Of a stretch of DNA of 64,000 nt, positions 1-64,000 are shown in pieces. This DNA is from Sphingomonadales bacterium (GTDB taxonomy: Bacteria; Pseudomonadota; Alphaproteobacteria; Sphingomonadales; Sphingomonadaceae). Positions within the stretch are counted from its first letter, which is position 1. Each line of letters starts with the position of its first letter. The DNA is taken from assembly GCA_947470185.1 (NCBI GenBank), contig CANIRZ010000005.1:1-64000 (forward strand), given 5' to 3'. The position numbers and the translations under genes are program-made. The notes beneath the pieces were generated by a model. The model was not told where the DNA came from. It saw nothing but the letters and a program-made list of their open reading frames with translations, and did no database searches.

Positions 1-731
1 ATTTCCTTAAGCTTTGCAACCAGCGCATCGACGTCGGCAACCTTGATACCGGCGCTACGCACGGGCGGTTCGACAACCTTCAGCGTCTTGAGGCGCGGGC
101 TAACATCAACGCCATAATCAGCAGGTGTTTTCTGCGCGAGTGGCTTCGACTTTGCTTTCATGATGTTGGGCAGCGACGCATAACGAGGCTCGTTCAAGCG
201 CAAATCCGTCGTGATGATGGCTGGCATCTTCAGCGACACTGTCTGCAAACCGCCATCGACTTCGCGCGCAACATGCACTGCGTCGCCAGATACGTTTACC
301 GTATTGGCAAAGGTGCCTTGCGGGCGACCCGTCAATGCAGCGAGCATCTGGCCGGTCTGGTTGGAGTCATCGTCAATCGCCTGCTTGCCAAGAATGACAA
401 GGCCAGGCTGTTCTTCTTCAACGATCTTCGCCAAGATCTTGGCAACACCCAAAGGCTCGACATCTTCAGCAACGACAAGGATCGCACGATCAGCGCCCAT
501 AGCAAGCGCCGTGCGCAATGTTTCTTGCGCCTTGTCCGGCCCAACCGACACCGCGATCACTTCCGTCGCAACGCCCTTTTCACGCAAACGCAAAGCTTCT
601 TCGATGGCGATTTCGTCAAACGGGTTCATGCTCATTTTGACGTTCGCTAAATCCACGCCCGAACCATCGGGCTTTACCCGCGGTTTTACGTTATAATCGA
701 TGACCCGCTTAACGGGGACGATGATCTTCAT
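1..731 (-). CDS. etfB: Electron transfer flavoprotein subunit beta (C-terminus beyond window edge)
   Basis: Reverse-strand translation [53 protein letters not shown]... from CAT at 729-731, typical EtfB; absent from ORF track because it runs off the edge. Confidence 0.93.
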
Positions 732-900
732 GTGCTCATCCTTCCATACCGACTCAATGGGACAGATAGATGCCATCCCAAACTGCTGTGCCTATGCTGA
801 CCGTTTACGTAAACGTCAAGTGCCTGATCAACCCGTGATATCGAACTTATTCAGCATTTCCGTCGGCCCTCGACGCATGTTGGGACCGACGGATACAATC

Positions 901-2109
901 TCAAGCTGCTTTGCGTACTTCTGCCACAATTTTCTCTGCTGCATCGCCCAGATCATTGGCCGACACGATTGGCAGGCCGCTATTGGCAAGGATGTCCTTG
1001 CCCTGCTGCACATTGGTGCCTTCAAGGCGGACAACGAGCGGCACCGACAGGTTCACTTCCTTTGCCGCAGCAACGATACCGTCCGCGATGATGTCGCATT
1101 TCATGATGCCACCGAAAATGTTTACCAATATGCCCTTCACGGCAGGGTCCTTCAGGATGATCTTGAACGCAGCCGTCACCTTCTCCTTCGAAGCGCCGCC
1201 ACCAACATCCAAGAAGTTGGCAGGGAATTCGCCGTTTAGCTTAATGATGTCCATCGTCGCCATCGCAAGGCCAGCGCCATTGACCATGCAGCCGATGTTG
1301 CCATCCAATTTAATGTAGGCAAGGTCATATTCCGACGCCTCGACTTCGGCAGGGTCTTCCTCTGTCAGGTCGCGCAATTCGGCGAGGTCTTTGTGACGGA
1401 ACATGGCATTGCCGTCGAATGCGACCTTAGCATCAAGCACCAACAACTCGTCGCCATTCTTGCCTTCGCAGACGGCGAGAGGGTTGATTTCGATCTGCTC
1501 GGCATCAGTGCCGATGAAAGCGCCGTAAAGCCCAGCAAGCACTGTCTGCGCCTGCTTGGCAAGATCGCCCGTCAGGCCAAGCGCCTTTGCAACACTGCGG
1601 CCATGGTGCGGTTGGAGGCCCGTGGCTGGATCAATGATGATCGTGTGGATTTTCTCGGGGCTGTCATGCGCCACGTCTTCGATGTTCATGCCGCCTTCGG
1701 TTGAGGCAACAACCGCAATCCGGCTGGTCGCACGGTCAACGAGCAGGGCGAGGTAAAATTCCTGCTTAATGTCGGCGCCGTCGGTGATGTACAGGCGGTT
1801 GACTTGCTTGCCTTCTGGACCAGTCTGGATCGTTACCAACGTGTTGCCCAACATGTCCTTGGCATGGGCCTCAACCTCATCCAGATTAAACGCCAGACGC
1901 ACGCCGCCTTTTGCGTCTGGGCCGAGCTCTTTGAACTTGCCCTTGCCGCGTCCGCCGGCATGAATTTGCGATTTCACCACATATAAGGGACCAGGCAATT
2001 GCTTAGCGGCGGCAACCGCATCTTCGACGCTCAATGCTGCGATACCGGCAGGGCAAGCCACACCGAATTTTGCGAGCAGTTCTTTGGCCTGATATTCATG
2101 GATATTCAT
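901..2109 (-). CDS. sucC: Succinyl-CoA ligase (ADP-forming) subunit beta
   Basis: [17 protein letters not shown]... 402 aa, [11 protein letters not shown]-grasp motif, typical SucC. Confidence 0.97.
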
Positions 2110-2275
2110 GGGAGATTACGTCCTCGGGAAAAGAGAGTTTCGGCGGATGCTTAAGCACAGACGCGCACTGAATGGAAGGCCTTGCGCCCATGTTTTTTGG
2201 TTCATGCAGGCGCGCGGACTGCGCAGAGAAATATGTTCCAGTGTCTGCCCCCTCCGTGCCTCTGCGCGCAAAAAT

Positions 2276-2890
2276 TCAAGGCAGTAAATTGAGCGCAACC
2301 AATTCGGCGCGGAGTGACGCTGCATCCGTAAAATGATGTGCGGCAAAGCCATTGTTTCGGGCGCTAACGACGTTGTCGTGATTGTCATCAATGAAAATGG
2401 CCTCACCCGGCTTCAGCTCGAAGCGATCCAACGCAAGTGCGTAGATGGCAGGGTCAGGCTTCACCAATTTTTCGGTTCCCGACACAATTATATCCTGAAA
2501 AAGGTCGAATATCGGCTGTGTCGGACGGAATCCTTCCCAGAATTCTGCCCCAAAATTGGTGATCGCAAACAACGGCACGCCGCTTTCGGCGAGTTCCTGC
2601 ACAATCTCCAACGACCCTGTGACGGGCCCGGGAATGGTCTCATTGAACCGGGGGGCATAGGCCGCAATCAACGTGGCATATTCTGGAAACTCAGCAATCC
2701 GCTCGGCAACCATATCGTCCAAAGCGCGACCCGCATCATGTTGAAAATGCCATTCCGGCGTCACGACATGGGTGACGAAAAACTCCAGCTCATCTTTGTC
2801 TGCGATCAGCTTGGCAAAAAGATAGCGCAGGTCCCATTCGAAAAGCACTTTGCCAACATCAAACACAACTGTGGTTATCTTCATGATCAC
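2276..2890 (-). CDS. HAD family phosphatase (YihX-like)
   Basis: N-terminal VFDVGKVLFEWD HAD motif I variant, FIDDNHDNV motif IV. Confidence 0.85.
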   Translation of the reverse strand: MIMKITTVVFDVGKVLFEWDLRYLFAKLIADKDELEFFVTHVVTPEWHFQHDAGRALDDMVAERIAEFPEYATLIAAYAPRFNETIPGPVTGSLEIVQELAESGVPLFAITNFGAEFWEGFRPTQPIFDLFQDIIVSGTEKLVKPDPAIYALALDRFELKPGEAIFIDDNHDNVVSARNNGFAAHHFTDAASLRAELVALNLLP

Positions 2891-2989
2891 AATTTCCTTA
2901 TCGACAGGCGCAAAAAAACCGCCCGCGAATCAGATTCGGAGCGGCATTTTGTGAGAGCCATCCGCCTGCAATGCGCAGGCAGGGTCAAA

Positions 2990-3115
2990 TTAACCCTGGC
3001 GCGCCTTAAAGCGTGGCTGGGTCTTGTTGATGACATACGTGCGGCCACGGCGGCGAATCACGCGATTATCGCGATGGCGGCCCTTGAGCGACTTCAGAGA
3101 ATTAACGACTTTCAT
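2990..3115 (-). CDS. rpmJ: 50S ribosomal protein L36 (cysteine-free form)
   Basis: Reverse-strand 41 aa [41 protein letters not shown]; below the length cutoff of the ORF track. Confidence 0.95.
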
Positions 3116-3268
3116 CGGATTTGCCCGTCTAATAAATGCAAGAAGCTTGAATTGAAGGGGCGCTCCTATGGATCGGGCAGCGGAAAGTCAAGCGCGATTG
3201 GCCCTATTTGCGGATTAAGCCCCCATAGATTGTTGGATGTGGTAAGGGACAGCCTTAAGGATGTACCC

Positions 3269-3862
3269 ATGATGAAAAATGCTCGGCTTTTGCTGCTTCT
3301 CGCGCCTTCCCTCCTGACCGCTTGTGTCGTGCCAACTGGCCCGGTTGAGGTTACGCGCTTCAATCGCGCCGCAGAGGGCGTGCCGTATGGAGCCGGCAGC
3401 TTCGCTGTCGCGCTTGTTGGCGAATCGGCATCGGACAGCACGCTTTCCGGGTCGCCTTATCTTGCGGCCGTCGCGCGCGAAATGCAGCGGATTGGCTATC
3501 GCGATATAGGAGGCAATGCGGATGTGGTGGCAGAGATCCGTTTCGGTGCCACGATGATTCGTGCCGATCGACGCGCGCCTATATCGGTTGGCGTCGGAGG
3601 CTCCACGGGCAGCTATGGCTCCGGTCTGGGCATTGGCCTGAGCATTAATTTGAGCGGCGGTTCAGCAGCTCAGTTGCAGACAACATTGGCCGTTCGCATC
3701 GTCCGGCGCAGCGACCGGGTGGTGATCTGGGAAGGCACGGCGGTGCAATTGGCAAAGGCGGGCTCACCCGCCGCCCAACCCGGTATCGCCGCGTCCAAAT
3801 TGGCCGAAGCGTTGTTTAAAGACTTCCCCGGCGTGTCTGGTGAGACTATCCGCGTGCCATGA
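3269..3862 (+). CDS. DUF4136-like lipoprotein
   Basis: MMKNARLLLLLAPSLLTACVV lipobox, 197 aa; the longer ORF starting at 2333 is an artefactual extension. Confidence 0.7.
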   Translation: MMKNARLLLLLAPSLLTACVVPTGPVEVTRFNRAAEGVPYGAGSFAVALVGESASDSTLSGSPYLAAVAREMQRIGYRDIGGNADVVAEIRFGATMIRADRRAPISVGVGGSTGSYGSGLGIGLSINLSGGSAAQLQTTLAVRIVRRSDRVVIWEGTAVQLAKAGSPAAQPGIAASKLAEALFKDFPGVSGETIRVP

Positions 3863-3886
3863 CTTCATTGCGAGAGCGAACCAAAA

Positions 3887-5023
3887 ATGCCGATTACTGA
3901 CATCAACGCCGCCTTCGACAGCGGCAATATCATCGTCCATGCAATGCAGGGCAATGTGGCGACCCTTGGAATCCGCACGGACAAGGATTCGGAATTTGCA
4001 CAATGGTTCCACTTTCGCGTGGCGTGCACTTCAGGCGAGGAGCTGGAATTACGGATTACAGGCCTTGAGAGCAGCGCCTATCCCGGCGGCTGGCCCAATT
4101 ACCGCGCTTGCGTTTCCGAAGACCGCGATTATTGGGGTCGCGCTGATACCAGCTACGACAAGGCGGCGGATGGCGGCACGATGACCATCCGCTACACCCC
4201 CGCCAGCGATCTTGCATGGTTTGCTTATTTCGCGCCTTACAGCATGGAACGGCACCATGACCTGATAGCCGAGACGGCATTGCTTGAAGGCGTGACCTAT
4301 CGCTGCCTTGGCCACAGCCTTGAAGGGCAACCGATTGATTGCCTTGAAATGGGCAATGGCGAAACACAAGTCTGGCTGTACGCGCGCCAGCATCCGGGCG
4401 AAACGCAGGCCGAATATTGGATGGAAGGTGCGCTGGATATGCTCACCGACCTGAGCGATCCGCATACGCGCGTGTTGTTGGAAAAATGCCGTTTGCATAT
4501 CGTACCCAACTGCAATCCCGACGGAAGCTGCCGCGGACATTTGCGCACCAATTATCTGGGCATCAACCTGAACCGCGAATGGGCCGAACCGTCGGCGCAG
4601 CGTAGCCCCGAAGTGTTAGGTATCCGAAACGCGATGGATGAATCTGGCGTGCATTGGGCTATGGACATTCACGGCGATGAAGCGATTCCCGCAGCATTTA
4701 TGGCGGGGTTTGAAGGCATCCCGTCATGGACCGATAATCAGGGTGATCGCTATAATGCTTTCATCAACCACCTGTCGGCCCGCACCCCCGATTTCCAGAC
4801 CGAGCTGGGCTACCCCAAAGCTGGTCCCGGCAGGGCAAACCTGACCATGTCCACCAACCAACTGGCCGAACGCTTTGGCCCGTCGCACAATTGCGTCTCT
4901 ATGACGCTTGAAATGCCCTATAAAGACACCGTTCATGGCAACGACCCCGAACAAGGCTGGTCCCCCGAACGGTGCCGCCTGCTGGCCCGCGAATGCCTCG
5001 CGACACTAGCTGAGATGGTGTAA
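3887..5023 (+). CDS. M14-type cytosolic carboxypeptidase-like protein
   Basis: [15 protein letters not shown] zinc-ligand motif, NLNREW, N-terminal beta domain as in CCP/AGBL family. Confidence 0.85.
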
Positions 5024-5032
5024 ACTGCGAAT

Positions 5033-5488
5033 ATGCGGATTATCAAGGATGATTTAACGGGCGTTGAAATTCGCGCTTTGCTGGAGACGCACTTTGCGTC
5101 GATGTTGGCCAGCTCGCCAGCTGAAAGCTGCCATTTCCTCGACTTTGATGGGCTGAATGCGCCGGATGTCACCTTTTGGTCGATTTGGGACGGGGAGGCG
5201 CTCGCGGGGTGCGGGGCGTTGAAAGAGCACACGCGCGAACATGGCGAGGTCAAATCGATGCGCACCCATGCCGATCATTTGCGCAAAGGCACTGGCGCGG
5301 CGATGCTGAGGCACATCATCTCGCAAGCGCGTCAACGCGGGTATGTGCGGCTAAGCCTTGAAACAGGTTCGTCCGATGCCTTTGCACCCGCGCGTGCATT
5401 ATATGAAGCCTATGGCTTTGAATATTGCCCACCCTTTTGCGATTATGTCGAAGACCCGTTTAGCCGTTTCATGACCTTGGCGATTTGA
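5033..5488 (+). CDS. GNAT family N-acetyltransferase
   Basis: EVKSMRTHADHLRKGTGAAMLRHII acetyl-CoA binding motif. Confidence 0.85.
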   Translation: MRIIKDDLTGVEIRALLETHFASMLASSPAESCHFLDFDGLNAPDVTFWSIWDGEALAGCGALKEHTREHGEVKSMRTHADHLRKGTGAAMLRHIISQARQRGYVRLSLETGSSDAFAPARALYEAYGFEYCPPFCDYVEDPFSRFMTLAI

Positions 5489-5530
5489 CCAACTTGCGTT
5501 AGGGCGCGGTCAAACAACGAAGGAACTCCC

Positions 5531-6214
5531 ATGCCAAAACTTATCCTCATTCGCCACGGACAGTCCCAATGGAATCTGGAAAACCGGTTCACCGGTTGGT
5601 GGGATGTTGACGTAACCGAAAAAGGCGCAGCCGAAGCGTGGGCCGCGGGCGAATTGATGAAGGCCAAGGGCATCGCCCCTGATGTCGCCTTTACCAGCGT
5701 GCAGACGCGCGCGATCAAAACGCTCAATCTGGCTCTTGAGGCCATGGGGCGCTTGTGGGTTCCGGCCACCAAGAACTGGCAATTGAATGAGCGGCATTAT
5801 GGCGGGCTTACAGGGCTGGACAAGGCAGAGACGGCGGCGAAGCATGGTGACGATCAGGTGAAGGTATGGCGCCGCAGCTTTGATATCCCGCCGCCGCCGC
5901 TTGATGCTGGATCGCCTTATGACCTATCTTCTGACCCGCGCTACGCGGGCATAGATATCCCCGCCTCAGAAAGCCTGAAAGACACTATCAACCGTGTTTT
6001 GCCTTATTGGGACAGCGCGATAGTGCCGGAATTACAGGCGGGAAAAACCGTTTTGATTTCGGCGCACGGCAACAGCTTGCGCGCGCTGGTCAAGCATTTG
6101 TCCGGCATTTCGGATGCCGACATAAGCGGCCTCGAAATCCCCACGGGGCAACCCATCGTGTATGAATTGGACGACAATTTGAACGGCGACTATTACTATC
6201 TTTCCGAGCGCTAA
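5531..6214 (+). CDS. gpmA: 2,3-bisphosphoglycerate-dependent phosphoglycerate mutase
   Basis: [24 protein letters not shown], typical dPGM. Confidence 0.95.
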
Positions 6215-6329
6215 TGGCGCTCGGCCTCCGCGCCCTAGAACTTTGGCGGCTTAAGCGTCGTTGCTGGATTGCGCCTTTTGCGCCGCAAGGCTAAGGCCTT
6301 TGCTATTGAAGGTGTCGGGGGAGTGACAG

Positions 6330-6818
6330 ATGACCGAAGCAGCGCCGCTTATTGGCATTATCATGGGAAGCCGTTCGGATTGGGAAACCATGCGTGAGGC
6401 TTCAGCGACACTGGCTACGCTCCAAATCCCACATGAATGCAAAGTGGTGTCTGCGCATCGCACGCCCGAACGCTTGTATGATTATGCAAAAGGCGCGGTT
6501 GGGCGTGGCTTGAAATGCATCATTGCTGGCGCAGGCGGCGCGGCACATTTGCCCGGCATGGCGGCGTCCATGACGCGGCTGCCAGTGCTTGGCGTACCTG
6601 TGCAGTCCAAGGCGCTGGACGGGATGGACAGCCTTTTGTCCATCGTCCAGATGCCTGCCGGAATTCCAGTGGGAACCTTAGCCATTGGCAAGGCGGGCGC
6701 AACAAACGCGGCCTTGCTGGCGGCGGCAATGCTGGCAAATGAGGATGCGGCGCTTGCCCAACGGCTCGATGCATGGCGCGCAGCACAAACGGCGTCGGTC
6801 GCCGAAACGCCCGAATAA
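6330..6818 (+). CDS. purE: 5-(carboxyamino)imidazole ribonucleotide mutase
   Basis: [13 protein letters not shown] and [13 protein letters not shown] PurE motifs; followed by purK. Confidence 0.97.
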
Positions 6819-6827
6819 GTTTGCGAG

Positions 6828-7898
6828 ATGGCTGCGTTACCCCCTGGTTCAACTATTGGAATATTAGGCGGCGGTCAGCTTGGCCGTATGCTTGCGGTCG
6901 CCGCTGCGCAATTGGGCTATCGTTGCCATATTTACGCGCCACCGGGTGATAATGTCGCGTGCGATGTGGGCGCCGCATATACTGTCGCCGAATATGATGA
7001 TTTGGCCGCACTGAAGGCATTTGCCAACGCTTGCGATGTTGTCACCTTCGAATTTGAAAATGTGCCCGTGCCGCCGCTTGAAACGATCACTGGCCTTGTT
7101 CCGGTTTACCCACCGCTCAAAGCATTGGAAGTAGCGCAGGATCGGGCTGCGGAAAAAAATTTCGTGCGTGCGCTTGGCGGGAAGACAGCTGAATTTGCTG
7201 TGGCGCAGGACGAGAGTGCATTGCCCGCGGCGATTGACGCAGTTGGCATGCCCTGCATCCTGAAAACCATCCGCTTTGGTTATGACGGCAAGGGACAGGC
7301 GCGGATCACGGCGCGGAGCGACATTGCCGGCGCGTGGGAACGGACGGGTGCCCAGCCCGTCATTGCCGAGGCCATGGTGGCGTTTGATGCAGAATACTCG
7401 GTGATATTGGTGCGCGGCCAAGATGGCGAAATCCGTTTTTGGGACAGCCCGCGCAATCTGCATGTCGGTGGCGTCCTTGCGACATCGACGCTGCCGTCGG
7501 GCACTTTGGTTGAAAGCCAGCAGGAAGACGCGCGCGCGCTGGCCGCAGCGGTCGCATCGGCGCTAGACTATGTCGGCGTGTTCACCGCCGAATTCTTTGC
7601 CGGTGCGCAAGGCCCAGTATTCAACGAAATCGCACCGCGCGTGCACAATAGCGGGCATTGGACCATCGAAGGTGCGGCAACCAGTCAGTTTGAAAACCAC
7701 ATTCGCGCCATTTGCAGCCTGCCGCTTGGCGCGACGGACACGGTTGCTCAACGGGTGGAAATGGAAAACCTGATTGGCGACGATGGCGACCGATTTGAGC
7801 AGATTTTATCTGACCCTGCGGCAAGCCTGCATCTGTATGGCAAGGCCGAAGCGCGGCCGGGGCGAAAAATAGGCCACGTCACCCGCTTGTATCGGTAA
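6828..7898 (+). CDS. purK: 5-(carboxyamino)imidazole ribonucleotide synthase
   Basis: GILGGGQLGRMLAVAAAQLGYRCHIY, ATP-grasp PurK. Confidence 0.97.
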   Translation: MAALPPGSTIGILGGGQLGRMLAVAAAQLGYRCHIYAPPGDNVACDVGAAYTVAEYDDLAALKAFANACDVVTFEFENVPVPPLETITGLVPVYPPLKALEVAQDRAAEKNFVRALGGKTAEFAVAQDESALPAAIDAVGMPCILKTIRFGYDGKGQARITARSDIAGAWERTGAQPVIAEAMVAFDAEYSVILVRGQDGEIRFWDSPRNLHVGGVLATSTLPSGTLVESQQEDARALAAAVASALDYVGVFTAEFFAGAQGPVFNEIAPRVHNSGHWTIEGAATSQFENHIRAICSLPLGATDTVAQRVEMENLIGDDGDRFEQILSDPAASLHLYGKAEARPGRKIGHVTRLYR

Positions 7899-7921
7899 GA
7901 AAAAGTCTGCAAGACGGACGG

Positions 7922-8419
7922 ATGAATCATCCCGAAATCGTTCTTGTCCTCGCCCGCGCCGTTAATGGGACAATCGGGAAGGACGGTGGCATGCCATGGC
8001 ACATTCCCGCTGACCTGCGCCATTTTAAGCAGGTCACCAAAGGACGGCCAATGATCATGGGCCGCAAGACCTTTGACAGCCTGCCTGGCTTGCTCGACGG
8101 ACGCCGCCACATCGTGCTCACCCGCGACACAGCTTGGGAGGAAGAGGGCGCCGAGGTTGTCCATTCGGTTGAGGACGCGTTGAAGCGCGCCAATGGGCCG
8201 CATGTGTGCGTCATCGGCGGGGCGGAGATTTACGAATTGTTCTTGCCGCTTGCTGACCGCATAGAACTCACCGAAATCGATGCCAATCCCGAAGGCGATG
8301 CATCAGTGCCCGCCTTTGACATGTCCATATGGGAAGAAATCGAGCGCGTGGGACACGAAGCCGAAGGCGGCGCTCCGTCCTTCGATTTTGTAACGCTGGT
8401 GCGGCGGGAAGCTGCCTAA
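7922..8419 (+). CDS. folA: Dihydrofolate reductase
   Basis: LVLARAVNGTIGKDGGMPWHIPADLRHFKQVTKGRPMIMGRKTFDSL. Confidence 0.96.
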   Translation: MNHPEIVLVLARAVNGTIGKDGGMPWHIPADLRHFKQVTKGRPMIMGRKTFDSLPGLLDGRRHIVLTRDTAWEEEGAEVVHSVEDALKRANGPHVCVIGGAEIYELFLPLADRIELTEIDANPEGDASVPAFDMSIWEEIERVGHEAEGGAPSFDFVTLVRREAA

Positions 8420-8442
8420 ATATCAACGTGCAGGGGGGATAT

Positions 8443-9627
8443 ATGCGTAAAAGATTTTGGATTCCGGCGACATTGATTGCCGCTGCCGCTGTAGGATTCT
8501 TTGGGTTCCTGCCGGGCTATGTCGAAGGATCGATGAACCAGGTTGACGGCAAAGCGTTGATTGCGGTCAGTGACGAAGCCAAGGCTCTGCACAAGACGTT
8601 GAACATCGTGGACCTGCACAGCGACACGTTGATGTGGGACCGCAACCTCAATGACCGTGCGTCACGCGGCCATGTGGATTTGCCGCGCTTGCAAGATGGC
8701 AATGTTGCGTTGCAGTTATTTTCGTCCGTTACAAAGACGCCAAAGAACCAGAATTATGACGGCAATGGCGCCGATAGCGACAACATCACCTTGCTCACCT
8801 TTGCGCAGTTGCAGCCTGTGAAGACATGGCATTCTTTGGTCGAACGGTCATTATATCATGCGGCTAAACGTGGTGATGCCGTTGCGGGTTCGAACGGCGC
8901 GTTGGCAGCGGTGGATTCAGCCGCCGACTTGGACACATTGCTTGCCGCACGGCAAACAGCTCTGCGTCCGGTCGGGGCGATGCTCACGATCGAAGGCCTC
9001 CAGAATTTGGAAGGTAAAGCGTCCAATCTTGACCGGTTGTATGATGCCGGCTTCCGTATGGCTGGGCTCACCCATTTCTTTGACAATGAACTGGGCGGAT
9101 CAATGCATGGCCTGAAAAAAGGCGGATTGACCCCTTTTGGTCGCGACATTGTCCGGCGAATGGAGGCGAAGGGTATGATTGTCGATATCGCCCATCTTAG
9201 CCATGCCGGTGTTGCCGAAGTGTTGGCGATGGCCACGCGGCCAGTGGTCTCCAGCCATGGCGGTGTGCAGGCGACATGTAAGGTCAACCGCAACCTGACT
9301 GACGACGAAGTGCGCGGCGTCGCCAAAACCGGCGGTGTTATAGGCATTGGCTATTGGGATGGCGCAATCTGTTCAACCGATCCACGCGCTGCCGCCAAAG
9401 CGATGAAGCATGTCCGCGATCTTGTGGGCATTCAGCATGTGGCTTTGGGGTCGGACTATGACGGCGCAACCACAGTGCGTTTCGACACGTCGCAATTGGT
9501 TCAAGTGACGCAAGCATTGATGGACGAAGGCTTCACGGCGCAAGAAATCCGTGCCGTCATGGGTGAAAATGCCCTGCGCGTCATTCGTGCAGGGTTGGTT
9601 CCGATGCCAAAGGCTTCCGCAGTATAA
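8443..9627 (+). CDS. Membrane dipeptidase (peptidase M19)
   Basis: MRKRFWIPATLIAAAAVGFFGF signal/TM then IVDLHSDTLMW, VSSHGGV, ALGSDYDG motifs. Confidence 0.9.
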   Translation: MRKRFWIPATLIAAAAVGFFGFLPGYVEGSMNQVDGKALIAVSDEAKALHKTLNIVDLHSDTLMWDRNLNDRASRGHVDLPRLQDGNVALQLFSSVTKTPKNQNYDGNGADSDNITLLTFAQLQPVKTWHSLVERSLYHAAKRGDAVAGSNGALAAVDSAADLDTLLAARQTALRPVGAMLTIEGLQNLEGKASNLDRLYDAGFRMAGLTHFFDNELGGSMHGLKKGGLTPFGRDIVRRMEAKGMIVDIAHLSHAGVAEVLAMATRPVVSSHGGVQATCKVNRNLTDDEVRGVAKTGGVIGIGYWDGAICSTDPRAAAKAMKHVRDLVGIQHVALGSDYDGATTVRFDTSQLVQVTQALMDEGFTAQEIRAVMGENALRVIRAGLVPMPKASAV

Positions 9628-10565
9628 TGACCATTCCGCGCCTTTCTGCTAAAGACCGCATGCCTGACGCTTTGCGCGGCGGGGTCGTGGCCTTGGGCAA
9701 TTTTGATGGCTTCCATTTGGGGCACCAAGCAGTGGCCGGTGAAGCCATAGCGCAGGCCAAGGCCGCTGGCAGCGCGGCCATTATCGCCACATTTGATCCG
9801 CATCCCGTGCGCTTCTTTGCGCCGCAATCACCTTGGTTCCGGCTGACAACACTTGATCAGCGGCAGCGCCTTTTCGAAGCTGCGGGCGCGGATGCGATGT
9901 TGGTGTTCGATTTCGATGCGGAACTTGCCGCGACCAGTGCAGACGATTTCATTGTCAAATTGCTGATCGAGCGGCTTGGGTTTTCGGCGGTAGTCACTGG
10001 CGAGGACTTTACTTTTGGCAAAGCGCGTGGCGGCAATATCAATGTGCTGCGCGAGATTGGCGCCACGCACGGGCTTTCCTCCTCTGCGATGGGCCCTGTG
10101 GTCGATGACGCAGGTGTCATCTCGTCAAGCCGCGTTCGCACTGCGTTGCAAGACGGCAACTGCGCAACCGCAACCGCATTGCTCACGCGGCCTTTTGCCG
10201 TTGAAGGCGTTGTCCAGCATGGCGACAAAAACGGCCGACTCTTGGGCTTTCCTACGGCCAATATCGACATGGGCCATTATCTGCGCCCACGTTACGGCAT
10301 TTATGCGGTGAAGGGGCGGTTGCCCGATGGCCGCGTGTTGAACGGCGCGGCAAACCTTGGCATCCGCCCGACCTTTGACCCACCCAAGGAATTGCTTGAG
10401 CCACATTTCTTCGACTTTGCCGAAGATTTATATGGCCAGAATATCGAGATTGAGTTCCACGCCTTCATTCGCGGTGAGGCCAAGTTTGATAGCCTAGACG
10501 CGCTGATGGCGCAGATGGCGAAAGATTGCGCATTGGCAAAAAATATTTTGTTATCAAGTACTTGA
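9627..10565 (+). CDS. ribF: Bifunctional riboflavin kinase/FAD synthetase
   Basis: VVALGNFDGFHLGHQAV, FTFGKARGGN, GFPTANIDM. Confidence 0.96.
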   Translation: MTIPRLSAKDRMPDALRGGVVALGNFDGFHLGHQAVAGEAIAQAKAAGSAAIIATFDPHPVRFFAPQSPWFRLTTLDQRQRLFEAAGADAMLVFDFDAELAATSADDFIVKLLIERLGFSAVVTGEDFTFGKARGGNINVLREIGATHGLSSSAMGPVVDDAGVISSSRVRTALQDGNCATATALLTRPFAVEGVVQHGDKNGRLLGFPTANIDMGHYLRPRYGIYAVKGRLPDGRVLNGAANLGIRPTFDPPKELLEPHFFDFAEDLYGQNIEIEFHAFIRGEAKFDSLDALMAQMAKDCALAKNILLSST

Positions 10566-10599
10566 TTGATTATCCATTGTCCAGCCGTTAGGCCGTAGG

Positions 10600-10617
10600 T
10601 TCCCGCTTTCGCGGGAA
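10600..10617. repeat. REP-like palindrome TTCCCGC-TTTC-GCGGGAA
   Basis: 7 bp perfect stem; related palindromes at 37124 and 37226. Confidence 0.6.
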
Positions 10618-11633
10618 TGACAAAGATGTTGGAGCAGAACCTTCATGAATCTATCTCGTCGCAAAAAAAAGCTTTGGCGGTCGTTGTGGTCATTCTCCTC
10701 GGCCTGACCCTGCTTAATGCAACTTGGCTTGCGCCGACGCCCGCGGGCAAGCCAAAGCTCATCGCGCATCGCGGGGTTTATCACCTCTATGATAAACGCG
10801 CCGCATTTGGCCGTGACACCTGCACCGCGCGTTTCATACGCCCACCCGATCATGATGTGTTCGAAAACACCATTGCCTCAATTCAGATGGCGGCGGGGCT
10901 GGGGGGCGATATGGTCGAAATTGATGTCGCACCGACCAAGGATGGCAAAATGGTGCTGTTCCACGATTGGACGGTCGATTGTCGTACCAATGGCAAAGGC
11001 GAAACCCGCGACCTGACACTATCGGAGTTGAAGGCGCTCGACATTGGCTATGGCTATACGACTGATGGCGGAAAGACATTCCCGTTGCGTGGCAAGGGTG
11101 TCGGGCAAATTCCGACAGTCGAAGAAGCACTGGCCGCCTTGCCCGCACAGCCGTTGCTGTTCAACTTCAAGTCGAAAAATCCGGCTGAGGCGGACGAGTT
11201 GTTCGCCATATTGAAAGCATCTGGCCGGGATTATGAAAAGCTTGGTGATGCCTTTTACGGCGGACAACGCCCGGTGGATCGCATACGACAACTCGCGCCC
11301 AAGAACTGGGCCTTTAACATGAAAGGCGAGGCGAAGGCCTGCACCAAGGATTATGTCCTGTACGGCTGGACTGGAATCGTTCCGGACAGCTGTCGTAATG
11401 GCGTGTTGGTAATCCCGGTTAATTATCAATGGCCGATGTGGGGCTGGCCCAACCGCCTGATCGCTCGCATGGAAAGCGTCGGCGCGAAAATCATCGTGGT
11501 GGGGCCGCATGAAAGCGGTAAGTCGAACGAGGGGCTTTCGGATGTGCATGATCTTAGAAAAATACCTGCGAGCTACAACGGGTATATCTGGGTTGAGGAC
11601 ATCTGGGCCATCGGGCCAGCGTTGCGGCGGTGA
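10617..11633 (+). CDS. Glycerophosphodiester phosphodiesterase family protein
   Basis: KLIAHRGVYH...ENTIASIQMA...EIDVAPTKDGKMVLFHDWTVD; exact start uncertain. Confidence 0.85.
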   Translation: MTKMLEQNLHESISSQKKALAVVVVILLGLTLLNATWLAPTPAGKPKLIAHRGVYHLYDKRAAFGRDTCTARFIRPPDHDVFENTIASIQMAAGLGGDMVEIDVAPTKDGKMVLFHDWTVDCRTNGKGETRDLTLSELKALDIGYGYTTDGGKTFPLRGKGVGQIPTVEEALAALPAQPLLFNFKSKNPAEADELFAILKASGRDYEKLGDAFYGGQRPVDRIRQLAPKNWAFNMKGEAKACTKDYVLYGWTGIVPDSCRNGVLVIPVNYQWPMWGWPNRLIARMESVGAKIIVVGPHESGKSNEGLSDVHDLRKIPASYNGYIWVEDIWAIGPALRR

Positions 11634-11641
11634 TCATGCCA

Positions 11642-11672
11642 ATCCTCCCCATAGCAAGCCGATGGGGAGGAT
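11642..11672. repeat. Palindromic intergenic repeat ATCCTCCCCAT...ATGGGGAGGAT
   Basis: 11 bp perfect inverted repeat; same core at 14499 and 41055. Confidence 0.65.
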
Positions 11673-11717
11673 ACAGGCTTTATTTGCAGCGCCATATCCT
11701 TTAGGCACCCGCACGAT

Positions 11718-14486
11718 ATGACCGAACCTGCTGACTCACCGAAACAAGACTATCGCGACAGCGTCTTCTTGCCCAAAACCGATTTTCCGATGAAGGCTGG
11801 CCTTCCGCAGAAGGAGCCGGGTATTTTAGCGCGCTGGCAGGCGGCAGATTTCTACACGGAGCTGCGCAATCGCCGCCGTGGGCGCGAAAAGTTCATCCTG
11901 CATGATGGCCCGCCTTATGCGAATGGCGACATGCATATCGGCCATGCGCTGAACCATATCCTCAAGGACATGGTCGTCCGCACGCAGACATTGTTGGGCA
12001 AAGACGCGCCTTATGTGCCCGGCTGGGATTGCCACGGCCTGCCGATTGAGTGGAAAGTTGAAGAGCAATATCGCAAGAAGAAGCTGAACAAAGACGAAGT
12101 GCCCGCTGTTGAATTTCGCGCCGAATGCCGCGCTTATGCACAGAATTGGGTTGATACGCAGCGCGAACAATTGAAGCGGCTGGGCATCAATGCCGATTGG
12201 GACAATCCCTATCTAACCATGGATTTTCAGGCCGAGGCAACGATTGTTGCCGAGCTGCTGAAATTCGCCGAAAGCGGCCAGCTCTACCGCGGAGCAAAGC
12301 CAGTGATGTGGTCGCCCGTCGAAAAGACCGCCTTGGCCGAAGCTGAAGTTGAATATGAGGACATCGTTTCGACCCAGATCGACGTGGCGTTTGAGATTGT
12401 TGAAGCACCCAACGAACCTTCGTTAGTTGGTGCGTTCGCGGTCATCTGGACAACGACCCCTTGGACCATCCCCGTCAATCAGGCTTTGGCTTATGGGCCA
12501 GAGGTTGATTACGTCGTTTCTGAGGTGGCTGGCCGCCGCTATATCTATGCCCTTGATCTTGAAGCTGCATTCTTGTCCCGACTAGGGGTAGAGTCTGTCG
12601 ATCGTGGCTATGGTCCTCTCAAGACTGGGGGGCTTGTTGATGCCTTCGTCCGCCACCCAATGCATCATCTCGGCGGTTTCTTTGCGAAACCGCGCTCAAT
12701 GCTCGCGGGCGACTTCGTCACCACTGAGAGCGGCACTGGTCTTGTTCATATGTCTCCGGACCATGGTGAAGATGACTTTGATCTCTGCAAGGCGAATGGC
12801 ATCGATCCCGTTTTTGCGGTCGAAGGCGACGGCAAATATCGCGCCGACTGGCTCTGGCTGGGCGGTGAAGGCAGCGTCATCAATCCCAAGTTCAACGCGC
12901 CTGACGGCCCCATCTGCACCGCATTACGCGAAAGCGGCGGGTTGCTCGCGGCGTCGGCGGATTACAAGCACAGCTATCCGCACAGCTGGCGGTCGAAGGC
13001 AAAGGTAATCTACCGCTGCACCCCGCAATGGTTCGTGCCGATGGATAAAGCGACTGTTGGCGCGACACTGCGCGAAAAGGCGGTGGCCGCGATTTCGGAT
13101 ACCCGCTTCATCCCCGAAAAGGGCCGGAACCGCCTGTCGTCGATGGTCGAAGGCCGCCCCGATTGGGTGCTTTCCCGTCAGCGCGCATGGGGCGTGCCGA
13201 TCACCTTATTTGTGAAAAAGGGAACCAACCAGTATCTCGACGATCCGGCCGTGAACGCGCGCATCATTGCGGGCGTGCGCGCAAAGGGTGTCGATGGGTG
13301 GTCCGAGGAACGGGCGCAGGAATATCTTGGGCCTGACTACGCACTCGCAGATTATGAGCGCGTAACCGACATTCTTGATGTCTGGTTTGATTCGGGCTGC
13401 ACGCATGCCTTTGTCCTTGAAAGCGGACGTTGGCCTGATCTGCAATGGCCTGCGGACCTGTATCTGGAGGGTAGCGACCAGCATCGTGGCTGGTTCCAGT
13501 CTTCCTTACTGCAAAGCTGCGGCACGCGGGGGCGTGCGCCCTACAATGCGGTGCTGACCCACGGGTTTACGATGGACCAAAAGGGCATGAAAATGTCCAA
13601 GTCATTGGGCAACACTATCAACCCGTTGGACCTGATGCGTGACAGTGGCGCGGATATCTTACGGCTTTGGGCGCTGACGGTCGACTTCACTGAGGACCAT
13701 CGGATCGGCAAAGAGATCTTGCAAGGCGTGTCCGACCAGTATCGCAAATTGCGCAATACCTTCCGCTATCTGCTTGGCGCACTCGACGGTTTCTCCGACC
13801 CCGAAAAGGTAGAGGTTGCCGATATGCCCGAGCTGGAGCGTTATATGCTCCATCTACTCGCCGACATGGACGTGAAGCTGCGGCAAGCGGTCGATGATTT
13901 TGACTTTAACAATTATGTCCGGTTGCTGACCGATTTTGCGAACGAAGATCTGTCGGCCTTCTTCTTCGATATCCGCAAGGACAGCCTCTATTGCGATGCG
14001 GCCACTGATCCGAAGCGCATGGCCTATCGCACAGTGTTGGACATATTGTTCCATGCGCTCGTTCGTTACGCCGCGCCCGTGTTGGTTTTCACCAGCGAAG
14101 AAGTTTGGCAGACGCGTTTCGGCGCGGATGTCGACAGTGTACATTTTTCGGATTGGCCGGAGGTTGATGCGGGTTGGATTGATACAAAATTGGCCGAAAA
14201 TTGGGGTCGCATCAGGGGAGCCCGTATGCTGGCAAACGAGCTGATCGAACCTATGCGACGCAACAAGGAAATTGGCTCAAGTCTGGAAGTTGAATATAGC
14301 TACTCGGGTGATGCCGGCGAAATCGACCTCGCCGAAATATTTATCGTGTCTACTGTGCATCTTGGCAGAGAAGAAGGCGCAGTTAAAACCGCCAACCATA
14401 AATGCGGCCGCTGCTGGCGGCATTTGCCTGAGGTTGTTGATGACGGCGCTTTGTGCGGACGTTGTGCGGATGTTGTTGGTGGGTAG
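11718..14486 (+). CDS. ileS: Isoleucyl-tRNA synthetase
   Basis: HDGPPYANGDMHIGHALNHILKD, KMSKSLGNT, C-terminal zinc-binding CGRCWRH. Confidence 0.98.
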   Translation: MTEPADSPKQDYRDSVFLPKTDFPMKAGLPQKEPGILARWQAADFYTELRNRRRGREKFILHDGPPYANGDMHIGHALNHILKDMVVRTQTLLGKDAPYVPGWDCHGLPIEWKVEEQYRKKKLNKDEVPAVEFRAECRAYAQNWVDTQREQLKRLGINADWDNPYLTMDFQAEATIVAELLKFAESGQLYRGAKPVMWSPVEKTALAEAEVEYEDIVSTQIDVAFEIVEAPNEPSLVGAFAVIWTTTPWTIPVNQALAYGPEVDYVVSEVAGRRYIYALDLEAAFLSRLGVESVDRGYGPLKTGGLVDAFVRHPMHHLGGFFAKPRSMLAGDFVTTESGTGLVHMSPDHGEDDFDLCKANGIDPVFAVEGDGKYRADWLWLGGEGSVINPKFNAPDGPICTALRESGGLLAASADYKHSYPHSWRSKAKVIYRCTPQWFVPMDKATVGATLREKAVAAISDTRFIPEKGRNRLSSMVEGRPDWVLSRQRAWGVPITLFVKKGTNQYLDDPAVNARIIAGVRAKGVDGWSEERAQEYLGPDYALADYERVTDILDVWFDSGCTHAFVLESGRWPDLQWPADLYLEGSDQHRGWFQSSLLQSCGTRGRAPYNAVLTHGFTMDQKGMKMSKSLGNTINPLDLMRDSGADILRLWALTVDFTEDHRIGKEILQGVSDQYRKLRNTFRYLLGALDGFSDPEKVEVADMPELERYMLHLLADMDVKLRQAVDDFDFNNYVRLLTDFANEDLSAFFFDIRKDSLYCDAATDPKRMAYRTVLDILFHALVRYAAPVLVFTSEEVWQTRFGADVDSVHFSDWPEVDAGWIDTKLAENWGRIRGARMLANELIEPMRRNKEIGSSLEVEYSYSGDAGEIDLAEIFIVSTVHLGREEGAVKTANHKCGRCWRHLPEVVDDGALCGRCADVVGG

Positions 14487-14498
14487 TACTCATCAAAT

Positions 14499-14518
14499 CC
14501 TCCCCATTTATGGGGAGG
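14499..14518. repeat. Palindromic intergenic repeat CCTCCCCAT/ATGGGGAGG
   Basis: Perfect 9 bp inverted repeat followed by related CCCCCTCC...GGGGAGG sequence to about 14636. Confidence 0.65.
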
Positions 14519-14639
14519 TGGCAACCCACAGGGTTGACGGAGGGGGCTGGCGGCTTACACGAGGGGATATGTGCGTATTTACATCCCCCTCCACCACGCT
14601 TCGCATGGTCACCCTCTCCGTAAACGGGGAGGATTAAGC

Positions 14640-15188
14640 ATGAATTCCAACTCCAAATTCCGCCTGCAGGGCCTTATGCTCGCAAGCCTTGTGTTCATTG
14701 CGGATCAGATCGTGAAATATGCGATGCTTGGGCCGTTGCAACTTCAAAGCCGCGGTGTCATTCACATCATTTCGTTCTTTGACTTGCGCTATGCTGAGAA
14801 CCGCGGCGTTTCGATGAGCTTTTTAACCGCAGACAGTGACGGCGAACGATGGGCGCTGGTGGCATTGACTGGCGTGATTGCGGTCGCTGTTGGCGTTTGG
14901 ATGTGGCGCGAAAAACTGCGCGGTGATGTGCTTGCCTTGTCGCTGGTACTGGGCGGCGCGCTCGGGAATATCGTCGACCGCGTTCGTTATGGCTATGTCG
15001 TAGACTATGCCGACCTGCACTTTGGCGCTTTCCGACCCTTTTACATTTTTAACCTGGCCGATGCCTGCATCAGCATCGGCGTGATGATATTGCTTGCCCG
15101 CGCCTTTCTGATAAGCGACAAGGCGTCGGACCGCGGGTCTGTTGTTCAGGAACCCGTAAGCAGCGCCGACATAGTGGAGAAGTCATGA
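14640..15188 (+). CDS. lspA: Lipoprotein signal peptidase II
   Basis: LVFIADQIVKY, ENRGVSMSF, GGALGNIVDRVRYGYVVDY. Confidence 0.95.
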   Translation: MNSNSKFRLQGLMLASLVFIADQIVKYAMLGPLQLQSRGVIHIISFFDLRYAENRGVSMSFLTADSDGERWALVALTGVIAVAVGVWMWREKLRGDVLALSLVLGGALGNIVDRVRYGYVVDYADLHFGAFRPFYIFNLADACISIGVMILLARAFLISDKASDRGSVVQEPVSSADIVEKS

Positions 15189-15448
15189 AGCCGATACTTA
15201 TCTTAGCGGCAGCGTCAGTTGCTATTCTCACGCTTTCTGGCTGCGGAACGACGAGCGTTTATCAACGCGATCGCCCTGATGAATTTGCTGTTACACGATC
15301 AGAACCGATCCAGGTTCCTGCCGAGTTTAATTTGCCCGCGCCGACACCCAACGCCCCGCGTCCGCAGGCTGGCGACACAAAGCAGCAAGTTTTGGACGCC
15401 ATGTTTGGCGGCAATGTGCCCACGTCACGTCCGCAATCCGGCCAGTAA
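15185..15448 (+). CDS. DUF3035/BamF-like lipoprotein (short paralogue)
   Basis: Lipobox LTLSGC; DEFAVTRSEPIQVPAEFNLPAPTP; QQVLDAMFGG C-terminal motif. Confidence 0.7.
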   Translation: MKPILILAAASVAILTLSGCGTTSVYQRDRPDEFAVTRSEPIQVPAEFNLPAPTPNAPRPQAGDTKQQVLDAMFGGNVPTSRPQSGQ

Positions 15449-15874
15449 ATGGATATGCATATGAATAAGAAATCTTTGCTTCTTGCCGCTGCAATGCTTG
15501 CACTTCCAATGCTTTCCGGCTGCGCATCTGTTGGCAATATGCTTGGTGGCAACAAAACTGCTGCGCCTGTTACAGGCCGCGCTGCACCGCTGGTGGTTCC
15601 GCCGGACTTCGCGCTTGAGCCGACCGCAGCAACCATGACGCGTTCAACCGACGCAAGTCAGGAACAAACATTAGATGCCCTATTTGGCGGCATAGCAACG
15701 CGCTCAGCGGCGGAACGTTCGATTTCGACCACCGCTGGAACGGCGGAATCTGGCATCCGATCATCTGTCGGTGACCCGCAAACCACTACGGTGAACAAGG
15801 GCAGCATTACCCGCGACATTATTGCGGCGCCTGAAGGTGACGGCCAGACCGCTCAGGCGATCATTCCAAACTAA
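15449..15874 (+). CDS. DUF3035/BamF-like lipoprotein
   Basis: Lipobox MLSGC; APLVVPPDFALEPTA; EQTLDALFGG motif shared with preceding gene; true start may be MNKKSLL. Confidence 0.65.
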   Translation: MDMHMNKKSLLLAAAMLALPMLSGCASVGNMLGGNKTAAPVTGRAAPLVVPPDFALEPTAATMTRSTDASQEQTLDALFGGIATRSAAERSISTTAGTAESGIRSSVGDPQTTTVNKGSITRDIIAAPEGDGQTAQAIIPN

Positions 15875-15895
15875 CGCATTGAGAGCAAAGCGGCT

Positions 15896-17827
15896 TTAAG
15901 CGCGCACGCTCGCTTCTGCCACGCCAGTGCTGTTGTGGCGCAGTGCCTTCAGCACCGTGTCAACAATCTGCGGCGCGTTCAGGCCAGCTTGGTCATATTG
16001 CTTCTGCGGCGAATCATGCTCCTGAAACATATCAGGCAGGCGCATTGTGCGGATCTTGAGGCCCGTATCCATCAGCCCTGCGTCGCTGGCCAGCGTGAGC
16101 ACATGTGCGCCGAGGCCGCCGACCGAGGCCTCTTCGACGGTCACGATGACTTCATGTGTAGCAATCAGGTGGCGGATCATTTTTTCATCAAGTGGCTTGG
16201 CAAAACGCAAGTCGGCGACAGTGGTACTAAGGCCCTTGGCATCCAATGTATCGGCTGCCTTCATCGCTTCGGCCAAACGTGTGCCGAGCGAGAGTATCGC
16301 GACTTTTTTCCCTTCGCGCATGATCCGGCCTTTGCCGATTTCCAGCCGTTCGGGTACTTCGGGCAGCGCAACACCGGTCCCGTTGCCGCGTGGGTAGCGG
16401 AAAGCGATTGGTCCGCTGTCATGCAGGACGGCAGTGTAGGTCATGTGCACCAACTCCGCCTCATCCGCCGGCGACATCACGACCATATTCGGCAAAGTCG
16501 CCAAATAGGTGATGTCAAACGATCCGGCATGTGTGCTGCCGTCGGCGCCAACCAAGCCAGCACGGTCAATGGCGAAGCGCACGGGTAAATTCTGGATAGC
16601 GACATCATGCACGACTTGGTCATAAGCACGTTGCAGGAAGGTGGAATAGATCGCGCAGAATGGACGCATTCCTTGCGCGGCAAGGCCAGCGGCAAAGGTC
16701 ACTGCATGCTGTTCGGCGATACCCACATCAAACGAGCGTTCGGGGTGTGCTGCGGAGAATTTGTCGACGCCTGTGCCGCCGGGCATAGCCGCGGTGATGG
16801 CGCAAATTTTCGGGTCCGTTTCCGCAAGCTTCGCGAGCGTCGCGCCAAAGACATTCTGATATGAAGGTGGACCGCCGCCGGGGCCCTTTTCTTGCTTGCC
16901 TGTAATGACGTCGAATTTGACAACGCCATGATATTTGTCGTCCGCGGCTTCTGCAGGGGCGTAGCCCTTACCCTTTTGCGTAACGACATGGATCAGCACT
17001 GGGCCTTCGGCATTGTCGCGGACATTTTCGAGGACTGGAATAAGCTGATCAAGATTATGCCCATCAATTGGGCCAACATAATAAAAGCCAAGCTCTTCGA
17101 ACAAAGTGCCACCCATCGCCATGCCGCGGGCAAATTCCTCAGCCTTTGAAGCTGCGGTGTAAATCCGGCGCGACAGTCTTTTTGCGAGCTTACTGGCAAG
17201 GCTGCGCAGGCCGAGATACTCGCTGGAGGATACCAGCCGCGACAAATATGCTGACAAACCACCTACTGGCGGGGCAATCGACATATCATTGTCGTTCAGA
17301 ATTACGACAAGACGGTTGCCCGCGGCTTGGGCGTTGTTCATCGCCTCATAGGCCATGCCGGCGGACATCGCACCGTCACCGATGACTGCAATCGCCTTGC
17401 CGGGCTTTCCAGCAATTTTATTAGCTACGGCAAAACCCAATGCTGCAGAGATCGACGTAGAGCTGTGGGCAGCGCCGAATGGATCATATTCGCTCTCGCT
17501 GCGCTTTGTGAAGCCAGATAGGCCGCCGCCGGTGCGCAATGTGCGAATACGGTCGCGCCGACCCGTGAGGATCTTGTGTGGATAGCACTGATGGCCGACA
17601 TCCCAAATCAGCCGATCATCAGGCGTATTAAAAACATAATGGATTGCGGTCGTGAGTTCGACAACGCCAAGGCCTGCGCCCAGATGGCCACCGGTCACGG
17701 AGACTGCAGAGATAGTTTCGGCACGCAGTTCATCGGCCAACTGGCGCAGCTGCGACGCGGCAAGATTACGAAGGTCCGAGGGCACTTTAACCGTATCAAG
17801 TAACGGCGTGTCAGGGGAATGTGTCAT
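15896..17827 (-). CDS. dxs: 1-deoxy-D-xylulose-5-phosphate synthase
   Basis: 643 aa, [29 protein letters not shown], transketolase domains. Confidence 0.98.
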
Positions 17828-17881
17828 GGAAATAGCTTAGCGGCGTTTTATCGGACTGTCGAACAGGTAATTACCGCCCGT

Positions 17882-18340
17882 TCATCCGCAATCTGCACAA
17901 ATCCCGCGCACTTCGATGACGGGGCGCACCTCTGCGAACCCGGCCTGTTCTGCCGCAGTGCGCACATGCATCGTCAGCGTGTCGTCATCAATATGAGTGG
18001 CGGTGCCGCAACTGTCGCAGATCAGGAAAATGCAGTCGTGCAGGCATCCGGGGTGCGAATTGGCGATATAGGCATTTGCGCTTTCGACCCGGCGGGCAAG
18101 GTTCGTCGCCACAAACAGGTCCAATATGCGGTAGACGCTGTTGGGCGCAACGCGTTTCCCGCGCCGTTGTGATACAAGATCAGCGATATCATAGGCAGAA
18201 GCCGGTTTTTCAAATGTCGCGAGTACGGCGAATATATCCGACCGCATGTCAGTCCATTGTTCGCCTGCCGCAACCAGTGCGCTCTCAGCGGCATGCGCGA
18301 GTGATGCGCCTTCATGTTCGTGGTGATGATGTACTGCCAT
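17882..18340 (-). CDS. zur: Fur family transcriptional regulator (Zur-like)
   Basis: His-rich N-terminus, NSVYRILDLFV winged helix, CDSC...CADC zinc site. Confidence 0.8.
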   Translation of the reverse strand: MAVHHHHEHEGASLAHAAESALVAAGEQWTDMRSDIFAVLATFEKPASAYDIADLVSQRRGKRVAPNSVYRILDLFVATNLARRVESANAYIANSHPGCLHDCIFLICDSCGTATHIDDDTLTMHVRTAAEQAGFAEVRPVIEVRGICADCG

Positions 18341-18403
18341 TCCGCCCGTGTAAGCTGCGGCACGAGGCTGGTCAATTGGCGGTCGGCTGCGATTGGTTAA
18401 AAC

Positions 18404-18769
18404 TTAGCCTTTGGCCCGATGGTTAAGCAAATGGCCCAGACCAAGTAACGTGACGCCGACAATCGTGAACGCAATTTCTACGCCGCCATGTGGTAACGTT
18501 AACGCGCCGCCCATCATGCCGATGCCAAGCGCGCCGACCGTTGCGGGCAGGAATAGTCCGTGATCCTGAAAGCCCTTACCTAGTGCTAACATCCCAAGTA
18601 TGATGGCCAGCAACAGCCCAACTTCATGGATAATCGGGTTCAGAAACAAGCCGCTGGCGGACGCGAGAACCGCGAGCAATATCGTGGTTACGATGCAATG
18701 GATCAGGCACAGTCCAGCAATGCTGAGGCCAAGCCCGTCCCATCGCCATTTATTCCATGCATGTGCCAT
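18404..18769 (-). CDS. MerC domain membrane protein
   Basis: WDGLGLSIAGLCLIHCIVTT, hydrophobic TM segments typical of MerC. Confidence 0.8.
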   Translation of the reverse strand: MAHAWNKWRWDGLGLSIAGLCLIHCIVTTILLAVLASASGLFLNPIIHEVGLLLAIILGMLALGKGFQDHGLFLPATVGALGIGMMGGALTLPHGGVEIAFTIVGVTLLGLGHLLNHRAKG

Positions 18770-18794
18770 TTCACAGGCCCTACAGCGATTCGCT

Positions 18795-18816
18795 GCACGT
18801 TACAACATTACATCGC
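18795..18816. promoter_or_regulatory. Putative Zur box upstream of MerC-Zur genes
   Basis: Reverse strand GCGATGTAATGTTGTAACGTGC resembles the proteobacterial Zur consensus GAAATGTTATANTATAACATTTC; lies 26-47 nt upstream of the MerC start. Confidence 0.5.
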
Positions 18817-18894
18817 TAAATTTGCAGTCAGGATAGCAGTTTTTGCAACCTCCGACGCTTGCGATTGGCGTTAATCCGGCGCATATCGCCGCAT

Positions 18895-19956
18895 ATGAAT
18901 AGCACACGCAACTCTGCCTCTCCAGTCGTCGAAACTGCGATGTCACGGCCCACCGCGCTGATCAAATGGCTCATGTGTGTCGCTGCCCTTGTCTTTGCTA
19001 TGGTGGTGGTGGGCGGCATTACGCGGCTGACCGAGTCCGGGCTATCCATTACCGAATGGAAGCCAATCGCCGGCGCTTTGCCGCCGCTGAATGAGGCAAG
19101 CTGGCTATCAGAATTCGAAAAGTATAAGCAGATACCCGAATATACGCAGATCAACGGCCCAGCGGGCATGACGATTGCGGAGTTTAAATTTATCTATTTC
19201 TGGGAATGGATCCACCGCCTGCTTGGCCGGGTCATTGGTTTGGCCTTCGCATTGCCGCTCGCATGGTTTTGGGTAAAGAAAGCTATCCCGGAGGGGTATA
19301 AGCCGCGTCTGCTGGCGCTTTTGGCGCTCGGTGCGCTTCAGGGTACCATTGGTTGGTGGATGGTGTCATCTGGCCTCTCTGCGCGGACAGATGTTAGCCA
19401 TTACAGGCTCGCAGTACATTTGCTGACGGCGCTGACCATTTTGGGTGGCTTGGTATGGACTGCGCTCGATTTGCGTGCGCTTGCGAAGGACCCGTTGGCA
19501 CGGCCAGCAAAGATGACTGGCTATGCCGCTATTGTCCTTTCCATTCTCTTTATACAATTATTGTTCGGGGCTTGGGTCGCAGGATTGAATGCTGGTTATG
19601 TTGCCAACACTTGGCCGCTGATGAACGACAGATTCTATCCCGAGGGTGTTGACACCACGCAAGGCGTATTCTTTGCCCTCGTCAACGACCCATATCTGAC
19701 GCATTTCGTCCATCGCTGGTGGGCATGGGTCGCGGTGGCTGCACTCTTATTATTAGCGCGCCGTGTTAAAAAAGCGGGCGTGCGCGGCGCGTCGGTAGCT
19801 ATCCATGGCACCTTTGGCATCCAAATCATCTTGGGCATTGCGACGGTTATGACCGGCGTTAACATTGTGCTGGCGGTATCGCATCAGGCTGTCGGTGCTT
19901 TGGTGGTAGCGTCGGCCGTATGGGGGGCGCATGTTCTGGGACGCAAGGCGGTTTAG
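18895..19956 (+). CDS. ctaA: Heme A synthase (COX15/CtaA)
   Basis: VVGGITRLTESGLSITEWKPI, WEWIHRLLGR, HRWWAW; start could be 18859, 18895 or 18940. Confidence 0.93.
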   Translation: MNSTRNSASPVVETAMSRPTALIKWLMCVAALVFAMVVVGGITRLTESGLSITEWKPIAGALPPLNEASWLSEFEKYKQIPEYTQINGPAGMTIAEFKFIYFWEWIHRLLGRVIGLAFALPLAWFWVKKAIPEGYKPRLLALLALGALQGTIGWWMVSSGLSARTDVSHYRLAVHLLTALTILGGLVWTALDLRALAKDPLARPAKMTGYAAIVLSILFIQLLFGAWVAGLNAGYVANTWPLMNDRFYPEGVDTTQGVFFALVNDPYLTHFVHRWWAWVAVAALLLLARRVKKAGVRGASVAIHGTFGIQIILGIATVMTGVNIVLAVSHQAVGALVVASAVWGAHVLGRKAV

Positions 19957-20096
19957 CGCTGGAGGTATTATTATACCCGCCGTAAAACAGGCGCTTTTGC
20001 TTGACTGTTAGAGCTTTCATCGCCATTGGCACCGCTTCGCGTGCGGTTTCTTTATGATTCTGCGCTTCTACAAAATTTCGAAAGGTGCGATTAGCG

Positions 20097-20576
20097 ATGA
20101 AAACGCTATCCAGAGTTACGAAATCGATCCGTCCACAGGACGTCGAAAAATCGTGGATCCTCATTGACGCAGAAGATTTGGTTGTTGGCCGTGTTGCCAG
20201 CCTCATTGCCAATATCCTGCGCGGTAAGACGAAGCCAAGTTACACGCCGCACGTTGATTGCGGTGACCATGTCATTGTCATCAATGCGGACAAGGTGAAG
20301 TTCACTGGCAAGAAACTGACCGACAAGGTCTATTATCGTCACACGGGCTACATCGGCGGTATCAAGGGTATAACCGCTGGCAAGGTGCTGGATGGCAAGT
20401 TCCCTGAGCGCGTGCTTGAAAAGGCCGTAGAGCGCATGGTTCCACGCGGTCCTTTGGGCCGTGCGCAAATGCGTGCGCTGCATCTGTATAATGGCGCCGA
20501 GCATCCACATGCCGGTCAACAGCCAACGACGCTCGACGTCGCTTCCATGAACCGCAAGAACAAGGTGGGTGCATAA
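20097..20576 (+). CDS. rplM: 50S ribosomal protein L13
   Basis: [35 protein letters not shown]. Confidence 0.97.
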
Positions 20577-21067
20577 TGTCCGACACTGCAACTTCGCTCG
20601 CTGATCTCGAAACACTGGGCGCCGACGTTCAGGCGCCTGCGCAGATCGCTGCTGTCATCCGTGAACAGGAAATTGACGCGCAAGGCCGCGCTTATGCAAC
20701 GGGCCGCCGTAAAGACGCCGTTGCCCGCGTATGGCTGAAGCCTGGCACAGGTAAAATCGTCGTCAATGGCCGAGACCAGGAAGTGTATTTCGCACGTCCT
20801 TCGCTGCGCCTCGTCATCAACCAGCCGTTTGGTGTAACCGAGCGCACGGGCCAGTATGACGTCATCGCAACCGTTAAGGGCGGCGGCCTTTCCGGCCAAG
20901 CTGGCGCGGTCAAGCATGGCATCGCACAGGCATTGTCGAAATTCGAACCGTTGCTGCGCAGCGCCGTGAAGGCCGAAGGCTTCCTGACACGCGACAGCCG
21001 CGTTGTTGAGCGTAAGAAATACGGTAAGGCCAAGGCCCGTAAGAGCTTCCAGTTTTCGAAGCGTTAA
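20576..21067 (+). CDS. rpsI: 30S ribosomal protein S9
   Basis: [27 protein letters not shown]...[17 protein letters not shown]. Confidence 0.97.
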
Positions 21068-21105
21068 AACCGTTCAGGACCGCAAGGGTTCACTCTTGCA
21101 CTTAC

Positions 21106-21139
21106 AAAAAAGGCGGCACCAACTGGGGCCGCCTTTTTT
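21106..21139 (+). terminator. Rho-independent terminator after rplM-rpsI
   Basis: AAAAAAGGCGGC...GCCGCCTTTTTT hairpin with T-run. Confidence 0.85.
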
Positions 21140-21176
21140 CGTTGTGGGCCAACGCTTTGATTGGCACATAGCGCGC

Positions 21177-22058
21177 ATGACCAAATATATCCTTAGTGCG
21201 TTGCTTCTCGCTCTCGTCGTTTCCAGCTTTTGGTTCTGGAACAAAACTGACCCGCAGAAGCTGGATTTTGCAGACCGCATGGCGCCGGGTGCTGTTGAGC
21301 TTGCGGAAACGCCGATCACCGGCATTGCCTATGGAAGTGATGCGCGCCAACAACTTGATATCTATGCGCCCCTCGGCAGAACCGAGACAGCACATCCCGT
21401 GCTTATCTTTTTTCATGGTGGCTCATGGCGTGATGGCGAACGGGAGGGCTATGGCTTTGTGGGGCGTACCTTTGCATCGCGTGGGTTTGTCACTGTCATC
21501 GCGGACTATCGCAAATCGCCAAAGGTGCGCTTTCCTGCATTTGTGCAAGACACGGCCGCCACCATTGCTTGGGTCCATACCAACATCGCCAAGCATAACG
21601 GCGACCCCAAACGTATTTTTCTTATGGGACATAGCGCTGGCGCGCATATTGCCATGATGGCTGCATTAGACCCGCAATGGCTTGCCGCGAAGGATCTGAA
21701 GCCGGACGTGATCAAGGGCGTCATTGGACTTGCCGGGCCTTATGATTTTCTGCCGCTGACGAGTGATTCGTCGAAAATCGCGTTGGGCCAATGGCCTGAC
21801 CTGACCGAGACGCAGCCGATCACTTATGCACGCGGCGATGCGCCGCCTTTGTTGCTGCTTGCCGGAGACAAAGATACCGTCGTAAAGCCGCGGAACAGCA
21901 AAATTCTGTCTGAGAAGATCCAAGCCTTAGGCGGGCAGCAGCAGTTGAAAATCTATCCCGATGTTGGCCATGCCGACATCATCATGGCTGTCGCACGCCC
22001 GTTCCGCAAAAAAGCACCGGTCGTTGCGGATGTCGTCGACTTCATAAACGCGCACTGA
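21177..22058 (+). CDS. Alpha/beta hydrolase (esterase/lipase-like)
   Basis: IFFHGGSWRDG oxyanion motif, GHSAGAH nucleophile elbow, GHADI. Confidence 0.9.
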   Translation: MTKYILSALLLALVVSSFWFWNKTDPQKLDFADRMAPGAVELAETPITGIAYGSDARQQLDIYAPLGRTETAHPVLIFFHGGSWRDGEREGYGFVGRTFASRGFVTVIADYRKSPKVRFPAFVQDTAATIAWVHTNIAKHNGDPKRIFLMGHSAGAHIAMMAALDPQWLAAKDLKPDVIKGVIGLAGPYDFLPLTSDSSKIALGQWPDLTETQPITYARGDAPPLLLLAGDKDTVVKPRNSKILSEKIQALGGQQQLKIYPDVGHADIIMAVARPFRKKAPVVADVVDFINAH

Positions 22059-22063
22059 CCGCC

Positions 22064-23389
22064 TTAAGGAGCAGCGTGGGATTTCTCGCCAACTATCTTT
22101 TGGCGATAGGAAATGATGAGTAATCCTGCGTTCACTATAGCAGCGCCAAGCATTGCCCAGGCCGCGCCGACTTCCCCATAGATGGGCATCAGCCAGACCA
22201 GCAGAAGTGCGACTATGATTGCACCAGCGAAGCTGCACAGCATCACGCGCCCAGCTTTGCCGGCGCTCAATAATGCAGGCTCCAGCCCAAGCGTGGCAAA
22301 TTGCACGGCGGTGGCGGCGCCCAAGATCATGACCAGCGGATAAGCAGCGACAAATTCAGCGCCGAATATCCAAATGATAACCGGTTTGCCCGCCAATCCC
22401 ACGATCGCCAATACGAGCACTGCGGCAACGCCGGAGACCTTCATCATCCGATTGAGCAAATTGCGGGCATCCTTTGGGTCGCCTGTATGGGCGACGCGGG
22501 CATATTCGGTGAAGATTGCCATTGATATAGCGTCGCCAACACGCGCGAAAACTTGGCCCAATTGATAGCCCAGCCGAAAGAACCCCGCGGCCGTAGCGCC
22601 CACATAAAAGCCGACTACCACGGCAACCATTTGCTGGCTCGTCAGCTTAAAACTAGATCCTACATTCGACCATAAGGCGAATTTGCCGATGCCGGGGAAG
22701 CTCTGCTGAAAACCCTGGCGTGTGGGCAGCGTCTTTAGGCGCAAGGGCAATTGGAGCTTACGCAACACATTAACCCAAACGCATATCGTTGGTACTATCT
22801 CAGAAATCAGCCACACCGCCAGAAAGCCCCACACCGTTGGTTGCGTTAAAATCAGCAGGCCGGTGCCGACCAGACGAATGATAGGAACCAGCATGTCGGG
22901 AATGGCGGCGTCGCCGAACCGGTCGCTTATCCGCAATAGTCCGGTGGGCGTTGAACGCGCGGACAACACGAGAAGGGCGGTAAAGGCAATGACTGCTATG
23001 GCTTCTGAATCATCCCAGCCTTGATTGCCGGCAAGCGCCCATGCACCGATAGCAGCCACCAGTAATGCAATCACGGCACCAACCAAATCTAGAATCAGGC
23101 AGAACCACGTCAATTCTGCCAGCTTTGCGTGCGATTTTTCGTGGACAAGCGTGGTCCCATAACGGAGCAAAATCTGCCATGTCTGGAATGATGTGAACCC
23201 TGATACGGTCTGGGCAAAACTGAAGATCAGCATGAACTTGCCGAAGTTTGCTGGCCCCAAAGTTTGCGTTGAGACGGCAAGATAGACAAGGCTTAGGACC
23301 GCGGAAACTGTTTTTGGTAAAAAAAGCCAGGCGCCAGATCGCAATATGCGGCGCCCACTTCCCTGTTTCTGCTCATCTATCAAGTGCAC
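22064..23389 (-). CDS. Polysaccharide flippase-like membrane protein (Wzx/MOP superfamily)
   Basis: 441 aa, multiple TM segments, AVSTQTLGPANFGKFMLIFSFAQ as in oligosaccharide flippases. Confidence 0.8.
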   Translation of the reverse strand: MHLIDEQKQGSGRRILRSGAWLFLPKTVSAVLSLVYLAVSTQTLGPANFGKFMLIFSFAQTVSGFTSFQTWQILLRYGTTLVHEKSHAKLAELTWFCLILDLVGAVIALLVAAIGAWALAGNQGWDDSEAIAVIAFTALLVLSARSTPTGLLRISDRFGDAAIPDMLVPIIRLVGTGLLILTQPTVWGFLAVWLISEIVPTICVWVNVLRKLQLPLRLKTLPTRQGFQQSFPGIGKFALWSNVGSSFKLTSQQMVAVVVGFYVGATAAGFFRLGYQLGQVFARVGDAISMAIFTEYARVAHTGDPKDARNLLNRMMKVSGVAAVLVLAIVGLAGKPVIIWIFGAEFVAAYPLVMILGAATAVQFATLGLEPALLSAGKAGRVMLCSFAGAIIVALLLVWLMPIYGEVGAAWAMLGAAIVNAGLLIISYRQKIVGEKSHAAP

Positions 23390-23622
23390 ACCCCAATCTG
23401 ACTAAGGACTAATCCACTTCGCTCCGCATTCAAAGAGATGTCATTATGTCTTAGATAAAAAAGGTCTGAAGAATTTTTAAAAATAGGCGCGCCGATCAGA
23501 TTTGAACAATTGGCCAGTGAATTTCTAAAACGCCCACGGTTCGTCCGGTATGCTCATTTAAAACCCAACTGATTTGTGGCAAAAAGGTCGCCAAGCTCGC
23601 CCACAAGAGATAATGAAAATGC

Positions 23623-24876
23623 ATGATCACGAAGTCGCACCAAAAACGGCCTGACTCAACCGGCAGCGCCCCTATAGTATTTCTGTTCAATCACGATGCG
23701 GGTCATCAGGTGGCGCATCTGGCAGGTATTGCTGGTGCGTTTGCGCTGCAGGAAAATGGACTTCGTGCGGTAATTGCATTCGGCAGTGAGGTAACCAAGA
23801 AAGAGGTGGAGAAACTGCTGTCGCCTGCACAGATTGCGGCGTTGGAGTGGCAATCTCTGGCTCTTCCTAAGCCGCTGGAAGTGCTGACAAGGGGCCTCAA
23901 CAAGCTTGTGCCCGTCCACCGTCTCATGCGCTTATACTATCATAGCCGCTTGCTGCGCCAATCTTCGGCTATCATCTCGACAGAGCGCACTTGCCTAACC
24001 TTGAAACGTCATTGGTCCAGATTTCGCAGGCATGATCGCAGCCCTGCCTTTATCTGTGTTCCGCATGGTTCGGGAGACCGGAGTGTGTCCGTTCATCCAG
24101 CGCTTGGAGAATTTGATCTGTTGCTCGTCAGCGGTCAAAAGGTGCAAGACCAATTCATCGACGCGGGCATCGCGACTGCGGACCAATTCCGCATTATCGG
24201 CTATGCAAAGTTCGACATTTTGCGCGGCCGTGTGCCGGAGGTATTTTTTGACAACGATAACCCCACCTTCCTGTACAATCCGCATTTCGATCCGCATTTG
24301 TCGAGTTGGTTCGACCATGGGGCCGACATATTGGAGTATTTTTATCGGAACCCGGACCGATACAATCTGATCTTTGCACCGCATGTTATGCTCTTTTACA
24401 AAAAGGTGCATATTTCGCCCGAATATCGCGTGACCCGCAAACGGCCAGATATTGATCCTAAATATTATAACGCGCCCAATATCCGGATTGACGTGGATAG
24501 CGCGCGCCTGTTTGACATGAGCTATACGTGGTCTGCAGATGCCTATATCGGCGATGTTTCAAGTCAGGTGTATGAGTTTCTCTATCGCCCACGCGCCTGC
24601 TTTTTCATTGATACGCATAGCAACGTCGCTCCAAATGCACCGCCGGAATATGATTTCTGGAACAATGGTCCTGTGGTCAGAAATGCGCAGGAGCTGCTCC
24701 CCGTGCTCGCGGACTATGAGGCGATTGCGGTTCAATATCGCGACGCCCAAGAATGCAGAATGGCGTATACTGCCGATCAGAGCGACCCGCGTCCAGCATC
24801 CGAGCGCGGAGCCGAGGCAATACGTATTTATGTCGAAAGCTTGAAACCCGCGGTCTTCGACGGGGCGACGGCATAG
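23623..24876 (+). CDS. CDP-glycerol glycerophosphotransferase-like protein
   Basis: PHGSGD, LIFAPHVM, YIGDVSSQVYEFLYRPRACFFIDTH resemble the TagB/TagF C-terminal signature. Confidence 0.65.
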   Translation: MITKSHQKRPDSTGSAPIVFLFNHDAGHQVAHLAGIAGAFALQENGLRAVIAFGSEVTKKEVEKLLSPAQIAALEWQSLALPKPLEVLTRGLNKLVPVHRLMRLYYHSRLLRQSSAIISTERTCLTLKRHWSRFRRHDRSPAFICVPHGSGDRSVSVHPALGEFDLLLVSGQKVQDQFIDAGIATADQFRIIGYAKFDILRGRVPEVFFDNDNPTFLYNPHFDPHLSSWFDHGADILEYFYRNPDRYNLIFAPHVMLFYKKVHISPEYRVTRKRPDIDPKYYNAPNIRIDVDSARLFDMSYTWSADAYIGDVSSQVYEFLYRPRACFFIDTHSNVAPNAPPEYDFWNNGPVVRNAQELLPVLADYEAIAVQYRDAQECRMAYTADQSDPRPASERGAEAIRIYVESLKPAVFDGATA

Positions 24877-24879
24877 GCG

Positions 24880-25572
24880 TTACACCTGCGTGACATCCCC
24901 CGCGCTGCGAAAATCCATCACGCCCCAATTCGCCTTTGCCGCTGCTGCTGCGAAGTTTTTAGAAGGGTTAACGGCATAAGCTTGATCGGCAAAGTTCAGC
25001 GTTGGGCTGTCGCTGATATCGTCGGAGTAGAAGACGATATGTGCTGCCTTGCGGTCAATGCTGTTTTGCGCAAGCCAGCCTTTGATGCGGCGCAGTTTTT
25101 CGTCTGCGTAACAATTATCCCCCAATATTCGATTTGTGAGCTGGCCGTGGGCTGTCATGATGTGACGCGTCGCAATGACGGCCTGAAAGCCCAGAAGGTC
25201 GCCGATTGTTTGGGCGTAAAATTCTGGGGCAGCGGTCGCTAGAACCAAAAAGGCGCCACGATCGCGGTCAACACGCAACTGTGCGACAGCGCCCGGCTGC
25301 AACCCCCTTGAGACAACGTTATCTGCAAACTTCCCGACGACCCTGGTTAATGTGTCGGAGCCAATTTTGCGCCCAATAAACAACTGTATGCCAAATTGTT
25401 TCAATGGTTTGCGGCCATATAGGCCAATGCGATATCCGATTAATGCCAGTATCCATAATGGCAGCCCAACCAACCGGATTGGTGACGCGTGCTGGGCATA
25501 AAATATCAGAAAATGCGTAAATGTCGGTCGACTGGTGATGGTTTTGTCGAGATCATATATTGCAATATTCAT
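24880..25572 (-). CDS. HAD-IB family phosphatase
   Basis: IAIYDLDKTITSRPTF motif I, ATAAPEFYAQ motif II, YSDDISDSPTLNFAD motif IV. Confidence 0.8.
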   Translation of the reverse strand: MNIAIYDLDKTITSRPTFTHFLIFYAQHASPIRLVGLPLWILALIGYRIGLYGRKPLKQFGIQLFIGRKIGSDTLTRVVGKFADNVVSRGLQPGAVAQLRVDRDRGAFLVLATAAPEFYAQTIGDLLGFQAVIATRHIMTAHGQLTNRILGDNCYADEKLRRIKGWLAQNSIDRKAAHIVFYSDDISDSPTLNFADQAYAVNPSKNFAAAAAKANWGVMDFRSAGDVTQV

Positions 25573-25655
25573 ATTTGCCCGCCAAGCCCCGCCTCAAGGT
25601 ACCGCCAGACGCGCTGACGTACCCTCCTGATTTTGTCGCGTTTAGGAGAAGCGAG

Positions 25656-26432
25656 TTGCAAGCGCAATGGACCTGCATTGTTTTGGCTGGGCAACGGCCC
25701 GGGCCTGATATTTTAGCCCAACATTTTGGTCTGGATAAAAAGGCGCTCATACCTCTGCGCGGGGAACCCATGATCAGCCATGTGGTTCGTACACTACACA
25801 AATCGCCGCATATCGCCAAAATCATCATATTATCTCAGGATATAGAGGCGCTGCGTCCGACGATTGATGCGGCGGGCGGGGCCATTTTGGTGGAAAGCCA
25901 AAGCAGCATTTCGTTAAGCATAAAGGCGCAAGTCGATGACTTAGGGTTCTCCGCACCCGTGTTGGTGACAACGGCGGATCATCCTTTGTTGACAGCTGAG
26001 ATGCTTGACGAATTTTTGGACAAAGCCAGTGGCGATCTTGCTGTAGCTATGGTCGAACGCAAAACTATGTTGGCCCAGTTTCCGGATGCAAAACGGACAT
26101 GGCTTCGTTTTTCGGACGGTGCCTGGTCAGGGGCCAATCTTTTTGCCTTAATGAGCCGTAAGTCGGTCCTTGCGCTCGAATTATGGGCCGCTGCTGAGCA
26201 GGACCGCAAGAAAGCATGGCGTCTTTTCCTGCACTTTGGTTTGCGCCTCGCGTTACGCGCACTCACCCGGACCATTGGTTTGCGCCAAGCGTTGGAACGC
26301 GCGGGTGAACGGATTGGCTTGGAGGCGAAGCTTGTGGCAATGTCCGACCCAGTGGCGGCGATCGATGTGGATAAGCTCAGCGATCATGTGCTTGCGGAAA
26401 AAATACTCACGGAACGTGAAGGTCTCAGCTGA
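25656..26432 (+). CDS. MobA-like nucleotidyltransferase
   Basis: CIVLAGQRPGPDILAQHFGLDKKALIPLRGEPMISHVV; TTG start preceded by AGGAGA; ORF-track ATG at 25560 is an alternative. Confidence 0.7.
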   Translation: MQAQWTCIVLAGQRPGPDILAQHFGLDKKALIPLRGEPMISHVVRTLHKSPHIAKIIILSQDIEALRPTIDAAGGAILVESQSSISLSIKAQVDDLGFSAPVLVTTADHPLLTAEMLDEFLDKASGDLAVAMVERKTMLAQFPDAKRTWLRFSDGAWSGANLFALMSRKSVLALELWAAAEQDRKKAWRLFLHFGLRLALRALTRTIGLRQALERAGERIGLEAKLVAMSDPVAAIDVDKLSDHVLAEKILTEREGLS

Positions 26433-26450
26433 CATAATCTCGTCGCCTGA

Positions 26451-27941
26451 TCAGCGCCCCATTTTCCGCTGACGCCGGCGCTGCACCGACGAACCGATGC
26501 CCATGGCCTCGCGATATTTGGCGACTGTGCGGCGGGCGATGTCAAAGCCCTTTGCCGTCAGCATTTCGACCAAAGTATCATCCGAGAGGATTTTGTCACC
26601 CTCGGCCTCAATCAGCGATTTGATATGGCTTTTGACCGCTTCGGCAGATGCGCCTTCGCCATCGGCAGATTGAACGCCCGATGAAAAGAAATATTTGAGG
26701 TCAAACAGCCCGCGCCCGCAGTGCAGATATTTGTTGCTTGTCACCCGGCTTACTGTGGATTCATGCATCTCAATCGCATCGGCCACTTGGCGCAGTGTTA
26801 ATGGCCGCAAATGCGCTACGCCGCGCCGGAAGAAACCTTCCTGCTGCTTCACGATTTCAGTAGCAACTTTGACGATGGTGCGCTGCCGTTGATCCATGGC
26901 CTTGATGAGCCAGTTGGCGTCCGCCATGCAATCGCTGAGCCAGGCCTTAGTGGCCTTGTCCTGCCCAAGCTCTGCCACATAGCTTTGGTTGATGAGCAAG
27001 CGGGGCAAGTTGGCGCTGTTCAGTTCAATCGCCCACCCAGCGCCGCGCTGCGTGACATAAATGTCCGGCGTCACCGCTATGCTGTCCTCGCGTTCAAAGC
27101 GGCAGCCAGGTTTTGGATCATAGCCGCGAAGCTCAATGAGCATATCGCGCAAATCCTCGTCATCGACGCGGCACATGCGTTTCAATTGGTCAAAGGCGCC
27201 TTTGGCCACCAGATCCAGATTGTCGATCAACCTTGCCATGCAAGGGTCGTAACGATCCGCCTCCTTTGCCTGTAGCGCGAGGCATTCGGACAGGTTGCGT
27301 GCGCCCACGCCCGTGGGATCAAAGCGTTGGAGCGCAGCCAGTGCGTCCTCCATCTCCTCCATGGGCGCACCAAGCCGTTGCGCCATTGCCAGCAGATCCT
27401 CACCCAAATAGCCAGTCGGTTCGATCTGCTCGATAATCTGCTGCACAAGGAAAAGCTGCCGCCCGGAAATACTTGATCCAGCCTGCGTTATCAAATGCGC
27501 ACGCAGACTGAGGTCGCGGGCGGCAAAGCTGTCGAAATCCTGTCCGTCCCCGTCAAAGCCCCCAGATATTGTGTTACCCGACAGGCCAAGCATTCCGTCA
27601 GAACCGCCCACGCTGTCAGACGGCGTGTCATGGTGGAAGGTTTCGGTGCTGAAATCGACATCAAGCGCATCGGACGCGTCATGGCGGTCATTACCCAGAC
27701 CGTCGTCGCTTGAACGTTCGGCGGTTTCCGGGCCGCTTAATTCCGGACGTTCGCCGAGAGGTATTTCAGGCGCGGGGTCACTGCCGCCGGCGTCAAGTAC
27801 AGGGTTGCGCTCGACCTCTTCGGCAATGAAAGCTTCGATCTCGAGCGAGGACAAAGCCAGCAGTTTAATTGCCTGCTGCAGCTGCGGCGTCATGACCAGC
27901 GACTGGCTTTGGCGAAGGTCGAGGCGCGGAGCTAGGGCCAT
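26451..27941 (-). CDS. rpoN: RNA polymerase sigma-54 factor
   Basis: LDLRQSQSLVMTPQLQQAIKLL and the RpoN box ARRTVAKYREAMGI. Confidence 0.97.
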   Translation of the reverse strand: MALAPRLDLRQSQSLVMTPQLQQAIKLLALSSLEIEAFIAEEVERNPVLDAGGSDPAPEIPLGERPELSGPETAERSSDDGLGNDRHDASDALDVDFSTETFHHDTPSDSVGGSDGMLGLSGNTISGGFDGDGQDFDSFAARDLSLRAHLITQAGSSISGRQLFLVQQIIEQIEPTGYLGEDLLAMAQRLGAPMEEMEDALAALQRFDPTGVGARNLSECLALQAKEADRYDPCMARLIDNLDLVAKGAFDQLKRMCRVDDEDLRDMLIELRGYDPKPGCRFEREDSIAVTPDIYVTQRGAGWAIELNSANLPRLLINQSYVAELGQDKATKAWLSDCMADANWLIKAMDQRQRTIVKVATEIVKQQEGFFRRGVAHLRPLTLRQVADAIEMHESTVSRVTSNKYLHCGRGLFDLKYFFSSGVQSADGEGASAEAVKSHIKSLIEAEGDKILSDDTLVEMLTAKGFDIARRTVAKYREAMGIGSSVQRRRQRKMGR

Positions 27942-27970
27942 GACGTTATGGGTGTATCACCGCCCCCAAG

Positions 27971-28756
27971 TCACATTGCAAAACTCTCGCCCAGATACAG
28001 GCGGCGGACATTCGGGTCGGCAACCAATGCCTCTGGCGATCCTGCAAACAGAACCTGGCCGCCGTAAATGATGCAGGCGCGGTCAACAATGTCGAGCGTT
28101 TCGCGGACATTGTGATCGGTGATGAGAACGCCAATGCCGCGCGTTTTAAGCTCCTTCACCAAATCGCGGATGTCGGAAATGGAAATTGGGTCAATGCCGG
28201 CAAAGGGTTCGTCAAGCAGCATGATCGATGGGTTTGCAGCCAACGCACGTGCAATCTCGCAGCGTCGCCGTTCACCGCCCGACAAGGCCATGGCAGGCGC
28301 ACTCCGCAAACGGGTAAGGCCGAATTCGTCAAGCAGCTTTTCCAACCGCTCGCCGCGCGAGTCGGCATCGGGCTCAGACATTTCCAGGACCGCGCTGATA
28401 TTCTGTTCTACCGTCATCCCGCGGAAAATGGATGTTTCCTGAGGCAAATATCCAAGCCCTAATATGGCACGGCGATACATCGGCAAGTTGGTGATATCTG
28501 CGCCATCAAGGGTAATCCGTCCGCTATCCGGTTTTACCAGACCCATGATCGAATAAAAGCATGTGGTTTTGCCTGCGCCATTGGGTCCAAGCAGGCCAAC
28601 AACCTCACCCTTCGCCACCGACAGCGAAACGTCGGACAAAACCGCGCGCTTATCATAGCTTTTGGCAATGGAGACAACGCCAAGACCCGACTGCAAACCC
28701 GAATCGGTGGTCGCATCCGCAGCAGGGAGGGGGGCAGTCATGCTATCCATATTCAA
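27971..28756 (-). CDS. lptB: LPS export ABC transporter ATP-binding protein
   Basis: GLLGPNGAGKTTCFYSIMGL, LSGGERRRCEIARAL, DEPFAGIDP. Confidence 0.96.
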   Translation of the reverse strand: MNMDSMTAPLPAADATTDSGLQSGLGVVSIAKSYDKRAVLSDVSLSVAKGEVVGLLGPNGAGKTTCFYSIMGLVKPDSGRITLDGADITNLPMYRRAILGLGYLPQETSIFRGMTVEQNISAVLEMSEPDADSRGERLEKLLDEFGLTRLRSAPAMALSGGERRRCEIARALAANPSIMLLDEPFAGIDPISISDIRDLVKELKTRGIGVLITDHNVRETLDIVDRACIIYGGQVLFAGSPEALVADPNVRRLYLGESFAM

Positions 28757-28869
28757 TATTCGCCCGCAATCATGCTTTTGGTTTCGGTCCGATAGCTAGT
28801 GAATAGCGAAGCAATTTGCAATTGGCATGCTTCATGCTGCGCCGTTTTAGTTACTGCGTGGGCTCAAAC

Positions 28870-29397
28870 TTAATTTTTGCGCTGCGGGACGCTAAAGCTA
28901 CCCGTGACTCTGCCACCGGAATTTGTGGCGCCAGGTACACCGCCGCCATTTATGGTCGATCGGCCGGAGTTGAGATCAATGACCAGTCGTCCCCCGGTGA
29001 GACGGTTGCTACCTTGCACGAGGTTCACGTTTCCGATCAGCGTGATCAGGCTCGAGTCGAGGTCATAAATGGCTGAGCTGCTCGTGGCGCGAAGGTCATC
29101 TTTGGTGACCGTGACACCGCCGGTTGCATCGAGGCGGTTCACATCAACGCCGCCATTGCTGGAATAAGCGGCCGTGACGCGGCTTGCTTTCAGCGTAAGC
29201 CCGGCCTGAACAGCAGTTACGCCGCCTGATAACACAACGCGGTCCGCGCGGTCCTGCAACTCCATGGATGCAGCGGAAAAATCGACGGGCGCGTTGCTAT
29301 TATGGTTGCGAATGCTTTGCGCAGTCGATGCTGAGGACAGCATGCTGATACCAGCGATAGCGGCACACAGGCCAATGGAGGTAGAACGGGCAGTCAT
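28870..29397 (-). CDS. lptA: LptA/OstA family LPS transport periplasmic protein
   Basis: ASMELQDRADRVVLSGGVTAVQAGLTLKASRVTAAY; start may be 29418; adjacent to lptB and lptC. Confidence 0.85.
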   Translation of the reverse strand: MTARSTSIGLCAAIAGISMLSSASTAQSIRNHNSNAPVDFSAASMELQDRADRVVLSGGVTAVQAGLTLKASRVTAAYSSNGGVDVNRLDATGGVTVTKDDLRATSSSAIYDLDSSLITLIGNVNLVQGSNRLTGGRLVIDLNSGRSTINGGGVPGATNSGGRVTGSFSVPQRKN

Positions 29398-29404
29398 GAG
29401 CAAC

Positions 29405-30040
29405 TCACTTAATCGCATTCTGGTCGATACGCAAACGAACCCCGCCATCCAAACGAACAATGCGGGTTTCGAGATCCGCACGCAGATGCCCCGCGTGGAA
29501 GGTTCCGACCTTTGTGCGCCCGCTCACGGGACCAAAGCTTTGCATCGAACGGTCCTTTAACGACAGCACGACATTGCTTGCGACCATGTCATATCCAGCC
29601 GAGTCGACAGCCAATGGACCGTTCACGCGCATGGTTTCTTTATTGAGGTCGTACACACCGCGCTGCGCGATTATTGAGGCTGGGCCATCGCTTAGCGTGA
29701 TCCTGCCCGACAATGAAGTTATGTCCAGCAGCGGTTCTGCTGAGGTTTTCTGCACGGCGCTGCCGGCGCGCAATGAAAACGGGCGGCCTTTGCTGTCATC
29801 ACCGCGATATAATGCCTCGACCACACGCAGCCGTTCGCGGGACAGGTCAACTTCATCCTTGTTCAGCACGAAGCTGAGTTCCTGCTTGCCGGTAAAGGGG
29901 CTGAACGCCAACAAAGCGACCAGCAAACCTATGATGCTGGGCAGGACAACACGCAGCGTCCGAATAAGCCGATCTTGTCGCCCGCCGGGCAGCGCCCAGT
30001 TTTGCCTTTGTGTGCGTTCGAGATCGGCTTGTGCGGACAT
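29405..30040 (-). CDS. lptC: LPS export ABC transporter periplasmic protein LptC
   Basis: Single N-terminal TM, DITSLSGRITLSDGPASIIAQRGVYDL; operon context. Confidence 0.85.
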   Translation of the reverse strand: MSAQADLERTQRQNWALPGGRQDRLIRTLRVVLPSIIGLLVALLAFSPFTGKQELSFVLNKDEVDLSRERLRVVEALYRGDDSKGRPFSLRAGSAVQKTSAEPLLDITSLSGRITLSDGPASIIAQRGVYDLNKETMRVNGPLAVDSAGYDMVASNVVLSLKDRSMQSFGPVSGRTKVGTFHAGHLRADLETRIVRLDGGVRLRIDQNAIK

Positions 30041-30065
30041 TATAGATGCCTAACCAGATTGAACC

Positions 30066-30683
30066 TTAACTGTGCCCGAATATGTCGACTTCAGGCCAGC
30101 CTGCAAGATCAAGGTCCGCGCGGTGGGGTAGGAAATCAAAACATGCTTGCGCCAATTTTGTGCGGCCTTCACGTTCAAGGCGAATGACAAACTCGGCATG
30201 CAAGCGGTGCAGATAGCGCACATCGCTTGCGGCATAATCCTTCTGCGCTTCGGAAAGAACTGGGCCACCCCAATCACTCGACTGTTGTTGTTTGGAAATG
30301 TCTGTGCCGAGCATTTCCTTCACCAACTCTTTTAAACCGTGGCGGTCGGTGTAGGTGCGTGTAAGGCGCGAGGCGATCTTAGTGCAGAACAATGGTGTCG
30401 CGACGACATTCAAGTAATGCGAAATCGCGGCCAGATCGAATCGGGCATAATGAAACAGCTTCACCCGTGCAGGGTCGGCAAGAACGGCGCGTAAGTTTGG
30501 TGCGCTGTAATCACTGTCCCGTCCGAAACGGATAAGGTGCTCATCGCCGCGGCCATCAGAAATCTGCAACAAGCACAGTCTATCACGCGCCGTAATCAAG
30601 CCCATCGTTTCGGTATCAACGGCGACTGGACCTTCGGCCAAAACGCCAGCAGGCAAGTCTTCTTCATGCAAATATACGCTCAT
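30066..30683 (-). CDS. Ribonuclease D family 3'-5' exonuclease
   Basis: VAVDTETMGL DEDD motif, FHYARFDLAAI, YAASDVRYL; internal Met start at 30683 preferred over 30857. Confidence 0.88.
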   Translation of the reverse strand: MSVYLHEEDLPAGVLAEGPVAVDTETMGLITARDRLCLLQISDGRGDEHLIRFGRDSDYSAPNLRAVLADPARVKLFHYARFDLAAISHYLNVVATPLFCTKIASRLTRTYTDRHGLKELVKEMLGTDISKQQQSSDWGGPVLSEAQKDYAASDVRYLHRLHAEFVIRLEREGRTKLAQACFDFLPHRADLDLAGWPEVDIFGHS

Positions 30684-30898
30684 GCATGTCCCTTGCCCGA
30701 CAGTGTTGTCTAAGGCAAATGAAAGTGCAGCTTTGGCACAGCGATTTTGCGCCGCAATATTTGCTATCGCGCAACCTTTTAATGCGATATACGTAGACCT
30801 TGCGGAATCAAGAACGGTTGCGCTTGTGACGTGCAGTACAGTCGCCCTCGACTGCATAACATAGTGGTACAGGGCGCTGAGAAGGCAAGTAAGAAGTT

Positions 30899-31705
30899 AT
30901 GGGTTTTGATCGCAAGCGTGCTGGCAAGGGCCGGGACAAAAGAGACGGTTTCGGTGATGAAAGCTACGACGGCTATCGTGCACCATCCCCCTATCAAAGT
31001 GATTTTGGCGGCGGCCGTTCAGGCGGCGGCGGATATGGCGGCGGCGGTAACAGCGGCGGTGGAGCTGGCGGCGGAGGCGGCTTTGGTGCCCCGCGTCGTG
31101 GCCCCGGCGGCCCCCCTATGCCTGCGCAAGTCATCGGTTCCGGCAAGGGAATTGTCAAATTTTTCAATGGCCAAAAAGGTTTTGGCTTCATTCAGGTGGA
31201 CGGTCGTCCAGACGACGTTTTTGTGCATATCAGTGCTGTTGAGCAGGCCGGTCTATCCGGGCTTGCAGAAGGCCAGCCACTTGAGTTCCAACTTGTGGAA
31301 CGTGGCGGCAAGGTGTCGGCTACGGATCTTGTCATCGACGGTGAGCCAATGGCTGTGGCCGAGCGGGAACCGCGTCCTGACCGTCCAGCCTTTGACCGTG
31401 ACCGCGCCCCGCGCGGTGATGATCGGGGAGGTTTCCGTGGCGGTGATCGTGATTCGGCACCACGAGGCCCGCAGCGCGAATCGACTGGCGAGCGCGCTAA
31501 TGGAACCGTGAAGTTCTTCAACGACATGAAGGGTTTTGGGTTTGTGCAGCGTGACGATGGCGGCGAAGATGTGTTCGTGCATATCTCTGCGCTTGAGCGT
31601 TCGGGCATGGGTCAAGTGACTCAAGGCGACCGTTTGGCCTTTGATATCGAAATCGATCGTCGCGGCAAATATTCGGCAACGAACCTGAGCACGCTTTCCG
31701 AATAA
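30899..31705 (+). CDS. Cold-shock protein with Gly-rich N-terminus and two cold-shock domains
   Basis: Two CSDs: [26 protein letters not shown] and [27 protein letters not shown]. Confidence 0.92.
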
Positions 31706-31722
31706 GCGCGCGTTAGAATTTC

Positions 31723-31762
31723 AAAAAGGCGGGTGAAGCAAAGCGCTTCGCCCGCCTTTTTA
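31723..31762. terminator. Probable bidirectional terminator between the CSD gene and dps
   Basis: AAAAAGGCGGGTGAAGC...GCTTCGCCCGCCTTTTT between convergent genes. Confidence 0.85.
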
Positions 31763-31772
31763 TTTCCGGCCT

Positions 31773-32237
31773 TTATGCCTCGCCGATTGTCGCTGCCAAG
31801 AACCAAGCACGCTGCTCGGCTTGGTCAGTCCAATCATCCAGCAAGCCATCGGTCGCATTGTCACCAGCTTGGTCAGCAAGGCCCTTTGCGTCCTTGAGCG
31901 CCCCAATCAGCGTCTCATTGTCGGCATGCAATGCCTTTAGCATCTGGGCCGCATCGGTTGTGGTCGAATCATGGTCCTTGATCCGCTGCTTTGCTGCAAT
32001 AGAACCAATCGAGGTTAGCGTGTCCTGACCCAGCTTGCGGACGCGCTCGGCGACAAGGTCAGTAGTGGCAATCAACTCGGTCGCCTGTTCGTCAAACAGC
32101 AAGTGATATTCGCGAAAATGGGGGCCAGTTACGTGCCAATGAAAATTCTTCGTTTTCAAATATAGCGCGTAATAATCGGCCAGAAGACCATTTAACGCGT
32201 CGGCCAATGCCTTTTTGCTATTGTCGCCAGCAGCCAT
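31773..32237 (-). CDS. dps: Dps family ferritin-like DNA-binding protein
   Basis: NFHWHVTGPHFREYHLLFDEQATEL ferroxidase motif. Confidence 0.92.
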   Translation of the reverse strand: MAAGDNSKKALADALNGLLADYYALYLKTKNFHWHVTGPHFREYHLLFDEQATELIATTDLVAERVRKLGQDTLTSIGSIAAKQRIKDHDSTTTDAAQMLKALHADNETLIGALKDAKGLADQAGDNATDGLLDDWTDQAEQRAWFLAATIGEA

Positions 32238-32541
32238 AAATCATTCCTTTTGTGTGGGGGAGGCTCATATATGGGAATGAAATGCCGATTTTCAAATCGA
32301 TGGACTTTAAGAAGTGACATACCAATTTGCCTGCGCCTCAAAAGATACAAGCCAATCCGGCGCACAGCTGCACAGGATGCCCCAGGATTTAGCTGGCGAT
32401 CACCGACCGAATCAAAATATGATATTCATGACCAAGTGCAATGCCAACGTGGCAGCGAATCAGCGCCAATGACGAGGCTACACTGGGTTTGACGCGATAG
32501 ATGGTGGAATATTGGCATGGTTTAACGTTGCACTCCTGCTT

Positions 32542-32589
32542 ATGGGCTTGACTTTCTGCACGCGAATCCGCATTGGCCCGCCTCTGTGA
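32542..32589 (+). other. Candidate 15-codon upstream ORF in rpmG leader
   Basis: ATG...TGA encodes MGLTFCTRIRIGPPL, directly followed by an intrinsic-terminator-like hairpin. Confidence 0.25.
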
Positions 32590-32592
32590 ACC

Positions 32593-32621
32593 GCGCAGAT
32601 TTTTACCTGCGCAGTTTTTTT
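32593..32621 (+). terminator. Intrinsic-terminator-like hairpin upstream of rpmG
   Basis: GCGCAG-ATTTTTAC-CTGCGC then AG and T7. Confidence 0.6.
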
Positions 32622-32649
32622 CGGTATTTTTTGAACAAAGGAATGGGCC

Positions 32650-32817
32650 ATGGCGAAGCCAGCCACGATCAAGATCAAGTTGCTCAGCACCGCTGACACG
32701 GGCTTCTTTTACGTGACCAAGAAAAATCCGCGCAACATCACCGAAAAGATGACGTTCCGCAAATATGACCCCGTCGTGCGCAAGCATGTTGAGTTCAAGG
32801 AAGCCAAAATCAAGTAA
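32650..32817 (+). CDS. rpmG: 50S ribosomal protein L33 (cysteine-free form)
   Basis: 55 aa [55 protein letters not shown]; not in ORF track. Confidence 0.96.
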
Positions 32818-32846
32818 GCTAAAAGCTGCTTGAAGGTTAATCGATC

Positions 32847-32870
32847 AGGGCGCTTCGGGCGCCCTTTTTG
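32847..32870 (+). terminator. Rho-independent terminator after rpmG
   Basis: AGGGCGCTTCGGGCGCCCTTTTTG. Confidence 0.85.
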
Positions 32871-32900
32871 ATTCATGCCGTGCAGTCCTGCACGTTGGTG

Positions 32901-33269
32901 CTACCCCCCAATTATCCCCTGCACCGACTCCAAAAACGTCATCATGGACACTGGCTTCGACAAATATCCCTTTGCGCCAGCAGCAACGATTCGTTCTTCG
33001 TCGCCTTTTCCTGCGTAGGCGGTGACCGCAAGGACCGGAATGGAGGACAATCTAGCGTCCTTTTGCATGGCCTCTATCAAGTCGGCGCCACTGACATGGG
33101 GCAATTGGATGTCCATAATGACAAGGTCGGGGGCAAATATGTGGGCTTGATCAAGCGCCAACCGTCCATCGCGCACGCCTTGGACTTCAAACTGATGTGC
33201 CTGTAAAAGGTCGGTGAACAACTTGAGGTTGAATTCATTGTCCTCAACAATCATCACCTTTTTACCCAT
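32901..33269 (-). CDS. divK: Single-domain response regulator (DivK-like)
   Basis: MGKKVMIVEDNEFNLKLFTDLL...LVIMDIQLPHVSG; receiver domain only. Confidence 0.85.
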   Translation of the reverse strand: MGKKVMIVEDNEFNLKLFTDLLQAHQFEVQGVRDGRLALDQAHIFAPDLVIMDIQLPHVSGADLIEAMQKDARLSSIPVLAVTAYAGKGDEERIVAAGAKGYLSKPVSMMTFLESVQGIIGG

Positions 33270-33321
33270 AGCCACATTTTCCCGCTTTGCGTTCGCTAAG
33301 TCCATGGCTTAAGCGAAAGCC

Positions 33322-33591
33322 ATGGATGAAACAAACGACAAGTTAGACGCATCGGGTATGGCTTTCCAGGCATTGGCGTGGGCGCTGATGGAAGAATCGC
33401 GGGCAGAACGACTGTTGTCGCTCACGGGACTTACGTCGGAGGGTTTGCGCAGTAGCGTTATGGAGCGCAGCACACAGGCTGCGATCCTGTCATTTTTGGA
33501 GGCTTATGAGCCTGATCTGATTGCTTGTGCGGCGGTCATTGGCGTGTCACCCGCGATATTGGTGCAAGCGCGGCAGGAGTTGGAAGCATGA
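33322..33591 (+). CDS. DUF3572 family protein
   Basis: 89 aa, AFQALAWALMEESRAERLLSLTGL, typical of alphaproteobacterial DUF3572 next to divK. Confidence 0.75.
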   Translation: MDETNDKLDASGMAFQALAWALMEESRAERLLSLTGLTSEGLRSSVMERSTQAAILSFLEAYEPDLIACAAVIGVSPAILVQARQELEA

Positions 33592-34232
33592 GCCGGCCAC
33601 TTCTCATTTCCGATTGCGACGAAGTGCTGCTGCACATGATCGTGCCGTTTCGTGATTGGTTGGATGAGGCGCATCACATCCATTTCGACCTTGTCCATGG
33701 CGACTGGGGAGAGGCGCTGCGTCATAAGCATGACGGCACTGTCGTCGAGCGCGGTCAGGTGTGGGAGTTGCTCAACGGATTTTTTGATACCGAAATGCAC
33801 CGGCAACAGGCGATTGATGGGGCGGTAGACAGCCTTAACAGGCTGCGTGAGCATGCCGACGTCGTCATCCTTACCAACCTTCTGGATCACCGCGCAGAGC
33901 CTCGTACAGAGCAACTGAGGGCCGTTGGCATCGACGCGCCAGTTTATTGCAATCAAGGCGGCAAGGGTGAAGCGCTTGGTCGGATACTCGACGAGTATAA
34001 ACCAAGCGTTGCCGTGTTCGTTGATGATCTTGGGCATCAGCATGAATCGGTCGGCGAACATTATCCCGACGTGTGGCGTCTGCATTTCGTTGGCGAGCCA
34101 TTGCTATGGGAACGCGTTAATCCATCGAAGGCCGCGCACGCAAGGCTTAACCGATGGGCAGACGCCGAAGTTTGGATCAGGGATAAGCTGGTTGCGAACA
34201 TGCCAGCGCCCGCATTGGAAAAGGTAGTATGA
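33588..34232 (+). CDS. HAD family hydrolase
   Basis: LLISDCDEVLLHMIVPF, ILTNLLDH, VFVDDLGHQHESV; ATGA overlap with the upstream gene. Confidence 0.75.
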   Translation: MSRPLLISDCDEVLLHMIVPFRDWLDEAHHIHFDLVHGDWGEALRHKHDGTVVERGQVWELLNGFFDTEMHRQQAIDGAVDSLNRLREHADVVILTNLLDHRAEPRTEQLRAVGIDAPVYCNQGGKGEALGRILDEYKPSVAVFVDDLGHQHESVGEHYPDVWRLHFVGEPLLWERVNPSKAAHARLNRWADAEVWIRDKLVANMPAPALEKVV

Positions 34233-34693
34233 TGATTGAAGCAAAACTGGCTGAACTCGGCATTACACTGCCGCAACCTGCGGCGCCTGTGGCATCCTAT
34301 GTGCCTGCAGTGGAAGCAAACGGCATGTTGTTCATTTCCGGCCAATTGCCCTTTGTTGACGGTAAGGTTTTAACCGGCCGCGTTGGGGACACCTGCAATC
34401 TTGAAGATGCCAAGGTCGCCGCCAAGGCGTGCGGGATCATGCTGATCGCGCAGATGAAGGCCGCGTTGGGCGGTGACCTTGATCGTGTTGAGCGGATCGT
34501 CAAACTGGGCGTGTTTATCGCGTCCGAACCCGACTTCACTGATCAACCCGAAGCTGCAAATGGCGCCTCCGACCTTATGGAAGCAGTGTTCGGCGATGCG
34601 GGTAAACATGCACGCGCCGCTGTGTCGGTGCCGGTCTTGCCACGCAACGCTACGGTTGAAATCGACTGCGTTGTACAGGTGCGCGCCGCTTAA
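34229..34693 (+). CDS. RidA family protein
   Basis: NGMLFISGQLPFVDGK...VERIVKLGVFIAS...NATVEIDCVV. Confidence 0.9.
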   Translation: MMIEAKLAELGITLPQPAAPVASYVPAVEANGMLFISGQLPFVDGKVLTGRVGDTCNLEDAKVAAKACGIMLIAQMKAALGGDLDRVERIVKLGVFIASEPDFTDQPEAANGASDLMEAVFGDAGKHARAAVSVPVLPRNATVEIDCVVQVRAA

Positions 34694-35826
34694 TGACAGA
34701 CGGCGTAACCGCCGAACTTTTAAGCAAGGTCAGTGATATATCCGCTAAACAATGGGATGCACTGAACCCGCAGTGCAATCCGTTTGTCAGCCACGCTTTT
34801 TTGTCGGCCCTTGAACAATCGGGGAGTGTTGGTCCAGGAACTGGCTGGTCGCCATCTCCTGTCATTATTCGCGATGCGGAGGGTGTTCCGGCCGCAGCGC
34901 TTCCCGCCTATCTTAAAACGCATAGCCAGGGCGAATATGTGTTCGACCATCATTGGGCTGATGCGTTTCATCGGGCCGGCGGGCAATATTATCCCAAGCT
35001 GCAAATCTCCGCGCCATTCTCGCCCGTGCCAGGGCCACGGCTGCTCTTGCGTGACGAGGCGATGGCGTTGCCTATCTTGCGGGCCGCCGAAGCCGTGGTT
35101 GACCAGAACGGCCTATCGTCCGCGCATGCCACTTTTGTCGAAAAGGCAGAGCTTGCGCTGTTCCGCGAAGCCGGCTGGTTGACCCGGGTGGGAACGCAAT
35201 TTCATTGGCAGAACCGCGATTATGCCGACTTCGAAAGTTTCCTTGGCGCGTTATCATCGCGCAAGCGCAAGGCCATCCGCAAAGAACGCGCCGGTGCACA
35301 GGCAGCCGTCCGCATACAACAGATTGCCGGCGCAGACATTACGCCTGAACATTGGGACGCGTTCTGGATCTTCTATCAAGACACCGGCGCGCGTAAATGG
35401 GGAACGCCTTACCTGACGCGCGCGTTTTTCGACATCATTGGCGACAGCATGCGCGACAGCATTGTCCTGTTCTTGGCCTATGATCAGGACGGCCGGATTG
35501 CAGGCGCGCTGAATTTTGTAGGGCCCGATTGTCTCTACGGCCGCTATTGGGGCTGCACCCGCGATGTGCCATTTTTACACTTTGAACTGTGCTATTATCA
35601 GGCGATTGATTACGCCATCGCACATGGCCTCGCCCGCGTTGAAGCAGGTGCGCAGGGCGAACATAAATTGGCGCGGGGGTACGAGGCTGTGCCTACCTAC
35701 TCCGCGCACTATATCGCCAACGAAAGCTTTCGGAGTGCTGTTGCGGACTTTCTAGAACGTGAAACGCAAGCGATGGAGCGCGAGATTGAATTTTTGGGCG
35801 ACGTGGCGCCTTTTAAGAAGGGCTGA
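34693..35826 (+). CDS. GNAT/FemAB-like protein (peptidogalycan biosynthesis/recognition family)
   Basis: 377 aa, WNPQCNPFVSHAFLSALEQSGSV-like start, GRYWGCTRDVPFLHFELCYYQAIDYAI, EAGAQGEHKLARGYEAVPTYSAHYI. Confidence 0.8.
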   Translation: MTDGVTAELLSKVSDISAKQWDALNPQCNPFVSHAFLSALEQSGSVGPGTGWSPSPVIIRDAEGVPAAALPAYLKTHSQGEYVFDHHWADAFHRAGGQYYPKLQISAPFSPVPGPRLLLRDEAMALPILRAAEAVVDQNGLSSAHATFVEKAELALFREAGWLTRVGTQFHWQNRDYADFESFLGALSSRKRKAIRKERAGAQAAVRIQQIAGADITPEHWDAFWIFYQDTGARKWGTPYLTRAFFDIIGDSMRDSIVLFLAYDQDGRIAGALNFVGPDCLYGRYWGCTRDVPFLHFELCYYQAIDYAIAHGLARVEAGAQGEHKLARGYEAVPTYSAHYIANESFRSAVADFLERETQAMEREIEFLGDVAPFKKG

Positions 35827-35894
35827 AGCCTGTCAAACGGCTCTTGCAATCCTCTTTTTAATCGCGCACTTAAATGGCCAGAGAGGAATCATGT

Positions 35895-37106
35895 ATGAGC
35901 ACACCAAGCCTGCAGGAACTTGACGCATTTGAAAAGCAGTGCGACGCGTGGTTCGCCGAAAACACCGTGCGCGACCCCGGGTTCATGTTGCCACTGACCT
36001 TTATGGAGGTGTCGACGGATCAGCAGTTTGATTTCCTGCGCGACTGGCAGCGCAAGGTATATGAGGCGGGCTATTTCGGTATGTCTTGGCCAACCGAATA
36101 TGGCGGCTATGGCATGCATCCCGAATATCAGCGTATCGCCACGCGAGTCATGAAAAGCCATGATGCGCCGATCATGCTCAACGCGATTGCCAATGGCTGG
36201 ACCGGGCCATTGTTGCTCGATATTGGCCGTGAAGAAGACAAGCGTCGCTTTATCAAGCCAATGCTGTCGGCTGAAGAAATCTGGTGTCAGGGCTTTTCTG
36301 AACCAGAGCATGGATCGGACCTTGGCAGCGCGCAGACCAAGGCTGTGCGTGATGGCGATGAATATATCATCAATGGCTCCAAAATCTGGACCTCCTTGGG
36401 TGACCGCGCTGATTATATGATCCTGCTCGCACGGACATCGAATGATGGGCCAAGCAAATATGCGGGCCTCAGCTTTTTCCTCGCGCCGATGAAGGTGCCG
36501 GGTATCGAAACCCGGCGTTTGAAGAAACTCACGGGTGAATATGGCTTCACCCAATGCTTTTTCACCGACGCGCGTATTCCGGCGTCGGGCCTCGTCGGCG
36601 AAGAAGGGCAAGGCTGGATGGTCGCAATGAAGACGCTGGAATATGAGCGCGGTGCCAAGGTTAATCCGGTCGGCGGCTATTTCGTCAAGGAAATGGACGT
36701 CATGGGTGTGGTCGACATGGCGCGTTCCGCCAAGCGCGGCGGCAAACCAGTGCTGGATGACCCTGTCATGCGCGATAAATTGGTCGACTATATGATAGAG
36801 ATTCAGGCGCTGAACCTCAACAACCAGCGCCGCCGCATGGCCCCGCTGACCAGTGATCGTCCAATGGGCCTTGCCTTGATGAACAAGTTAGCGCGGACCG
36901 AGCTGGTGCGTGAGCTGACTGAGTTCTCTCTGCAGTTCCAAGGCACGCGCGCGGGCTATTATGTTGGCGACGAAAATGCCGTCGATGATGGCTATTGGCA
37001 CCGTTCGTATCTCAACAGTTTTTCCGCCACGATTGGCGGCGGCACGAGCCAGATCCAGAAGAACATCATTGGTGAGCATGTGCTTGGCCTTCCCAAGGGG
37101 CGGTAG
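35895..37106 (+). CDS. Acyl-CoA dehydrogenase
   Basis: WCQGFSEPEHGSDLGSAQTKAV, NGSKIWTS, GGTSQIQKNIIGEHVLGLPK. Confidence 0.93.
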   Translation: MSTPSLQELDAFEKQCDAWFAENTVRDPGFMLPLTFMEVSTDQQFDFLRDWQRKVYEAGYFGMSWPTEYGGYGMHPEYQRIATRVMKSHDAPIMLNAIANGWTGPLLLDIGREEDKRRFIKPMLSAEEIWCQGFSEPEHGSDLGSAQTKAVRDGDEYIINGSKIWTSLGDRADYMILLARTSNDGPSKYAGLSFFLAPMKVPGIETRRLKKLTGEYGFTQCFFTDARIPASGLVGEEGQGWMVAMKTLEYERGAKVNPVGGYFVKEMDVMGVVDMARSAKRGGKPVLDDPVMRDKLVDYMIEIQALNLNNQRRRMAPLTSDRPMGLALMNKLARTELVRELTEFSLQFQGTRAGYYVGDENAVDDGYWHRSYLNSFSATIGGGTSQIQKNIIGEHVLGLPKGR

Positions 37107-37123
37107 GCAAGCTTCATGTGTCA

Positions 37124-37239
37124 TTCCCGCGAAAGCGGGGAACGAAGTGACCGCGAGGTCAATCCATGGCCTGACTGCTTCACACGAAGCAACGGTGCGT
37201 AGATTTTAAGATTTGACCATGGCTGCCCGCTTCCGCGGG
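37124..37239. repeat. Pair of REP-like palindromes
   Basis: TTCCCGCGAAAGCGGGGAA at 37124-37142 and CCCGCTTCCGCGGG core at 37226-37239. Confidence 0.6.
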
Positions 37240-37262
37240 TATGGCGATAAAAGAGGAATAAA

Positions 37263-38021
37263 ATGTCCGAAGTTCTAACCCAAGCCGAAAACGGCGTCCT
37301 GATTATCACCATCAACCGGCCCGAGGCAAAGAATGCGGTCAATCAAGCGGTCGCGCAAGGTATCGCTGCGGCTATGGAGCAGCTGGATAGTGACAAAAGC
37401 CTAAACGCTGGCATCATCACTGGCGCTGGCGGTACATTCTGTTCAGGCATGGACTTGAAGGCGTTTTTGCGCGGTGAACTGCCAAGTGTTAAGGGCAAGG
37501 GCTTCGCGGGATTTATCGAATCTCCGCCCGCCAAACCTTTGATAGGCGCTGTTGAGGGCTATGCGCTCGCAGGTGGCATGGAAATCGCAATCGCCTGTGA
37601 CCTGTTGGTAGCAAATGACAAGGCGCAGTTCGGTATTCCCGAAGTGAAGCGCAGCCTTGTCGCCGCGGCTGGCGGCTTGCTGACTTTGCCGTCGATCATC
37701 GGCAAGCGTATGGCGATGGAGCTTGCGCTGACGGGTGATTTCATCTCGGCACAGCGGGCATATGAGGTGGGTTTTGTGAACCGCATCACCGAAGGCGCTG
37801 CTATTGATGCCGCGCTTGAGCTTGCGGCCAAGGTTGCTGCGAACGGACCTATGGCGTTGATTGCAACTAAGCGCGTGATCAACGAGCGCCCTGATTGGAC
37901 GTCTGCGGAAATGTGGAAGAAGCAGAACGAGATATGCGCGCCTGTTTTTACGTCAAAGGACTCGCGTGAAGGGGCTATGGCCTTTGCAGAAAAACGCAAA
38001 CCAAACTGGCAGGGTGAATGA
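37263..38021 (+). CDS. Enoyl-CoA hydratase/crotonase family protein
   Basis: ITINRPEAKNAVN, GTFCSGMDLKAF, GYALAGGMEIAIACDLLVA. Confidence 0.92.
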   Translation: MSEVLTQAENGVLIITINRPEAKNAVNQAVAQGIAAAMEQLDSDKSLNAGIITGAGGTFCSGMDLKAFLRGELPSVKGKGFAGFIESPPAKPLIGAVEGYALAGGMEIAIACDLLVANDKAQFGIPEVKRSLVAAAGGLLTLPSIIGKRMAMELALTGDFISAQRAYEVGFVNRITEGAAIDAALELAAKVAANGPMALIATKRVINERPDWTSAEMWKKQNEICAPVFTSKDSREGAMAFAEKRKPNWQGE

Positions 38022-38054
38022 TCGCCGCACTCAAAATGTTGGAGGATTAGAATA

Positions 38055-39590
38055 ATGGGTCATCCCGCTGTCCACGCCGCTGCCAATCCCGACAAACCCG
38101 CCGTCATTATGGTAGGTTCGGGTGAGATAATCACATATGGTGCGCTTGACGCGCGGTCGAACCAGTGCGCACATTTGTTTCGCGCGCTTGGTCTTCAACA
38201 TGGTGACACGGTGGCCTTTTGTCTCGAAAACTGCGCTGAGTTTTTCGATCTGGTTTGGGGCGCGCAGCGGGCAGGGCTGGTTTACGTTGCAATCAGCTGC
38301 CGGCTGACCGCGTCCGAAATTGATTATATTCTCAACGACAGCGGAGCGAAGGCGCTGTTTGCATCGCCCTATTTAGGCGCGACGCTCAGCCAGTTGGATA
38401 GCCCGGTAAAGCGTTACATTTTGGGTGGTGAACATGCGGGTTGGGAAAGCTACGCTGCTGCCCTAGCCGATTTGCCGACATCGCCGATCGCGGATGAGCG
38501 TGCTGGCACGGACATGCTTTACAGCTCAGGCACTACGGGCCAGCCAAAGGGCGTGCGCTTCCCGCTGCCTGAGGATCCGGACATTGCCGGTGCCTATGCG
38601 TTGTCTGGCCTTGCCATGATGGCGTTTAAATTCTCTGGCGATAGTATTTATTTGTCGCCAGCGCCGCTGTATCACGCCGCGCCCTTGCGGTGGTGCGCGG
38701 TGGTGCACAGACTTGGCGGCACAGTCGTGGTCATGGAGAAGTTTGATCCCGAAGCTGCCTTGGCCGCAATTGAAACGTACAAGATCACTGCCAGCCAATG
38801 GGTCCCGACGCATTTTGCGCGGATGCTTAAGCTCCCCGAAGACGTGCGTATAAAATATGACGTGTCGAGCCTGGAAACCGCCGTCCATGCGGCAGCGCCA
38901 TGTCCTGTTCCTATCAAGGACGCGATGATTGCATGGTGGGGCCCCGTGCTGCGCGAATATTATGCCGGTACCGAGGGGCAAGGGATAACCTTCATCTCCA
39001 GCGAAGACTGGCTAACGCATAAGGGATCGGTTGGGCGGCCGCTGAACGCGATTATGCACATTTGTGACGAGGACGGGGATGATGTGCCAGTTGGCCAAGA
39101 AGGAACCGTATTCTTCGAAAGCGCGGCGTCGTTCAGCTACCATAATGATCCTGAAAAAACCAAAGGCGCTACCAACAAGCATGGCTGGACAACGCTTGGC
39201 GACGTTGGTCGTATGGATGAAGAGGGCTATTTGTACCTCACCGACCGCAAAAGCTTCATGATCATTTCGGGCGGGGTGAACGTTTATCCGCAGGAGATTG
39301 AAAACCATCTTGTGACACACCCCCGCGTCCGCGATGTTGCCGTTATCGGCGGTCCGCATGATGAAATGGGCGAAGAGGTCATCGCTGTCGTGCAGCCATT
39401 GGATATGGCCGACGCTGGCGATGCATTGCGCGACGAACTTACCGCCTTTGCCCGCGAAAAGCTGTCAGGTGTTAAAATTCCACGCCGGATCGATTTTCGT
39501 GCAGAGCTTCCGCGCCACGATACTGGCAAACTCTACAAACGCCTGCTGCGCGATGAATATTGGTCGAAGCAGGACAAGCCATCAACTTAA
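38055..39590 (+). CDS. Acyl-CoA synthetase (AMP-binding)
   Basis: MLYSSGTTGQPKGVRFPL, YYAGTEGQG, YLTDRKSFMIISGGVNVYPQEIE. Confidence 0.93.
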   Translation: MGHPAVHAAANPDKPAVIMVGSGEIITYGALDARSNQCAHLFRALGLQHGDTVAFCLENCAEFFDLVWGAQRAGLVYVAISCRLTASEIDYILNDSGAKALFASPYLGATLSQLDSPVKRYILGGEHAGWESYAAALADLPTSPIADERAGTDMLYSSGTTGQPKGVRFPLPEDPDIAGAYALSGLAMMAFKFSGDSIYLSPAPLYHAAPLRWCAVVHRLGGTVVVMEKFDPEAALAAIETYKITASQWVPTHFARMLKLPEDVRIKYDVSSLETAVHAAAPCPVPIKDAMIAWWGPVLREYYAGTEGQGITFISSEDWLTHKGSVGRPLNAIMHICDEDGDDVPVGQEGTVFFESAASFSYHNDPEKTKGATNKHGWTTLGDVGRMDEEGYLYLTDRKSFMIISGGVNVYPQEIENHLVTHPRVRDVAVIGGPHDEMGEEVIAVVQPLDMADAGDALRDELTAFAREKLSGVKIPRRIDFRAELPRHDTGKLYKRLLRDEYWSKQDKPST

Positions 39591-39625
39591 GGCTATAACG
39601 CCACAGACTCATCAGGAGATAGACA

Positions 39626-41047
39626 ATGACCACGCAGTATAAAAATCTGATCAACGGCGAACTGGTTGATAACGGCCAATGGATTGATGTTGTAAACCCC
39701 GCGACGGAGCAGGTTATTGGACAAGTGCCGGATTGCGGTCAGGCAGATTTGGACAAGGCCGTTGCCGCGGCGCGCGCCGCATTCCAGACTTGGAAAAAGA
39801 CCAGCGTTGAGGAGCGCCGCGCGCTGTTTGCGAAAATGGCGGACGTGATCAAGGCGAACAGCGATGAACTGATGCGTTTGTTGACCGCAGAACAGGGCAA
39901 GCCGCACATGCAGGCGGGCAGCGAAATCGCTGGCTGCGTCGGCATGACACGCGCGTTGCCGATGCTGAACCTTGAAGAGAAGATCACCGAGGATAGCGAT
40001 AAGCGCCTCAGCCGCACGCGCCGGGTGCCCGTTGGTGTGGTAGGCGGCATTGTGCCATGGAACTTCCCTGTATTGATGGCGATCCAGAAGATCGTGCCCG
40101 CCTTGTTGTCGGGCTGCACTATGGTGTTGAAGCCATCGCCGTTCACGCCGCTGGCGACATTACGCTTGGCCGAGCTGGTTGCTGGCGTATTCCCGCCGGG
40201 CGTGCTGAACATCATCACGGGTGGTGACGCGCTTGGGCCTTTGCTGACCGCGCATCCAGATATCGACAAGATTACCTTCACAGGTTCAACCGCCACCGGC
40301 AAACGCGTTATGGAGTCGGCGTCGAAAGACCTCAAGCGTATTACACTTGAACTTGGCGGTAATGATGCAGCGATTGTTTTGCCGGATGCCGATGTCGGTA
40401 AGGTCGCCGAAAAGCTGTTCTGGGCAAGCTTCTACAATGCAGGCCAAGTCTGCATCGCGGCCAAGCGCATCTACATCCACGAAGATATCTATGACGAGTT
40501 GTCGGGCGCGATTGCGGCTTATGCCAAAGCGGTTAAGGTTGGCGATGGTGCCGAGCAAGGCACAGCAATTGGACCTATTCAGAACAAGCCGCAGTATAAG
40601 CGGGTGCTTGAGCTGATTCAGGATGCAAAGGACAAGGGCTATAAGTTCCTCGCCGGCGGCGACCACGACCCGTCCATCCCAGGCTATTTCGTGCCGGTCA
40701 CCGTGCTCGACAACCCACCAGAAGATGCGCGGATTGTGGCTGAGGAACAGTTCGGCCCAGTCATGCCGTTGATGAAGTTTTCGACGATCAACGAAGTCAT
40801 TAGCCGCGCCAATGCGTCGGATTACGGTCTTGCAGGGTCGATTTGGACCAGCAACCCCGAAGCTGCGGTTGAGGTCGCCGAGCAGTTGGAAACCGGAACG
40901 GTGTGGATCAATGAGTCCATGCATCTTGCCCCCAACGCCCCTTTTGCCGGACATAAGCAGTCGGGCTTTGGTGCCGAATTGGGCGAAGAAGGCTTGCTTG
41001 AATTCACCTATCCGCAAGTCATCACAATCGCGCGCGAAGCGGCGTAA
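39626..41047 (+). CDS. Aldehyde dehydrogenase family protein
   Basis: VPWNFPVLMAIQKIVPAL, FTGSTATGK, ELGGNDAAIV, GQVCIAAKR. Confidence 0.94.
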   Translation: MTTQYKNLINGELVDNGQWIDVVNPATEQVIGQVPDCGQADLDKAVAAARAAFQTWKKTSVEERRALFAKMADVIKANSDELMRLLTAEQGKPHMQAGSEIAGCVGMTRALPMLNLEEKITEDSDKRLSRTRRVPVGVVGGIVPWNFPVLMAIQKIVPALLSGCTMVLKPSPFTPLATLRLAELVAGVFPPGVLNIITGGDALGPLLTAHPDIDKITFTGSTATGKRVMESASKDLKRITLELGGNDAAIVLPDADVGKVAEKLFWASFYNAGQVCIAAKRIYIHEDIYDELSGAIAAYAKAVKVGDGAEQGTAIGPIQNKPQYKRVLELIQDAKDKGYKFLAGGDHDPSIPGYFVPVTVLDNPPEDARIVAEEQFGPVMPLMKFSTINEVISRANASDYGLAGSIWTSNPEAAVEVAEQLETGTVWINESMHLAPNAPFAGHKQSGFGAELGEEGLLEFTYPQVITIAREAA

Positions 41048-41054
41048 CGAAAAT

Positions 41055-41083
41055 ACCTCCCCATTGATCAAAGATGGGGAGGT
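41055..41083. repeat. Palindromic intergenic repeat ACCTCCCCAT...ATGGGGAGGT
   Basis: 10 bp perfect inverted repeat, same core as 11642 and 14499. Confidence 0.65.
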
Positions 41084-41154
41084 TATTCCGGCCTTGACTC
41101 TCCCCTTTCAAAGTTTAATCGATTGATTAAATTTTGAACAACAGGAGAGAGATT

Positions 41155-42324
41155 ATGGCAGATGCCTATATTGTGGATGCGGTCCGTACCGCTGGTGGCC
41201 GTCGCGGTGGCAAGCTTGCAGGTGTGCATCCGGTTGATTTGGGTGCTGCTGTTTTGGATGCGATTGCGGACCGTAATGATTTTGATCCTGCGGCGATCGA
41301 AGACGTCATCATGGGTTGCGTCATGCAAGGTGGCGAACAAGCCGGCGACGTCGGCCGCAACATCGTGCTTGCCTCGCGCCTGCCAAACTCTATTCCATCG
41401 GTCAGCATTGACCGCCAGTGCGGATCGTCGCAGCAATCGATGATGTTCGCAGCGCAAGGCGTGATGTCGGGCACGCAGGATATCGTGCTGGCTGCTGGCA
41501 TTGAAAGTATGACACGCGTGCCGATGGGTTCGACGTCCATGCTGTTCAAAAAAGAAGGCATGGGCACATATAAAAGCCCGCGTTTGGAAGAAGCCTATCC
41601 CGGCATCATGTTCAGCCAATTCATGGGTGCAGAAATGCTCGTGAAGAAATATGGCTTTACCCGCGAAGACCTTGACCAGTTTGCGCTTGAATCGCATCAA
41701 AAAGCTATCGCTGCGACGCAAAGCGGTGCCTTTGCCAATGAAATCGTGGGTATGGAAGTCGACACCCCAGAGGGCAAGATCGTCCACAGCAGCGACGAAG
41801 GCATCCGTTATGATGCGACCTTCGAAAGCCTCTCGGGCGTTAAGCTGCTTCAAGAGGGTGGTTCAATCACGGCTGCCAATGCCAGCCAGATTTGCGATGG
41901 TGCATCGGCGGTTCTGATCGTGTCTGAAAAGGCATTGAAAGAACATGGCCTGACCCCGCGCGCGCGCATCGTGAACTTGACCGTGACGGCGGGTGACCCA
42001 GTGATCATGCTGGAGGAACCATTATTTGCAACCGACCGCGCGTTTCAGCGTTCGGGCATGAAGATTTCGGACATTGACCTGTATGAAGTAAACGAAGCTT
42101 TTGCACCCGTGCCTTTGGCTTGGTTGAAGCATATTGGTGGTGATAGGTCGAAGATCAATGTCCATGGCGGCGCGATTGCGTTGGGCCATCCGTTGGGCGC
42201 ATCGGGTACGAAGCTGATGGCGACGCTGCTGAATGCGCTTGAAGCACGTGGCGGCCGTTATGGCCTGCAAACCATGTGCGAAGGCGGCGGTCAGGCGAAC
42301 GTTACGATTATCGAGCGGGTTTAA
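41155..42324 (+). CDS. Acetyl-CoA acetyltransferase (thiolase)
   Basis: DRQCGSSQQSMMFAAQGVMSG, NVHGGAIALGHPLGASG, MCEGGGQANVTIIE. Confidence 0.94.
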   Translation: MADAYIVDAVRTAGGRRGGKLAGVHPVDLGAAVLDAIADRNDFDPAAIEDVIMGCVMQGGEQAGDVGRNIVLASRLPNSIPSVSIDRQCGSSQQSMMFAAQGVMSGTQDIVLAAGIESMTRVPMGSTSMLFKKEGMGTYKSPRLEEAYPGIMFSQFMGAEMLVKKYGFTREDLDQFALESHQKAIAATQSGAFANEIVGMEVDTPEGKIVHSSDEGIRYDATFESLSGVKLLQEGGSITAANASQICDGASAVLIVSEKALKEHGLTPRARIVNLTVTAGDPVIMLEEPLFATDRAFQRSGMKISDIDLYEVNEAFAPVPLAWLKHIGGDRSKINVHGGAIALGHPLGASGTKLMATLLNALEARGGRYGLQTMCEGGGQANVTIIERV

Positions 42325-42343
42325 CACGCGACCACCCAATAGA

Positions 42344-42438
42344 GTCACCCTGGAACCAGAGGCGTGCAGAGCACAACTTGTTTCAGGGTCTTAATTCCCA
42401 CCGTCCAAAGTAAGATGCTGAAACGAGTTCAGCATGAC
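42344..42438. repeat. REP-like element
   Basis: GTCACCCTG...CAACTTGTTTCAGGGTC and GATGCTGAAACGAGTTCAGCATGAC half-elements in a 137 bp intergenic gap. Confidence 0.6.
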
Positions 42439-42461
42439 GGTCCAAACGATCAGGAGAGTTT

Positions 42462-43244
<783 letters not shown>

Positions 43245-43338
43245 CTGAAAGCGATTATGAGACTTAACCGAAGCCCTGGGTTGCATCCGCTAGACGGCTG
43301 CCGCTCAGGGCTTCGCTTTTATTGCGAGGCGCGTTGTT

Positions 43339-44211
43339 ATGACTGAGTTCACCCAAATCCAATATGATGTTGATGACGGCATCGCGACGATTACGATGCA
43401 CCGTCCGGAAAAGATGAATGCATTCACCAACGCCATGATGCGCGAAATGTGTGCAGCATTTGATTTGGTGGACGCCGACGACGATGTGCGCGCTGTCATC
43501 GTAACCGGGTCGGGCGATCGCGCCTTTTGCGCAGGGGCGGACCTTACGCCCGATGCGGGCGGCGATGTATTCGCTAGCAGATCTCAAGTTGAATCGCTGT
43601 CCGATGAACGTGTCCGCGATTCGGGTGGGCGGCTGACGTTGCGGATATTCCAGTGCACAAAACCCGTTATCGGGGCAATCAACGGCGCGGCAGTAGGCAT
43701 TGGCGCAACGATGCAATTGCCGATGGATTTCCGTTTGGCGAGCGACACGGCGCGCTTCGGTTTTGTCTTTGCGCGACGCGGTATTGTGCCTGAGGCGGCT
43801 TCGAGCTGGTTCCTGCCGCGCTTGGTCGGCATGCAACAGGCTTTGGAATGGTGTATGACCGGGCGTGTGTTCAATGCTGCCGAGGCCTTAAACGGTGGTC
43901 TCGTCCGATCGGTTCACGCACCGACTGAATTGTTGGCAGCAGCGCGGGCTTTGGCACGCGAGATTGCGGACAACACCGCGCCAGTGTCTATTGCGCTGAC
44001 CCGCGCAATGCTGTGGCGGTTGTCAGCGGCGGACCACCCCATGGCAGCACATCAAATCGACAGTCGCGCCATCTATCGCCGTTCACGATCTGGCGATGCG
44101 AAGGAGGGTATAGCGAGCTTTCTTGAAAAGCGGAGTCCCGTCTACCCCGACAAAGTTTCCACAGATTTACCTGACTTCTTTCCATGGTGGGACGAACCTG
44201 TTTATAAGTAA
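43339..44211 (+). CDS. Enoyl-CoA hydratase/crotonase family protein
   Basis: ITMHRPEKMNAFTNAM, DRAFCAGADLTPD, GAAVGIGATMQLPMDFRLAS. Confidence 0.92.
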   Translation: MTEFTQIQYDVDDGIATITMHRPEKMNAFTNAMMREMCAAFDLVDADDDVRAVIVTGSGDRAFCAGADLTPDAGGDVFASRSQVESLSDERVRDSGGRLTLRIFQCTKPVIGAINGAAVGIGATMQLPMDFRLASDTARFGFVFARRGIVPEAASSWFLPRLVGMQQALEWCMTGRVFNAAEALNGGLVRSVHAPTELLAAARALAREIADNTAPVSIALTRAMLWRLSAADHPMAAHQIDSRAIYRRSRSGDAKEGIASFLEKRSPVYPDKVSTDLPDFFPWWDEPVYK

Positions 44212-44238
44212 CCCTACGTAAAGGGGAGCAGAGCACCG

Positions 44239-44877
44239 ATGGCTACAACAGGACCAAAGCTAGCAAGCGTTTCAGCCGACGGTAATAATGCGCGCGATCA
44301 ATTGATCGAAGCTGCAAGCCAGATCATGCGCGAAGGTGAGACGATTGACCTGTCGCTATCCGAACTGTCGTTGCGCGCCGGCCTGAATAGCGCGCTAGTC
44401 AAATATTATTTTGGCAATAAAAACGGCCTCATGCTCGCGTTGCTTGACCGTGACATGGGCAATATCGTGCAGAGCCTTGGCGCGTTGATTGCAAAAGACA
44501 TGCCGCCCGCCGACAAATTGCGGATTCATATTGGCGCGGTAATCGACACTTATTATGCCTTCCCATATCTCAATCGTTTGTTGATGCGGATGGTCCGCGA
44601 CAGCGCCCCTGCGGAAGCGGCGCGGATAGCGGATTTGTACTTAAAGCCGATTTCGAAGGCGTATGATACACTCATTACCGAGGGCGTGAAGGCGGGAAAG
44701 TTCCGCAAAACCGACCCCCAATTCTTCTACTTCACCGTGACGGGCGCGGCCGACCGCTTTTATTCCTCACGACTGGTGCTGCAGCATTGCTATAATCAGG
44801 ACGGTTTTGACGATAATATGCGCGATGCCTATCGTGAGCACACCATTGACCTCATCATGCGCGGGTTGTTGGTTTAG
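44239..44877 (+). CDS. TetR family transcriptional regulator
   Basis: N-terminal HTH LSLRAGLNSALVKYYFGNKNGLMLALLDRD. Confidence 0.88.
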   Translation: MATTGPKLASVSADGNNARDQLIEAASQIMREGETIDLSLSELSLRAGLNSALVKYYFGNKNGLMLALLDRDMGNIVQSLGALIAKDMPPADKLRIHIGAVIDTYYAFPYLNRLLMRMVRDSAPAEAARIADLYLKPISKAYDTLITEGVKAGKFRKTDPQFFYFTVTGAADRFYSSRLVLQHCYNQDGFDDNMRDAYREHTIDLIMRGLLV

Positions 44878-44916
44878 GCGGACGGAACCTACTGCTGCGG
44901 CAGGATTACCCTCCGA

Positions 44917-46110
44917 TCACATCCCCAACGCCGCCCTAATTTCATCGCCATCGGCATCCAGCATCGGCGGATGCGCATAGTTGGACACAGGCGTTCCGGC
45001 ATAATGGACGGGATGTTTCATCGATCGATAGGTGCCAATCTCCGGCGACTCCAGTTCTTCGAAAAAGCCCACATCGGCCAAATGCGGATCAGTGAGGACA
45101 TCGGCCATGCGGTTATATTTCATCGCCGGAATGTCATGCTCTGCCAATAGGTCAAGCCATTCGGCGGTGGTCCGCGTCGCGCTGACTTCCTCGATCAAGG
45201 CATATAGCTCACCTGTATGCTTGGTGCGTTCCTGATAGGTTGAAAAGCGCGGGTCATCGAAGACATTGGGCCTGCCACCCAATTCGAAGAACGTGGCCCA
45301 TTGCCGGTCATTATAGGGGACAATCGCAATAAAGCTGTCCTTGGTCGGATAGGGCCGACGGCGCGGGTTTATCGACCGCGTATAGCCCATGCGGCCATTA
45401 CCGGGGACGAAGGTTTCTCCCCAAAGATTTTCCACCATGTTGAACCAAGTGAAGCATTCGAACATCGGCACTTGGACAAATTGGCCGCCCTGTCCGCCTG
45501 CTCGGCCAAGCAACGCCGCCATGGTTGCGTTGGCCGCGAACAGGCCGCTGACCTTGTCGGCGACAAGGCTTGGGGAATAAGTGGGCCGTCCGCCATCGCG
45601 CTGCGCGCTTAACGCTGCAAAGCCGGACGCAGCTTGAATAAGGTCATCATAGGCTTGCCGCTCGCCATAGGCACCGCCTGCACCAAAGCCAGCGCAGTGG
45701 ACGTAGACGATATTAGGATTGATCGCCTTTACCGCCTCATAACCAAAGCCAAGCCGCTCGACTCCCGCCATGCGGACATTGTGGATGAATACATCAGCGT
45801 CTTCCAACAACGCTGCGAGAACAGCTTTATCTTCAGGTTTTTTAATGTTCAGGTTGATGGCTTTTTTGTTGCGGTTGAGCGCGGTGAATATCGGCCCGTG
45901 CTGCTTGGTCGGCGAATCGCCGCCATGGCGCATCAGGTCGCCCGGCGTATTGCCCTCGCTGTTTTCGATCTTGATGACCTCAGCGCCCAAATCGGCCAAT
46001 TGCACCGTCGCATAAGGCCCAAGCACAACCGTGGCCATGTCGACGACCTTAATGCCCTTCAACGGCCCGGTTGGTTCTTTGTCCCATGTCAATTTCGGCC
46101 ATTTCGCCAT
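44917..46110 (-). CDS. CaiB/BaiF family CoA-transferase
   Basis: GIKVVDMATVVLGPYATVQLADLGAEVIKIENSEGNTPGD, LNRNKKAINLNIKKPE; start at internal MAKWP. Confidence 0.92.
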   Translation of the reverse strand: MAKWPKLTWDKEPTGPLKGIKVVDMATVVLGPYATVQLADLGAEVIKIENSEGNTPGDLMRHGGDSPTKQHGPIFTALNRNKKAINLNIKKPEDKAVLAALLEDADVFIHNVRMAGVERLGFGYEAVKAINPNIVYVHCAGFGAGGAYGERQAYDDLIQAASGFAALSAQRDGGRPTYSPSLVADKVSGLFAANATMAALLGRAGGQGGQFVQVPMFECFTWFNMVENLWGETFVPGNGRMGYTRSINPRRRPYPTKDSFIAIVPYNDRQWATFFELGGRPNVFDDPRFSTYQERTKHTGELYALIEEVSATRTTAEWLDLLAEHDIPAMKYNRMADVLTDPHLADVGFFEELESPEIGTYRSMKHPVHYAGTPVSNYAHPPMLDADGDEIRAALGM

Positions 46111-46185
46111 TTGCGCTCTCCTTATCTCTTGCATCGACTGCTAGCATATTTAAGCGTGCAGTTAAGAGATAATCGGGAGTGAAAA

Positions 46186-47706
46186 ATGGTCAATTTTGAT
46201 GTGAGCGCGCCAGTGATCATTGGCGTGGGTGAGGCAAGCCGGAAAGCCGTCGCGGGCGAATGGCCAGCTCCACGTGAATTGGCCGGGGCTGCGATTAAGG
46301 TTGCCCTTGCCGATACAGGGCAGCGCGATGCAGTTGCCGCCGCCATCGACACCATCGCAGCGATCCGCACCTTTGAGGACAGCGGCCTGAGCCTTGGCAC
46401 GGGGTCCCCTGATAATGCGCCTGAGGCTTTTGGCGCAGCGGGTGGGATCAGCGCGGCGCGGCTAATCTACGCAGATGTTGGCGGACAAAGCCCGCAAGCG
46501 ATGCTGAATGAACTGGCTGGCGATATCAGGCGGGGGGCTTGCGATATGGCAGTGCTTGTTGCGGCAGAAGCCACAGGAACCGCTAAACGCGCGCGCAAGG
46601 CTGGCGTGACCCTGGACTGGAGCCTTGCTTCTGACACATCGTTCGACAACCGGCTGTCGACTTTCCCGATATTGAGCCGCACCGAAATCCGCCATGGCAT
46701 CATTTCGATGCCGCTTGCTTACAGCCTGATTGAAAATGCGCGGCGGATTGGCTTAGGGTTGGATAGCGACGCATATACGGGTGAGATGGCGGCGTTATGG
46801 TCTGCCTTTTCCGCAAAAGCCGAAAAGCGGATCCACGCGCAATTCCCCGGCTTTCGTTCGCCTGAAGCCATGCAGAGCGACGACAATGCCAACTATCCGC
46901 TGACGGACATTTACCGCCGCTGGCATGTGGCGCAGGACGCGGTGGATTTGGGCAGTGCAATCATCTTGACCAGCGCAGGCACGGCGCGCGCATTGGGCGT
47001 ACCGCAAGACAAATGGGTCTGGCTAGCAGGCGCTGCCGAAGCGGCCGAACCGCCCTTGTCGGAGCGTGCGGTCATTCACCGTTCCGCCGCACTTGATTTT
47101 GCGATTCCTGCTGCGCTGGATCAGGCAGGACTGGGACCGACGGACCTTGGCCCAGTCGATATCTACAGCTGCTTTCCCTGCGCCGTATTCGCGGCGGTCG
47201 ACAGCATGCAAGACGCATCGCGGGCACTTGGCGATTATACGCTGACGGGCGGGCTCACTTTCTTCGGCGGCCCCGGCAATGGCTTTGCTATGTATAACAT
47301 TGCAGCGATGGTGGATGCCTTGCGGCAGGATGGTTCAAAACCTGCGATGGTAACCGCCAATGGCGGCGTGATGTCCAAACAAGCCGTGGGTATCTACACC
47401 GCAACGCAGCCGCGTATCGCGTGGTCCGGCGATGTGGCGAAGGGCTATGTTCCCACGGCAATCGCGCTTGATGATGCGCCGGAGGGCAAAGCGCGTGTAC
47501 GCAGCTTTGTGCGACCGGCGGGCAAGGACGGTTTTGGTCCGGCGACGGTTCTGCTGGAGTTAGAGCACGGCGCGCGGGCGATGGCGGTGATCGATTGTCC
47601 GGTGGATGCCGACCTTGGCAACGCGGTCGTTCACGTCACCCCGGGCGAAAAACGGCATATTGCGGCACTAGGGTCAGGACCACTTAAATCCACCTTCGCG
47701 GTTTGA
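46186..47706 (+). CDS. Thiolase-like (acetyl-CoA acetyltransferase/SCP2-type) protein
   Basis: VGQSPQAMLNEL-like thiolase fold, DIYSCFPCAVFAA, GGLTFFGGPGNGFAMYNIAAMV; C-terminus encoded by repeat element. Confidence 0.8.
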   Translation: MVNFDVSAPVIIGVGEASRKAVAGEWPAPRELAGAAIKVALADTGQRDAVAAAIDTIAAIRTFEDSGLSLGTGSPDNAPEAFGAAGGISAARLIYADVGGQSPQAMLNELAGDIRRGACDMAVLVAAEATGTAKRARKAGVTLDWSLASDTSFDNRLSTFPILSRTEIRHGIISMPLAYSLIENARRIGLGLDSDAYTGEMAALWSAFSAKAEKRIHAQFPGFRSPEAMQSDDNANYPLTDIYRRWHVAQDAVDLGSAIILTSAGTARALGVPQDKWVWLAGAAEAAEPPLSERAVIHRSAALDFAIPAALDQAGLGPTDLGPVDIYSCFPCAVFAAVDSMQDASRALGDYTLTGGLTFFGGPGNGFAMYNIAAMVDALRQDGSKPAMVTANGGVMSKQAVGIYTATQPRIAWSGDVAKGYVPTAIALDDAPEGKARVRSFVRPAGKDGFGPATVLLELEHGARAMAVIDCPVDADLGNAVVHVTPGEKRHIAALGSGPLKSTFAV

Positions 47707-47934
47707 GGCCATTTTGTTCAGTGCAAGGCGGTAAGCGCGGGACTTAGTGGTTCTAAGTCCAAGCTTGCCAACGCGGCAATGGACAAAATGGGTCAAATCC
47801 GAAGGACGCCAAAATGGCTTCGATCTCAAAGCAAAATGCCCTTGCAGGCAGAAGACTGCCTGCGGCGGACATTTTCCTTCGATATCTTTGCCATTTTGAC
47901 GCCGCGAATGTGGATTTAAGTGGTCCTGACCCTA
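47669..47934. mobile_element. Candidate non-autonomous MITE-like element with 33 bp TIRs
   Basis: TAGGGTCAGGACCACTTAAATCCAC(C/A)TTCGCGG at 47669-47701 and inverted at 47902-47934 (1 mismatch); TA at both outer edges; internal nested hairpins; no ORF. Confidence 0.75.
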
Positions 47935-48000
47935 ATTGGATAATCTAAGGTTCATCCGTCGACACTTATGCTATGCAGCCATTGGAACCGGAGAAAATCG

Positions 48001-48426
48001 ATGCACATTCTCAAATTGGCCCTCTTTGCCTTTCCTTTGACACTGGTCGCTGCGTGCGGACAAGTGGACAGCACGCCAAAGCCGCTGACCGAGAAACAGA
48101 CCGCAGTCTTGATGAAAGAATTGAACGGCAAGGTGGCGGGCAAGCCGGTAAATTGTATCAGCGACTTTAACGCCACCAACACCATCCGTGTTAGCGACGA
48201 TATCCTACTTTACCGTGTTTCAGGCCGCTTGGTGTACCAAAACAAACTACGGTCCGCTTGCAGCGGACTGGCGCGGGACAGTGATATCATCGTGTCCGAA
48301 CAATTTGGCAGCCAAAAATGCAAAGGCGACATCATCCGCTTGGTGGACCGCACCAGCGGCATCAGTGGCGGGGTTTGCAGCCTGGGCGACTTCGTGCCTT
48401 ATCGTTCGGAAAAGACCTCGGATTAA
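48001..48426 (+). CDS. Hypothetical lipoprotein
   Basis: MHILKLALFAFPLTLVAACGQ signal and lipobox, 141 aa. Confidence 0.6.
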   Translation: MHILKLALFAFPLTLVAACGQVDSTPKPLTEKQTAVLMKELNGKVAGKPVNCISDFNATNTIRVSDDILLYRVSGRLVYQNKLRSACSGLARDSDIIVSEQFGSQKCKGDIIRLVDRTSGISGGVCSLGDFVPYRSEKTSD

Positions 48427-48614
48427 TTGCGCAAGAATATAGCCTCGATAGGCAGAGCAAACAGATCGGAAATACGGAACGCGAGTGGCAATGACGGGTC
48501 GTATTTGCCCGTTTCAATCGCGTTTACTGACTGGCGCGAAACGCCCAATGCATCGGCTAGATCCTGCTGATTCCAATCGCGTTCGGCACGCAGGACTTTG
48601 AGACGGTTTTTCAT
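48423..48614 (-). CDS. XRE family HTH regulator
   Basis: MKNRLKVLRAERDWNQQDLADALGVSRQSVNAIETGKYDPSLPLAFRISDLF. Confidence 0.88.
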   Translation of the reverse strand: MKNRLKVLRAERDWNQQDLADALGVSRQSVNAIETGKYDPSLPLAFRISDLFALPIEAIFLRN

Positions 48615-49015
48615 GCTTTCCAGCGTGCAAAAGGACCCGCCACTCCAAGCATGGCAAACCAGATTGCACCCATCCATTCCGGACCGCTCGCTACAACATC
48701 GTAGACGGCAAGAAATTGCCATACTGTTACGGTTACCAGCGTGAACGCCGTTGCCAGCAGCGTCTGTTTGGCAAATAAAAGCCGTTGATATTCATCATCT
48801 ATTTCGACCAGCAACCGAAATATTGCCCAAAATACCCCGATTATGGGAAGTGCGGAGATGAGAGCTAGCCCAATAAGCGTGGCTTGGGAATGTTCAGTGC
48901 CACCGCGTGCGAAGGTGAGGCTACTGGTCAGGATCAGCATGTAAGATGCCATGAACAGTAGCACCCTGACGGTATATCGCCGCATGTAGGGCGCAAGGTT
49001 GTTCCAAGAGGTCAA
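48611..49015 (-). CDS. Small hydrophobic membrane protein
   Basis: 134 aa with about 4 TM segments; overlaps the XRE gene start by 4 nt. Confidence 0.65.
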   Translation of the reverse strand: MTSWNNLAPYMRRYTVRVLLFMASYMLILTSSLTFARGGTEHSQATLIGLALISALPIIGVFWAIFRLLVEIDDEYQRLLFAKQTLLATAFTLVTVTVWQFLAVYDVVASGPEWMGAIWFAMLGVAGPFARWKA

Positions 49016-49201
49016 GTCAAGTTACCTTTTTAATAAGACAAGTCTCCTTTACTATAATTTCTTATAATGTCAAGTAACCTTTCCATTGTGTTGCTGTCGC
49101 AGCCAAAGGCCGTGCAAAGACTGCCATTTCTGCACACTTGCGACTTCGCCCTTGGGCTGGCAAAGGGACGTTTCCTGACGACGTTGAAAGCAAGTAAATC
49201 C

Positions 49202-51199
49202 ATGTCCGAGATGATCCGTGTCACCCTTCCCGACGGCTCTGCCCGTGAAGTTGCACGTGGCACCACCCCAGCGGATATTGCTGCCGCGATTGGCCCCGGG
49301 CTTGCGAAAGCCGCGATTGCGGCGCGCGTCGATGGCGAATTGCGCGATATCATGCGTCCGATTGAGGCTGATGCGCAACTTGCTTTGGTGACCAACCGTG
49401 ATGAGGCGGATGCGCTGGAATTGGCGCGCCATGACTTTGCGCATATCCTTGCCGAAGCAGTGCAGGCTCTCTTTCCTGGTACGCAAATCACCTTTGGTCC
49501 ATCAACCGATGACGGTTTTTATTATGACGTCTTGGCGCCCGCTTCGCGCGGTCCATTCACGATGGATGATTTACCTGCGATTGAAGAGCAAATGCGCGCG
49601 ATCATCCGCGCCGATAAACCGCTGCGCCGTGAAGTCATGGCGCGTGATACGCTGATCGCGACCTGGCAGAATGCGGGCGAAAGCTTCAAGGCGGAATGGG
49701 CGGCTGAATTGCCTGAAGGCGAAGAATTGTCGGTTTATTGGTCCGGCGATGACTGGATGGACATGTGCCGTGGGCCGCATCTGGCATCCACAGGAAAGCT
49801 TGACCCGGCTGCATTCCAATTGACGCGCGTTGCCGGTGCCTACTGGCGTGGAGATCAGAAGAACCCACAATTGAGTCGCATTTACGGCACTGGCTGGCTG
49901 AATAAAAAGCAGCTGGATGCGCATTTGGTCCGGTTGGAAGAAGCCGCAAAGCGCGACCATCGCCGGCTTGGGCAGGACATGGATCTGTTCCATTTGCAGC
50001 AAGAAGCGCATGGATCGGTATTCTGGCATCCCAATGGCTACCTGATTTGGCGTGAGCTGGAATCCTACATGCGCCGCGCCATTGATGGTGCTGGTTATAA
50101 GGAAGTTAAAACGCCGCAAGTCATGGACGCGCGGCAATGGGAGCAATCCGGACATTGGGGCAAATATCGCGCCAATATGTTCGTCATCCCTGACGAAGTG
50201 CCCAATGTTGATGACGAGGGTCCCGTGATTTCGGGTGACGCCGACTGGATGGCGCTGAAGCCCATGAATTGCCCGGCGCATGTTCTCATCTTCCGCCAAG
50301 GCATTAAATCTTACCGCGACCTGCCGTTGCGTATTTACGAAAATGGCTGTTGCCATCGCAATGAACCGCATGGTGCGTTGCATGGCTTGATGCGCGTGCG
50401 CCAGTTTACGCAGGATGATGCACATATCTTCTGCCGTGAAGACCAGATTGTCGAAGAGGTGCAGGCATTTTGCGCGCTTGCCGACCGGGTCTACAAGGAG
50501 TTTGGCTTTACCTATTCGATCAAGCTTGCTTTGCGTCCCGAACAACGCTTCGGTTCGGACGCCGATTGGGACAAGGCAGAAAACGAACTGCGCGATGCTG
50601 TGGTCCGCGCTGGCCTTGCGACCGAAGAGTTTGGTTGGGAAGAACTGCCGGGCGAAGGTGCCTTCTACGCACCAAAGCTGGAATGGCATCTAACGGATGC
50701 GATTGGCCGGACGTGGCAAGTGGGCACGATTCAGTCCGATCGCGTGTTGCCTGAGCGTTTGGACGCAAGCTATGTCGGCGAAGATGGCGCGCGCCACCGC
50801 CCCGTCATGCTGCACCGCGCGATTTTCGGCAGCTATGAACGCTTCATCGGTATCTTGATTGAACATTATGCTGGCCGCTTCCCCGTTTGGTTGGCACCTG
50901 TGCAAGCCGTGGTCGCCACGATCACATCCGAGGCAGATGGCTATGCGCATGACGTGACGGCAAAGCTGAAAGCGGCGGGCATTCGCGTCGACGCCGACAC
51001 GCGCAACGAGAAGATCAACTATAAGGTGCGCGAGCATAGCGTCGCTAAGGTGCCGCATTTGTTGGTGGTCGGTATGCGTGAAGCCGAGGAAGGCAAAGTC
51101 GCTATCCGAAGCCTTGGCTCCGACGGCCAGCGCATCATGACGCTCGAAGAGGCGATTGCGATGCTGTCGCATGAGGCAACACCGCCCGATATTCGTTAA
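49202..51199 (+). CDS. thrS: Threonyl-tRNA synthetase
   Basis: TGS domain MIRVTLPDGSAREVARGTTPADIAAAI, PMNCPAHVLIF, HRNEPHGALHGLMRVRQFTQDDAHIFC. Confidence 0.97.
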   Translation: MSEMIRVTLPDGSAREVARGTTPADIAAAIGPGLAKAAIAARVDGELRDIMRPIEADAQLALVTNRDEADALELARHDFAHILAEAVQALFPGTQITFGPSTDDGFYYDVLAPASRGPFTMDDLPAIEEQMRAIIRADKPLRREVMARDTLIATWQNAGESFKAEWAAELPEGEELSVYWSGDDWMDMCRGPHLASTGKLDPAAFQLTRVAGAYWRGDQKNPQLSRIYGTGWLNKKQLDAHLVRLEEAAKRDHRRLGQDMDLFHLQQEAHGSVFWHPNGYLIWRELESYMRRAIDGAGYKEVKTPQVMDARQWEQSGHWGKYRANMFVIPDEVPNVDDEGPVISGDADWMALKPMNCPAHVLIFRQGIKSYRDLPLRIYENGCCHRNEPHGALHGLMRVRQFTQDDAHIFCREDQIVEEVQAFCALADRVYKEFGFTYSIKLALRPEQRFGSDADWDKAENELRDAVVRAGLATEEFGWEELPGEGAFYAPKLEWHLTDAIGRTWQVGTIQSDRVLPERLDASYVGEDGARHRPVMLHRAIFGSYERFIGILIEHYAGRFPVWLAPVQAVVATITSEADGYAHDVTAKLKAAGIRVDADTRNEKINYKVREHSVAKVPHLLVVGMREAEEGKVAIRSLGSDGQRIMTLEEAIAMLSHEATPPDIR

Positions 51200-51229
51200 G
51201 CCTGATCCGCGCCCTTCAAGGAGAATGTC

Positions 51230-51634
51230 ATGAAAACGATTCCATTAACGCTCGCTGCTATATTGTTGCTCGCGGCGTGCCAGCAACCAGTTGCGGAACA
51301 AACAGCTGAGACGCCAGATCCCACCACCAGCTACAACGCCGCGCAAAAGGCGTATGCGGCTGCTAATGACAAAATGCACGCGGGCATGGGCATGATAGAT
51401 GCCGACGCGGACGTTGCGTTCATGCAAGGCATGATCCCGCATCATGCGGGTGCCGTGGATATGGCTAAGGTTGCGCTTGAACATGGCAAGGACCCCGAAG
51501 TCCGCGCGCTGGCGCAAAAGGTCATTGCCGCGCAGGAAGCTGAAATGAAGGAAATGCAGGCTTGGCTCGACAAAAAGGGCATGCAGGTAGAAACGCCGAT
51601 GACTGCGGCTGACCACGCGGCGATGGGGCACTGA
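51230..51634 (+). CDS. DUF305 family lipoprotein
   Basis: LLLAAC lipobox; DVAFMQGMIPHHAGAVDMAKVALEHGKDPEVRALAQKVIAAQEAEMKEM. Confidence 0.88.
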   Translation: MKTIPLTLAAILLLAACQQPVAEQTAETPDPTTSYNAAQKAYAAANDKMHAGMGMIDADADVAFMQGMIPHHAGAVDMAKVALEHGKDPEVRALAQKVIAAQEAEMKEMQAWLDKKGMQVETPMTAADHAAMGH

Positions 51635-51654
51635 ACATTCACGATCTAATTGGC

Positions 51655-52386
51655 ATGTCGGCAACACAATTGTTGCTGTTGGCGGCAGTGACCTTTGGCG
51701 CTGCCTATATTCGCGGGCTAACCGGCTTTGGTATGGCGATTATACTGGTGCCCTTGTTCGGCTTGATTGTGAAGCCGGGCGAGGCCGTTGTCATTGCTAT
51801 ATTGCTTCAGGCCCTCATTGGTCCCGTTGGGTTTAAGACTATATTGGCCGATGCGCATAGGCCAAGTGCGTTGATGATTGCTGCATTTGCCGTGTTGGCA
51901 ACGCCGCTTGGCATCTTTTTGCTGATGCAGACCACGCCAGATGTTGCGCGGGTCCTGATCGCCGTAATCGCAATTGCTGCGTTTTTGCTTGTGCTTCTGC
52001 CGCAACGCGGCGCGCTGCGTCCCGGGCCCAAGGAAACAGCGTTGACAGGCATTGCTGCCGGCATTTTGACCGGTTTCGCCGCGATGCCGGGGCCACCTGT
52101 CGTGCCTTTTTACCTGCGTCAGCCGATCCCCCCGAAAGAGGCACGCGCATCCATGATGCTCGTGTTTTTCGCCACTGCGATTGCAGGCACGATTTCGGCA
52201 TTTGTGCTTGGACTGGCGAACGGACGGCTGCTGTGGCTTTCACTTCTGCTGTTTCCATCCGTGCTGCTGGGCAATTGGCTTGGCGCCAAATCCTTTGGCA
52301 AAGTGCCGCCAACATTGTGGCGCAGTTGCGTTGCGGGCATCCTTGGCCTTGCCGGCATCTCGGCGGTTGTCCGGCTGCTGACCTAA
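51655..52386 (+). CDS. TSUP family (TauE/SafE) transporter
   Basis: GAAYIRGLTGFGMAIILVPLFGLI, TM-rich, GILTGFAAMPGPPVVPFYL. Confidence 0.85.
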   Translation: MSATQLLLLAAVTFGAAYIRGLTGFGMAIILVPLFGLIVKPGEAVVIAILLQALIGPVGFKTILADAHRPSALMIAAFAVLATPLGIFLLMQTTPDVARVLIAVIAIAAFLLVLLPQRGALRPGPKETALTGIAAGILTGFAAMPGPPVVPFYLRQPIPPKEARASMMLVFFATAIAGTISAFVLGLANGRLLWLSLLLFPSVLLGNWLGAKSFGKVPPTLWRSCVAGILGLAGISAVVRLLT

Positions 52387-52402
52387 AGCCGCAGGATAAA
52401 GC

Positions 52403-54598
52403 TTACTTCCCGAATTTCCGCTGCGTTTTGCCATAACGCATTTTGCGCGTACCAGGCTTGCCTTCGGTCGCGCGACCTTTCGGCGCAGCGACATGTTGCT
52501 GGTGCGGCAGGCCAAGCTCCGTTGCCTCCAGCGAACGGATTTCGTCGCGCAGACGGCCGGCCTCCTCGAATTCCAGATCAGCCGCAGCTGCGCGCATCTT
52601 CTTTTCCAGATCTTCGATATAGGCACGCAAATTATGCCCGACGAGGTTGTTTGAGCCATCGGCGTCAATTTCAACCAGAACGGAATCCCGGCTGGCGGTG
52701 TCAGCGACGATATCGTGAATGTCGCGCTTGATCGTTGCCGGGGTGATATTATGTTCGATATTATACGCATGCTGCTTTTCGCGGCGACGGTCGGTTTCGC
52801 GGATTGCGCGCTCCATGCTTCCGGTCATGCGGTCGGCATAAAGGATCACGCGGCCTTCAACGTTGCGCGCGGCGCGGCCAATGGTCTGGATCAAAGACGT
52901 TTCGCTGCGCAGGAAACCTTCCTTGTCGGCATCCAAGATCGCGACCAGCCCACATTCTGGAATATCGAGACCCTCACGCAGCAAGTTGATGCCTACCAGC
53001 ACATCATATACGCCGCGCCGAAGGTCACGGATCAGTTCAATACGCTCCAGCGTTTCGACATCGCTGTGCATGTACCGCACCCGAAGCCCGGCCTCGTGCA
53101 TGAACTCGGTCAAATCCTCCGCCATGCGTTTGGTCAGTGTGGTGACAAGCGTGCGGAAACCAGCCTCTGCCGTTTTGCGGCATTCGTTGATGCAATCCTG
53201 CACCTGATCTTCTACCGGCTTAATTTCGACCGGTGGATCAATGAGGCCAGTAGGGCGAATAACTTGCTCGGCAAATACGCCGCCGGATTGCTCCATCTCC
53301 CATCCGCCCGGTGTCGCGGAAACGCACACGGTTTGCGGGCGCATAATGTCCCATTCGTTAAAGCGCAGCGGCCGGTTGTCGATGCAGGAGGGCAGGCGGA
53401 AGCCATATTCTGCCAATGTCAGCTTACGCCGATGGTCGCCCTTGGCCATCGCGCCAATTTGCGGCACCGTTTGGTGACTTTCATCGACAAACAGAAGTGC
53501 ATTGTCGGGCAAATATTCAAACAGGGTTGGCGGCGGCTCACCGGGCAGGCGGCCAGTCAGGAAGCGGGAGTAATTCTCAATACCTGCGCAAGACCCTGTC
53601 GCAGCAATCATCTCAAGGTCGAAATTCGTCCGCTCCTCCAACCGTTGCGCCTCCAGCAACTTGCCTTCGGCAACCAACTCCTTCAACCGCTCGGTCAGTT
53701 CAAAACGAATGGCTTCGCTTGCTTGCTTCATTGTAGGGCCAGGGGTTACATAATGGCTGTTGGCGTAAACGCGCACACTGTTGAGCTTCGCGCCGGTGTT
53801 GCCCGTCAACGGATCGAATTCTGATATCTCTTCAATTTCGTCGCCAAAGAAACTGACGCGCCAAGCCGTGTCTTCATAATGCGACGGGAAGATTTCCAAA
53901 TTGTCGCCGCGCACGCGGAAATTGCCGCGGGCAAAGGCCATATCGTTGCGTTTATATTGCAGCGCGACGAGCTTGCGGATCAACTCGCGCTGATCAACGC
54001 TTTCGCCTTTTTTCAGGTCGAAGATCATCGCGGAATAGGTTTCCACCGACCCAATGCCGTAAATGCACGACACTGACGCAACGATGATGACGTCGTCACG
54101 TTCCAGCAAAGATCGGGTCGCCGAATGGCGCATCCGGTCAATCGCCTCGTTTACGCTCGATTCTTTTTCGATGTAGGTATCACTGCGCGGGACATAGGCC
54201 TCAGGCTGATAATAATCATAATAAGAAACGAAATATTCGACTGCATTGTCGGGGAAAAAGCTTTTGAATTCGCCGTAAAGCTGCGCTGCCAAAATTTTGT
54301 TGGGCGCAAGGACAAGCGCAGGGCGCTGCAATTTTTCGATGACTTGCGCCACGGTAAAGGTTTTACCTGACCCGGTGACGCCCAAAAGAACCTGGTTTTT
54401 CTCACCCGTTAAAGCGGTTTCAACCAGTTCACGGATCGCCGTTGGCTGGTCGCCGGCAGGCGCATAATCGGAGACAATCCTAAATGGCCTGCCGCCCTCC
54501 AATTTGGACGGGCGTTCAGGGCGATGCGGGGTGAAGGTGCCAACCGTGTCCGGTTCTTCCAGCCCACGGCGAATGATAAGCTCAGCCATGTTTTTCAT
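52403..54598 (-). CDS. uvrB: Excinuclease ABC subunit UvrB
   Basis: [51 protein letters not shown]-terminal UVR motif; start within the ORF is approximate. Confidence 0.97.
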
Positions 54599-54917
54599 AT
54601 GTGCCCTGCGCAGCGGAAGGGCAAGGGCTGTACGGTAGATGCTTGGCTTCGCTAAAAATTCATTTTCCAACATCGCCGCAATTTGTTTGACCAATTGTCC
54701 TGAAAAAGAACATAAAATCATGGCTATTACGTGAGAACTTAATGTAACCTTATCGGTCGGGCCGTTTATCGATGTTGCGTTTTAAGATATGCAGCGACAC
54801 AAGAAGAAACCTATTTAGAAGCGAGAGGGTGATTCATGCGCAAGTTCTTCCTCACAAGCGCGGCGGCGTCAAAATGACGGGTAAAGCCATCCGTAAGCGG
54901 TTCGGGGATTGCTCGGT

Positions 54918-55475
54918 ATGAATCTCACTTTTTTAAAAGCTATAGGTTCATCAATGGCGCTACTTCTCATTAACGGATGCGCCGACAACAGCGCCGATAA
55001 AGACGGCAATGGCGTCATCGACAGCAAAGAGCGCGCAGCGGAAATGAACTATGACGCATTCATTCCTATGAAGGCGGGGCTTTGGGAAACCAAGTTTGTC
55101 TTTGACGACGTCAATGTGCCGACCTTACGCAAGGCCCAAAAGCAGCAGATCATGGACGCGGTTGCGAAAAGCGCGTCAAGCCAGAGTTGCCTCACCGACG
55201 CCGAGGCCAAAAAGCCAGGTGCAGATTTCTTCGGTGGCGATGGCGCGGAAAAATGTGTCTACAAGTCGTTTGACGTATCGGGGCAGACTGTGAATATGAA
55301 TCTATCCTGCGCCATGGAGGGTATGGGCACCGTCGACATGGCGCTTGCTGGTATCATGGGGGAAACTGAATTCATTTACGACAGCAAGGTGGATGTCCGC
55401 CTGCCTATGGTCGGGACGGTAGCAATGAAGGGCAGGACAACGGGCAAATATGTAGGTGCGTGCCCCGCGTTATGA
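54918..55475 (+). CDS. DUF3617-like protein
   Basis: Lipobox LLINGC; MKAGLWETKFVF...CLTDAEAKKPGADFF. Confidence 0.7.
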   Translation: MNLTFLKAIGSSMALLLINGCADNSADKDGNGVIDSKERAAEMNYDAFIPMKAGLWETKFVFDDVNVPTLRKAQKQQIMDAVAKSASSQSCLTDAEAKKPGADFFGGDGAEKCVYKSFDVSGQTVNMNLSCAMEGMGTVDMALAGIMGETEFIYDSKVDVRLPMVGTVAMKGRTTGKYVGACPAL

Positions 55476-56632
55476 TTGGTTTGCGCGGTATATGGCTTTC
55501 CGCTGCGGCGGCTGCGGCCATGCTGGTTTCCGGATGCGCGCCCCCTCTTGGCCTAGATAAAGCGGCGCCTGCGGTAATCAACATCAGGCCAGCAACCGTT
55601 ATGGTCAACTTTACAGCGGACAGTATCACCCCTGCGACGGTTGATGGCGATGCTGGCGTTGCGGGTCGTCCAGTCACGATAGATGACCCGGCCCGCGTTG
55701 CGTCTATTTCAAAGCTTGTGGTAGCGATTGCCGTTATGCGGTTGGTAGAGCAAGGCAAGCTGGATCTCGACCGCGATATAAGTGATTATCTCGGCTGGAA
55801 AGTGCGCAACCCGGCCTTTCCGGATGCGCCTATCACGCTGCGTGCGTTGTTGTCGCACCAAAGCGGGCTGCGCGACGCCGTGGACTATATCGTCCCACTT
55901 GATAGCAGCTTGGAGGCGGTGCTTGTTAACCCAAAGGCATGGGATGCGGGCCATGCCCCCGGCACATATTTCTCCTACGCCAATATCAATTCGCCTCTGA
56001 TCGCTGCAGTTATGGAAAGCGCGACACAGGAACGGTTCGACCGGCTGATGGCGCGACTGGTGCTTACGCCGCTTGAACTAGATGCATGCTATAACTGGGG
56101 TGCTGGGTGCAGTGACGGTCGGCGGGCGCAAGCCGTGACCTTGCTGCGGCCCAATGGCGACCTCGCGCGTGACGCCGCGCTGAAGGGCGCTGATCCATGC
56201 GCGGTGTATCCCGCCAGCGACGGCAGTTGTGACGTCGATAAAATGTATAAGCTCGGGCGTAATGGCTCGGCATTCAGCCCGCAGGGCGGCTTGCGTATTT
56301 CTGCACGCGACCTGAGCAAAGTTGGTCAATTGCTGCTGCGCAACGGCGCGCCCTTATTGTCGCCCAACAGCTTTGCCAATATGCTCGGCCCCGTGTGGAC
56401 CTTTGACGGCAAAAACGGCGACGATGATAAAGGCTATTTCATGGCTTATGGCCTTGGCGTGCACTGGTTGGTGGACAAAGAGGGGCGGCAATGGTTCGGT
56501 CATGTGGGGGAAGCCTATTCGCTACGGGCCGGATTTTGGATCAACCCCGCCGAACAGCGTGGATTTTATCGGTATGTGACGATGGTCGACGAATTCTCAA
56601 TAGTTGGCCATTGCTTTGACCGGTGCCCGTGA
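55472..56632 (+). CDS. Serine hydrolase (beta-lactamase-related/class C-like)
   Basis: VASISKLVVAIAVMRLVEQGKLDLDRDISDYLGW SxxK motif, TLRALLSHQSGLRD, FSYANIN. Confidence 0.85.
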   Translation: MIGLRGIWLSAAAAAAMLVSGCAPPLGLDKAAPAVINIRPATVMVNFTADSITPATVDGDAGVAGRPVTIDDPARVASISKLVVAIAVMRLVEQGKLDLDRDISDYLGWKVRNPAFPDAPITLRALLSHQSGLRDAVDYIVPLDSSLEAVLVNPKAWDAGHAPGTYFSYANINSPLIAAVMESATQERFDRLMARLVLTPLELDACYNWGAGCSDGRRAQAVTLLRPNGDLARDAALKGADPCAVYPASDGSCDVDKMYKLGRNGSAFSPQGGLRISARDLSKVGQLLLRNGAPLLSPNSFANMLGPVWTFDGKNGDDDKGYFMAYGLGVHWLVDKEGRQWFGHVGEAYSLRAGFWINPAEQRGFYRYVTMVDEFSIVGHCFDRCP

Positions 56633-56714
56633 TAGCGTGAAACTGAGATCAACGGAATGACTGGCTGTGGTGCGGCAAAACAACGCTGCACGCAGATTTA
56701 AGGGGGAGTATATC

Positions 56715-58049
56715 ATGATTAAGAAAGCAATTTTTGGCGCACTTTTGGCCAGCGCGACAGCCGCGACCCCCGCTGCTGCGGAACCGGATTACGCAGCCTC
56801 GGTAAAGGTGGACTATGACAAGTCGCTTGCGACATTGTGGGACCATTTCCACCGTAATCCTGAACTATCGTTCCGCGAGTATAAGACTGGCGCGCGCATG
56901 GCAGAAGAGCTTCGCGCCGTTCCTGGCATGGTGGTAACCGACAAAGTCGGTGGCACGGGCGTGGTCGGTATGCTGAAGAATGGTGATGGGCCCGTTGTTC
57001 TTATCCGTGCCGACATGGACGGCTTGCCCGTCCAAGAACGCTCCGGCTTGGCCAATTCCTCCACGGTGCGGCAGGTCGGGGTCGATGGCCTCGAAATGCC
57101 CGTCATGCACGCGTGTGGCCATGATGTGCATATCACGTCGATGGTCGGTACAGCGCGGCAAATGGCGCGGATGAAGGACCGTTGGAAGGGAACTATTCTG
57201 TTCATCGTTCAACCTGCCGAAGAACGTGTCGGCGGTGCCAAAGCAATGGTTCAGGACGGCCTCTATACCCGCTTTCCCAAGCCAGATTATGCTTTGGCTT
57301 TCCATATTGCAGCGGAGCTTGAGACCGGCAAAATATCCGCATCCGAAGGGATTCAATATTCATCCGCAGACAGCGTCGACATCCGCGTTCCGGGTATCGC
57401 GACCCATGGCGCTGCCCCGCACCTTGGCCGTGACCCAGTCTATATCGCTTCGCAAATTGTCGTTGGGATGCAGTCGATTATCAGCCGTGAAAAGGGCCCG
57501 TTGGACGCAGGTGTAATAACCGTGGGTGCCTTTCATGCCGGAACGAAGCATAATATCATCTCCGAATATGCAGATCTTCAGGTGACGGTGCGCGCCAACA
57601 GTCAGGCAGTGCGGGATCAATTGATTGCCTCGATCGAGCGCATGGCTAAGGGTATCGGTGCGGCCAACGGCTTGCCAGCCGACAAATTGCCCATCGTCAA
57701 GGTTAGCGAAAGCACGCCCGTGACCGTCAATGACAGCGCGCTCGCCCGCCGCTTGAACGGCGCGATTGCCAACGCCTTGGGCAAGGACGTTGTCGTGCCA
57801 TTCCGCCAGTCGAACATGGGCGCTGAGGACTTCGCATTCTTTGTGGATTCGCAATATGGCATCCCCGGCTATTATTTTGCCGTTGGTGGCACCAAACCCG
57901 AATGGATCGCCGCAGCAAAGAATGGCGGCGCGCCAGTGGCTGGCCACCATTCGCCCTTGTTCAAGATCGATCCGGAACCATCTGTTCGCTTGGGTATTGA
58001 GGCAATGACGGCGGCGGCGCTCGATCTGCTCGGAACAGGCAAGAGCTGA
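56715..58049 (+). CDS. M20 family amidohydrolase
   Basis: Signal peptide; WDHFHRNPELSFREYKT, VLIRADMDGLPVQE, MHACGHDVH, GAEDFAFF. Confidence 0.93.
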   Translation: MIKKAIFGALLASATAATPAAAEPDYAASVKVDYDKSLATLWDHFHRNPELSFREYKTGARMAEELRAVPGMVVTDKVGGTGVVGMLKNGDGPVVLIRADMDGLPVQERSGLANSSTVRQVGVDGLEMPVMHACGHDVHITSMVGTARQMARMKDRWKGTILFIVQPAEERVGGAKAMVQDGLYTRFPKPDYALAFHIAAELETGKISASEGIQYSSADSVDIRVPGIATHGAAPHLGRDPVYIASQIVVGMQSIISREKGPLDAGVITVGAFHAGTKHNIISEYADLQVTVRANSQAVRDQLIASIERMAKGIGAANGLPADKLPIVKVSESTPVTVNDSALARRLNGAIANALGKDVVVPFRQSNMGAEDFAFFVDSQYGIPGYYFAVGGTKPEWIAAAKNGGAPVAGHHSPLFKIDPEPSVRLGIEAMTAAALDLLGTGKS

Positions 58050-58081
58050 TCGCTGCGAGCGGAAGGGTATAGGAAGGCCAG

Positions 58082-58402
58082 ATGGCGAGAAAAATACGCG
58101 ATCATTACGAACAGGATGACGCGTTAGGTGCGCCTGAAATAGCATGCTGGCTCTGCACCCGCCCGATGGGTGAAGTGACTGAATGGCATCATCCCGTCCC
58201 GAAAAGTCGGGGCGGGAAGGAACGGCAACCAGTGCATCCGATTTGCCACCGCACGATCCATGCCAACTTTACCAACAGTGATCTCGAAAAGCGTTTTGCA
58301 ACTGTCGAGGCGCTTTTGGCGCATCCAGAAATCGGACGGTTTGTTGACTGGATTGCCAACAAACCGTCTGACTTTAATGCACCGACCAAAGAGCGGCGTT
58401 AG
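58082..58402 (+). CDS. Small HNH endonuclease-like protein
   Basis: CWLCTRPMGEVTEWHHPVPKSRGGKERQPVHPICHRTIHANF. Confidence 0.75.
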   Translation: MARKIRDHYEQDDALGAPEIACWLCTRPMGEVTEWHHPVPKSRGGKERQPVHPICHRTIHANFTNSDLEKRFATVEALLAHPEIGRFVDWIANKPSDFNAPTKERR

Positions 58403-58881
58403 CCCGTTTTTTCAGGCATCATAGACGAGTGCAAATGGTCGATTTTCCACTTTCCGTCTTCAATACGGTAGAGAAAAGAATAGCGCGCATTGATGTCTGT
58501 TTTGGCGCCTGTGGAGGGGTCAGTCACGGTGACAGTCCAAGTGCCCACCCGTGCTGCGCTGTTGCAGCCCAACTTCACTGTGCTGCTATTGATCGTGCCC
58601 ACCGGACTTGGTTTTAGAAATCCGACAAAATAGTCCCGGATGCCTGCGTGGTCCGTCCGAGGTGTGTTGGAAACGGTGGCCAAAAGCACCGCATCCTTGG
58701 TAAACAGCTGCGTCACCATATCGGGGTTCTTCGACGCCCACGCATTGTTGAAATCGGTGAAGAGTGATTCAATTTCGGACGGTTGCACCGCCGTGCATTT
58801 CTGGGTCGTTGAAGGCTTGGCTTGCGCCGGTACCGCCATGATGGAAGCTACAACACATGCACCGAAAACATACTTGTTCAT
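58399..58881 (-). CDS. SnoaL/DUF4440-like NTF2-fold secreted protein
   Basis: Signal peptide; FNNAWASKNPDMVTQLFTKDAVLLATVSNTPRTDHAGIRDYFVGFL. Confidence 0.75.
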   Translation of the reverse strand: MNKYVFGACVVASIMAVPAQAKPSTTQKCTAVQPSEIESLFTDFNNAWASKNPDMVTQLFTKDAVLLATVSNTPRTDHAGIRDYFVGFLKPSPVGTINSSTVKLGCNSAARVGTWTVTVTDPSTGAKTDINARYSFLYRIEDGKWKIDHLHSSMMPEKTG

Positions 58882-58915
58882 GTCATTTTTCTCCTATTGG
58901 TTATGCGGCTAAACT

Positions 58916-59905
58916 CTAAACGGGATTGGAGGCTTGAACCTCCCCCCGGGTCTTCCAAAGCGAAAATCCAATACCTCCCAAGATAAGCGCGAAGGTTACT
59001 CCAAGGCTAAGCACCGGCGGGAATTTGTCGCCATCCATTAGGAAGTCGGACACAAAAATTTTCGACCCGATGAAGACCAAAACCAGCGCCAGCGCATATT
59101 TCAGATAATGGAAACGATGCACCATCGCGGCCAGCGCAAAGTACAAGGCACGCAAGCCCAATATCGCCATGATGTTTGATGTGTAGACAATGAAGGTATC
59201 GGTGGTGATCGCAAAGATCGCTGGCACCGAGTCTACGGCAAACACAAGGTCGGCCAAGTTGATGACCACCAAAGCGAGCAATAACGGTGTGGCTGCACGC
59301 ACCATTTTGCCGGTCTTCTCGTCCGGCACCTTTACGAAGAACTTCTCGTCATGAAGCTCCTTGGTCACGCGCATATGGGTTGATATATATTTGACGACCG
59401 GGTTCTTCGCGACATCCATTTCTTGGTCACCACTGAACAGCATCTTGATGCCCGTTCCGATGAGGAAGGCCGCGAAGATATATAGCGTCCAATAATATTC
59501 CTGCACAATGGCAGCGCCTGCCGCAATCATGAGGCCGCGCAACACAATGACCGCGATAATGCCCCACAAAAGCGCACGATATTGATATTTGCGCGGTATC
59601 GCGAAAAAGGTGAAAATCAGGCTGATGACAAAAACGTTATCAATCGACAGCGCCTTTTCGATGAAAAAGCCCGTATAATATTTCATGCCCATGTCGGCGC
59701 CCTTTTGGAACCAGACCCACAGACCGAAGAGCATCGCAATACTGATGTAGAAAGCAGAGAGCTTCAGGCTCTCGGCGATGCCCATTTCCTTGTCTTCCTT
59801 ATGCAGGATGCCAAGGTCGAAAGCGGTCAACGCGACCACAATGCCAAGAAACGATAACCAAAACCAGACCGGCGTCCCCAGCCAGTCCATCATCAAAAAT
59901 TCCAT
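58916..59905 (-). CDS. TerC family integral membrane protein
   Basis: EKALSIDNVFVISLIFTFFAIPRKYQYRALLWGI, LADLVFAVDSVPAIFAITTDTFIVYTSNIMAILGLR. Confidence 0.93.
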   Translation of the reverse strand: MEFLMMDWLGTPVWFWLSFLGIVVALTAFDLGILHKEDKEMGIAESLKLSAFYISIAMLFGLWVWFQKGADMGMKYYTGFFIEKALSIDNVFVISLIFTFFAIPRKYQYRALLWGIIAVIVLRGLMIAAGAAIVQEYYWTLYIFAAFLIGTGIKMLFSGDQEMDVAKNPVVKYISTHMRVTKELHDEKFFVKVPDEKTGKMVRAATPLLLALVVINLADLVFAVDSVPAIFAITTDTFIVYTSNIMAILGLRALYFALAAMVHRFHYLKYALALVLVFIGSKIFVSDFLMDGDKFPPVLSLGVTFALILGGIGFSLWKTRGEVQASNPV

Positions 59906-59993
59906 GAAATAATTCCCTGTTGCACACTAATGCCGGCACTGCCCCGGCCTAGTCCAGCCAATCGCAGTGCCAGCAGTTACAAATTAGATTTTG

Positions 59994-60176
59994 TTACTGC
60001 GACTTATCCGCCCGAATGGCGCGTGCGTAGTTCTGCAGTCGGTCTTTGACCGCCAATTTAAGCCGCTTCAGCTTTTGGATCCGGAATCTATCGGGCCAGC
60101 GCCGGGCAATCTCCGCGCGCAATTCGCGGTCTATCCTCTGGTGATATTGCATCAGGCGAAACGACGAAATAGTCAT
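59994..60176 (-). CDS. DUF465 (YdcH-like) small protein
   Basis: HQRIDRELRAEIARRWPDRFRIQKLKRLKLAVKDRL. Confidence 0.75.
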   Translation of the reverse strand: MTISSFRLMQYHQRIDRELRAEIARRWPDRFRIQKLKRLKLAVKDRLQNYARAIRADKSQ

Positions 60177-60410
60177 GACATCATCCTCATTGAACATAGT
60201 TGAAGTTCAATCGGATGCTCCGGGCTCGGCCTAGCGTATTTCGGGGGTTTGAAGACCGCCTGACCAATGCACCGGAAACATCCGATGCGGCCGACATCAC
60301 GTTTCTTCCGAAGAAGCAAACGTCAGAGGGGCCCGGTCCGCCCCCACGATATGGAGCGATTCTGTCTGAATTGCAAGATAGTTTGCCGTGTTCTGGATCG
60401 GTCTGCCGAC

Positions 60411-61250
60411 TTAATCCCTCAACAGGTCGTTGATTGCGGTCTTTGCGCGGGTCTGTGCATCGACGCGTTTAACGATGACTGCACAGGAGAGATTTGGGCC
60501 GGGACTGCCATCGGGCAACGCTTTGCCGGGTATCGAGCCAGGCACCACAACGGAATAAGCAGGCACGCGGCCGACGAAGACTTCGCCCGTCGTGCGGTCA
60601 ATAATCTTGCTGGTTGAACTGATGAAGACGCCCATGGATAACACTGCGCCTTCCTCGACAATCACGCCTTCGACAACTTCGGAACGCGCGCCGATGAAGC
60701 AATTGTCTTCAATGATGACTGGCCCCGCCTGAAGCGGTTCCAACACGCCGCCAATGCCTACGCCGCCCGACAAATGCACATTCTTGCCGATCTGCGCGCA
60801 GCTTCCCACCGTTGCCCAAGTATCAACCATGGTCCCCTCATCCACACGCGCGCCGATGTTGACGAAGCTGGGCATCAGAACAACGTTTTTGCCGACATAG
60901 CTACCGCGGCGGGCCACAGCGCCCGGCACAACACGGAAACCTGCTGTTCGGAACCGTTCAGCATCCCAACCGCTGAATTTCGAGGGCACTTTGTCGTAAG
61001 CCGGCGCACCTGCAGAGCCGCAATCGACAATGACATTGTCGTTTAGGCGGAAGGACAATAGCACCGCCTTTTTCAGCCACTGGTTCACCTGCCATGTGCC
61101 ATCGCGTTTTTCAGCGACGCGGAATGATCCATCATCCAATCCCGCCAAAGCTGTCTGCACTGCATCACGTAATTCGCCTTGGGTGGCGCTGGAAACACCG
61201 TCGCGTGCGTCCCAAGCGGCGTTAATGATTGTGGCTAGCTGGTCAGTCAT
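60411..61250 (-). CDS. dapD: 2,3,4,5-tetrahydropyridine-2,6-dicarboxylate N-succinyltransferase
   Basis: Left-handed beta-helix hexapeptides, [45 protein letters not shown]. Confidence 0.97.
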
Positions 61251-61924
61251 ATTGTGCCTTCCATTGTGTGGATGGAGGAAAGCCAGTCATTCAGATCGGC
61301 AATCTCTTGATCTACAAATTCTTCTGTGTTGCTGCTAACAGCTTCGGTGCCGTGGTTCACCCAAATTGTTGTCATGCCCAACGCTTTGGCCGGCGCAAGG
61401 TTGTGCGCGGAATCCTCGACAAATAGCGCGCGTGCCGGATTAATATCAAGCTGCGCACACAGGCTATCATAACTTTCCACCGCGGGTTTTGGCACATGCT
61501 GCATCCGGTGAATATCGAAGATGTCTTCAAACAGGTTATCAAGCCCGCGCGCTGCCAAGACCCGCTCCGCATATGGTGCATCCGCATTGGTGAAGATTAG
61601 CTTCCGACCGGGTAGCGATATAATTTGACGACGCAAATCTGCGTCTGGGCGCAGAAGGTCCATGTCGACATCATGCACGAAATCTAGATAGCCATTCGGA
61701 TCCACCTTGTGTTCGGCCATCAACCCCCCAAGCGTCGTGCCATATTTCTTCCAATAGGTGTGCCGTATTTTGTGGGCTTCATCCGACCCGATATTGAAAT
61801 GCTTTTCGACAAACAAAGCTATGCGGTCCCGGACTTGCGCCATAATGTTGGCTTCTGGTCCGTACAGGGTTAGGTCTAGATCGAAGATCCAAGTATCGAT
61901 ATGTGCGAAAGGAGATTGCATCAA
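61247..61924 (-). CDS. Pyrimidine 5'-nucleotidase (HAD)
   Basis: [52 protein letters not shown]. Confidence 0.9.
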
Positions 61925-62044
61925 CGGCGCCTAACAACATACCCTGCGTTACTCAACGGGCATGTTAAGCCTACCGAAAGAGAATCATGTTTACATGTGC
62001 CATTCTGTGGATGAGGGTTACACGTTCATGACTGTGTTTCGATT

Positions 62045-64000
62045 ATGACTACAGCCCGGGTTGATCGCAAAATAGCAATCGGCACATCGGTTGTTTTTGC
62101 ACTCGCACTGTCCGCATGCGGCGGTGGCGGCGGCGTGAATTCGACCCCCGTGCCGGTTCCACCCACGGCAGACTTGCCCCCTGCACCCCCAACGCCGCCG
62201 GTTGTAGTTACACCGCCTCCTCCGCCAGTCGTGGTCGCTCCTCCACCGTCTCCCCCGCCTCCGCCGCCTGTTGTGGTCGCGCCCCCCCCCGCCCCCGCCG
62301 TCGACGAATTTCACAACAACAGAATATCTCCGGTCAGATGGGCCGAGCTTTCACCGTGCGATCACGGCTTATCAGGCGGGCGCTACCGGGCGAGGCGTAA
62401 CCGTTGGTGTGATCGATTCAGGGATTGATCCTAATAGCCACGAGTTCACTGGCCGCATTCATGCACAGTCGGGCGACGTGACGGGTGCGGGCAGGCCACT
62501 TGGCGATGACGACGGCCACGGTACTGAGGTGACGCGAGTCATTGCAGCTGCCAAAGATGATCGCGATGTACATGGCATCGCCTATAATGCGACAATATTA
62601 GCGCTTCGGGCGGATCAGGCGGGAAGCTGTACCACGGCAGCCCCCGGCAAAGATGCGGCTTCATGTTCCTTTTTTGATACCTCCATTGCAGCAGGGGTCA
62701 ACCGTGCGGTCGACAATGGCGCGCGTGTCATAAACATTTCACTCGGCGGTGCGGGCGGCGCGAGTACAACACTACGTGCTGCGATAAATCGGGCGACCTT
62801 GGCCGGAGTCGTTATTGTTGTATCCGCTGGTAATGAGGGCAATGACGCTGCGCCCGCATTTGACCCGAACAACCCAAGCCCCTTTGCTCAGGCCCTATTG
62901 GCCAACGGAAACGGGCTCGTTATCATTTCGACATCTGTCGATGACAATGATGTCATATCTAACTTCAGTAACAAGGCGGGTGTTTCGCAAAATGCAGTGT
63001 TGTCTGCATTGGGGCAAGGCATTTGCTGCGAATATCAGAACGACACCATCTACCGTTTCGTCGAAAATGGTCAGACTTTTGTTCGGACTTTTAATGGCAC
63101 GTCTTTCTCTGCGGCACAGATTTCCGGAGCGGCGGCCCTGCTAGCGCAAGCCTTTCCCAATCTCACGGGTGCACAGATTGTAAGTCTACTTTTGTCGTCA
63201 GCGCGTGATTCAGGCGCTACCGGCACTGATGCGATTTACGGACGCGGCATATTGGATATTGGGCGCGCCGTTGCGCCCGCCGGAACGACGTCGCTCGCAG
63301 GCACCACTATGGCAGTTCCGCTCAGTGGAAATGGAGGCACAACGTCGGCACCTATGGGGGATGTTGCTTTATCCAATAAGCCGTTACAGGCGGTGGTGCT
63401 CGACAGCTATGGCCGCGCCTATGATATCAACATTGCTGAAGGCATACACGCAAGCGCCCCGCGCCTGCGGCTTACGCCCGCTTTGGCCGATCAAGGACGT
63501 TCGGTCAGTCTGTCGCGGGGAACAACTGAACTCGCCTTTTCGATTAGCGCGCGCAATGGCGGCCATACCGAGCTTGCGCCGCTGACTCTGTCCCATGGGC
63601 AGCGGAACCAGGCGCGTATATTGGCCGGCCGCATCAGTGCCACCATCGCGCGCGATACGCGGTTTAGCCTTGGTATTCGCCAAGCAGCTGCTGGACAGGT
63701 TGCGGCCTTGCAAGGCATGTCTGGCGGCGCTTTCCTGACCGCGACAGATGCACGCATGGAGGGTGGGCTCGAAAGGACGCCAGATCAATCTTTCGCGATG
63801 CGCCATCAGCTTGGTCGCTTCGGCCTGACAGGGAATGTCGAAACCGGCGCGACACATATGTTTGAACGCGGCCCCGCCGTGTTTTCCCGCACCACGCAAA
63901 AACGCTACCCTTATGCGTCAGTTGGGCTTGGCGTAGATCGCCCGATTGGCCCAGCTAAATTTGCCGTGGGTGCAAATTGGATCCGTGAAGACGAGACCAT
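62045..64000 (+). pseudogene. S8 subtilase/autotransporter-like surface protein with apparent frameshift at a C9 run (or phase-variable); runs off window
   Basis: Lipobox plus Pro-rich N-terminus in frame 1; after C9 (62282-62290) the peptidase domain (GVIDSGID, DDGHGTEVT, GTSFSAAQISGAAAL) is in another frame, open to the window edge. Confidence 0.8.

Follow-up and report, generated by a model that had tools for sequence, protein, structure and literature searches.

Bacterial MITEs are usually regarded as shrunken insertion sequences with an unimportant interior, and their partner transposases are often lost. REPINs and Br-REP are short palindromic intergenic repeats, and REPINs depend on Y1 transposases. 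Insertion sequences of the IS427 group of the IS5 family (e.g. IS1248 and ISPpa6) have, as seen in the present analysis, AGG(G/C)TCAGGAC(C/T) ends and use the TA of a YTAR target. Those of Paracoccus are 832–865 bp long, produce 2-bp duplications in all but one case, and in some instances have a two-ORF frameshift design (PMC3281130). RUP, Correia (NEMIS), and ERIC elements are short (∼100–155 bp), with terminal inverted repeats, TA edges, and stem loops of the 5'-3' ends but no arms, and their mobilization in trans is established or presumed; RUP has been linked to IS630 (PMC2229807). The CIR elements of Caulobacter and Brucella have two long hairpin arms with GANTC at the arm tip but no terminal stem (PMC2229807).

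The element described here lies in the window, a 64,000-nt stretch of a Sphingomonadales bacterium (assembly GCA_947470185.1, contig CANIRZ010000005.1, positions 1–64,000, forward strand). It has the ends, the YTAR target, and the 2-bp duplication of the IS427-group insertion sequences, but is only 266 bp long and non-coding, where they encode a two-ORF transposase, and its 33-bp inverted ends are longer. With RUP, Correia, and ERIC it shares short length, terminal inverted repeats, and TA edges, but it has arms. Like the CIR elements it is alphaproteobacterial and has two long hairpin arms. However, it possesses a terminal stem of 32 bp and the window copy lacks GANTC, so it was not assigned to CIR; the motif is also rare in 20 copies (six occurrences seen versus about 20 expected by composition).

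The 266-bp element and its insertion site

The sequence-only reading had described a 266-bp element with 33-bp terminal inverted repeats containing one mismatch, TA at both edges, nested hairpins, and no credible ORF, and all of these features were recovered (Table 1). The 33-nt inverted arms are 97% complementary, with the single mismatch, and the inner inverted arms lie at 47807–47841/47867–47901 and 47709–47724/47776–47791. No credible ORF was found inside the element. The predicted DNA fold of the element strand has an energy of −88.9 kcal/mol (z = −13.9 relative to shuffled sequences) and the predicted RNA fold an energy of −153.1 kcal/mol (z = −14.0); 0 of 200 shuffles were as stable, and a strong fold was predicted for both strands. 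This structure is not due to chance, since many other sites have this sequence too.

Table 1. Features of the element and the adjoining gene, in window coordinates
Feature	Position	Strand	Basis
Complete MITE, including one TA per edge	47669..47934	.	Inverted ends; empty site GCGGCAC-TA-ATTGG in G017
Mobile part, GGG...CCC	47671-47932		
Left TA, target duplication	47669..47670	.	Single TA at empty site; most of 122 copies flanked by YT and AR
Right TA, target duplication	47933..47934	.	Single TA at empty site; flanks of 122 copies
Left terminal inverted repeat	47669..47701	+	Its AGGGTCAGGACC identical to ends of IS427-group insertion sequences
Right terminal inverted repeat	47902..47934	-	Inverted-repeat search
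Arm Y hairpin (TTTGAGGCC...GGGTCAAA)	47702..47797	.	Fold; conserved architecture; own-partner pairing of outer helix
Central mini-hairpin TCC-GAA-GGA	47798..47806	.	At symmetry centre; CCNNNGG shared by almost all of 20 divergent copies
Arm X hairpin (CGCCAAAATGG...CCATTTTGACG)	47807..47901	.	Inverted repeats; conserved architecture; covariation; own-partner pairing
Direct repeat GCCATTTTG, copy 1	47708..47716	+	Sequence; 82-bp copies
Direct repeat GCCATTTTG, copy 2	47890..47898	+	Sequence; 82-bp copies
Thiolase/acetyl-CoA acetyltransferase-like gene	46186..47706	+	NCBIfam PRK08257 group, below curated cut-off

The orthologous site in the nearest relative (G017), where the flanks are 96% identical, is empty and reads GCGGCAC-TA-ATTGGATAATC with a single TA, whereas the filled site in the window reads GCGGCAC-TAGGG...CCCTA-ATTGG. 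The joined flanks without the insert were matched gap-free and end-to-end in 20 genomes of the genus, namely the nearest relative and 19 others. YT precedes the left end in 103 of 122 distinct copies and AR follows the right end in 102 of them. We read these data as a TA target duplication, although an AGGG...CCCT segment placed between the T and the A, with no duplication, would produce an identical arrangement. Two copies have an off-consensus outermost base; their empty sites (CCTAGTC in L336; CTAC or CTAT in L359, L362, and L365) retain TA in some relatives and have diverged there in others, and the off-consensus edges are for this reason best read as one-sided changes.

The thiolase-like gene, for which no Pfam match was found, has a 3' end altered by the insertion, its last codons changing from ...HIAALIG (stop) to ...HIAALGSGPLKSTFAV (stop) with the stop codon moved. 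By crude ORF calls, 48 of 60 full-length copies are intergenic; copies often lie at gene 3' ends. About 11 of the 60, by the same crude calls, have the stop-codon TA of a facing ORF as their insertion site (e.g. L150:1708, L157:2629, L200:4349, and L015:1502). Because the TAG/CTA edges of the element restore a stop codon, insertion can leave the neighboring protein unchanged. At two other loci (L249 and L253; G027:C1:44500-47500 and G027:C34:15000-18000) a different IS427-type insertion sequence, with ends CTAGGTCACATACTCAT..., has inserted precisely at the outer TA of a 266-bp element, in both cases using the CTAG at its edge.

Distribution of the copies

The MAG from which the window derives (63% complete) contains a single full-length copy, and two more of its contigs have partial matches. 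Matches to the element were present in 26 of 37 genomes of the genus and in 0 of 24 other genomes of the same order. Full-length copies elsewhere are 75–98% identical to the window element and occupy unrelated sites with unrelated flanks; Sphingorhabdus WA123a alone has 90 end matches in each orientation. The search of the source and other sphingomonad genomes proposed in the sequence-only reading returned a dispersed, multi-copy element and not a single-copy sequence, and its search for an empty site returned the single TA of G017, where the window copy is bordered by TA at each end. The dispersed copies and the empty site demonstrate past mobility.

Outside the genus, an end-pattern scan of the genome collection found full-length copies in Rhizobiaceae, Hyphomicrobiales MAGs, a Micavibrio MAG, and other Alphaproteobacteria, and a plasmid search added copies from Sphingopyxis and Sphingobium. 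Most single terminal repeat matches outside the genus are lone or decayed ends beside unrelated genes. A strict class-wide pattern (exact 12-nt ends, 250–280 bp spacing) identified only one further full-length copy, of 264 bp, in 385 genomes, and so the family is patchy across the class and not universal. No phage record contained the element. A pair of terminal repeats ∼1 kb apart in G027 with an oxidoreductase-like gene between them was examined and not accepted as a transposon. Some copies in G016, G022, and G032 match at 75–79% over the interior only (query 28–239), a pattern that divergence or exchange of the ends would produce. Six contigs of Iodidimonas muriae (L097, L145, L151, L167, L175, and L209) break 66–67 bp past the start of a AGGGTCAGGACCTATTAAATTCGG end, which suggests a high-copy relative too repetitive for the assembly to resolve. 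No published description of the family was found in the open-access literature under its end sequence, IS427 together with MITE, cloverleaf MITEs, or alphaproteobacterial palindromic repeats; it is apparently an undescribed, abundant repeat family of Sphingorhabdus and other Alphaproteobacteria.

Transposases with element-type ends

AGGGTCAGGACC was found directly upstream of IS5-family transposase genes on a Marinosulfonomonas fragment and then on viral and plasmid contigs. The search for a transposase gene with element-type ends that the sequence-only reading had also proposed yielded two intact insertion sequences. The first (L265) is 855 bp long with AGGGTCAGGAC(C/T) on both sides and CT and AG as its left and right flanks. 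The second (L242), from the genus of the window, is 840 bp long with ends AGGGTCAGGACCCGTTAAA and AGGGTCAGGACTCATTGAT, flanks CTT and AGA, and ORFs of 123 and 111 amino acids that match PF13340 and DDE_Tnp_1. The first ORF of L265 passes the cut-off of the NCBIfam IS5 model; that of L242 scores 100.7 bits and so falls short of the 110 set for the whole protein, which is unsurprising given that it is only one half of a split gene. Three further loci (L294, L236, and L241) have the GGG end on one side, and other IS427-group insertion sequences have AGGCTCAGGAC ends and the same target, YT to the left and AR to the right. The ends that the element has in common with the autonomous L242 and L265 place it among IS5/IS427 MITEs, the agreement with the partner sequences extending over ∼12–20 nt of the element's 33.

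The sequence-only reading is thus supported in part. Its non-autonomous MITE with TA duplication and branched fold was supported, the element proving to be multi-copy with a single-TA empty site, but its affiliation with IS630/Tc1-mariner was not. For an IS630 transposase as the source of the TA duplication speaks that this duplication and the MITE form also typify IS630-linked repeats, RUP among them (PMC2229807). However, the transposases directly beside AGGGTCAGGACC ends belong to IS5/IS427 (the IS5 family being the only one seen there), and IS427-group insertion sequences of the same genus use the identical YTAR target. On the identity of both ends and target we favor IS5/IS427 over IS630 and consider an IS630 origin very improbable. 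If the element were instead of REP/REPIN type and mobilized by a Y1 (RAYT) transposase, this would agree with its palindromic form, mostly intergenic position, high copy number, and short hairpin derivatives. But Y1_Tnp is absent from the copy-rich genomes and present at all in only 4 of 45 genomes of the genus, a distribution on which we rejected a RAYT/Y1 origin; nor does Y1 insertion fit a filled site with TA at each edge and an empty site with one TA, and this origin is scarcely credible.

The element is very probably a MITE that an IS427-type transposase has mobilized in trans, the identity of this enzyme being inferred from the shared ends and target. The transposase would recognize the AGGGTCAGGACC ends and link them to YTAR target DNA, so that a TA borders the element at each edge, and the window copy would have landed in this way at the 3' end of the thiolase-like gene. 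PF13340 matches were present in 17 of 45 genomes of the genus; the MAG of the window (63% complete) and several copy-rich genomes gave none, and no genome was found to contain both an intact partner and the MITE.

The cloverleaf interior and its upkeep

Eighty of the 122 distinct copies are 264–273 bp long, the commonest other sizes being 82, 160–161, 178–180, and 205 bp. A 161-bp derivative in Xaviernesmea rhizosphaerae (L148:3662-3822) has the terminal stem and one arm only. Copies from Rhizobiaceae, the Micavibrio MAG, Sphingopyxis, and other Alphaproteobacteria are likewise 264–273 bp long and have a common cloverleaf plan, consisting of a 32-bp stem, a ∼97-nt arm, a central CCNNNGG, and a second ∼97-nt arm. 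Of twenty representatives below 88% identity, compared using a minimum-energy model, 14 fold as a ∼30-pair terminal stem, a ∼97-nt arm, a small central hairpin, and a ∼97-nt arm; the remaining six have the stem and both arms but no central hairpin, and the CCNNNGG-like motif is mostly present.

Folding and covariance analysis of the copies, another proposal of the sequence-only reading, showed that the covariation is real. RNAalifold gave 42 consensus pairs, 25 of them with two-sided changes, and the closing pair of the central mini-hairpin covaries between U-A and C-G. The outer 14 nt of the arms pair with their own partners at 0.80 and 0.76 compared with 0.43 for the partners of other copies; the arm strands were taken from predicted folds, which favors own pairing. 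Own-partner pairing far above the swapped-partner control nevertheless shows, within the modeled folds, that the paired arm strands have changed together. As modeled, the cloverleaf and its length are kept despite almost complete sequence change.

The 82-bp form is the exact product of deletion between the GCCATTTTG direct repeats. Because short derivatives are present at many sites the arms may be dispensable, though the short forms could be deletions in place.

The strong fold of both strands, the compensatory pair changes, and the mostly intergenic copies, often at gene 3' ends, would suit a structured RNA or transcription element that benefits the host, with mobility secondary, such as an mRNA 3'-end stabilizer, a bidirectional terminator, or a processed small RNA. 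A structured RNA was the alternative offered by the sequence-only reading, and the fold does covary. Nevertheless, the curated covariance models of Rfam gave no match to the element, presence is patchy, the sites are not conserved, armless derivatives persist, and a near-symmetrical fold of both strands is given by any palindrome. We regard a host-serving RNA as improbable. The cloverleaf is most likely a property of the element itself and not a host function, and its upkeep would come from element-level selection on the folded form, from templated correction of the palindrome at replication, or from both.

Quasi-palindromes are corrected by hairpin-templated template switching, and such correction would keep the arms self-complementary without selection. 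This passive upkeep concerns only the interior and is compatible with the MITE reading. Consistent with it, both sides of a pair have changed even in some states confined to one copy (16 of 93 singletons). On its own, however, it explains neither the tight length of 264–273 bp nor the central CCNNNGG kept across lineages with quite different arm sequences, and we consider it a real possibility that falls somewhat short of being probable. Selection and hairpin-templated correction can each yield a kept structure with sequence turnover, and the two could not be told apart from private versus shared variants within the genus. A tentative and rather unlikely reading of the modeled folds is that the cloverleaf is functional, its DNA or RNA fold and fixed size being under selection throughout the Alphaproteobacteria for a role in transposition; for example, a single-strand fold might present both ends to a DDE transposase at the replication fork.

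The element is a real MITE of the IS5/IS427 group, in which the mobility is ordinary and the conserved cloverleaf unusual. A 266-bp cloverleaf has been kept over large evolutionary distances amid sequence turnover, and the likely transposase family is identified. The repeat family is useful for annotating genomes of Sphingorhabdus and other Alphaproteobacteria, and the element can serve to test whether internal structure is important in a MITE. A functional cloverleaf, if true, would mean that the movement of a DDE-type MITE can depend on structure.
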